Below, one piece after another: positions 1 to 30,047 of a stretch of DNA of 30,047 bases (the first letter of the stretch is position 1; each line of letters opens with the position of its first letter). Made by a program: the position numbers and the translations under genes. The stretch spans positions 1 through 30,047 of the IMG/VR virus record IMGVR_UViG_3300032322_002385, one strand, 5' to 3'. Below the pieces are notes generated by a model. That model saw only the letters and a program-made list of their open reading frames with translations. It was not told the origin of the DNA and did not search any database. This stretch comes from a virus.

Positions 1-390
1 ACTGCACTGGCCATCCAACTGCCGGCCCGCTGTGTCACGGACGATTTCTCTTGTGATGTATACATTTTGTTTGACCACCTTTACTTTTTCAATTATCTTG
101 GTTTCAATCACAGTGTTGACCTGCTGTGATCGTTCTTCTGCGATTCTAACTCGTTGTTTCATTTCAGCTATCTGTTCACGATAACTTATGCCACCATAGA
201 AATAAGCGGCAATGACCAGGGCTACGATGCCTACCAACTCTGCGGGCAAACGGTACTGGCCCATGAGTGGTATCCACGCGACCAATTTGCTGGCCACATA
301 CAGGATCGCACCTGCCCCAAACAACAAGTATGTGATCCAGACAAATACGTTGTCAGGTACAAGTTGCAGGAGCCATTGTATTTGCCACAT
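1..390 (-). CDS. Two-TM phage membrane protein, i-spanin-like (partial, 3' end outside window)
   Basis: Open reading frame of 130 codons from an ATG at 390 that runs off the left edge without a stop. Residues about 15-38 and 50-68 are hydrophobic membrane segments. They are followed by a charged, heptad-like stretch (about 70-115) that probably forms a coiled coil. A membrane anchor plus coiled coil just downstream of a GH19 endolysin gene suggests an inner-membrane spanin or similar lysis accessory protein. Classical i-spanins have one N-terminal TM segment, so two is a departure. No lipobox or partner o-spanin is visible because the gene is cut. The 11-base gap from the amidinotransferase stop suggests co-transcription. 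The gene is real by its codon pattern; the spanin role is inference. Confidence 0.6.
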   Translation of the reverse strand, partial: MWQIQWLLQLVPDNVFVWITYLLFGAGAILYVASKLVAWIPLMGQYRLPAELVGIVALVIAAYFYGGISYREQIAEMKQRVRIAEERSQQVNTVIETKIIEKVKVVKQNVYITREIVRDTAGRQLDGQCS

Positions 391-401
391 AATATGTGTA
401 T

Positions 402-1463
402 TTAATCGTAAACTGTGATTTTAGGCTCGCCACGTTCTGGAAAAAGATCCTGGCATGCGCCGCGGCGACGTATGTCCAAGGTGATACAATGCATGCCCCC
501 GTCCCAGAATGTACGTGTTCTAAATGGCACCGAATGTGCAGTGATTCCTAATTTTTCCAAGTGACGAAAGACTGTTTGATTGTCTCCGGGAATTATTACA
601 TTTTTTTCATCTATTACCAAACAATTTACTTCAAAAAAAGTTTCAGTGTAATCGCCTATCCAGGTTTGTGCATGTTGGATTACATGAGTGCTAAATGCCT
701 GAGAATGTGCAAATCCAGGCAACCACCATTTACCATTGTGAGCAGGAGCCTGTGACTCACGAAACCCGCTGTGTGTGGAGAACTCTGGCCGAGTTATGTT
801 GATCAATTGCCAACCTGGAAAAGTTTTTTCATAATCCGAAAAATATTTGGTGCCTAAAATTATGCCATTGGCCAGCAAAGAGAAACATGAATCAACATGT
901 CCACCGTTAAACAACAGATGAATTCGATAATCTTTGAATTTTTCAGCAAAATGTTTTTTGAAACAATTTATTAAAAATTCTTTGGTTTGATTGTCATTCC
1001 ACACTAGATCAATATACAAGTCTTTTCCTGCTCGCACCATGCATGCCCCATTTAATGACAATTCTGGAGCCCAGAGCATAGAATCGATATTTCCGCCTTG
1101 CCGTTCATAATTGTCAAGGTGTTGTTTCCACGGACCAGCATGCGACGCATATCTTTTTGCATATAGAGTTTTACCAACAGTGACATAATAATCTCGAGGA
1201 CATATCTCAGGTTTCATCAACTGTTGGGTTGATGGATCTATATAATTATCAATGTGATCATAACAAGGTCTACACACCGTAACACCCAAGGATTCCAATT
1301 TGTGTTGTATAATTTTGAGATCCTGTTGCGTTCGTTCTGTCAAGTCTTGAAAGCAATCGCGCACCTCACCGGGCAAATGATTGTACCAGGATGCAGGATA
1401 CACATCTCCTAACCATACTTCCTCCAAGGGACTCCAGTTGGTATAACTGTTTATGACCGACAT
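402..1463 (-). CDS. Glycine/inosamine amidinotransferase-like enzyme (AGAT family)
   Basis: 353 aa, close to full length for the L-arginine:glycine amidinotransferase / StrB family, which moves an amidino group from arginine to an amine through a cysteine intermediate. The family landmarks appear in order: a PRD segment at 89-91 followed by TVG; RAGKD at 144-148; HVD at 189-191, with the catalytic His; and GGMHC at 322-326, with the catalytic Cys326, followed by a D-I-RRRG tail. The FDAAD segment that precedes RAG in AGAT reads L-N-G-A-C here (137-141), so acidic residues used by classical AGATs are not conserved. It may therefore act on another substrate, or as a hydrolase or dihydrolase. 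Its ATG shares one base with the endolysin stop (TGATG), so it sits inside the lysis operon. Family assignment is strong; the substrate is unknown. Confidence 0.82.
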   Translation of the reverse strand: MSVINSYTNWSPLEEVWLGDVYPASWYNHLPGEVRDCFQDLTERTQQDLKIIQHKLESLGVTVCRPCYDHIDNYIDPSTQQLMKPEICPRDYYVTVGKTLYAKRYASHAGPWKQHLDNYERQGGNIDSMLWAPELSLNGACMVRAGKDLYIDLVWNDNQTKEFLINCFKKHFAEKFKDYRIHLLFNGGHVDSCFSLLANGIILGTKYFSDYEKTFPGWQLINITRPEFSTHSGFRESQAPAHNGKWWLPGFAHSQAFSTHVIQHAQTWIGDYTETFFEVNCLVIDEKNVIIPGDNQTVFRHLEKLGITAHSVPFRTRTFWDGGMHCITLDIRRRGACQDLFPERGEPKITVYD

Positions 1464-2089
1464 CAGTGATTACCAAATACTTCCAGTGCATGAGCATAGT
1501 GTTTCATCCTATCCTCGAGTCCAATTGTACCACCGTTGATTCTTTTGGTCATGGTCAGGATGTCATTTGTGTCAGCGTACTGATTCAAGTTGTTGGTTTC
1601 CCAGAACCAGCAGGCACTTTGCACAGCACCTTCAAAGGTTTCCAAGTAAGCACTGGTTTCCTCCACTGGCGTTTCAATGCTGTCGGCAAAGTTTGAGTAG
1701 TTGTTTTTGCCTGTAAGCTGGATAAGGCCACGTCCGCAGTAACGATACCCATCGCCGCTCTCCTCAGGGCCATTGCCCATACGGTTGGCATAGATCCTGT
1801 TGGCTATGGCTTCGGCCTTGTTGGGCAGGCTGGCATATTGTTCTGCCAGGGCATCTGTGGGGAAATACTTGGGAAATATCTTGCGTAAACTTGCGGCACG
1901 ATAGTTGAGATTTTCTTTTAGGAACACAAAACCTCCCGACTCGTGAGCGCACTGTGCCAGGAAGGCAGCCACACGCTGTGGCGTGTCAATGCCGTAGTCA
2001 GGCAACAACTTGTTTAAGGCACTACACCACTGATCGATGTAGGAGTTTTTAGGTATTATCTGTGCTAGTTGTTCTCTAGTTATTTCCAT
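1463..2089 (-). CDS. Endolysin, GH19 chitinase-like lysozyme
   Basis: 208 aa from the ATG at 2089, which has an AGGA ribosome-binding site a few bases upstream. A longer reading to 2140 uses a rare start and adds residues unlike the family. The GH19 core is clear. A-H-E-S-G-G-F carries the probable catalytic Glu50, the second acidic residue is probably Glu60 in K-E-N-L-N-Y, and Y-C-G-R-G-L-I-Q-L-T-G is the family signature. These enzymes cleave the N-acetylmuramic acid-N-acetylglucosamine backbone of peptidoglycan at lysis. No signal peptide is seen, so a holin is presumably needed and is not in view. The gene leads a minus-strand run with the amidinotransferase and the spanin-like protein, and a late-promoter-like box lies 26 bases upstream. 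Confidence 0.9.
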   Translation of the reverse strand: MEITREQLAQIIPKNSYIDQWCSALNKLLPDYGIDTPQRVAAFLAQCAHESGGFVFLKENLNYRAASLRKIFPKYFPTDALAEQYASLPNKAEAIANRIYANRMGNGPEESGDGYRYCGRGLIQLTGKNNYSNFADSIETPVEETSAYLETFEGAVQSACWFWETNNLNQYADTNDILTMTKRINGGTIGLEDRMKHYAHALEVFGNH

Positions 2090-2115
2090 GATTGTGATCC
2101 TGATTAATATACGGG

Positions 2116-2123
2116 TATTTATT
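2116..2123 (-). promoter_or_regulatory. Candidate T4-type late promoter (AATAAATA) for the lysis genes
   Basis: Read on the minus strand this is AATAAATA, matching the NATAAATA late-promoter core of T4-like phages. It sits 26 bases before the endolysin ATG, a usual distance for a late leader, in the divergent gap between the endolysin and the plus-strand gene at 2141. A late promoter suits a lysis gene. The 7-base core also occurs by chance in AT-rich DNA, so this is a candidate only. Confidence 0.4.
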
Positions 2124-2140
2124 ACAAAATAAGTACACAC

Positions 2141-3445
2141 ATGAATGTATTAATTCTTACTCCAGATGCCGTAGGCAGCACTTTATTGCAACGTTTGATA
2201 ACAATTTACATGCAGTTCCATCACTATGATCGCCCGGTGATCAATCTGCACGAACTCACCAACGGACTGGTACGATATCATAATGATCATTTTGGTCACG
2301 ACGTGTTGGGCAAGAAAGCTGATAAATGGGGCTACTATCAATCACTTGGTGAAATTACAGAATTACTGCATTCTGTAGACCATTATAAAACATCAAGACT
2401 AGCTCATTATCATATCAGAGCTCGAGCAGATACCATAGCCGATCAAGTTCCATTTTACAAATACTTGAATGATAATTTTTACATAATTAGTTGTCGCCGC
2501 CACAACATATTTGAGCATGCACTGAGTTGGTGTCTCAACAAGGTTACCAAAAAACTCAATGTATACAGTGGCACAGAAAAAATTGACACTTTTTTTGACA
2601 TGTACCGCAACGGTATTGAACTGGACCCCAACAGCCTGCTTCAAACACTGAACGCCTACAAGGACTACATCAAGTGGTGCAATGATCATTTTGATGTGGC
2701 CAATTATTTTTTTTACGAAGAACACTTACCCAACATTGAAAAATATATTTTGAACCTGCCAATTTTTGCACAACAACCTCAACAGTTGACCTGGCATGAC
2801 AACTTTGGCATACAATTTAACAAGTGGAACATGTGTCATTATGTCAGCAGTGATCTAGGAACCTTGGCATTAGACAAACCTGAAACATTTGCACAGTTGG
2901 CTGATCAAGCACGAACCTACATATTAGGCAATGCAGATCACGTACTAATCTCTGACTACAAGAATGTGCGCGAACCTACATGGCCAGTGGTCAACACCAT
3001 GGAAGATTATGAAAGTTTGCCCCAACACATCAAGGATGAAGTTGAACAAAAACATGGAATAAGTGTTGGCACCAACACCAGCTTGATCAGCCATACAGAA
3101 TTAAACAAATCTTTGATCGAACTATTGCCCAAGGAACATCAAGAGTTCCTGCAACATAATCAAGAGACTTATGATCAAAGCATCAAAAGCATTCATCAAA
3201 TGGTCACCAATGGAATCATAGTCAGCGACCCTCCAATCAAAAAACAAACCCTTGCAGAAAAAAAGCACATAATCAAAAACTATCAACATCTGTTGACTGT
3301 TTACAATCAATGGATTGAACAAAATCCAGATCTGGGTCGTCCTTTAGACAATGATACCCTGGATCAGTTTGCCGATCTAGAACGAGCCAGATGGAATCCT
3401 GCTACTACAGCAATAGCAGTATCTGATCGACCAGACTTTGACTAG
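2141..3445 (+). CDS. Sulfotransferase-like phage protein
   Basis: 434 aa, one of only three plus-strand genes here. The N-terminus has a hydrophobic strand and then V-G-S-T-L-L-Q-R (11-18), resembling the 5'-phosphosulfate-binding loop of PAPS-dependent sulfotransferases. Further on, I-S-C-R-R-H-N-I-F-E-H-A-L-S-W resembles the 3'-phosphate-binding Arg/Ser motif, and F-Y-E-E-H-L-P-N-I-E matches the usual downstream segment. The C-terminal half is rich in Asn and Gln and not recognised. Two shorter sulfotransferase-like proteins lie at 5368-6012 and 6692-7327. The 3' end overlaps the opposing SGNH gene by 41 bases. The acceptor is unknown, and loss of sulfotransferase activity cannot be excluded. 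Confidence 0.6.
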   Translation: MNVLILTPDAVGSTLLQRLITIYMQFHHYDRPVINLHELTNGLVRYHNDHFGHDVLGKKADKWGYYQSLGEITELLHSVDHYKTSRLAHYHIRARADTIADQVPFYKYLNDNFYIISCRRHNIFEHALSWCLNKVTKKLNVYSGTEKIDTFFDMYRNGIELDPNSLLQTLNAYKDYIKWCNDHFDVANYFFYEEHLPNIEKYILNLPIFAQQPQQLTWHDNFGIQFNKWNMCHYVSSDLGTLALDKPETFAQLADQARTYILGNADHVLISDYKNVREPTWPVVNTMEDYESLPQHIKDEVEQKHGISVGTNTSLISHTELNKSLIELLPKEHQEFLQHNQETYDQSIKSIHQMVTNGIIVSDPPIKKQTLAEKKHIIKNYQHLLTVYNQWIEQNPDLGRPLDNDTLDQFADLERARWNPATTAIAVSDRPDFD

Positions 3446-4262
3446 TAAGGATGTCATAATGATGCCCATCACGAGCTAGATCTAACATTTTGATTTCCGG
3501 AATTATCAGGCCTTGCGCTTTAGATTCTACAACACCTTTGAATGCTCTAGGAACAAAATTTGGAATAAAAGTGTGTATGATTTTGGTATTGCAATCATTG
3601 GATTTTACCACTTGGTAGATATTGTGCAGAATGTTTTCAATGTCTTCTTCGTCGGAACAGTTGTCTTCCTGTAACCTTCTCAATTCATCTTGCGTATATG
3701 AATCGTTCCATCCGCCGTGTACAGAATCAATTTTATCTTGTATTTTTTGTGGCAACATGTGGCGATTCTGTCTGGTGCAACTAGGCCAACTATCATCACG
3801 TATGCTATTGTAAAAACTTTGCCAATGTTGATCCAATGCCGTTTGCAGATTTTCTTCGCGACGATGCACATAACTCCACTGTATTATCATGTTTTTGGGC
3901 TGAATTTGTTTTAGAATATCTATAGATATTCTGGCTATCCAGTCATTGCTGGCGCCATCCATGCTGACATTCATCGTGCGCAACCCTGTGTGGTGATGTA
4001 GTAGATAAGGCCAGGTATGTGACACTGGACTTCCTAGACCCACGGTAAAGCTGTCGCCCACACACCAGATAGCGTTTTGTAGTTCACTCAAGGTTGTGGG
4101 CCATTCTTGATCCCTGTAACCACGACTGTTGTAGTTGTAGGTTATGTCATGGGGATACGATGCAAAATGTTTTTTATCTAAGCATTGTTCTGGACCATCT
4201 AATCCACTGTACAGGCAACGTTGATTCACACGGGTGATCAGTATAAAATTGGGCAGTATCAT
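3405..4262 (-). CDS. SGNH/GDSL-hydrolase-like protein
   Basis: 285 aa. Block I is V-G-D-S-F-T-V-G with nucleophile Ser71, block III-like residues are G-A-S-N-D (Asn106), and a C-terminal D-G-H-H (265-268) fits the Asp-x-x-His of the SGNH fold. Such enzymes are esterases, acetylhydrolases or lipases, and many in glycan loci add or remove acetyl groups. No signal peptide is evident, so it may act in the cytoplasm on a glycan precursor. The start codon overlaps the stop of the preceding small (frameshifted) gene as ATGA, placing it last in the 8289-to-3405 operon. Its 3' end overlaps the plus-strand sulfotransferase-like gene by 41 bases. Substrate unknown. Confidence 0.7.
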   Translation of the reverse strand: MILPNFILITRVNQRCLYSGLDGPEQCLDKKHFASYPHDITYNYNSRGYRDQEWPTTLSELQNAIWCVGDSFTVGLGSPVSHTWPYLLHHHTGLRTMNVSMDGASNDWIARISIDILKQIQPKNMIIQWSYVHRREENLQTALDQHWQSFYNSIRDDSWPSCTRQNRHMLPQKIQDKIDSVHGGWNDSYTQDELRRLQEDNCSDEEDIENILHNIYQVVKSNDCNTKIIHTFIPNFVPRAFKGVVESKAQGLIIPEIKMLDLARDGHHYDILTSQSLVDQILLLL

Positions 4263-4478
4263 ATGCTTCCGTCAATGGTAGCCGTGTTGTTGGCAATGGT
4301 CATGTAGCCATGACAACAGAGATTCCACTTTTCTATTCCGTTTCCACAGTGACTTGGTCATGCACAGGGGACAATATGTTAACGTGTTTGACCAGGTGTT
4401 GCTGCCCGTTTTCAAACACACGCCAGACCAGCCCGATCCATTGTGGCTATGGTTGAATCTTATGTGATAGGTGTTCAC
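4259..4478 (-). pseudogene. Conserved small phage protein broken by two -1 frameshifts
   Basis: Three frames must be joined to read one protein. It starts at a GTG (4478) as N-T-Y-H-I-R-F-N, moves to V-W-R-V-F-E-N-G-Q-Q-H-L-V-K-H-V, then to E-K-W-N-L-C-C-H-G-Y-M-T-I. It ends at a TGA that overlaps the SGNH gene start as ATGA (4259-4262). I recognise Y-H-I-R-F-N, W-R-V-F-E-N-G and W-N-x-C-C-x-G-Y-M as consecutive parts of a small conserved hypothetical protein of T4-like cyanophages. Both breaks fall at G runs where one extra G would restore the frame (CGGG and CGG). Sequencing or assembly indels are the simplest reading. A real decayed gene is possible, and no canonical slippery heptamer is present. 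Confidence 0.65.
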
Positions 4479-4554
4479 GGTATTCTTTCAACGCTCGTTG
4501 TGTAAATGTGTAATCGTCTTCGTAGTTGTTGAGACTATTCCAAGCCCATTTCAC
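4447..4554 (-). CDS. Possible 35-residue phage protein
   Basis: Short frame starting at GTG 4554 as K-W-A-W-N-S-L-N-N-Y-E-D-D-Y and continuing with T-Q-R-A-L-K-E-Y-R-E-H-L. The composition looks like a small acidic-basic helical phage protein, not an antisense shadow. It overlaps the kinase/nucleotidyltransferase stop by about 20 bases and the following frameshifted gene by 32 bases. No strong ribosome-binding site is seen, and translational coupling would be needed. Real gene status is uncertain. Confidence 0.35.
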   Translation of the reverse strand: MKWAWNSLNNYEDDYTFTQRALKEYREHLSHKIQP

Positions 4555-5371
4555 GACGGATTTTAGTTGCTGATATACTGTGTGTAGCATCGTCAAAGGT
4601 CTCCTGTTCAATCTTGTAACCCACATCACGGCCATATGTTATATTCACAATATTGGGCACTACCTGTATTTCGTACTGTCCTTGAAATACCGGATCCAAG
4701 TCTCTGCGTATATAACTCTTGACCTGCTCAATAGCAAATGGATTTGATCCTTGCCAGCCCTGGCAATCGCGTATTTGTATAACCACCTGGCCTGTTTTGG
4801 CAATAGCACGTTCAAACAAAGCTCTGTGGCCAGCGTGCCAAGGTTGCCAACGACCCAGCATCTGCACAGTTTCCTTTTGCCAGTCAAAGCTAGGACGTCT
4901 GCGCTGGTCGATGATGTGGCTTCCTATGAATTCTGCCCATTTTTCAGCGTCTTTTTCTGTGACACGGAAGTCATACACTTCGGGAGGCACAAACATCTTG
5001 TTGGTGTCTTCAAATCGTCCCTCTTCAATGGTGTCCATCCATATGGTCCAGTCGGCCTTGAAGTTGTTACGCATTTCGGGTATGGGTGCCACAAAGTCAC
5101 AGATCACATAGTCGGTGTTGGTGGCCAAGGCAAACTCCAGCATGCGCAGACTTTGACGTATGCGTCCTTCCTTTGAAAAGTCCCAGTCGTTGTACTTGCG
5201 ACGCACATCGTCGGCATTGAACCAGGTCACTTCGGCATTGAACCCAGTGATGGGCAACATTTCTCCAAAGTCGGCTCTTGTTGCGTGAGTTTCTAAATAC
5301 TTTTTGAGTGCTTCGGCCAAGTAAGTTTTGCCACTGCCCGGCAAGCCCATGATCAAGATACGTTGTTTCAT
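4535..5371 (-). CDS. APS-kinase-like P-loop kinase fused to a GRFQPxHxGH nucleotidyltransferase
   Basis: 278 aa from ATG 5371, with AAAGGA upstream and an ATGA overlap with the preceding stop. A start at 5431 would add 20 unrelated residues. Domain 1 (about 1-160) has Walker A G-L-P-G-S-G-K-T (9-16) and then F-N-A-D-D-V-R with D-F-S-K-E-G-R-I-R, the APS-kinase/CysC pattern. Domain 2 (about 168-278) has G-R-W-Q-P-W-H-A-G-H (173-182) and I-S-A-T-K-I-R (266-272), the HxGH and ISxTxxR signatures of adenylyl- or cytidylyltransferases such as NMNAT. It therefore probably phosphorylates one small molecule and nucleotidylates another, or the same one. The sulfotransferase-like neighbours suggest activated-sulfate or nucleotide-sugar chemistry. 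An NAD-salvage role (NadR-like) is the main alternative. Confidence 0.75.
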   Translation of the reverse strand: MKQRILIMGLPGSGKTYLAEALKKYLETHATRADFGEMLPITGFNAEVTWFNADDVRRKYNDWDFSKEGRIRQSLRMLEFALATNTDYVICDFVAPIPEMRNNFKADWTIWMDTIEEGRFEDTNKMFVPPEVYDFRVTEKDAEKWAEFIGSHIIDQRRRPSFDWQKETVQMLGRWQPWHAGHRALFERAIAKTGQVVIQIRDCQGWQGSNPFAIEQVKSYIRRDLDPVFQGQYEIQVVPNIVNITYGRDVGYKIEQETFDDATHSISATKIRREMGLE

Positions 5372-6012
5372 TGTGTGTTCCTTTGAAAGTTTTTGGTTAG
5401 TTTGACAGTTTTCATCAACTTGTCGGTCCAATGATGTTCCACTGGTTGGATATATTTTTTGTTTGTGTTGTCCTGGAGAATTTCTTCAAGTCTGGCGTCA
5501 CTGTAGGCAATAGGAAATTCCAGTGTTTTACTTATTTGTCGTAGATAGGCACCTCGATATAAATGCAACAACTCATAACTTAGATAAACAGGATTCCAGG
5601 ATTCTAGTTTTTGGTACTCGTCCTGGGCCATCTCAAAGGTTGACTGGCCTCGTACTCGAGATTCTTGATGTCCTAGGATGTTTTGATCTCGGCCAAGGAT
5701 GGCGATTTTGACACGTAGGCCGCAACCCATGGCCTGTGCCGCAAAGTCCACAATGTTGGGTATGGCCCAACGAGTATCGTCAATGTAAGGACAACTGATG
5801 CTGGTCACATAGTAATCTTTTTTAGACCAATCACGTGTTTTTAGCAGTTCTGGATCTCGCCAACACGCAGCAAAAGGTTCCTGATCGTGTGGGATCCAGT
5901 ATTTGTCCAGCAGAGCTGTCCATCCAGCAACCTCTGGATGCAAGGCAAATATCTTGCTCCACATGTGATTGCCTGATCCCTGCGGACCTGTAAAGATCAA
6001 TAGTTGTTTCAT
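5368..6012 (-). CDS. Sulfotransferase-like protein
   Basis: 214 aa. It opens with M-K-Q-L-L-I-F-T-G-P-Q-G-S-G-N-H, a strand plus P-loop-like segment in the place of the sulfotransferase 5'-phosphosulfate loop. A later K-I-A-I-L-G-R-D-Q-N-I-L-G-H-Q resembles the 3'-phosphate-binding motif with Arg. It shares this architecture with the protein at 6692-7327, which suggests an old duplication. Its stop overlaps the kinase start (ATGA) and its start overlaps the oxygenase-like gene, so all three should be co-translated. The G-S-G-N loop could also bind ATP, so a small P-loop kinase is the alternative. Acceptor unknown. Confidence 0.55.
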   Translation of the reverse strand: MKQLLIFTGPQGSGNHMWSKIFALHPEVAGWTALLDKYWIPHDQEPFAACWRDPELLKTRDWSKKDYYVTSISCPYIDDTRWAIPNIVDFAAQAMGCGLRVKIAILGRDQNILGHQESRVRGQSTFEMAQDEYQKLESWNPVYLSYELLHLYRGAYLRQISKTLEFPIAYSDARLEEILQDNTNKKYIQPVEHHWTDKLMKTVKLTKNFQRNTQ

Positions 6013-6695
6013 ACTGGATATCTAGACGATGGTGAGGCCGCGGCCAGCATTTGACGAGTTTTTTCTGTTTTAAGTCCTGTGACCTGTAACACTGGACGCA
6101 TGTAACGACTAGCATTGGCAGTGGCATGTGGAACATTGGCCCAGTCAAATATGTGACAGTCACCGGCCTGCCAATGTGAATAAGTGTTGGTACCATATAG
6201 ATAAAATTGTCCTGGTTGCCAATCAGTCAACATGATAGTCATGCGTATGATACGTTCTGGATCGTCAGGACAACGTTCATATAATTTGTCTATGTGTAGA
6301 TTGAACATTTGCCCAGGTTGTTGATAATGCATGCGTATCTTGGCATCTTCGATACCAAAATACTCACTCATACGGGTTAGTGTTGGGTACGGGCTGATAT
6401 CAAATACAGCATCGGTTAATTCAAGATCAACAGGGGCTCCAGTCGTGCGTAAATCATTTTCTTCCTGGGCCAACATAGGACTAACTGTATCGTCGTCATT
6501 GCCGTAAAATTTACGTGTGGCCCAAGTTATAGGTCGACCATGTGCCGGGGCAACTTCCTCTGCCCAATCTCCCACAAAGCGACCCAGGACTTGAAACCAC
6601 TCGCCAGGCTGGTCTCGTCGAGAATTATCAAAATGATAACGGCTGTGATCAACACACCACTGCCAACTGCTGTCATAGTCTGCTGGATTTTTCAT
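6009..6695 (-). CDS. 2OG-Fe(II) oxygenase / aspartyl-hydroxylase-like cupin
   Basis: 228 aa. The double-stranded beta-helix iron site is visible: H134-x-D136 in L-H-I-D-K, a distal His190 in V-P-H-A-T-A-N, and an Arg near 200 in M-R-P-V-L-Q-V-T-G that would bind 2-oxoglutarate. The G-Q-F-Y-L-Y-G and W-Q-A-G-D segments fit strands before the distal His. Such proteins hydroxylate or otherwise oxidise amino acids, peptides or small molecules and are frequent in T4-like phages. It lies between two sulfotransferase-like genes with 4-base overlaps on both sides, so it probably belongs to the same modification pathway. Substrate unknown. Confidence 0.75.
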   Translation of the reverse strand: MKNPADYDSSWQWCVDHSRYHFDNSRRDQPGEWFQVLGRFVGDWAEEVAPAHGRPITWATRKFYGNDDDTVSPMLAQEENDLRTTGAPVDLELTDAVFDISPYPTLTRMSEYFGIEDAKIRMHYQQPGQMFNLHIDKLYERCPDDPERIIRMTIMLTDWQPGQFYLYGTNTYSHWQAGDCHIFDWANVPHATANASRYMRPVLQVTGLKTEKTRQMLAAASPSSRYPV

Positions 6696-7327
6696 TGCAT
6701 CTTTCCTTGAAATACTCGCACATAAACATCACTGTCAGGATAGTCCTGATGGTGTGAGTCTGGCGGAGGTGCGATCCTTAAGGTGTCGCACAGGTGTCTG
6801 TTGTTCAAACACATGACTGTGGCCGACTTATTTAATGCAGAGATCATGTCCTGATTCTGCTCCGTGATCCTGCGATGCATCCAGTTCAAGTCTTTGTAAT
6901 ACTCTGCATAGTCAGGATAGGTGATGCCAAAGTGGCCACACCGGACCCACCACCCTAAACAGGCATCATTTGGGCGGTAAACGGTGACTACAGGGCAGTC
7001 GGGCCAGTGTGTTCTGAGAAAGTCCGTGTGATGACAAAACACATGACTTTTAACAATTCGTACTCCTGTTCCACTGAATGGACGATCAAATTCTGCTTCA
7101 CACTCTTCGCGTGTCAGCTGGTCCAGCCGATCAAAATTTTTGCCAAACTCCATGCCAGGATCATAATAAGCACCCAGGTGCATGAGCTCGCGTTGGCCCC
7201 AGGCTTCGTGATAATAGGTTCGTTCATCTGAGTAATCACTCCTGTCAATGTCAGGACTGTAATAAATGTTTTTTACCACCGAGCTCCATTTGGAGCCTGG
7301 TGCACCTGCTACAAAAATATATTTCAA
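6692..7327 (-). CDS. Sulfotransferase-like protein with TTG start
   Basis: About 211 aa. I prefer the TTG at 7327. It overlaps the preceding TctC stop as TTGA, and it gives M-K-Y-I-F-V-A-G-A-P-G-S-K-W-S-S, which aligns from the first residue with M-K-Q-L-L-I-F-T-G-P-Q-G-S of the paralogue at 5368-6012. A GTG at 7360 would add 11 residues. The loop G-A-P-G-S-K-W-S is at the donor-binding position. V-K-S-H-V-F-C-H-H and V-V-T-V-Y-R-P-N-D-A-C-L-G-W resemble the central and 3'-phosphate motifs. Second member of the sulfotransferase-like pair flanking the oxygenase-like gene. Confidence 0.55.
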   Translation of the reverse strand: MKYIFVAGAPGSKWSSVVKNIYYSPDIDRSDYSDERTYYHEAWGQRELMHLGAYYDPGMEFGKNFDRLDQLTREECEAEFDRPFSGTGVRIVKSHVFCHHTDFLRTHWPDCPVVTVYRPNDACLGWWVRCGHFGITYPDYAEYYKDLNWMHRRITEQNQDMISALNKSATVMCLNNRHLCDTLRIAPPPDSHHQDYPDSDVYVRVFQGKMQ

Positions 7328-8289
7328 TTGGGTGTGATCTTTCTTGCGTATGGTTGCCACTTGGTTATCAAACGGCTCATGAAAGCACGCACACCTTCAG
7401 GAGTCTGTTCTTCTTTGACAGTAAACATCAAGTTGTCGTCAAACAACTTCTTGGCTTCGGGACTGTTGATCACAGGCACAAACAATTTATTGTAATAATC
7501 AATCTGCTCACGTGGGGAACCGGGTGGCAACATGATCATCCAGGCAGCATTTACTACTAGACCAGGAACTGATTCTTTCCACAAGGGAACATTGGGAATC
7601 TGTGCTAGACGTTGATCTCCGGCCAGGGCAATGGGTTTGACCTTGCCTGCATCGATCAAGGGCTTGGCAATGGCTATGGGCAGGATACCAAATTCAACCT
7701 GATTGCCGGCCACATCTTGCACTGCTTGAGCTGGACCCTTATAGGTCACTGTTTGAATCAGTTTTTTATCGCCTTTGACATGGTCCATGAGATATTCATA
7801 AACCAACTGATGTGCTGGAGCACCCAGGGCAAAAGTCATGGGTTGCTTGGTGGTTTTGAGACGCTCAATCAACTGTGCTGGAGTATTGGTTTTGCTGCTG
7901 ACGTGAGCTACAACTGCCAAAGGACTTTTGGCGATGGTGGTCACAAACTCCATGTCCATGGGGTTGATTTTCAATGCACCAGGAAACCAAAGGTCTGTGG
8001 CTGTGAACAAGCCCTGCTGACTGGCAATGTAGAGATTCTGTCCGTTTGGTTGCTGTTGTGCAAACCAGTTTACACCCACGCTTTCACCACCACCTGGGCG
8101 GTTTACTACCACAAAGTTGAGATTGGGATTGGCCTTTTCAACCAAGCCGGCTACAATGCGGAAACTGACTTCGTTGCCAGATCCAGGTGCAAAGCCCACT
8201 GTGGCAGTGATGGGTTTGCCTGCAGGTGGAGTCCACTGTGCCCAGGCCAAGGCTGGAACCAATAATATTGCTGCTAGAATACGTTTCAT
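7324..8289 (-). CDS. Tripartite tricarboxylate transporter substrate-binding protein (Bug/TctC family)
   Basis: 321 aa with a clear signal peptide (M-K-R, hydrophobic core, A-W-A cleavage near residue 17), so it should be exported to the periplasm. The mature part starts with P-I-T-A-T-V-G-F-A-P-G-S-G-N-E, the Bug-family N-terminal strand and ligand loop. It then has V-V-N-R-P-G-G-G-E-S and later P-L-I-D-A-G-K-V-K-P-I-A-L-A-G, both typical family segments. Bug proteins bind carboxylates or amides for TctAB-type uptake, and they are most expanded in Betaproteobacteria. No tctA or tctB membrane genes are here, so it would work with host transporters, act as a decoy, or bind something else. AAAGGA lies just before the ATG. 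First gene of the minus-strand accessory operon. Confidence 0.88.
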   Translation of the reverse strand: MKRILAAILLVPALAWAQWTPPAGKPITATVGFAPGSGNEVSFRIVAGLVEKANPNLNFVVVNRPGGGESVGVNWFAQQQPNGQNLYIASQQGLFTATDLWFPGALKINPMDMEFVTTIAKSPLAVVAHVSSKTNTPAQLIERLKTTKQPMTFALGAPAHQLVYEYLMDHVKGDKKLIQTVTYKGPAQAVQDVAGNQVEFGILPIAIAKPLIDAGKVKPIALAGDQRLAQIPNVPLWKESVPGLVVNAAWMIMLPPGSPREQIDYYNKLFVPVINSPEAKKLFDDNLMFTVKEEQTPEGVRAFMSRLITKWQPYARKITPN

Positions 8290-8315
8290 TATAATCCTTT
8301 AAAAAAATTCGCCCT

Positions 8316-8328
8316 ACACTGAAAGTGT
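8316..8328. repeat. Short perfect inverted repeat in the tctC leader
   Basis: ACACT-GAA-AGTGT: 5-base arms and a 3-base centre, 27 bases upstream of the tctC start in the divergent gap 8290-8411. It could be a small hairpin in the tctC leader RNA or an operator half-site pair. It is short enough to be chance. Confidence 0.25.
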
Positions 8329-8355
8329 GTAAATACTTATAGAAAATTTCAACAG

Positions 8356-8384
8356 TTGGTAAATTTTTTACTTTCTGTTATGAT
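8356..8384 (+). promoter_or_regulatory. Candidate sigma70 promoter for the methyltransferase gene
   Basis: TTGGTA (8356-8361) and TATGAT (8379-8384) are separated by 17 bases, giving 4/6 and 5/6 matches to the host sigma70 consensus. The ATG of the plus-strand methyltransferase follows 27 bases after the -10 box. The gap is AT-rich. Moderate support from spacing and position. Confidence 0.4.
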
Positions 8385-8392
8385 TATTTATC
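8385..8392 (-). promoter_or_regulatory. Candidate late promoter (GATAAATA) for the tctC operon
   Basis: Minus-strand GATAAATA matches the NATAAATA late core and lies about 95 bases upstream of the tctC ATG, with no gene between. It directly abuts the -10 box proposed for the divergent methyltransferase gene, so the gap could serve early and late transcription in opposite directions. By-eye motif only. Confidence 0.3.
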
Positions 8393-8411
8393 AACTCTGG
8401 AAAAAATCTCA

Positions 8412-9152
8412 ATGAATACTAAAATTTTTGCACTAATCAAAGAAAATTTGGACACAGCTTTTGCCTTGCCCAAATACGAGAGTGTACGTGACAGCATTGG
8501 AGCTGAAACTGTGGTAGAAGATCTGCCCTGGACTCCGGCTCGCTATCGCAAGTTCAAAGATGCTGTGGAACGTGAACTAAGTTTGCCCTGCGACTATCGT
8601 GGCAACTTGCAAGATATTGTTAATGATCTAAGCGAACGCTACACTCACAGATTTTTTGCCGAAATTTGGAAACCTAGAACTGGTGACTATGATCATTCAG
8701 GCTGGGCCTTGGCCGAATCTATTGCCGCACAAGATCCCAAGTCAGTGCTAGACGTGGGTTGTGGATACCATCCGTTTAAAGGCCGTATTCCTAATCTCAT
8801 AGGAATTGACCCCTACAATAACTGCGCAGATTACGAAGTGGATATCTTAGATTACAAGGTTGCACCCGGCACACATGATCATATTATTGCCCTGGGCTCA
8901 ATCAATTTCAACAGCAGAGAAGATATTGAACAGCGATTTGCACACTGTGTTACATTGTTGGCCCAGGATGGTAAATTTTATCTACGTGCCAATCCTGGCA
9001 TCGCTCACAAGGCCGGACCTTATGTGGATATTTTTCCTTGGTCTTTTGAATTTGTTAACCTGTTGGCCGAAAAGTACAAGTTAAAACTACTAGAATTCAA
9101 ACGTGAACCTGCTGAGCTGGGCCGGTTATTTTTTGTCTATAGTAAATTGTAA
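8412..9152 (+). CDS. Class I SAM-dependent methyltransferase
   Basis: 246 aa. Motif I is S-V-L-D-V-G-C-G-Y-H-P-F (about residues 110-121), followed by L-I-G-I-D-P-Y at the acidic-loop position. The later D-H-I-I-A-L-G-S-I-N-F and L-L-A-Q-D-G-K-F-Y-L-R fit strands 4 and 5 of the Rossmann-type methyltransferase fold. No DNA-methylase DPPY/NPPF motif is seen, so a small-molecule, glycan or protein target is more likely than DNA. It is an isolated plus-strand gene ending in a 16-base convergent overlap with the SGNH gene. Substrate unknown. Confidence 0.75.
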   Translation: MNTKIFALIKENLDTAFALPKYESVRDSIGAETVVEDLPWTPARYRKFKDAVERELSLPCDYRGNLQDIVNDLSERYTHRFFAEIWKPRTGDYDHSGWALAESIAAQDPKSVLDVGCGYHPFKGRIPNLIGIDPYNNCADYEVDILDYKVAPGTHDHIIALGSINFNSREDIEQRFAHCVTLLAQDGKFYLRANPGIAHKAGPYVDIFPWSFEFVNLLAEKYKLKLLEFKREPAELGRLFFVYSKL

Positions 9153-9799
9153 GATTTTATTACTTGACTGGCTGCTTGATGTGCCTGCTCCAGAGGATGT
9201 GCTGTGCTTGATATTGGAAAATTATTGATTCTGGTAAATTCTAAAAAAGTTTTTCCTTCAAATGTGGTCATGTAAGGTTTCACATAATTTTGCAATTCTG
9301 TTACTGTCGGTGAGCAATGCCATTCCGTTTCAAAAATCAAAGGATCGATATAGGTCATAATAAATCGAATATTTTTTTGTTTCAGTGTATCTATTGCAGT
9401 TTTAATGTAAATCAAACTACACAATTTGTCTTGTAATTGTGAATGAAAGTATTTGTAATACATTTCGGTTAACTCATTTTGTTCATTGGGTAATACTGTT
9501 GTCCATGGCACACCCGGCCACTTTTCTTTATCCCTGCGTAAATAATCAAATCTATCAATATAGGTCCACCCTATTACAAACACTGATGGCTCGTCAACAC
9601 AACATTGATCAAGCATTCTTTCTAAAATTTGTAAATTTCCAGAGCCGGGTCTTGCATAGGTTTGGTAAGCATAGCCAAGATCCTTGGCCAACAAGGCCTG
9701 CCAGGTAAATTTGCTGCCGAGTACGTACATACCATTTTGTCCAGCATCGGCTAAATCTGATCCAAAAACAAAACTGCAACCAAAACTTTTTAATTTCAT
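9137..9799 (-). CDS. SGNH-hydrolase-like protein (paralogue of 26214-26912)
   Basis: 220 aa. Block I reads S-F-G-C-S-F-V-F-G with Ser9, and R-P-G-S-G-N is the oxyanion-hole Asn segment. The C-terminal A-H-P-L-E-Q-A-H matches H-P-L-E-D-A-H of the paralogue at 26214-26912. W-T-Y-I-D-R-F-D-Y parallels W-T-W-G-A-R-W-D-F there. The Asp expected three residues before the catalytic His is not present (S-S-T-A-H at 197-201), so the triad may be Ser-His only. Probably a cytoplasmic esterase-like enzyme, target unknown. A 31-base gap separates it from the next minus-strand gene upstream. Confidence 0.65.
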   Translation of the reverse strand: MKLKSFGCSFVFGSDLADAGQNGMYVLGSKFTWQALLAKDLGYAYQTYARPGSGNLQILERMLDQCCVDEPSVFVIGWTYIDRFDYLRRDKEKWPGVPWTTVLPNEQNELTEMYYKYFHSQLQDKLCSLIYIKTAIDTLKQKNIRFIMTYIDPLIFETEWHCSPTVTELQNYVKPYMTTFEGKTFLEFTRINNFPISSTAHPLEQAHQAASQVIKSYNLL

Positions 9800-9830
9800 A
9801 GGTATATATATCTACTTTTAGAATACTGCT

Positions 9831-10391
9831 TTAGATAATTCCAGCAGCCGATTGTATGCTTTGTAATGCGCGATCTCGTTTGTCGTAGCTGGTGATCACA
9901 GGAATACCTGCTGCCACACGTACTTCATTGAGATCTTTTTCGTAGCGGTCGCGATAGGCCTTGGGAGTCAAGGGCACTGTGCTGTCAAATGTGTCGCGGC
10001 TAAACGGGATTTCTTTGCCCTTATAGTGCATGAGCCATTGATCTGCTGATTCAAACTCAGTCAACGTATTGAGATCGTTTAGCAACTGTTCTACATTGCC
10101 ACCAGCTGTGCTTCTACGTCGGATTTCTACATAGACCAAGTAACGTCCGGGTCGAATTTCCCCTGGTGAACGATCGGCATCCAGCACAAAGTCATAGCCT
10201 TTTTCAAACCACATCATGAGATCTCGGGCGGCCTGTGGATCACGCACAAAGAAACTGATCACAATAATGTCATCGTCATCGCCCATCTTGCTGCTGAATT
10301 CATCCACGTGTATGGTGGGCTTCATCAGGCCATCAAGGTCCTTGAAGCTCAAGCTTTCAAATAGCTGGTTGTTGGAGTGTTTGTTGTGCAT
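9831..10391 (-). CDS. Conserved T4-like phage protein of unknown function
   Basis: 186 aa from ATG 10391, beginning M-H-N-K-H-S-N-N-Q-L-F-E-S-L. I recognise it as the family of conserved hypotheticals near phoH in T4-like cyanophages. The highly regular middle (D-D-D-D-I-I-V-I-S-F-F-V-R-D then G-Y-D-F-V-L-D-A-D-R-S-P-G) looks like a small alpha/beta domain. No catalytic motif or membrane segment is seen. The start lies 35 bases inside the upstream gene's 3' end, so translation is probably coupled. Reading on to 10448 would add a weakly supported extension. Confidence 0.65.
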   Translation of the reverse strand: MHNKHSNNQLFESLSFKDLDGLMKPTIHVDEFSSKMGDDDDIIVISFFVRDPQAARDLMMWFEKGYDFVLDADRSPGEIRPGRYLVYVEIRRRSTAGGNVEQLLNDLNTLTEFESADQWLMHYKGKEIPFSRDTFDSTVPLTPKAYRDRYEKDLNEVRVAAGIPVITSYDKRDRALQSIQSAAGII

Positions 10392-10938
10392 TTTGTGCCT
10401 GTTCATCACTTTGATAACTTTCTTGATCCAGATCCTGTTCATAAGCATTATCTAAATCTTCTAAATCAATGTCTTGATCTTCCAGTTCCACTGAACCGGT
10501 GCGTATATCGCTCATGAGAGCTTTGGGCATGGTAATTGACACCAGCCATATTTTCTTCTCTATGAGTCGTGCTTTTTTGGTGCCTGGACGATAGTCTGAT
10601 GGATTTTCTATCTTCATGGGCACCTTCATTGCTGTTTTTTTAAATTTTACTTCACAGTCAAACGGCAACAATCTACGGGCGCCACGTGGATCTGGCATGA
10701 GCTTTTCGGGCCACATAAAAATACAGGTCACACGATATTTGCCAATGTTGGGTCCACTTACCAGTTCGCCAATTTGCCAGTTTTTAAAAGCATATAAATC
10801 CAGCTCGTCAATGACTCTTTCAAAGTCCAACAAGGTCAGCAGGCTGCCTTCGCTAAGGTAGATGTCTTTGATGTTCTCGGCGACCTGCCAGTAGTCTTCA
10901 CCGTTGCGGAATATTGCTTGATCAATGGTTTTGCTCAT
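10357..10938 (-). CDS. Conserved T4-like phage protein of unknown function
   Basis: 193 aa. The N-terminal two thirds are mixed alpha/beta, with W-P-E-K-L-M-P-D-P-R-G-A-R-R-L and Y-R-P-G-T-K-K-A-R segments. The C-terminal 50 residues are very acidic and Gln-rich, likely a disordered tail. It pairs with the 9831-10391 gene, as in related phages from memory. No known enzymatic motif. There is no clear ribosome-binding site; CATAAATA lies 5 bases before the ATG. Confidence 0.65.
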   Translation of the reverse strand: MSKTIDQAIFRNGEDYWQVAENIKDIYLSEGSLLTLLDFERVIDELDLYAFKNWQIGELVSGPNIGKYRVTCIFMWPEKLMPDPRGARRLLPFDCEVKFKKTAMKVPMKIENPSDYRPGTKKARLIEKKIWLVSITMPKALMSDIRTGSVELEDQDIDLEDLDNAYEQDLDQESYQSDEQAQNAQQTLQQPAI

Positions 10939-11114
10939 ATTGTTATTTATGGTGAGTAGACTGGTGTGGTAGCTTTGAAGATTTTGTGGCGTAGCTTAAT
11001 ACTTATGAGTGATATTTCAAATATCTACTGCCATAAAACTATTTTGATTTTGGTTCTAAATACTCATGACAGCACTGCTGTTGATATACAATTTAACCCA
11101 ATGGAGAATCGCAC
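10939..11114. promoter_or_regulatory. Largest intergenic gap (176 bases), divergent control region of phoH
   Basis: This AT-rich gap separates the minus-strand conserved gene from plus-strand phoH. It holds CATAAATA (minus, 10944-10951), CTAAATA (plus, 11056-11062), which is close to the late motif of T4-like cyanophages, and a 13-base palindrome ACAGC-ACT-GCTGT (11069-11081). GGAG lies 8 bases before the phoH TTG start. No small gene or RNA gene was recognised in it. Confidence 0.4.
10944..10951 (-). promoter_or_regulatory. CATAAATA late-promoter-like box
   Basis: CATAAATA on the minus strand ends 5 bases before the ATG at 10938. If it acts like a T4 late promoter, transcription would start at or next to the start codon and give a nearly leaderless mRNA. 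The same box with the same 5-base gap precedes the superoxide dismutase gene. Function is inference. Confidence 0.35.
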
Positions 11115-11852
11115 TTGAGTAGAAATCGCGCAAGCAAAGCACAAAAGCGTATGCAACAAGTCGAGAACACCATCCAATTTAACCAAGCCCAACCCAAGCA
11201 GTACCGTCCACGCACTATTGATCTGGTTCCTAGAACTCGTAATCAAGAACGCCTGGTCTTGGCCTTGCAGGATAGTTCTCAGCACATTGTTGTTACAGTA
11301 GGACCCGCTGGCACAGGTAAAACTTACTTGGCCATGCAGGCTGCTGTACGAGCCTTACAAGAAGGAACATGTGAACGCATAGTTATGACCCGACCTGCAG
11401 TAGGAGTAGAAGATGAACGGCACGGATTTCTGCCAGGAAATCTTGTAGCAAAAATGGAACCATGGACTCGCCCACTTTTAGATGTATTGCGCGAGAGTTA
11501 CCGGCCTCAAGACATTACAGCAATGATTGAGGATCAGGTCATAGAAATAGCCCCCTTGGCATTTATGAGGGGCAGAACTTTCAAACGCTCTTGGATTATT
11601 GCAGATGAGATGCAAAACGCCACACCAGCACAGTGTAAGATGTTGATGACACGCATAGGCGTGGATTCAAAAATTATCATAACGGGTGATGTTGAGCAAG
11701 CCGATCGCAGTCACGGCGACAATGGTCTATTGGACCTGAGTCAACGACTGGGGAAAGGGGGTGTTGAAGGAATTGCTGTGTGCGAGTTACAAGCTCGTGA
11801 TGTACAGCGACATGCCATTATTGGCAGTGTATTGAAACTCTACACGGACTGA
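11115..11852 (+). CDS. phoH: PhoH-like ATPase
   Basis: 245 aa. Walker A is G-P-A-G-T-G-K-T (63-70), Walker B is I-I-A-D-E-M-Q-N, and G-V-E-D-E-R-H-G-F-L-P-G and T-G-D-V-E-Q-A-D are PhoH family signatures. This is the phage PhoH ATPase common in marine and freshwater phages; its true role, perhaps RNA handling or phosphate response, is unsettled. The start is TTG at 11115, backed by GGAG 8 bases upstream; the nearby ATG at 11101 hits a stop within six codons. It ends 13 bases inside the opposing HAD gene. A basic, Gln-rich N-terminal 35 residues precede the domain. Confidence 0.93.
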   Translation: MSRNRASKAQKRMQQVENTIQFNQAQPKQYRPRTIDLVPRTRNQERLVLALQDSSQHIVVTVGPAGTGKTYLAMQAAVRALQEGTCERIVMTRPAVGVEDERHGFLPGNLVAKMEPWTRPLLDVLRESYRPQDITAMIEDQVIEIAPLAFMRGRTFKRSWIIADEMQNATPAQCKMLMTRIGVDSKIIITGDVEQADRSHGDNGLLDLSQRLGKGGVEGIAVCELQARDVQRHAIIGSVLKLYTD

Positions 11853-12448
11853 CCTGTGACAACCTGGTAAATTTCCTTCCAGTTTTTTACCAGGGAAATA
11901 CCTTCGTGATAGTGATGCATGTTGTGACCATGTTCTAACAGCAGACATTTCAAGCCTGCTCGGTAACCAGCTTCGGCATTTTCAGGCTTGTCCTCGATCC
12001 ACCAACAACCAGTGCCTTCGTATTCTTCCAAGGCTTCATCTTTGTCAGCGCCGGTATCCAGGCACACAATGCGTTCAAACGCAGTGGGCCCAAACAGTTT
12101 GTGTATGTTCATTTCACGCAATTTCTGCGCATTGGGATCCAGACTGAGACTGGTTATGGCATGGAATCTGTAGCCAAATTCTTCATGCAGGCGTTTGATA
12201 TAGTACATGGCATCACGCTGGGCTGGTAAGAATCCAATGGCAGCACTCTCGTTGAATACCTTGATCAATTTGCGTATCTGTTCTTTGCTGACTCCATAAC
12301 GTAGGCTCATATCATATTGCAGTTTGCTGCCAGACACTTCTTCAAAGCCGTGTTCTTGCATCCACACATTGAATGCCCACTCCCAGTCCAGACACACACC
12401 ATCGCAGTCTGTGAGAATTAGGCGATCTAGATTTTTCCATTTTTTCAT
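11840..12448 (-). CDS. HAD-superfamily phosphatase
   Basis: 202 aa from ATG 12448. Motif I is L-T-D-C-D-G-V (Asp14 nucleophile, Asp16), motif II is probably A-I-T-S-L-S, and motif III/IV is W-I-E-D-K-P-E-N-A-E-A-G. This is the haloacid-dehalogenase phosphatase pattern seen in phage and bacterial nucleotidases. It could dephosphorylate a nucleotide or sugar phosphate. A TATAAT box (12455-12460) lies just before the ATG, with a weak TTGTCC 17 bases further, so a local promoter is possible. It follows the radical SAM gene with about 20 bases between. A TTG 18 bases upstream would add six residues. Confidence 0.75.
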   Translation of the reverse strand: MKKWKNLDRLILTDCDGVCLDWEWAFNVWMQEHGFEEVSGSKLQYDMSLRYGVSKEQIRKLIKVFNESAAIGFLPAQRDAMYYIKRLHEEFGYRFHAITSLSLDPNAQKLREMNIHKLFGPTAFERIVCLDTGADKDEALEEYEGTGCWWIEDKPENAEAGYRAGLKCLLLEHGHNMHHYHEGISLVKNWKEIYQVVTGQSV

Positions 12449-12467
12449 AATATTATTATACAGCAAA

Positions 12468-13373
12468 TTAAGTTTTTGGACAATTATATTGGCAAGCTGA
12501 CTGTTGATCTAAATTTTGATAAAATCCAATGACCGATTTATCAGCAAGCAACTGGCTGATAGTAGTTTTGGTTATATCGTAACTTTTTTTATTTTTTCCA
12601 AATTGGTTCTTATAATAAAATCTATGGTCAGCCACCCAACAACAGGGTGAATAATGACCGTCTGCAGTGATAAAATGTTCTCGGCCGGTGGTGCACTTGG
12701 GATTGACGTTGAATATGAGATTTTCTTTTTTCCATCTTTCCTTAGAAGCAAATTTTTCTCCAATTAAATTTTTAGATTCAGGCATCAGATGCAAAGTTTG
12801 TTCGTCAAAACGATCACTAGGATCTAGCAAGAAAGTATCCATCCCTAGTTCTTGAGACAGTTTTTTGGCTTGTTCCACAGTTTCTTGATTGTAAGCGAAA
12901 GGAATATATTTCCACACAGTTTTACAGGTGCTGGCAACACAGGTTTCAATGGCGATTTGTATGCTGGGCCAGTCGGCATTTTTTCTATACTGTGTGAAAT
13001 TATCTGGTGTGCCATCTATGCTAAACCGAATAGTGTCTTGACTGTCAAGATAACCAGTTAATTCTTGCCACCAGCTTTGAGATTTATAACTGCCATTGGT
13101 AGTGATCGATATCTGTGTTCCTGCTTGTTTGAGCTTGGCTACAAAATTAATAAAATCACTGTGATATATTGGGTCTCCATAATTTCCACAAAGATCTATA
13201 AGTTTGCCAGAAAGATCAATGTCTAAAAATGACAGCAATGAGTCAATATCAAGATTGTGATTCTTCCAATGCCCGGGCCATTGATTGATAAATCTGGTTC
13301 TGGCACATCCGGCACATTTGAGAGTGCAGATATTGGTAGGTTCTATATGGAACCCAGTGATAGTGTCGATCAT
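12468..13373 (-). CDS. Radical SAM/SPASM-type enzyme
   Basis: 301 aa. The 4Fe-4S-binding C-x3-C-x2-C is at Cys16, Cys20 and Cys23, right after H-I-E-P-T-N-I. Y-G-D-P (65-68) stands at the GGEP position, and T-T-N-G-S is the next strand. Auxiliary-cluster cysteines at 227, 244, 245, 294 and 298 match a SPASM-like C-terminal region, with D-G-H-Y-S-P-C-C typical of it. Such enzymes modify peptides, proteins or small molecules by radical chemistry; the target is unknown. It lies directly after the 13375-13659 small gene and is one of two radical SAM genes in the replication block. Confidence 0.82.
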   Translation of the reverse strand: MIDTITGFHIEPTNICTLKCAGCARTRFINQWPGHWKNHNLDIDSLLSFLDIDLSGKLIDLCGNYGDPIYHSDFINFVAKLKQAGTQISITTNGSYKSQSWWQELTGYLDSQDTIRFSIDGTPDNFTQYRKNADWPSIQIAIETCVASTCKTVWKYIPFAYNQETVEQAKKLSQELGMDTFLLDPSDRFDEQTLHLMPESKNLIGEKFASKERWKKENLIFNVNPKCTTGREHFITADGHYSPCCWVADHRFYYKNQFGKNKKSYDITKTTISQLLADKSVIGFYQNLDQQSACQYNCPKT

Positions 13374-13374
13374 G

Positions 13375-13659
13375 CTAAGAAGTTTTGTTGATATCTTCTT
13401 TGGATATTTCGTGTCCGTTTTCCTGGAACAGGCGTTCTATGGTGGCCGCATAGTGTTGATAGTAATAGCCGACCACAGTGTCCCAGTCCTTGTTGGCCGT
13501 GATTCCGGCCACGCTGCATAGCAATACTCGTTGTTCCTTGAAATCCAAAATCACATTGGTCATTTGCCAATCTCGAGGCCTAAGTCGCTTGGTAATGGTC
13601 ATCACTTCGTCAATCTTGCCTGAAGGTTTGGTGTAATAGGTCAATAGTAGATATCTCAT
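13375..13659 (-). CDS. Conserved small T4-like phage protein
   Basis: 94 aa from ATG 13659, whose ATG overlaps the upstream radical SAM stop (ATGA). It starts M-R-Y-L-L-L-T-Y-Y-T-K-P-S-G-K-I-D-E. I recall this family in T4-like cyanophages close to the clamp-loader genes. Predicted beta-rich N-terminus and helical C-terminus; no catalytic motif. It is not recognisable as gp62. Its placement between two radical SAM genes suggests those were inserted around an older replication gene. Confidence 0.65.
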   Translation of the reverse strand: MRYLLLTYYTKPSGKIDEVMTITKRLRPRDWQMTNVILDFKEQRVLLCSVAGITANKDWDTVVGYYYQHYAATIERLFQENGHEISKEDINKTS

Positions 13660-14795
13660 ATGTGATATTTTTCCATAATAGAATGATAAGTTGATAAATC
13701 TTTGGCTTTGGGAGCGCACAAACCACACAAACACTTGTATTTTTTACACTGTATCACAGGCAAAGAATCTGTATCAAGTTGGTCACGCAACGTGGTCAAA
13801 ATTTGTTGGGCATTGTTGAGCGTGCCAATAGGACCAACCTGGCCATCAAAATTCATTTTACAGTCTTTGTTGACAAACACTTCTCCGTTGACCTGCTTGA
13901 CATAAAGGAAAAAATGATTAACGCTGCAATACCAGTCAGGAAATTTGTTTTCCACGTAAAAGTGTCTTTGTTTGTAATTTTCGTCGGCACAGAATTGCCG
14001 CCCTCCACAGCAGGCCCGACCCACATCGGTCAGATGTGCATCGGTGCTGACATCCAACAAATCCGTTGATTTGCCATGTGTTTTGGTTTTATAAAATTCA
14101 TCAAACCACTTGACCTGATTTTGTTTGTAATTTCTAGGACCATCAGAACCTACGTTGCCATCCAGTTGCTTGGGCAACACTCGAATGTTGTTATGGGTCA
14201 ACCAGTCAATCATGCCCACTGCATCTTTAAAAAGTTCGGTCTGTTGATGCACGAGTACCACACATTTTTGTCTGACACCGGCCCCGGCAATGGTTAATAG
14301 ATTGTCTTTGAATTGTTGTTTTTGTTTGTCGGTGCTTTCAGTATGATAGCTTACTGTGAATTCGTCAATCAAAGGTATAATTTTCTGTAATTTTTTATCA
14401 GATACAATGGCATTGGTAGTGGTGGTCACAGTCAAGTGCCAACGGTCACTGTATGGTTGATATTTTGTTCTAACTTGACTCAGTATGTCAACAATGTTGG
14501 GATGATGTAGGCTTTCGCCTCCGTACACATTGAGTACCACGTATCTAATGCCTTTGGGTTTGGTGCTCATGTACAGATCCACATACTCGAACATGAAATC
14601 CAAGGTTTCTAGACACTGGTCCAAGGGCGGATGTGGCGTGGTATTATCATGGCCACCATAAGTGCCACTGGGACAATAACTACAATCTAGATTGCATTTC
14701 ATTGTGAGTTCCCAATCCAGCAGAAATGTGATACGATTGTTGGGATCTACTGCAGGTTCTAATGTTTCAAACTGCGATGTAGTTACAGCTGACAT
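13656..14795 (-). CDS. Radical SAM enzyme with cysteine-rich C-terminus
   Basis: 379 aa. The core C-x3-C-x2-C is Cys34, Cys38 and Cys41, in M-K-C-N-L-D-C-S-Y-C-P-S. Y-G-G-E-S (91-95) is the GGEP-like motif and T-T-T-T-N-A follows. The C-terminal half has cysteines at 262, 263, 269, 290 and 312 and a terminal C-x4-C-x-C-x2-C (350-360), enough for one or two auxiliary Fe-S clusters (SPASM/twitch type). It begins 13 bases inside the 3' end of the clamp-loader gene, so it is expressed with the replication genes. A modified peptide or protein substrate is likely but unidentified. Confidence 0.82.
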   Translation of the reverse strand: MSAVTTSQFETLEPAVDPNNRITFLLDWELTMKCNLDCSYCPSGTYGGHDNTTPHPPLDQCLETLDFMFEYVDLYMSTKPKGIRYVVLNVYGGESLHHPNIVDILSQVRTKYQPYSDRWHLTVTTTTNAIVSDKKLQKIIPLIDEFTVSYHTESTDKQKQQFKDNLLTIAGAGVRQKCVVLVHQQTELFKDAVGMIDWLTHNNIRVLPKQLDGNVGSDGPRNYKQNQVKWFDEFYKTKTHGKSTDLLDVSTDAHLTDVGRACCGGRQFCADENYKQRHFYVENKFPDWYCSVNHFFLYVKQVNGEVFVNKDCKMNFDGQVGPIGTLNNAQQILTTLRDQLDTDSLPVIQCKKYKCLCGLCAPKAKDLSTYHSIMEKYHI

Positions 14796-15703
14796 AGTTC
14801 ACAAAGAGTTGCGCTGAGATTGATTTCCTGATCTGCGACCAAGGGCACATTGACCAAACCGTTGCGTATGATTATGATAGCCTGATCCTGCTGTTCTGGA
14901 TCCTTGGCCCATAAGTCTAGATTGTCATACATCCAGCGAAATATGTCATCGGCTTCTTCGGGTGTGGAACTTTGGCATAGTAAAGCACGGGCTTCTCGAG
15001 TGCGCCCATCCTTGAACAATTGCACACAGTCCAGTTTCCAATCTCCTGCTGCTTTGTCGGCTGAACTGGGAGCTACCAAGTGACCCGTGGTGCTGTTTTG
15101 TTGGACCAGATTCAAGCATTTGCGTAGATCTGGATAAGTGGCCCGCACATAGCTGTCCAGGGTGTCAATGTCAAATTCCACTTGTTCTGCGACCAGCACA
15201 GTGGCCACTCTGGCAGTGAATTCTACCTGATCTGTTTTGACTATGTGCAGTTGTTGGCAACGGCTGTGTATGGGTGGAATGATCTTGTTTGGATAATTGC
15301 AGGTCAGTATGAATCTCACATGATCACTGTAGTCTTCCATGAGATTACGCAGGGCCGGTTGCACACTCTGTGGATTCATGTAGTCGGCTTCGTCGATCAG
15401 CACGACCTTGAATGCGCCAAATGGCATGGTCTGGCAGAAACTGATCAGCTTGTCGACCCATTCGATCTTTCTAGCCTCTTTACTACCATTGGCCCACATC
15501 ACATCATACTCGTCAATGCCCAGCTCGTTGATCAGCATCTTGGCCAAGGTGGTCTTGCCTGTGCCGGGACTGCCCGAAAACAACAAATGTGGTATGCTTT
15601 TGTCTCGGATCCAGCTCATGACCTGTTCTCGTTGAGCGGCATCCACAAACACATACCCGTCAGCTGTGGTAGGACGGTATTTTTCTACCCAAAGTTCTTT
15701 CAT
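14783..15703 (-). CDS. 44: Sliding-clamp loader ATPase, T4 gp44-like
   Basis: 306 aa against about 319 for T4 gp44. Walker A is S-G-S-P-G-T-G-K-T (43-51), Walker B is V-V-L-I-D-E-A-D (100-107), sensor 1 is L-T-C-N (133-136), and the SRC motif with the arginine finger is at 147-149. The N-terminal E-K-Y-R-P is the standard clamp-loader opening. It loads the DNA polymerase clamp (gp45) with gp62; neither gp45 nor gp62 is recognised in this window. The ATG overlaps the stop of the upstream small membrane gene as ATGA. Confidence 0.93.
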   Translation of the reverse strand: MKELWVEKYRPTTADGYVFVDAAQREQVMSWIRDKSIPHLLFSGSPGTGKTTLAKMLINELGIDEYDVMWANGSKEARKIEWVDKLISFCQTMPFGAFKVVLIDEADYMNPQSVQPALRNLMEDYSDHVRFILTCNYPNKIIPPIHSRCQQLHIVKTDQVEFTARVATVLVAEQVEFDIDTLDSYVRATYPDLRKCLNLVQQNSTTGHLVAPSSADKAAGDWKLDCVQLFKDGRTREARALLCQSSTPEEADDIFRWMYDNLDLWAKDPEQQDQAIIIIRNGLVNVPLVADQEINLSATLCELCQL

Positions 15704-15882
15704 GTGGCCTGTTCCACAACAGCGATCAGTTCGGCCACTATCAACAACACTGCTGCTGCTTGTATCTCATAATAGGCCAGGAAGCCAAAGGCCACGATCC
15801 TGATGACGTTTTTACTGAAGGAAGCAACCTTGCGCAGTCGCGATTGTGGTAGTTGTGTTCGGGTTGGTTTGGTTAATGCCAT
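15700..15882 (-). CDS. Small single-TM phage protein
   Basis: 60 aa: basic N-terminal 25 residues, then a hydrophobic helix from about 27 to 56. GAGGAAA lies about 6 bases before the ATG, a strong ribosome-binding site, and the stop overlaps the clamp-loader start. These two signals support it although its first 71 bases overlap the glycosylase gene in another frame. Function unknown. Confidence 0.6.
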   Translation of the reverse strand: MALTKPTRTQLPQSRLRKVASFSKNVIRIVAFGFLAYYEIQAAAVLLIVAELIAVVEQAT

Positions 15883-16300
15883 ATATTTCCTCTCTTAGGT
15901 ATCTTATTAATTCTTTGTCCGTGGGCTCAACTGAGTAATTCTGTTTGAAGAATATCTCATATGAATCTGATCCATATTTGCCAATGCCATACAACATTGT
16001 AGCATCTTCACAGTCCCAAGTCAAGAAGTCTTGGGTCATCCTCAGTAATCGTTTGTATCGCACATTGACCATACCTAGTGGCCAGATCACGTCTTTTACT
16101 TGTTGTTCTGTGGCTTGTAAGAACTCAAACGAGTGCGGCCAATGGTCCATGAAGATAGGAAATACAGTTTTCACAGGCTTGCGACCAGTCTGGTTAAGCA
16201 TGATCACAGCCACCATGTGTTGCCAGGCTCCGCGTAGATTGTCTAAGCCCGCAGGTAACTGTTGTTGTACCATTAAGTCATCTCGCAAAGGTTGGATCAT
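15812..16300 (-). CDS. HhH-GPD base-excision DNA glycosylase (EndoIII/MBD4-like)
   Basis: 162 aa. The helix-hairpin-helix segment L-Y-G-I-G-K-Y-G-S-D-S (103-113) carries the catalytic Asp112, and M-L-N-Q-T-G-R-K-P-V at the N-terminus resembles the L-x-Q-T start of the family. The C-terminal four-cysteine Fe-S loop of endonuclease III is absent, so it resembles the cluster-free MBD4/MIG type that removes mismatched or deaminated bases. The lysine used by bifunctional lyases is not evident, so monofunctional action is likely. The last 26 residues are Thr- and Asn-rich and overlap the next gene. Confidence 0.78.
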   Translation of the reverse strand: MIQPLRDDLMVQQQLPAGLDNLRGAWQHMVAVIMLNQTGRKPVKTVFPIFMDHWPHSFEFLQATEQQVKDVIWPLGMVNVRYKRLLRMTQDFLTWDCEDATMLYGIGKYGSDSYEIFFKQNYSVEPTDKELIRYLREEIYGINQTNPNTTTTIATAQGCFLQ

Positions 16301-16650
16301 TTTATGTCCTTGCAGTTGGGATCTCGAGGATGATTACGGCACCAGCGTTCGCGTCCACGACGGTCCCATTCTTCTTGACGCAGGCGTTGTCGTTCCTGTT
16401 CATAACTGGCACGCCAGGCATCTTTCTTGATGCCATGGTACTCTTGCTGACCGATCTGTCGTGCTGGATCTACTCCACAGGTGTCACAGTTTTTCAAGAT
16501 ATAAGGTGGTCGGTTCTTGCGCTCCCTGGGCTCGTGTGTGATCCATAACACCATGGCCAAGATCCACACTGCTAAACTTAACAGAGTCAACCATTGTTGC
16601 CACTTAGGCAGTTGTTGGTACCATTGATGTGCTCGTAGTAAGTCGTGCAT
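16297..16650 (-). CDS. Single-TM membrane protein with basic cytoplasmic tail
   Basis: 117 aa. TM helix at about 19-37, then a CxxC at 55-58, a long Arg/Glu/Gln-rich helix, and two more cysteines near the C-terminus. The stop overlaps the glycosylase start (ATGA). No known family recognised. It may bind metal or form disulfides, but nothing more can be said. Confidence 0.6.
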   Translation of the reverse strand: MHDLLRAHQWYQQLPKWQQWLTLLSLAVWILAMVLWITHEPRERKNRPPYILKNCDTCGVDPARQIGQQEYHGIKKDAWRASYEQERQRLRQEEWDRRGRERWCRNHPRDPNCKDIK

Positions 16651-16669
16651 TATCTGCGCCGGAAAAGAG

Positions 16670-16891
16670 TTACCGCTTTAATATTTCTACCACTCGTTCC
16701 TGTTCCCACTTTTCCTCATCCACAAATTTTGGTAATCGTTGATATTCATCCTCTAACCAACATTTTAACATATAAAGATCTTTTTTGCAACTGCCGCTTG
16801 TCCATCCGTCGTTGTAAGGGCTATGAATTTCGACCAAACTACCACGTATGGCAGATCGAGCATCGTCGAGACTGGGTTTACGGAATCCCAT
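16670..16891 (-). CDS. Conserved small T4-like phage protein
   Basis: 73 aa beginning M-G-F-R-K-P-S-L-D-D-A-R. I recognise the pattern I-H-S-P-Y-N-D-G-x-T-S-x-x-C-K-K with L-P-K-F as a small hypothetical shared by T4-like cyanophages. Mostly helical; one conserved Cys pair. Its ATG shares one base with the stop of the upstream 49-residue gene (TGATG). Confidence 0.65.
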   Translation of the reverse strand: MGFRKPSLDDARSAIRGSLVEIHSPYNDGWTSGSCKKDLYMLKCWLEDEYQRLPKFVDEEKWEQERVVEILKR

Positions 16892-17040
16892 CAGCTGGGT
16901 ACTATGTGTGGAATGTAAGGGACGTTTCTAGGGCCGTGACGCTGTTCCAGCAACATTCTGGCTTCGGCCAAATCTCGAGCCCATACCCGATCTTTTCGTT
17001 CACCTTCGGGTGTGCGCACAGTGGTTTCATACATGGGCAT
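16891..17040 (-). CDS. Small phage protein (49 aa)
   Basis: ATG at 17040, stop TGA at 16891-16893, sharing one base with the next start (TGATG). The sequence starts M-P-M-Y-E-T-T-V-R-T-P-E-G-E-R and has an amphipathic middle (A-R-D-L-A-E-A-R-M-L-L-E-Q). It fills an otherwise empty space in a gap-free operon, which supports it. Function unknown. Confidence 0.55.
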   Translation of the reverse strand: MPMYETTVRTPEGERKDRVWARDLAEARMLLEQRHGPRNVPYIPHIVPS

Positions 17041-17045
17041 GGTTA

Positions 17046-17441
17046 TTATCTTTCTTGTTTGGCCACATGCACCGCTGTGCTCATGGTATCGTCTTGTGGA
17101 CGTTCGTCGCTATCTGCGATTAACAAGATATCGTTAGGATCAATTTTTCGTATGGTGCGTTTGTGATGCTGTTGTCCGTCTTCAATGTCGATGCCACGAG
17201 TCCAGCGACCGTGTGCAACTAAAATCCATTGTCCTACCTTGACATCCTTTTGATCCTGGCCTACTGCATACACTCGACCCCAACGAGGACGTATGCCCAG
17301 GGTGGTGCCGTTGTCGTTGGGCAAGATCAAGCCGCTCTGTGTGATGCGTGTATCAAATTCCATGTCTGAAACTATAACGTTGTCATGCAGGGCTTTGATT
17401 TGTTCTTGACGGATTTGATGGGGTGCAAATGCTGATTTCAT
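17046..17441 (-). CDS. GroES-like co-chaperonin
   Basis: 131 aa. I-K-A-L-H-D-N-V-I-V matches the GroES opening I-R-P-L-H-D-R-V-I-V. T-Q-S-G-L-I-L-P matches the mobile-loop GGIVLP segment, followed by G-R-V-Y-A-V-G, K-V-G-Q-W-I-L-V and D-I-L-L-I-A-D near the end. T4 gp31 and other phage co-chaperonins pair with host GroEL to fold the capsid protein. It has about 17 extra N-terminal and 20 extra C-terminal residues compared with GroES. A beta-barrel protein of other function is possible. It lies in a run of small conserved genes with a 6-base gap to its upstream neighbour. Confidence 0.7.
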   Translation of the reverse strand: MKSAFAPHQIRQEQIKALHDNVIVSDMEFDTRITQSGLILPNDNGTTLGIRPRWGRVYAVGQDQKDVKVGQWILVAHGRWTRGIDIEDGQQHHKRTIRKIDPNDILLIADSDERPQDDTMSTAVHVAKQER

Positions 17442-17447
17442 AATGGA

Positions 17448-17915
17448 TTATATTTTTCTCAGACCTGATGCTTGTTGTTGTTGCCGGCGTGTTTTTTCCA
17501 GCTCTTGTTTGACTTCTCGATTACGTGCTATGGCAGCTGCCAACCCGCCGGCGGGTATTTTTCCAGACGCCACTTCATTTTGAGCCGGTGGCTCTGCAAG
17601 CATGGCCGGCGATGATTCTGGAACATTCGCTGGCTCAATTACATCTGCTTCAGCGGCTTGGACCGGATTTTTCTTTTCTTTGCGTGCCCGTAGCACACTG
17701 GTTTGGACCGGAATATCAGATACATTGGTAGTGCGGGCATTTTGTCGTTGTATTTGGCGTGGTTTGGTTTCTATCACACGATTTTCATTGTCTAAAATAT
17801 CACCACGAGCATTTACATTCATGTTACCTACAGCTCGTACGTGTTCATTTTGTAAAATTATTGTTCCTAGATCAACAGACTTGCCTTGTGCTGATCTGTA
17901 AACTTTGTTTGTCAT
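17448..17915 (-). CDS. Conserved T4-like phage protein, mostly disordered
   Basis: 155 aa. The N-terminal 60 residues start M-T-N-K-V-Y-R-S-A-Q-G-K and continue N-M-N-V-N-A-R-G-D, a pattern I recognise from T4-like cyanophage hypotheticals. The remainder is Ala/Pro/Glu/Gln-rich and ends in a basic Gln tract, so it is probably unstructured. AAGGA lies before the ATG. Function unknown. Confidence 0.65.
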   Translation of the reverse strand: MTNKVYRSAQGKSVDLGTIILQNEHVRAVGNMNVNARGDILDNENRVIETKPRQIQRQNARTTNVSDIPVQTSVLRARKEKKNPVQAAEADVIEPANVPESSPAMLAEPPAQNEVASGKIPAGGLAAAIARNREVKQELEKTRRQQQQASGLRKI

Positions 17916-17941
17916 GATTGGTTCCTTGTAGTAGTTGTTAT

Positions 17942-18454
17942 TTAACGCAGAAATTCGCTGATATCTAAATTATAGTAAAGACTGTCTATCCTGTGTACAC
18001 CCAACTTGTACAGCACAAAACTAGCCACGCTTGAACCGCGACCTACTCCCCAGATAATTGCATGCTCTTGCATGACATCCACCAGATACTTGAGATATCG
18101 CAACAGATCAAACAGACCACGTTCTTGATACAACAACAATTCTTGCCCACAACGTTGCAATTCGGCTTGACTATCACATTGGCCCAACACATGGGCGGCT
18201 ATGTCCATGTGCTTGTATGAATCTGGGATGTGCCAACATTGTTGTTGTTGTTTGTGGAATTCCGGCACTGAACATTTGTAGAATTTTTTCTGTTGCAACT
18301 TCGGGACCGGATCAATGGTTTCCGGCCATTTTTCGAGATCCACAGAATCATCAACTATCATACCATCCAACACAGTCAAATCCTGTCCTTGCATGACTAG
18401 ATTGATCACATCAGTTTCGTCGAATACAAGTTCGCCAAATTTATTTTGTTTCAT
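17942..18454 (-). CDS. Stand-alone DnaE (Pol III alpha)-like palm fragment
   Basis: 170 aa from ATG 18454, which overlaps the upstream stop; a start at 18508 would add 18 unrelated residues. The C-terminal W-G-V-G-R-G-S-S-V-A-S-F-V-L-Y-K-L-G-V followed by I-D-S-L-Y-Y-N-L-D-I-S-E-F-L-R matches the GRGSAAGSLVAY...L-FERFL segment of bacterial DNA polymerase III alpha. The protein stops just where the catalytic PDxDxD motif should begin. It cannot polymerise alone, yet the GRGS nucleotide/phosphate-binding part is intact. I recall similar proteins in T4-like cyanophages, so this is probably a fixed phage family, not local decay. Role unknown; perhaps it binds nucleotide or interferes with host Pol III. 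Confidence 0.7.
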   Translation of the reverse strand: MKQNKFGELVFDETDVINLVMQGQDLTVLDGMIVDDSVDLEKWPETIDPVPKLQQKKFYKCSVPEFHKQQQQCWHIPDSYKHMDIAAHVLGQCDSQAELQRCGQELLLYQERGLFDLLRYLKYLVDVMQEHAIIWGVGRGSSVASFVLYKLGVHRIDSLYYNLDISEFLR

Positions 18455-19049
18455 GATCTGACTTGAAATCAGCAAATACCACATTGCCGGTGGCAATGTC
18501 GGTGTCAATGGGTTTGGTCCAGGCCATGTCTAAATCTCTCCAGATCGAACCTGCAGTCATGGACACTATTTTGTCACTGTCTTCGGACACAAAGTCACTG
18601 TGAACAAGATCGGCGGTGTTCCACCAGGGTGGTGATTCGATCCCCCAGGTGGTTTCGCTTTCGCTGTGCAAGTAGGTCATGTTTTCGCCATAGACACTAG
18701 ACAGTTCAGTTTCCACTATGATCATGCGATTTTCCATGATGGCATTGAGCTTGTGATATAACATGATACCCACCAGCTGATCTGTAGGATCTCCTGGCAT
18801 GGCTGTGATGTTCAATCCAGCCATTACAAATTTTTTGCACTGTTCGGCGTGTTCGGTGTTGATAAAAATACCACTGTCAATCTGATTGTACACGAAATAC
18901 TTGATGCGTTCAAACGATGTGTTTTGATCAGCAAAATCTTCTGAGTTGGTGACCATCCACAGTCTGAGATTGTAGTTGTTCATACGCAGGCGGCTGTCAT
19001 GATACAATCCGGCTGTGAACACAAGATCGTATTTGAGTCGCACGTTCAT
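18441..19049 (-). CDS. Conserved T4-like phage protein of unknown function
   Basis: 202 aa. It begins M-N-V-R-L-K-Y-D-L and contains A-M-P-G-D-P-T-D-Q-L-V-G-I-M-L-Y-H-K-L-N-A, a stretch I recognise from cyanophage hypotheticals. Mixed alpha/beta, no known catalytic motif. Start and stop overlap both neighbours by a few bases, so the 73-aa gene, this gene and the DnaE-like gene form a tight operon and may act together. Confidence 0.65.
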   Translation of the reverse strand: MNVRLKYDLVFTAGLYHDSRLRMNNYNLRLWMVTNSEDFADQNTSFERIKYFVYNQIDSGIFINTEHAEQCKKFVMAGLNITAMPGDPTDQLVGIMLYHKLNAIMENRMIIVETELSSVYGENMTYLHSESETTWGIESPPWWNTADLVHSDFVSEDSDKIVSMTAGSIWRDLDMAWTKPIDTDIATGNVVFADFKSDHETK

Positions 19050-19267
19050 GATATGTCGATCACATCGTCAAAGTTGTTGTTGGGACCAGATCGAATCTTT
19101 TCTTGATACTTGACCTGATGACTTTCTATGGCCATACGCAGTTGATTGCACAGATAATGGTTTCCCATGCGCATGGCTATTCCTAATTTTTTATTAAGTT
19201 CGGTAATCTTGTCTAGCAGTTGCTCAGCGGTTAAGTCGTCCAAACTACCTATCAACGGATGTTCCAT
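19046..19267 (-). CDS. Small helical conserved phage protein
   Basis: 73 aa, mostly helical (about 13-55), with an acidic end. First gene of the minus-strand early/replication run. A sigma70-like promoter lies immediately upstream, and the ATG falls at the predicted transcription start, so the message may be leaderless. Its stop overlaps the next start (ATGA). Function unknown. Confidence 0.6.
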   Translation of the reverse strand: MEHPLIGSLDDLTAEQLLDKITELNKKLGIAMRMGNHYLCNQLRMAIESHQVKYQEKIRSGPNNNFDDVIDIS

Positions 19268-19273
19268 GCTTTA

Positions 19274-19302
19274 ATTGTACATGATTCATTGAATCAAGTC
19301 AA
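19274..19302 (-). promoter_or_regulatory. Sigma70-like promoter TTGACT-N17-TACAAT
   Basis: Minus strand: TTGACT at 19302-19297, a 17-base spacer, and TACAAT at 19279-19274. Both boxes match the consensus at 5/6 and the spacing is ideal. Transcription would start about at 19267, the A of the ATG. It sits exactly at the border between the virion genes (19312 upward) and the replication/early genes (19267 downward), so it probably lets host RNA polymerase read the early block. Confidence 0.7.
19282..19296. promoter_or_regulatory. 15-base palindrome in the promoter spacer (operator candidate)
   Basis: TGATTCA-T-TGAATCA (plus strand): perfect 7-base arms around one base, lying wholly between the -35 and -10 boxes. 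A dimeric repressor or activator bound here would control the promoter. No regulator gene was recognised in the window. Confidence 0.55.
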
Positions 19303-19311
19303 TGATTTTGA

Positions 19312-20190
19312 TCAGGCAAAAGCGGCACCGTTGTTGCCAATACAGAACCATTTGGCACTGATGTACTGCAAGGTGCAGGCTTGGCCTACTGCGCTAAAAG
19401 TAATTGTTCCAGCACCACCCCAGGCTGGGTTGGTTACGGTGATGACCATGTCACCGGAATCGCCACGCATGGCAAACACCTTGATCTGTCCTTCCGCTCC
19501 GGCAGCCAAGGTGGCTGTTTCTGCGGCCGCTGTGGTAAAGTAGCTGGTGGTCAGAGCTAGATTGGCACCCGCTCCATTCGCCAGGTCTTCACTGCTGTTG
19601 TTAAAAGGTTGTATCTGTTTGTTGGTTTCTCTGACAGTGACTGTGGTACCACCATTGCTTGTAATAAATGTAAAACTATAGACGCCAATTGCGGCAAAAG
19701 TAATAGTGTTGGTAGAAGTGTTAAGACCTTGGATTCCACGAGCATTGACCGAGACAGCGGACGGAAATGTCAAGGCATGCGCAGTGCTGGCCACAGTGAC
19801 CTGCACAGTGACAGTGCCAGCAGTTCCTGCCACAGGAAAGTTAGTAAAAGCCAGGCTGACTGCACCATTGGTAGTCAGAGTTTGAAAACTTCCCAATTCG
19901 TAATTGATAGTAACACTTCCGCTTAATGTGCCCAACGACAACACAGTTTCGCTCATGTCCTGTAATTGTGCATTGCTCAACACGGACCCTTGCATGTCGT
20001 TGTCCAAGGTGGTTCCGGCCAAGGCTGATTTCAATACTGCGTTGTTCTGCAGATCTGTTATTTCATCAGCAGCATATTGGAAATTGGTGGCTGTATTTGT
20101 AAAATTGTCGCGGAATCCTTGGCTGTTGTTATCCTGGCCGGCAACCGGATATGCGCCATCTATGTTGTTTGGGTTGATATTGCTTGTCAT
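19312..20190 (-). CDS. Virion/fibre-type structural protein
   Basis: 292 aa. It opens with N-I-N-P-N-N-I-D-G-A-Y-P-V-A-G-Q-D-N-N-S-Q-G, then F-R-D-N-F-T-N, a start shared by structural proteins of T4-like cyanophages. The rest is Thr/Ala/Gly-rich beta sequence with regular V-T-V and I-T-F strands, few charges and one terminal aromatic-rich patch. Probably a fibre, baseplate or neck appendage. AGGA lies before the ATG, and a GATAAATA box lies 45 bases upstream inside the preceding gene. Confidence 0.65.
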   Translation of the reverse strand: MTSNINPNNIDGAYPVAGQDNNSQGFRDNFTNTATNFQYAADEITDLQNNAVLKSALAGTTLDNDMQGSVLSNAQLQDMSETVLSLGTLSGSVTINYELGSFQTLTTNGAVSLAFTNFPVAGTAGTVTVQVTVASTAHALTFPSAVSVNARGIQGLNTSTNTITFAAIGVYSFTFITSNGGTTVTVRETNKQIQPFNNSSEDLANGAGANLALTTSYFTTAAAETATLAAGAEGQIKVFAMRGDSGDMVITVTNPAWGGAGTITFSAVGQACTLQYISAKWFCIGNNGAAFA

Positions 20191-20202
20191 GAATTTGTCC
20201 TA

Positions 20203-22746
20203 TTATTCTAAAATGTTCCGCTTGGGGAATACAATGTATTTATCGTAGCCCTGCGTGTTGCTGTACATATCGACAGGTGCGGTAAACTGCATGCTACCAC
20301 CATCAAATATGGTTGCTTGACCGTTGCTGATTTGAATATCCCAGGTAGCTCCTGTACCAGATCCAGTGATATTTGTTCCTGCTACATTGTAAAAAATTTC
20401 ACCTTCTACAAAAATACTGGCAGTGCCTGAGCAAAATGCATATTCTATGGTGCCTAGATTATTTACAGTAGACACAGTGATCACGGCGTCGTTGACACCG
20501 TTAGCACCTCCCAATTGACTGCCCAAAATTCTAATCTTATTGCCCACAGCATAATTAATACCACCAGAAAAAACCAAACTGCTATCGTTGGGTATGGGCA
20601 ACTGATAGTGCGGATCCACGTCAAACGTGGTCAGTGTGGGTGGTTGTGGTATCCAGTATTGATTTTCGCGGTCCCAGTTTTTGGTTAATAAATTATCCAG
20701 TTCATAACGGTCTGCTTTGAAATCTATCAAGTTGAGTTGTGCAACAAACTGTGTTTGTATGTTATAAGCGATCTGTCCACCTTGTCCAGGTTTGACGTAG
20801 GCTATAACCCAGGCCGGTGTAAATCCCAAGGTGGTTCCGTCGGCTTGCCGGCTCAGCATCCATCTGGGCAACACGCGGCTGACTTGACCCACGGTATCTA
20901 TGACCTGATCACGCATGTTTTGTAAACTGTTGGGATACACACTATCAATCTGTGTTGAGTCATTGGCATTGATCGGAAACGGCAAGACCACTTGTTTGCC
21001 CACACTCTCGCCTTGATTGTTGACCAAATTGTCGACCACAGTACTGTAAACCACTTCATAGATCACATTGCCGGCATCATCCAAGGCACGGGCCGTGCGT
21101 ATCTCTCCCAACACTAAATTTTTCCAATAGTGGTTGAGTTCCAGGCTGGCCACATACTCGTCCAACGTGGCAGCTGTGAGTCCATAAGCATGATTGTAGA
21201 TCACACGTCGGGCCACACCAAAATTGGGATCATCTGCGCGATAAATCAAGTCAGGTACAAATATAGTGGGATTTTGCAACAGGCTAGCCAAGAGATCTCG
21301 ATCATCCTGAGGTGGCATGGCTTGTATGTAAAGATTGTCAAAGGGTTGGTCGTAGCGTCTGACTGTGCGAATGCTAAATGTTTTGTTTACACTCACTATG
21401 CCGTTGATGCTGTAGGCATTGACGGTGAACGTGGCCACCATGTCAAAGGTAGTAGGTTGATCTACAGTGTTGAGTCCCACATCAAACACTGTGGTGCCGC
21501 CGTCTAAAGCAAAAGTATTGAAGCTAACACGTCCTGCTATGTTGCCCGACGGCAACAGTTGTAGTCCTTGCGGTAGTTGACTGTTGCTACCACTCAACAG
21601 TCTGTACAACAAAGGTATGCCGGCTACATTTTCAGCGGCTACATAAAAAGTGCTGGTAGCTCCGTTGTCAATAACACCCAGGTTGCTGGGGTTGCGAGCA
21701 AGTTCTACTGGATCAGTGGGTGTCAACCAGATCACATCTGAATTTACAGGGCCAGTAATGGTTAGGCTAAAATCATAGATACCACTGGCCACTGTGGGAT
21801 TGTCTATTTGCCTGACCACTAGACTAAAATCATATTGATCGCTCAACACTCCGCCAAACGGAATGTATCCATACATCCATCCTGACACTGGATCAAGAGT
21901 CAGTCCGGGCGGCAGTGCAGTGGTAGCAACAAATTCAATGGCATTTCCACCAAAATCCAGGCCCACAAACTGAAATGCATAAAAATTATCACTGCGTGTG
22001 GATCCAATGCTACCAGTGGGCGTGGTTATGATAGGTGATTGCACAGTACTGGTGTCGGCTGTGATAAAGGTATTGTCGGCTGTGATAAAGGTATTGTCAG
22101 CAGTCAACCGACTGCGAGCATAAATCAGTATGCTGAAGGTTCTCACGTCACTGGTCAGTCCATTGGTCACTCTCAGTGTGAAAGAATATGAGGTTTGTGT
22201 TATTGTGGCATCCGGATTGGGGGTGACGTAGCCGGTGATCACCCCGGTTGTGGACACAGTCAATCCATTGGGCAATGCTCCGGCAATGACAGTGACTATA
22301 TTGGTGGAATAGATATCAGGATCCGTGTACTGCAAAGTAACCGGATCAATCTGTTCACCATCAAAAAATGTAGCTATGTTGCCAGCTGGTGTGGTCCAGG
22401 TCACGGTGCTCTGTCCTGACACAGTCAGGCTAAAGGTACGATCTGCTAGACCAGTGATTACTGTGACACCGTTGACCGTGGTCTTGGTATAAGCACGTAC
22501 AGCAAACTGGTTGGTGGTATCATTGATCACATTTGTGGGCACACCTTGGACATCAGCAGTGGCCAAGGGATTCCCACTCAAAATACCAGTTTGATCTATC
22601 TGGATGCCAGGTGGCAATCTACCTGCTATGACCGAATAAAAAACTGTATTGCTGGCTGTGGCCACCAAGGGTATACTATAAAACACACCTTCGGGTATGG
22701 TTCCTAAAGTACCTGGCGGAGTAACCCAAGTTGGCTGAGTAGACAT
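20203..22746 (-). CDS. Tail-fibre/adhesin protein with Ig-like (He_PIG-type) repeats
   Basis: 847 aa. Four repeats of about 100 residues share the pattern P-P/P-N-G-L-x-(I/L)-x5-G-x-(I/M)-x-G, the putative-Ig (He_PIG/cadherin-like) signature: L-P-P-G-I-Q-I, L-P-N-G-L-T-V, L-P-P-G-L-T-L and L-P-Q-G-L-Q-L. They cover roughly residues 1-110, 113-213, 237-330 and 336-455. Each opens with W-(V/T/L)-T-P or similar. The 460-847 part is different and contains several regular segments likely to form a trimeric or baseplate-binding region. These domains bind glycans on the host surface in many phages. It starts right after the stop of the upstream fibre gene (spacing 1 base). Confidence 0.75.
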   Translation of the reverse strand: MSTQPTWVTPPGTLGTIPEGVFYSIPLVATASNTVFYSVIAGRLPPGIQIDQTGILSGNPLATADVQGVPTNVINDTTNQFAVRAYTKTTVNGVTVITGLADRTFSLTVSGQSTVTWTTPAGNIATFFDGEQIDPVTLQYTDPDIYSTNIVTVIAGALPNGLTVSTTGVITGYVTPNPDATITQTSYSFTLRVTNGLTSDVRTFSILIYARSRLTADNTFITADNTFITADTSTVQSPIITTPTGSIGSTRSDNFYAFQFVGLDFGGNAIEFVATTALPPGLTLDPVSGWMYGYIPFGGVLSDQYDFSLVVRQIDNPTVASGIYDFSLTITGPVNSDVIWLTPTDPVELARNPSNLGVIDNGATSTFYVAAENVAGIPLLYRLLSGSNSQLPQGLQLLPSGNIAGRVSFNTFALDGGTTVFDVGLNTVDQPTTFDMVATFTVNAYSINGIVSVNKTFSIRTVRRYDQPFDNLYIQAMPPQDDRDLLASLLQNPTIFVPDLIYRADDPNFGVARRVIYNHAYGLTAATLDEYVASLELNHYWKNLVLGEIRTARALDDAGNVIYEVVYSTVVDNLVNNQGESVGKQVVLPFPINANDSTQIDSVYPNSLQNMRDQVIDTVGQVSRVLPRWMLSRQADGTTLGFTPAWVIAYVKPGQGGQIAYNIQTQFVAQLNLIDFKADRYELDNLLTKNWDRENQYWIPQPPTLTTFDVDPHYQLPIPNDSSLVFSGGINYAVGNKIRILGSQLGGANGVNDAVITVSTVNNLGTIEYAFCSGTASIFVEGEIFYNVAGTNITGSGTGATWDIQISNGQATIFDGGSMQFTAPVDMYSNTQGYDKYIVFPKRNILE
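20236..20243 (-). promoter_or_regulatory. Candidate late promoter (GATAAATA) before the 19312-20190 gene
   Basis: Minus-strand GATAAATA lies inside the 3' end of the 847-aa gene, 45 bases upstream of the next structural gene's ATG. A late promoter at that spot fits a virion gene. The bases also encode Asp-Lys-Tyr, so the match may be coincidental. Confidence 0.3.
22054..22095. repeat. Tandem 21-base repeat inside the Ig-like adhesin gene
   Basis: Two identical 21-base units (22054-22074 and 22075-22095) plus the start of a third, encoding N-T-F-I-T-A-D twice at the linker before the third Ig-like domain. The length is a multiple of three, so slippage keeps the frame. Confidence 0.8.
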
Positions 22747-22747
22747 G

Positions 22748-24769
22748 TTACAAGATCACAGCTTGAATGATTTTTTCACCAGGGTCGGAATTGGTTTCAA
22801 GAGCCTTGGCAAACACAGCCTGACCATAGGATCGATCACGACCCACACTTTGAGCATGTCCAGATGTGCTAGATGTGACCAAGCTGTCTCCTTTGAATAC
22901 CGGTCCTATGACCATGACCGGCACACGTCCACGCAAGGCCACTGGCAGTCCTGGTTGCCCTGCATTCATCAAGTGAGCAGGATTGGTACTAATGACTCCG
23001 GCCACACGCTCGTCGGCTGCTTCCTGGCTAATGGTTATTTCCTGCTCACCACCAAACACAACCACAGTACCAGCTTGGTATTCAGCATCAGATTCATAAT
23101 TCTCTGCTAGGTCAGCGTATTGAGCACTGGTGGCATTGGCAAACACTGTGTTGAAATATCCCGTAGAACTTCCAATGTTGCCCACACCATTGGCGTTGGC
23201 ATTTATTATATTGCCCAGGGTAATGCCACCAGTTCCTACACTGAGATTGCCACCAGTTATGTTGCCTGAGTCTACACTGAGATTGCCACCAGTTATGTTG
23301 CCCGAGCCTACATTAAGATTGCCACCAGTTATGTTGCCCGATCCGCTGACTATACCAGAGCTGAATAAGATATTGCCACCGTTTACGTTACCGGTAATAC
23401 TGAATGTGGTTCCTGTGTAGGCAACAGCTTCGACATTTCCTGCTATCACATTGCCCGAGACCGAAGTTAGACCAGTTATGTAGGCCCCGGTATTGGCAAA
23501 TATGGCCAAGGGACTCACACCTGTCACATTTATTATCACGTTGCTGTTAGCCGAAGCAATTGTTACATTGCTGTTGCCGTTTTGGATTGACGTAGCGTCA
23601 GTGATGCCCGTTAGCTGGCTGCCATTGCCCAATATATAATTGCCAGTGATATTTCCGGTGGCCGTAATCTGACCACCTGTGCGAATATTTCCACCGGTGA
23701 CGTTGCCACTTACGCTAACACTGGTTCCTGTGTGGCTCGTAGCCGTGACATCTCCGCTGACATTGATATCTTGGCCAACTGAAAGATAATTGGCAGTCCT
23801 TATGTTTCCGGTGGCACTGACTTGGCCACCTGTGCGAATATTTCCACCGGTCACATTGGCTGTTACACTTAAACTTGACAAAGTGCCCACACCAGTTATA
23901 TTGGTCTGTGAGGCTGTGGCCAAAGTACCTATAAGATTACCACCAGTGATGTTTCCAGCAGTTGAAACGTTGCCAGCAATCACATTACCTAGGCTGCTGA
24001 CAACTCCCAACACTGTAAATGTGTTAGAATCCTTGTTAAAAGTCATGGCCGCAGTGGCATCTGCATTGCCACTGGTGTTGAATATGACCTGTGTGTTGCT
24101 ACCGGGTACTACAAAGTTTCCAGTGATGTTACCAAAAAAGTTTCCAACAAAATATTGATCTGTAACAATGTTGCCTGTAGCACTGACTCGGCCACCTGTT
24201 AGAACATTACTACCAGTTATGTTACCACTTGTAATCGTACCTGTGGTGGATATAACATTTGATCCAAAACCGGACAACAGAGAGATCACATTGGAATTAC
24301 TATACGATTGAGGTAGTCCTGCGAGTTGACTGCCGTTGCCTAGAATGTAGTCGCCTGTTACATTGCCAGTGGCACTGACCAGTCCGTCAACATACTGACC
24401 AGTGGTGGCAACCACAACCACATTGGAAGTTCCTGCTATGCTGGTAGTGGCATTTCCATTGACATCGGCGATTTTTACGTTACTTGTGCCACTGCTGATT
24501 GAGCTTACGGTTATATTGCCAACCTGTGTTACTTGACCCCATATTGTACTGGTACCATCATAAGTGTCAAAACAGTAATAAAAATAAGTAGAATCTACAG
24601 CGTACATTCCAGGAACATCACCGGTGGTTCCTATCAACGACACAGGTGGATCAACTTGGAATCTCGCATACAACTCGCTAAAATTGCTATTGCAAAAGTT
24701 AAATGCAGTTGCCAATGGGGTACCGTCACCAGAATTTGTGGGGGTGGTAACAATAGTAAGTTGAGCCAT
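22748..24769 (-). CDS. Long fibre protein with GN/ITGG repeats and a conserved C-terminal domain
   Basis: 673 aa. Residues about 70-545 consist of dozens of short repeats such as S-A-T-G-N-I, I-T-G-G-N-L and V-S-G-N-V, typical of beta-helical phage fibres. The N-terminus (A-F-N-F-C-N-S-N-F-S-E-L-Y) is the attachment-type opening of T4-like cyanophage structural proteins. The C-terminal 120 residues begin A-Q-Y-A-D-L-A-E-N-Y and include G-D-S-L-V-T-S and G-Q-A-V-F-A-K-A, a domain found at fibre ends. AGAGGA lies 9 bases before the ATG. Probably a host-recognition or decoration fibre. Confidence 0.78.
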   Translation of the reverse strand: MAQLTIVTTPTNSGDGTPLATAFNFCNSNFSELYARFQVDPPVSLIGTTGDVPGMYAVDSTYFYYCFDTYDGTSTIWGQVTQVGNITVSSISSGTSNVKIADVNGNATTSIAGTSNVVVVATTGQYVDGLVSATGNVTGDYILGNGSQLAGLPQSYSNSNVISLLSGFGSNVISTTGTITSGNITGSNVLTGGRVSATGNIVTDQYFVGNFFGNITGNFVVPGSNTQVIFNTSGNADATAAMTFNKDSNTFTVLGVVSSLGNVIAGNVSTAGNITGGNLIGTLATASQTNITGVGTLSSLSVTANVTGGNIRTGGQVSATGNIRTANYLSVGQDINVSGDVTATSHTGTSVSVSGNVTGGNIRTGGQITATGNITGNYILGNGSQLTGITDATSIQNGNSNVTIASANSNVIINVTGVSPLAIFANTGAYITGLTSVSGNVIAGNVEAVAYTGTTFSITGNVNGGNILFSSGIVSGSGNITGGNLNVGSGNITGGNLSVDSGNITGGNLSVGTGGITLGNIINANANGVGNIGSSTGYFNTVFANATSAQYADLAENYESDAEYQAGTVVVFGGEQEITISQEAADERVAGVISTNPAHLMNAGQPGLPVALRGRVPVMVIGPVFKGDSLVTSSTSGHAQSVGRDRSYGQAVFAKALETNSDPGEKIIQAVIL
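23243..23350. repeat. Three tandem 36-base repeats in the fibre gene
   Basis: Units at 23243-23278, 23279-23314 and 23315-23350 each contain GATTGCCACCAGTTATGTTG and encode the 12-residue I-T-G-G-N-L repeat. The near-identical DNA suggests recent duplication, and copy number could change in frame. Confidence 0.8.
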
Positions 24770-24828
24770 AGATATGTGTCCTCTGGCTTGTATTTACCAG
24801 CGGGCAAGTTCTTGGGTGCTAGGGGTGT

Positions 24829-25155
24829 TTAGTAGGGGCTAAAACTGCTGCCACATCCGCATGTGGTCTGGGCTTGTGGATTGTTGATGGTAAAACTGGC
24901 ACCCATGACATCATCTCGGTAGTCCACAACAGCACCTTGTAGATAACCTCCGCTCATGCTGTCGACCAGCACTTTTACACCAGAGATTTCCAGATCCCAG
25001 TCATCTTCGTTTTGGGTTTCATCCAGGGTGAATCCGTAGCTCATTCCGCTACACCCACCACCCTGCACAAATACACGCAGTTTGAGTTCAGGATTGTTTT
25101 CTTCGGCCAGGATATCTTTGATTTTGGCCACTGCGGATTCGGTTACTGTGATCAT
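24829..25155 (-). CDS. A-type Fe-S cluster carrier (IscA/ErpA/SufA-like)
   Basis: 108 aa, the family's usual length. The three ligand cysteines are all present: Cys35 in G-G-C-S-G and Cys99/Cys101 in the terminal [15 protein letters not shown] is a family signature near the end. These proteins accept Fe-S clusters and hand them to apo-enzymes. No scaffold (IscU) or desulfurase (IscS) is encoded here, so it would draw clusters from the host. It is the last gene of a group with SOD and a radical SAM enzyme. Its ATG overlaps the HNH endonuclease stop. Confidence 0.92.
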
Positions 25156-25625
25156 ATTTTCTCTCTTGGCCAGGCACTTGCCTTACCACCCTTTATCATT
25201 TTAGTTACCACAGAATTGAAATGCCTTTGTTTATTCTGTTCAGGAGTCAAGGCAAAAATCCCTGTGCGATGTTTTTTTGCGTATGCTCCACCTTTTTTGC
25301 CTCCAACTGATCCTGCTCTAGAAGCATGTCCTAATTTGAATCCACATTTTCTTTCGGCATTATTCTTAACTGCTTGAGCTCTACTTAATTCCGATCTTTC
25401 TTGATAACTGATTCCTGCTCGAACTGCGATCAAGGCAGCTGCGGCCTTGTCGCCTTGATTCTTATGAATGTGAAAGTGTTCGAGTGCAGTTACAGGCGTT
25501 AAATTTTCAATAGAATTATTTTTTGAGTTGCCGTCAATGTGATGAATTTCAATAAAAGGCAACAAGCAACACCGGTAGTGTGCTTCGTAAATTTTTCTGT
25601 GGATTTTAGAATTTTTGCGTTTCAT
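25152..25625 (-). CDS. HNH homing endonuclease
   Basis: 157 aa from ATG 25625. The HNH core includes [12 protein letters not shown] and [15 protein letters not shown], the usual HNH pattern. The C-terminal half is basic with short N-x-E/G-x-K repeats suited to DNA binding. I chose 25625 because a late-promoter box and a hairpin abut it exactly; a frame running to 25682 would overlap the SOD gene. It sits free-standing between sod and the IscA-like gene. It probably cleaves the same junction in related phages and spreads by homing. Confidence 0.82.
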
Positions 25626-25641
25626 CTCGTGTTCCCACGAG
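25626..25641 (-). promoter_or_regulatory. RNA hairpin abutting the HNH start codon
   Basis: Minus strand CTCGTG-GGAA-CACGAG, a perfect 6-base-pair stem with a GNRA-type loop, followed at once by the ATG. The GGGA that would serve as ribosome-binding site lies in the loop and the top of the stem, so translation should be restrained. T4 homing endonucleases such as I-TevI use similar hairpins. Confidence 0.65.
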
Positions 25642-25649
25642 TATTTATG
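25642..25649 (-). promoter_or_regulatory. CATAAATA late-promoter-like box before the HNH gene
   Basis: Immediately upstream of the hairpin and immediately downstream of the sod stop. A T4-type late promoter here would start RNA inside the 5' arm of the hairpin and free the ribosome-binding site late in infection, as known for some T4 homing endonucleases. Confidence 0.5.
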
Positions 25650-25650
25650 T

Positions 25651-26205
25651 TTACAATCTTTCGTTGCAAACATCCCAGTCAATGATCCGCCAGATATTGT
25701 CTAGGTATTTCTCTTTGTCCCACTTGTAGTCGAGAGCAAATGCGTGCTCCCACCAGTCAACCAGTACACAAATATCTGTTCTAACCTGATGGTTTGGTAT
25801 TGTTTTAATTGTGCCTGTAGTGCTCAAATAAATCCAGCCCGAACCTTGTATTTTCATGGCTGTTTCTTTGAAAGCCTGTTTGAAATCTTCATAGGTTTTG
25901 AAATTTGATTCTATGAGTTCTAGCACAGCACCGCGAGGACGATTGGCACCCTTGGGCGGTTTCAGCTGTGGGAAAAACTTGTTGTGCAAGAAACTGCCTG
26001 CACGGTTAAAGTCAGCATTGCCCTCACCGGCATTGTAGCGTTTGGCATAGCCCTTGGCTAGATGCCCGTAATGATAGTTGATGCTGTCTTTACTCAGCAC
26101 CGGTTCCAGATCCTTTTCACCATAGGGCAAGGGCGTGGTTTCCAGCTTGGCCGGACGAGTAGTAGCTTCTAGCAGGTCTAGATCGTGTCTTATTGTGTGA
26201 TGCAT
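25651..26205 (-). CDS. Fe/Mn superoxide dismutase
   Basis: 184 aa from ATG 26205. The four metal ligands can be placed: His45 in Y-H-Y-G-H-L, His74 in S-F-L-H-N-K-F-F, and Asp150 and His154 in V-D-W-W-E-H-A-F. Y53 is a candidate for the second-sphere tyrosine. L-P-Y-G-E-K-D-L-E-P-V-L and G-S-G-W-I-Y-L are family signatures. It has about 24 extra N-terminal residues and is shorter in the middle than E. coli SodB. It removes superoxide, which damages Fe-S clusters; that fits the IscA-like and radical SAM neighbours. Fe or Mn preference cannot be told. Phage Fe/Mn SODs are uncommon. Confidence 0.85.
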   Translation of the reverse strand: MHHTIRHDLDLLEATTRPAKLETTPLPYGEKDLEPVLSKDSINYHYGHLAKGYAKRYNAGEGNADFNRAGSFLHNKFFPQLKPPKGANRPRGAVLELIESNFKTYEDFKQAFKETAMKIQGSGWIYLSTTGTIKTIPNHQVRTDICVLVDWWEHAFALDYKWDKEKYLDNIWRIIDWDVCNERL

Positions 26206-26210
26206 AAGTG

Positions 26211-26218
26211 TATTTATG
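26211..26218 (-). promoter_or_regulatory. CATAAATA box before the SOD gene
   Basis: Minus-strand CATAAATA, 5 bases before the SOD ATG, with the TAA inside it serving as the stop of the preceding SGNH gene. Same box and same spacing as before the 10357-10938 gene. Promoter function would give a nearly leaderless mRNA; coincidence with the stop codon is possible. Confidence 0.3.
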
Positions 26219-26912
26219 CTTTTAGTGCCTGAGCATAAGTATCTACCCACAAGTCACAAGCGGCCTTGTGAGCATCTTCAAGTGGGTGCAATCCCGGATC
26301 GGTCACCTTGAATCCGTGTTTATGGCTCCAATCTAAAAAAGTCAATCCTTCAAAAGTTTGTAAGGATTCCTTAGTAAGGTCCTGTAGAGTTTTAATATAG
26401 TCAGGTGCATGCCAGGTTATGTCCCACATTTCGGCATCCATGTAAGTTTGAATACTGGTCACGTTGAGATGTTTTAAAAACTGTTGAGAAGAATAAATGG
26501 TCTGCAAGGTTCTAAACTTGTCCCATAAGGTGCTGTAGCCAGGATACTTGTTGTAAAACTCCAATACCTTTTCGGCTTCTTGAGATCCAATCAGTGGTGC
26601 CAACTTGGCTGGCACACAACTTAGACCTAGAGTGGTCCAGATTTCCTTTTCAGGAATATAAAAATCCCAACGGGCTCCCCAGGTCCAGTTAATTACAGCC
26701 AGCACATTGTCGCCGGGATTATTTGAAAAATAGGTTAGGATTTGACGACTAATATTTTCATTGCCACATCCAGGCACAGCCATAGTCTGATACTCAACTC
26801 CTAATTGGTTTGCCGCTTGGCCTATCCAACTTAATTTTCCATTACTATTGTCGGCAAGTTCGTTGCCAAAAACAAAGCTGTCGCCAAACCCAACTATTTT
26901 TGTTTTCATCAT
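26214..26912 (-). CDS. SGNH-hydrolase-like protein
   Basis: 232 aa. Block I is G-F-G-D-S-F-V-F-G (Ser12), the Asn segment is V-P-G-C-G-N-E-N, and D-P-G-L-H-P at 205-210 holds the probable Asp and His209. It is a paralogue of 9137-9799, sharing F-V-F-G, the G-N segment and H-P-L-E-x-A-H. Here the Asp is four residues before the His, not three. ATG 26912 overlaps the upstream radical SAM stop (ATGA), so the two probably work on the same substrate. Confidence 0.7.
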   Translation of the reverse strand: MMKTKIVGFGDSFVFGNELADNSNGKLSWIGQAANQLGVEYQTMAVPGCGNENISRQILTYFSNNPGDNVLAVINWTWGARWDFYIPEKEIWTTLGLSCVPAKLAPLIGSQEAEKVLEFYNKYPGYSTLWDKFRTLQTIYSSQQFLKHLNVTSIQTYMDAEMWDITWHAPDYIKTLQDLTKESLQTFEGLTFLDWSHKHGFKVTDPGLHPLEDAHKAACDLWVDTYAQALKA

Positions 26913-28045
26913 TGTGCCTCATATAATGTTAAATGATTTTCACGCCTAATCTGATTAAGGGTTTGATTATATAACTGACTTCTTTCCCACAATTTTATAT
27001 CAAATTTAGCAGATGCAATCTGAGCAATTAGACCGGTTAACATGTTTCTTTGCTCGTCATCCAAATCCAGTGCCAAACAAGATTCTAAGTAATCTATTGC
27101 CAATGGTAGTAGTTCTTCTGATAAATTATCGGCCGCTAAATGATATGGGCGTTGACAAACAAAAAATTGATGGCGACATCCTAGATCGCCATGCCGTCCA
27201 CTGGGTGTGACACTAAGGTGTTGCATACGTCTACCAAACTCTAGCAAAGGTTTTATTGCAAAAACTGTTAAATTAGACACAACAGAATTTATATCCAAAC
27301 TGTTGGCATGATGTGCCAACCAAGCCACATTCCGTTCGATTACTGCCCAGTTTGATCCATGTCTGACAATTTCAGCAGCTGTACCGACCGCATCAATGCT
27401 CACAGTCCAATGTAGATTTGGCAATTGCTCGGTTATTTCAAACCAAAAATCATCTTGAAAACTTGCATTTGAAGTGATCATAACCATTACATCTTTATGG
27501 TCTTGTTTGATTTTCTTGATAAGTTCCCGAACCCCAGGGATTACAGTGGGCTCACCACCGGTAAACATGATTCTTTTCAACGATCCTAGGTTACGCTTAA
27601 TCCAATCTACGTTAACATCTGTAACTGATACGGTTTTGCCTGCGGGCGGATTTCCAAAAAACTGTTGTAATTCAGGGTGATTGTTAATTTCTTGAGCTAT
27701 GCCATGACTGAATACTGGATTACAACTACGACATTTAAAATTGCAAATGTTGACTGATCTAAAATCTATAAAATCAAGTTCGGTATTGGTAAACACTTGA
27801 TGATTGTAATCTCTGTTGCTGTTGATTCGTAAACTGGTGCCATACGCAGACTCGTGTTTAACACATGCTTGACATACCTTGGGAGTATTTCCGTTAAGTA
27901 ACTCTTGTTGTAAATTTAATAGTTCTGGATGCGCAAGCCATTCGTCTAACGATACTTGATATCTTGGAGTTTGGCAACACGCTGATATACCTGTGCTGTC
28001 AATGTAGGCATGCCTAAATGGCAGTGGGCAATACCAGTCAGACAT
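26909..28045 (-). CDS. Radical SAM enzyme with N-terminal SPASM/twitch-type cysteine region
   Basis: 378 aa. Order of parts: an N-terminal region with Cys6, Cys23, Cys24, Cys58 and Cys61 (C-P-L-P-F, then A-C-C, then C-Q-A-C), the radical SAM C-x3-C-x2-C at Cys101, Cys105 and Cys108, and G-G-E-P at 163-166 with I-T-S-N-A next. The auxiliary-cluster region comes before the radical SAM core, as in the twitch-domain radical SAM proteins I know from bacteria and phages. These often sit near glycan or peptide modification genes. It starts 2 bases after the IF-1 stop and overlaps the SGNH start. Substrate unknown. Confidence 0.82.
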   Translation of the reverse strand: MSDWYCPLPFRHAYIDSTGISACCQTPRYQVSLDEWLAHPELLNLQQELLNGNTPKVCQACVKHESAYGTSLRINSNRDYNHQVFTNTELDFIDFRSVNICNFKCRSCNPVFSHGIAQEINNHPELQQFFGNPPAGKTVSVTDVNVDWIKRNLGSLKRIMFTGGEPTVIPGVRELIKKIKQDHKDVMVMITSNASFQDDFWFEITEQLPNLHWTVSIDAVGTAAEIVRHGSNWAVIERNVAWLAHHANSLDINSVVSNLTVFAIKPLLEFGRRMQHLSVTPSGRHGDLGCRHQFFVCQRPYHLAADNLSEELLPLAIDYLESCLALDLDDEQRNMLTGLIAQIASAKFDIKLWERSQLYNQTLNQIRRENHLTLYEAQ

Positions 28046-28047
28046 AG

Positions 28048-28266
28048 TTATCGGCGACGAGTTATGCGTCCACGAGTAAGATCATATGGGCTGAACTCTA
28101 GTTCTACCACATCGCCGCCTAAGACCTTGATGTTGTTCATTCTCATGCGACCATTAAGGCTGGCCAGAACGGGCTTGTCAAAGTTATCAATTCGTACTCG
28201 ATACATGGTGTTGGGTAGAACTTCTTCTATAACACCTTCCATTTTGATAACATCTTCTTTGCTGAT
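28048..28266 (-). CDS. infA: Translation initiation factor IF-1, apparent ATC start
   Basis: 72 aa if started at ATC 28266, exactly the length of E. coli IF-1. The first residues are then (M)-S-K-E-D-V-I-K-M-E-G, aligning with M-A-K-E-D-N-I-E-M-Q-G. AAGGAG lies 7 bases before the ATC. The first ATG (28242) has no such site and would remove eight conserved residues. The S1/OB fold is clear: L-P-N-T-M-Y-R-V, G-R-M-R-M-N-N-I and the ending Y-D-L-T-R-G-R-I-T-R-R. IF-1 binds the ribosomal A site and, with IF-3, helps reject wrong start codons. A phage copy could bias initiation towards phage mRNA. The ribosome-binding site overlaps the end of the GIY-YIG gene. Confidence 0.9.
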   Translation of the reverse strand: MSKEDVIKMEGVIEEVLPNTMYRVRIDNFDKPVLASLNGRMRMNNIKVLGGDVVELEFSPYDLTRGRITRRR

Positions 28267-28277
28267 GTTTATTCTCC

Positions 28278-29168
28278 TTATTCTTTACTTAGCTTACGAG
28301 CTTGAGCATCGGCTGATTTATGACTTAACCATTCCCAATCATTTTTTGGACCTGTTTGAGTATAATACTGTTCTTTTGGAATTCGATTTAACGTTCCTTC
28401 TTTATTAATTACTATTACCATGCCTTGATTTTGTTTGCCCCATGATTTAACATTCTGCTGTTTTGCTCGAGCTTTTTTAATTTTTTCTTTAGTTTTTGCA
28501 GAGAGCGGACCTTTATTTTGTTGTGCGGCCTTCATATTAGCACGAGCTTGCTCAGACTTAGGTTTTCTAAGTTTAGCTTTAGTTTCCTCAGATCTTTTTT
28601 TGCCTATTAATTTGGCTCGGCGTTTTTCAATAGTTTCTGCAGATTGTTTTTTGCCTAAATTAGCCTCTCTTAACTTTTGTTTACTTGCGTCTGGGAACTG
28701 CCATTCGCCTTTTTTGCGAAGAGTTCCGTTTCTTGCTTTAGTAGCTAATCCCTTTTCTGCGGCAACTTTGGCTACGTCAGGAGGCAACGGCTTTGGAACT
28801 CCGCGTTGTTTTGCAGCGATTCTTTCTACCATCTCTCTTGGTCTCGGCCCAAACCAAGTTGCGCCACCGTCTGTGCCATTCTCAATAATCTGATTAGCCC
28901 ATATTTTTTTGTTGTCTTCGTTTACGGCTTTAACAATGTTATTTTCAATGGAGAATAACTTAGCGGCTTGAATGCATTCTTCTTTGTTGATGTAATAACC
29001 TATAATTTCTGTAGTTACATCATTACCGTGTTTTTTAAGGTGAGCAGTCCAATAAATTCCAGAACCGCGATATTGGTAAGGATCACCTGTAGTTTTACCA
29101 AAGTATTTTAGGCCAGTTACATTATGGGTTTTGGTATATAGAGTGGTAGGTTTAAATGGTTTACCCAT
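28278..29168 (-). CDS. GIY-YIG homing endonuclease with NUMOD3-like repeats
   Basis: 296 aa. The N-terminal T-L-Y-T-K-T-H, then L-K-Y-F-G-K-T, is a degenerate GIY-YIG start, followed by Y-R-G-S-G-I-Y-W. From about 165 to 245 come basic repeats of the form L-G-K-K-x-S-A-E-T and K-R-S-E-E-T-K-A-K, the NUMOD3 DNA-binding modules of SegD-like enzymes. It is AT-richer than its neighbours, as mobile endonuclease genes in phages usually are. It lies free-standing between the 29210-29608 gene and infA, and its stop region supplies the infA ribosome-binding site. Confidence 0.82.
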   Translation of the reverse strand: MGKPFKPTTLYTKTHNVTGLKYFGKTTGDPYQYRGSGIYWTAHLKKHGNDVTTEIIGYYINKEECIQAAKLFSIENNIVKAVNEDNKKIWANQIIENGTDGGATWFGPRPREMVERIAAKQRGVPKPLPPDVAKVAAEKGLATKARNGTLRKKGEWQFPDASKQKLREANLGKKQSAETIEKRRAKLIGKKRSEETKAKLRKPKSEQARANMKAAQQNKGPLSAKTKEKIKKARAKQQNVKSWGKQNQGMVIVINKEGTLNRIPKEQYYTQTGPKNDWEWLSHKSADAQARKLSKE

Positions 29169-29173
29169 GGTAA
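29161..29173 (-). promoter_or_regulatory. Inverted repeat around the GIY-YIG start codon
   Basis: Minus strand TTACC-ATG-GGTAA: 5-base arms with the start codon as the centre. In RNA the AUG would be held in or near a tight loop. Short, so chance is possible, but it resembles the translation brakes seen on other homing endonuclease genes. Confidence 0.35.
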
Positions 29174-29175
29174 TT

Positions 29176-29183
29176 TATTTATG
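29176..29183 (-). promoter_or_regulatory. CATAAATA late-promoter-like box before the GIY-YIG gene
   Basis: Minus-strand CATAAATA, 7 bases before the ATG at 29168. Both homing endonuclease genes of the window carry this box directly upstream, which suggests private late promoters. Confidence 0.45.
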
Positions 29184-29184
29184 C

Positions 29185-29218
29185 CTATCGTCTTATTACC
29201 TATGTAAATCTATCGTCT
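29185..29218. repeat. 9-base direct repeat upstream of the GIY-YIG gene
   Basis: CTATCGTCT occurs at 29185-29193 and 29210-29218. The second copy is the end and stop of the 29210-29608 gene. The first lies 16 bases away next to the CATAAATA box. It may be a scar of the endonuclease insertion. Confidence 0.5.
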
Positions 29219-29608
29219 CATCCTAGCAATCTCTACGATATGGTCGGAATCAAATACTGGGACGGCATTAGATTTTGCCATCTGTGCTATTCCGACTACA
29301 GCATCTCCGGTATAGGTCTGGTCATGCTTTTTCACGCAAGGAATCCAACCAGTGTCACGGCTTTCTATGCGAGGAGTTTCACGTCCGAGTGGAGGTGCTA
29401 GATTTACAGTGAGAGTGCCACGTGGACTTTTGGGTTCAGGTGCGGATTTGCTGAACTTGGGAGCCATTTGCTTGAAGTTTCCAAGACGTTGTTCCCATTC
29501 TTGTTGTAGCAGTTCGGCCTTTCTTTTGGCTTCAGCACTGGCCCAACGTCGTGGACCCTTTTTCTTGCCTGTGGTTGTAAGCCAAGGACCTTCCAAATGA
29601 AATGCCAT
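29210..29608 (-). CDS. Conserved phage protein of unknown function
   Basis: 132 aa. It starts M-A-F-H-L-E-G-P-W-L-T-T-T-G-K-K-K-G and has a very basic helical N-terminal half (R-R-W-A-S-A-E-A-K-R-K-A-E). A Pro-rich linker follows, then a compact C-terminal part containing D-T-G-W-I-P-C and Y-T-G-D-A-V-V-G-I-A-Q-M. I have seen this type in T4-like phages of open water but know no function. GGAGG lies 6 bases before the ATG and is part of a long hairpin with an internal promoter. Confidence 0.65.
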   Translation of the reverse strand: MAFHLEGPWLTTTGKKKGPRRWASAEAKRKAELLQQEWEQRLGNFKQMAPKFSKSAPEPKSPRGTLTVNLAPPLGRETPRIESRDTGWIPCVKKHDQTYTGDAVVGIAQMAKSNAVPVFDSDHIVEIARMRR

Positions 29609-29615
29609 TATACGC

Positions 29616-29658
29616 CTCCAGATCTTTTATTCATACTACTATTATAACAGATCTGGAG
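29616..29658 (-). promoter_or_regulatory. RBS-sequestering hairpin with 10-base-pair stem
   Basis: Perfect inverted repeat: CTCCAGATCT at 29616-29625 and AGATCTGGAG at 29649-29658, with a 23-base loop. On the minus strand the 3' arm carries the GGAGG of the downstream gene, so read-through RNA would hide the ribosome-binding site. There is no U-run, so it is not a standard terminator. Confidence 0.7.
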
Positions 29659-29669
29659 TTTTGGGTCAA
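29641..29669 (-). promoter_or_regulatory. Sigma70-like promoter TTGACC-N17-TATAAT inside the hairpin
   Basis: Minus strand: TTGACC at 29669-29664 (5/6), a 17-base spacer, and a perfect TATAAT at 29646-29641. The predicted start, near 29634, lies in the hairpin loop, so transcripts begun here lack the 5' arm and leave the ribosome-binding site free. Confidence 0.72.
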
Positions 29670-29673
29670 CCGT

Positions 29674-29988
29674 TTACTTGAACAAGATCATGGCCATGAC
29701 CACAGCCTGGATCGTAAAACCCATGCCAATTGTGACAATGTTTAACATGTCTTTGAGTACCACGGCTCTGGCAAACAACAAGACCAGGCCAGTCCACATG
29801 AACAACACTATGTCCAGGTTGGGCACTGTGTCAGACAGTCCTGTGAGCAAGGCCAACAGCGTGGGTATAGTAGCACAGTGTATGACTACTACCGCCAACC
29901 AACCCAGGGTATCAGCACTTACTTTGGGCCAGTGTTGATCTAACCAGGTTCTTAAAGAATTCAATAACTCGTCTAATTTGATTATCAT
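29674..29988 (-). CDS. Three-TM phage membrane protein
   Basis: 104 aa. An amphipathic N-terminus is followed by hydrophobic segments at about 28-50, 58-75 and 84-103. No signal peptide or known motif. The ATG overlaps the upstream partial gene's stop (ATGA). It could be a holin-like or superinfection-exclusion protein, but nothing decides between these. Confidence 0.65.
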   Translation of the reverse strand: MIIKLDELLNSLRTWLDQHWPKVSADTLGWLAVVVIHCATIPTLLALLTGLSDTVPNLDIVLFMWTGLVLLFARAVVLKDMLNIVTIGMGFTIQAVVMAMILFK

Positions 29989-30047
29989 ATTTTGTCCGCA
30001 TAAAAAATGTGTCTCCCAAATTTAGCTACCTGTGGTTTGCCCCACTG
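29985..30047 (-). CDS. C-terminal end of an unidentified gene (partial)
   Basis: An open frame enters from the right edge, encodes 20 residues ending in F-G-R-H-I-F-Y-A-D-K-I, and stops at TGA 29985-29987, overlapping the next ATG as ATGA. The overlap is of the kind used throughout this genome, which supports it. Too short to identify. Confidence 0.5.
   Translation of the reverse strand, partial: QWGKPQVAKFGRHIFYADKI

Follow-up and report, generated by a model that had tools for sequence, protein, structure and literature searches.

A phage-specific TctC/Bug solute-binding protein in a recurrent enzyme cassette of uncultured giant phages

The gene heading a small operon on a viral DNA fragment encodes a TctC/Bug solute-binding protein, and this TctC is real, widespread and specific to phages, a variant within a known family of proteins, located in a conserved uptake-like module. 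The fragment, hereafter the window, is the whole 30-kb stretch that was analysed (30,047 nucleotides, IMG/VR record IMGVR_UViG_3300032322_002385). The original prediction had regarded a Bug gene in such a phage as unexpected. The observation itself is confirmed, real and well beyond chance, but the gene was not captured once and lately from some donor, since it belongs to a virus-specific clade within a recurrent cassette.

The TctC protein and its operon in the window

The TctC reading frame is intact, with an ATG at 8289 and a TGA at 7326-7324 on the minus strand, and its product matches the Pfam family TctC (PF03401) with an E-value of 1.8e-19, scoring 70.8 bits where the family cut-off is 27. 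Its sequence matches among solved structures are Bug/TctC-family proteins, including Bug27 (1e-19) and BugE (2.1e-16). The AlphaFold2 model has a mean pLDDT of 94.9 and a pTM of 0.90, and when it was compared with known structures using Foldseek and VIA-align, BugE came out on top (Z 38.4, 1.7 A across 294 residues). The model was also placed with terephthalate-binding proteins, AdpC, BugD and MatC, and every Bug/TctC entry ranked above the next group of folds (Z 17). On this model, the entire mature protein is predicted to have the two lobes of the Bug-type periplasmic binding fold. The N-terminus (MKRILAAILLVPALAWA, followed by Q) resembles a Sec signal peptide when read by eye, and a hydrophobic run with an A-x-A-like site was detected by a simple pattern in 63 of the 66 distinct TctC relatives. 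The prediction of an entire Bug protein whose start resembles a signal peptide was right.

The first pincer loop distinguishes the phage protein from its bacterial counterparts. The family motif P-F-x-A-G-G-x-x-D, described as almost ubiquitous in Bug/TctC proteins (PMC5812351), reads G-F-A-P-G-S-G-N-E in the window, where the F, one G and the terminal acid are retained, the second G is replaced by S and the D by E. The form PG[SA]GNE was found in 63/66 distinct phage loci, a count that is partly built in because this motif was among the search seeds, compared with [PA]GGxxD in 11 of 13 bacterial proteins. Judged from these sequences, the phage pincer appears to be a lineage-specific variant of the motif rather than a loss of it.

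Table 1. Features of the TctC locus in the window (positions are those of the window).
Feature	Coordinates	Strand	Basis
TctC/Bug solute-binding protein, 321 aa	7324..8289	minus	Heads operon; PF03401, BugE fold, 12 syntenic orthologues
Signal-peptide-like N-terminus, residues 1-17	8239..8289	minus	Read by eye; conserved in 63/66 distinct relatives
First pincer loop FAPGSGNE, residues 33-40	8170..8193	minus	Phage variant of family motif P-F-x-A-G-G-x-x-D
Divergent intergenic stretch, AAAGGA ahead of TctC ATG	8290..8411		Sequence
SAM-methyltransferase-like, divergent cassette partner	8412..9152	plus	LDVGCG motif (alignment A4); homologue at most 5 ORFs away from TctC in 62/66 loci
Sulfotransferase-like, likely TTG start 7327 (ORF open to GTG 7360)	6692..7327	minus	Sulfotransfer_3 in relatives, start overlap
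2OG-Fe(II)-oxygenase-like	6009..6695	minus	H134, D136, H190, R200
Second P-loop gene, sulfotransferase-like	5368..6012	minus	Conserved in related loci; name from P-loop motif and context only
Kinase and nucleotidyltransferase fusion, likely ATG start 5371	4535..5371	minus	APS_kinase 2e-6, KTI12 5.5e-7, phrog_10255 kinase 4e-49

TctC leads the operon of sulfotransferase-like and oxygenase-like genes, as had been proposed, because AAAGGA precedes its ATG and its stop codon is overlapped by TTG 7327 of the sulfotransferase-like gene, the position at which relatives of that gene begin. Sulfotransfer_3 was matched by 12 of the 18 members of this neighbouring family (best 5.9e-5), the window member not being one of the 12, and the sulfotransferase fold matches are weak (E 0.005 and weaker); its identity as a sulfotransferase is modest. 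In the oxygenase-like gene, the HxD...H iron triad and the downstream basic 2OG-binding residue are invariant across 17 members, and its profile matches are weak. The putative methyltransferase is named from its LDVGCG motif, and the second P-loop gene gave no Pfam match. The kinase/nucleotidyltransferase gene likewise belongs to the operon. In the window, no T4 late promoter (TATAAATA) was found, the promoter scan, including the divergent intergenic stretch, was near background, and the terminator scan was below it.

Phage identity, distribution and recurrence of the cassette

The clamp loader of the window is T4-like, which agrees with the T4-like phage setting originally suggested, and its nearest sequenced phages are Pseudomonas giant phages of the PA5oct group (51%). 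Using the clamp loader to search viral contigs, 80 relatives were kept, with identities of up to 95% and contigs of up to 364 kb. The cassette around TctC exists in the form found in the window and in a permease-bearing sister form. Among 24 large contigs covering both forms, the T4-type capsid protein Gp23 was present on 15 and terminase on 12, and Gp23 was absent from all 14 cellular genomes used as controls, which identifies the carriers of both forms as phages. No tRNA was found in the 30-kb window. Elsewhere in the window, three radical-SAM-type genes were seen from PHROG matches (12468-14795 and 26909-28045), and reading by eye suggested a GroES-like co-chaperonin ORF (17046-17441) and a row of ORFs (24829-26250) that resemble an IscA/ErpA Fe-S carrier, an HNH protein and a superoxide dismutase.

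An alignment of 12 syntenic TctC copies (A1) was the source of motifs for the collection scans. With it, 286 confirmed relatives were obtained from viral contigs. In the genomes of 84,980 bacterial and archaeal species none was confirmed; the motifs of that scan resembled those used on the viral contigs without being the same, and remoter bacterial kin lacking them would have escaped it. Single-sequence seed scans with the window protein confirmed no relative in either the viral or the genome collections, and the clade was found only by means of the family alignment. In a maximum-likelihood tree, 28 phage TctC proteins form one clade (100/100), which recurs in 99% of bootstrap trees and whose stem measures 1.09 changes per site, separate from 10 other TctC proteins of the same giant-phage group and from the bacterial side of the tree, which is small and consists of 13 plasmid-borne proteins. 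Pairwise dN/dS values of the phage TctC proteins were between 0.05 and 0.21, indicating purifying selection.

In 11 related loci, TctC occupies the same place next to a methyltransferase homologue and, mostly, a sulfotransferase-like homologue as well, and its identity to the window protein is 38-43%, while many of the neighbouring genes reach 60-97%. The contrast is sharpest in one close relative (L002), where the clamp loader is 95% identical, the sulfotransferase-like gene 60%, an SGNH gene 44% and TctC 42.5%, so that the TctC stretch is either exchanged or diverging much faster than its surroundings. The cassette order is methyltransferase (divergent), then TctC, sulfotransferase and 2OG-oxygenase. 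Within five ORFs of TctC in the 66 distinct phage loci, homologues of the methyltransferase were found in 62, of the sulfotransferase-like gene in 54 and of the oxygenase in 29, and the outer flanks vary among these loci. The exact 4-nt overlap between the TctC and sulfotransferase-like genes was present in 19 of 27 tandem pairs. A plasmid search with the methyltransferase and the sulfotransferase gave no match, nor did the methyltransferase match any phage record, and the source of the cassette was thus not found.

Further TctC genes are frequent in window-type phages (29 matches in 18 contigs), and a near relative of 337 kb (G001) carries five. At one locus of this relative (L111, 5168-7880), the genes for the two subunits of a Rieske ring-hydroxylating dioxygenase come immediately after TctC; these subunits are 56-60% identical to plasmid proteins, mostly of Burkholderiales (Achromobacter, Paraburkholderia, Variovorax and Acidovorax), with the Sphingobium salicylate 5-hydroxylase NagG as the one named match. 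By sequence, this pair appears to be a phage TctC beside an enzyme for aromatic acids. As the adjacent TctC groups with a Cupriavidus protein (92/85) and the dioxygenase resembles those of Burkholderiales, these genes hint at possible hosts in Burkholderiales.

Several other genes were noted in the related phages. DctP-family (TRAP) binding proteins, apparently lacking a signal peptide, occur in giant phages at L107 (9056-10012) and L110 (6420-7367), and no upstream start was found for either gene; at L107 (6613-11413, in G027), TctA-like, binding-protein-like, DctP and MFS transporter genes lie in a run. Additional TctC or TctA genes are adjoined by members of a protein family that has no Pfam match, is about 380-400 aa long and shows an SGGxDS PP-loop-like motif (L110 4188-5330, L112 13530-14738, L113 1975-3126, L117 4285-5466 and L107 5399-6610). 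Recurring beside TctC in both forms are a Peptidase_C26 class-I glutamine amidotransferase and a gene whose diiron matches (RNR small chain, AurF) are weak (L114 7417-8665, L253 199-1447 and L151 9254-11532). Genes for a mandelate-racemase/muconate-lactonizing-type enzyme and a nitronate monooxygenase lie near additional TctC genes (L117 7369-8448 and L110 7965-8921).

A sister form of the cassette with the TctA permease

The membrane partners had been predicted to be missing, and neither TctA nor TctB lies beside the window TctC. TctA is present in three relatives. In two of these it sits within the cassette together with a divergent TctC, which matches the A1 profile over the first lobe at 95.7%. 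Searching with this divergent TctC yielded 59 viral contigs, of which 53 have TctA at the same locus, nearly always as the direct neighbour, and most of the remaining 6 loci stop at a contig edge. Homologues of the methyltransferase (47), the oxygenase (42) and the sulfotransferase (35) are also found near the divergent TctC in these 59 contigs. TctB is poorly conserved, and its profile (PF07331) had no match in 16 relatives, the three with TctA among them. The proteins encoded between TctA and TctC differ: a barrel-like protein of 185 aa at L220, and a glutamine amidotransferase of 183 aa at L253. The outer-membrane-barrel-like gene is in this position at both L220 (5433-5990) and L221 (4129-4686), and L274 (3000-3554) has a distant relative (27%) of this barrel/porin-like gene near TctA-TctC.

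The two forms largely exclude each other. None of the 18 large contigs of the window type had TctA, and of 18 permease-type contigs only 1 had a strong window-type TctC, where contigs of either set may be incomplete. The lone match among phage records (MT836965, 24%) comes from a faecal scaffold, flagged UNVERIFIED and without annotation, on which the TctC is lipoprotein-like and TctA is also matched; it was rejected as probable DNA of bacteria. Other 'phage' records with TctA matches appear equally doubtful, one of them being a 691-kb Salmonella record.

Proposed function and comparison with known systems

We consider it probable that the window protein is a phage-specific, long-maintained TctC acting in uptake, which supplies its ligand to the host TctAB system, with the cassette enzymes handling that ligand. 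TctC would be produced in the infected cell and pass into the periplasm, where it would most likely capture a small organic acid, putatively a carboxylate, between its two lobes and hand it to a host TctAB-type permease, redirecting uptake to a substrate preferred by the phage. The sulfotransferase-like, 2OG-oxygenase-like and divergent methyltransferase proteins may then use or modify the ligand or its product; because the enzyme calls are weak, this link rests on gene neighbourhood. The lack of a TctB match and the deviation of the phage pincer from its bacterial counterpart (D to E, GG to SG or AG) also count against the uptake reading. Window-type phages are mostly without TctA, so that host TctAB would most likely be used, and the absent permease is no obstacle, because orphan Bug proteins are the rule in Bordetella, where they share few permeases (PMC5812351). 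In sister phages, an equivalent enzyme set travels with its own TctA and a divergent TctC. A broader reading, which we hold tentatively and somewhat short of an even chance, is a virus-specific uptake-and-modification module of T4-related giant phages with two forms, one with an orphan TctC taking over host TctAB and the other with its own TctA (rarely together with an outer-membrane barrel) and a divergent TctC, in which the shared methyltransferase, sulfotransferase-like and oxygenase proteins process the imported acid.

Three roles had been offered originally for the protein: dependence on host TctAB, its redirection to another substrate, and a decoy or receptor mask. The host-TctAB option is the best supported of these, since the sister form carries TctA itself, and no finding speaks for the decoy or mask. 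As a decoy, receptor mask or superinfection factor, TctC would occupy a permease or receptor or sequester a signal without transport. Rapid exchange of the locus among near relatives, as seen in the identities of TctC and the clamp loader of L002, would fit a gene in such a conflict, but purifying selection, the conserved pincer loop, the recurrent enzyme cassette and the permease-bearing sister form fit uptake better, and we regard this role as quite improbable. A signalling role, in which ligand-bound phage TctC engages a host sensor kinase and alters host expression or uptake during infection, has a precedent in BctC, which binds the sensor BctE as well as BctA (PMC5812351), and would suit the absence of TctA from all of the large window-type contigs. 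However, the pairing of the divergent TctC with TctA in most sister loci points to transport, and no sensor gene was present in the loci read, which leaves signalling unlikely.

It is similarly unlikely that TctC is a passenger in an accessory block that is exchanged together, serving nutrition in a way that has nothing to do with the neighbouring sulfotransferase, methyltransferase and oxygenase. The wide variation of further genes at the locus and the different enzymes adjoining other TctC copies of these phages would agree with this; yet the methyltransferase and sulfotransferase persist in most loci despite changing outer flanks, the 4-nt overlap is usually kept, and the same partners recur in the permease-bearing form. 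The idea that a host Bug gene was misjoined to the phage contig, through faulty assembly or contaminating bacterial DNA, would fit the abundance of such genes in bacteria and the nature of the window as a 30-kb fragment. Against this, the gene order is shared with the 11 related-phage loci and most of 80 further loci, TctC overlaps its neighbour gene, the motif scan found no bacterial genome with the clade and large contigs carry the T4-type capsid. The chimera that had been named as grounds for rejecting the prediction therefore fails, as TctC and its neighbours recur in the same order on dozens of contigs; at the family level this reading is refuted, and for the window it is extremely improbable.

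Known auxiliary genes of phages are mostly single enzymes or binding proteins for a single nutrient such as phosphate. That many uncultured giant phages carry their own TctC, usually beside the same enzyme genes, suggests that uptake by the infected cell is reprogrammed. If this is true, the phages would decide which organic compounds an infected cell takes in, a view based on the widespread virus-only clade, up to five TctC-family genes per genome, purifying selection, the recurrent enzymes and the permease of the sister form. The ligand of the phage TctC would name the pathway.

In the open literature (most subscription papers being outside the search), we found no description of a phage TctC of this kind, its cassette, its distribution or the permease-bearing form. 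Entries with the same fold exist in UniProt for uncultured Caudovirales phages (A0A6J5T247 and others) under the automatic names 'PBP2_Bug_TTT domain containing protein' and 'Bordetella uptake protein', and the best of them (39% identity, TM 0.93) is probably a member of the window clade. Roux et al. (2014, PMC4164917) reported a tctA domain hit on a SUP05 virus contig, and their study also counts a 2OG-FeII oxygenase among auxiliary genes; the tctA hit concerns the permease part of the same transporter family as a single domain hit, with no TctC, cassette, clade or distribution described. Marine cyanophages encode PstS, a periplasmic phosphate-binding protein thought to raise uptake via host membrane parts (PMC6359870), which differs in belonging to an ABC-type phosphate system without a permease-bearing sister form or such an enzyme cassette. 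Compared with bacterial TctC/Bug proteins (BugE 2dvz, BugD 2f5x, TphC 7nds, AdpC 5oei and MatC 6hke), the phage protein shares the predicted fold (Z 36-38), the Pfam family, the signal-peptide-like start and, as seen in Burkholderiales, its place as an orphan gene next to genes for enzymes. It differs from them in its low identity (20-24%), its virus-specific clade, PG[SA]GNE in place of [PA]GGxxD, and its fixed cassette partners.

Follow-up and report, generated by a model that had tools for sequence, protein, structure and literature searches.

How can a gene be expressed when its Shine-Dalgarno sequence lies within one arm of a hairpin and a promoter lies across the other arm? This question is raised by a locus near one end of a viral DNA stretch of 30,047 nucleotides (IMG/VR record IMGVR_UViG_3300032322_002385; the whole stretch analysed is referred to here as the window). 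With a probability of roughly 80%, the arrangement serves as a cis-acting expression filter, by which the gene is switched on from its own promoter and insulated from upstream transcription. Polymerase arriving from the upstream gene would generate RNA containing both arms, the pairing of which would bury the Shine-Dalgarno sequence and prevent the 132-aa gene from being translated. RNA initiated at the host-type promoter would begin in the loop, lack the 5' arm and hence the stem, and be translated, such that the protein would be made only upon firing of its own promoter. The elements involved are as follows.

29674-29988, minus strand: upstream same-strand ORF of 104 aa, predicted by inspection to be hydrophobic; putative source of read-through
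29664-29669, minus strand: -35 box TTGACC; TTGAC is invariant in 21 aligned relatives
29644-29658, minus strand: 5' arm CTCCAGATCTGTTAT, lying in the spacer between the boxes and extending into the beginning of the -10 box
29641-29646, minus strand: extended -10 box TATAAT with a 17-bp spacer and TG upstream; nearly invariant in 21 aligned relatives
29634, minus strand: transcription start predicted from promoter spacing, within the loop of 13 nt; coincides with the A of an ATG
29616-29630, minus strand: 3' arm ATAAAAGATCTGGAG, over GGAG of the Shine-Dalgarno sequence; covaries with the 5' arm
29615-29619, minus strand: Shine-Dalgarno sequence GGAGG, assigned by sequence, 6 nt before the ATG
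29608-29634, minus strand: possible leaderless 8-codon mini-ORF MNKRSGGV*, assigned by sequence; its TAA overlaps the gene's start codon
29210-29608, minus strand: putatively controlled gene, a 132-aa protein of phrog_27048, function unknown

Architecture of the locus and its upstream gene

The 10-bp stem (CTCCAGATCT/AGATCTGGAG) contains no mismatch, and the whole inverted repeat, with 14 of 15 positions paired, ranks first in the window's list of such repeats, in which the longer, lower-ranked entries are imperfect self-overlapping palindromes. A sequence-only reading had placed the hairpin and the promoter at the correct coordinates, and its observation proved real and even understated. It had described a perfect stem over GGAGG; the 10 bp are indeed perfect, and the 3' arm covers GGAG, with the last G (29615) just beyond it. 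Its near-consensus sigma70 promoter is likewise confirmed, while the layout it gave, with the promoter across the 5' arm and loop, requires small corrections: the -35 box stands just outside the 5' arm, the 5' arm sits inside the spacer, and the stem overlaps part of the -10 box, the longer pairing (14/15 pairs) taking in TTAT there. An intrinsic terminator was considered for the repeat and rejected, since no T run follows the 3' arm and the site is absent from the terminator listing.

The promoter (TTGACC-17-TATAAT, 29669-29641, minus strand, with TG before the -10 box) matches 11 of 12 consensus positions. Its score is the best in 20000-30047, tied with two other sites, in a region where promoter-like sites are near chance level (23 against 19.2 expected). 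The predicted start at 29634, 7 nt past the -10 box, falls in the loop, so that the stem could be formed solely by read-through RNA. In fold calculations, RNA carrying both arms reaches -20.0 kcal/mol (z -3.8, equalled by 0 of 200 shuffles) versus -3.7 for RNA from +1, which is at chance level (z 0.0). The predicted cost of opening the region from the Shine-Dalgarno sequence to the AUG is 13.2 kcal/mol for read-through transcripts, compared with 4.2 kcal/mol for own-promoter RNA; the duplex of GGAGGC with the anti-Shine-Dalgarno sequence is predicted at -9.3 kcal/mol. The stem, the promoter, the conserved complementarity and the read-through geometry are supported by computation; promoter activity and repression in the cell are inferred.

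The upstream ORF at 29674-29988 ends 4 nt short of the -35 box on the same strand. Among 54 representatives, 44 have a same-strand ORF ending no more than 15 nt from the -35 box, compared with 12% at random positions; with the upstream gene in most cases running up to the -35 box, one would expect read-through to occur. At many phrog_27048 loci, the TGA of the upstream gene often lies inside the -35 box TTGAC itself. Intrinsic terminators before the promoter are few among family loci. In the relative L003, a Hydrolase_2 gene (endolysin-like in PHROGs) is followed by a 110-aa ORF, the positional homologue of 29674-29988, and next by the hairpin and the gene; nothing there is terminator-like. 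Presence of a stem and an abutting upstream gene are associated in the predicted direction, not significantly (p 0.26-0.37). The promoter-in-hairpin layout also precedes unrelated genes, namely Hydrolase_2 cell-wall hydrolase genes (L212:400-1008 and L213:400-1008) and a 75-aa ORF (L275:1222-1504). Most hydrolase relatives lack it, and it is therefore not a general rule across other genes.

Conservation of arm pairing among relatives

Searches of IMG/VR with the protein, one relative and an alignment yielded about 95 distinct upstream regions, 75 of which contain a sigma70-like promoter (at least 9.5 points on our own score). The promoter stays near-consensus and keeps its distance constant even in diverged relatives, among them clades whose arms are unrelated. 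Stems are less widespread: against shuffled 3' sides, 24 of 75 are significant at p ≤ 0.01 and 30 at 0.05, with 45 not significant at 0.05. As many promoter-bearing members have weak stems, the stem is a trait of certain clades and not of the whole family. One of the strong stems, L210, looks like a chance case within coding sequence. A search of genome contigs for relatives found none, and among cultured phages only the distant homologues in ACP17 and BUCT-ZZ01 were recovered, with no similar promoter-hairpin arrangement upstream by eye.

The arms have diverged almost wholly among relatives and retained complementarity. The window's clade carries the arms AGATCTGG; a second clade ACTCG...GTTAT/ATAAC...CGAGT with one bulged base; a third ACCTCCAAACTT/AAGTTTGGAGGT; and a fourth CCAAAAGT/ACTTTTGG, with the Shine-Dalgarno sequence under the 3' arm in all four. 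The distant clades CCTCCAAACTT/AAGTTTGGAGG and CCAAAAGT/ACTTTTGG have different arms and still cover it; in group B, the Shine-Dalgarno sequence within the stem is weak (GAG). Across 59 representatives, cognate arms pair with a mean energy of -8.93 kcal/mol, compared with -6.22 (sd 0.32) when 3' sides are permuted, and the cognate value was matched by none of 100,000 permutations.

When 21 relatives are aligned ungapped with MAFFT and without structural guidance, 77.5% of the cells are paired and 7 pairs have changed on both sides; covariation amounts to 0.242 against 0.133 (sd 0.014) after shuffling, with 0 of 500 shuffles as high, and sliding the register gives 0.184 at best and 0.04-0.12 otherwise. 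A structure-guided alignment, biased towards structure by placing the second clade's bulge by hand, gives 87.2% pairs and a covariation of 0.341 against 0.155 shuffled and 0.06-0.10 for slides. The changes are distributed across pairs and clades (for example, C-G, U-A and G-C at columns 20/46), although the sequences are related and the counts hence do not represent independent events. RNAalifold returned a weak consensus or none on mixed alignments, since the register of the arms differs from clade to clade. The expectation of the sequence-only reading that the arms would be kept complementary in relatives was thus checked and borne out, both by covariation and by cognate-arm pairing.

RNA fold, DNA operator and other readings

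A dyad at the -10 box could instead be the site of a repressor dimer, with the RNA fold incidental. The dyad does overlap the promoter, and co-evolution of a repressor with its operator can also yield arm changes on both sides. Against such an operator stands the kind of mismatch tolerated: strong stems contain 28 G.U and 8 A.C pairs under a scoring that treats both alike, against ratios of 1.15 and 1.28 in the shuffled and swapped controls, with a binomial p of about 0.002 that is not corrected for relatedness. A protein-read dyad in double-stranded DNA has no strand preference and no reason to favour G.T over A.C, so the excess favours RNA, pointing to a fold of the coding strand rather than to a DNA operator. 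Moreover, the 5' arm in group B carries one additional unpaired base at varying positions, which is easier to reconcile with RNA; the 3' arm lies invariably at the Shine-Dalgarno sequence; and other exact copies of the arm in the relative G001 are not at promoters by context. With neither a strand-neutral dyad nor recurrence at other promoters in G001, the operator of a dimeric repressor is disfavoured and considered unlikely.

The hairpin could also be a regulated RNA switch, serving a working upstream promoter and opened by temperature, a small RNA or a protein, with the internal promoter there by chance. Hairpins that sequester the Shine-Dalgarno sequence in this manner are common in bacteria. 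The conserved spacing of a near-consensus promoter, even where the arms are unrelated, argues against a chance promoter, and no Rfam family reaches its gathering score anywhere in the window, making this explanation quite unlikely. Cleavage of the stem by a double-strand RNase, which would free the Shine-Dalgarno sequence and activate the read-through RNA, is highly improbable: the 14-bp stem is double-stranded RNA and phages commonly make use of processing by RNase III, yet a stem of this length is short for that enzyme and the loop promoter would be superfluous.

The preferred reading, a stem formed in read-through RNA, had been put forward from the sequence, and that logic is now supported by covariation, by the excess of G.U over A.C, by the fixed place of the promoter between the arms, by the position of upstream gene ends at the -35 box and by the calculated energies.

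A more elaborate version involves the mini-ORF. In 17 of 21 relatives, its stop falls at the codon with which the gene starts; a stop is found there in 48% of control genes, and owing to this chance rate the mini-ORF is kept as speculation. Many genes of these phages, UvdE-like, DnaJ-like, MetK-like and HAD-like ones among them, appear to be leaderless (L050-L142; 19046-19267, minus strand, in the window): the pattern TTGAC-N18-TATAAT-N6-ATG, which places the ATG at the predicted +1, has 46 matches in 15 of 16 records and 0 when reversed. Since true genes in related phages start at the +1 of such promoters, a leaderless start is conceivable here. A two-lock device of polarity opposite to that of T4 might then operate, in which translation of the leaderless 8-codon ORF leads to coupled re-initiation on the gene and longer or later RNA is silenced by the hairpin, giving expression that is on early and off in read-through; this remains a doubtful proposal.

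Promoter class, timing and comparison with known systems

The 320-kb relative G001 has both sigma70-type words and T4-late-like NATAAATA words enriched before its genes. The latter (L354-L370) precede the tail sheath, tail tube, head-tail adaptor and a tail protein, while the sigma70-like promoters precede genes for a UvdE-kind endonuclease, HNH and exonuclease proteins, an ATPase and others; the roughly 25 kb upstream of the hairpin promoter in G001 hold the sigma70-like class only. The promoter studied here (TTGACC-17-TATAAT) belongs to the sigma70-like class and is distinct from NATAAATA. It is host-type and probably early, a time of expression that we infer, and upstream transcription may be early as well. 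The contrast with T4 drawn by the sequence-only reading, namely that the promoter is of the host type, is upheld by the separate T4-late-like motif before the relative's tail genes. In the window, NATAAATA is found before three ORFs (19312-20190, 25152-25625 and 1463-2089; minus strand).

The insertion sequences IS10 and IS50 use inverted repeats to shield transposase expression from transcription entering from outside, the read-through RNA folding over the start site, with a host-type promoter beside an inverted repeat that is part of the transposon end. The present locus differs in having no transposase and no transposon end, and its arms evolve freely.

In phage T4, inhibitory structures occur at the start sites of e, soc, 49 and I-TevI (PMC3014915). 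Upstream RNA of gene e folds, late-promoter RNA lacks the 5' strand, and the longer RNA supports 100-fold less synthesis (PMC3014915). The comparison with gene e made by the sequence-only reading is apt (PMC3014915): by sequence and predicted fold, the Shine-Dalgarno sequence is sequestered in longer transcripts, and the promoter lies on the 5' strand with its predicted start past the 5' arm. The two differ in that T4 uses late promoters (TATAAATA), off early and on late, whereas here the promoter has a sigma70 consensus and does not fall in the late class; here, in addition, an unrelated gene is involved and arm covariation extends across many phages. The hairpins of I-TevI, I-TevII, I-TevIII, segB and Aeh1 mobE follow the same promoter/hairpin plan within long polycistronic RNA (PMC2988022). 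They share this common logic, although they belong to homing endonucleases with phage middle or late promoters, and a review stated that genes under such control "are all late genes" (PMC2988022). Judged by analogy, the proposed mechanism is well understood and is new in its promoter class.

The T4 promoter-in-hairpin logic would thereby reach beyond phage late promoters to those of the host type, an extension backed by phylogenetic covariation. If this is right, the translatability of one and the same coding sequence would be set by the start site of the message, and predictions of expression in such compact phage genomes would go wrong if drawn solely from operon maps and RNA levels. The insulating part is simple, as one promoter and one complementary arm would suffice to render a gene deaf to upstream transcription. 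Selection seems to act against out-of-schedule production of this conserved phage protein, whose function is unknown.

Elsewhere in the window, the ORF at 25651-26250 (minus strand) encodes a phage-borne Fe/Mn superoxide dismutase, with a radical SAM gene (26909-28045) and an HNH endonuclease gene (25152-25682) as neighbours. Two further radical SAM proteins are encoded beside a phrog_168 clamp-loader ATPase at 12468-13373, 13656-14795 and 14783-15703 (minus strand).
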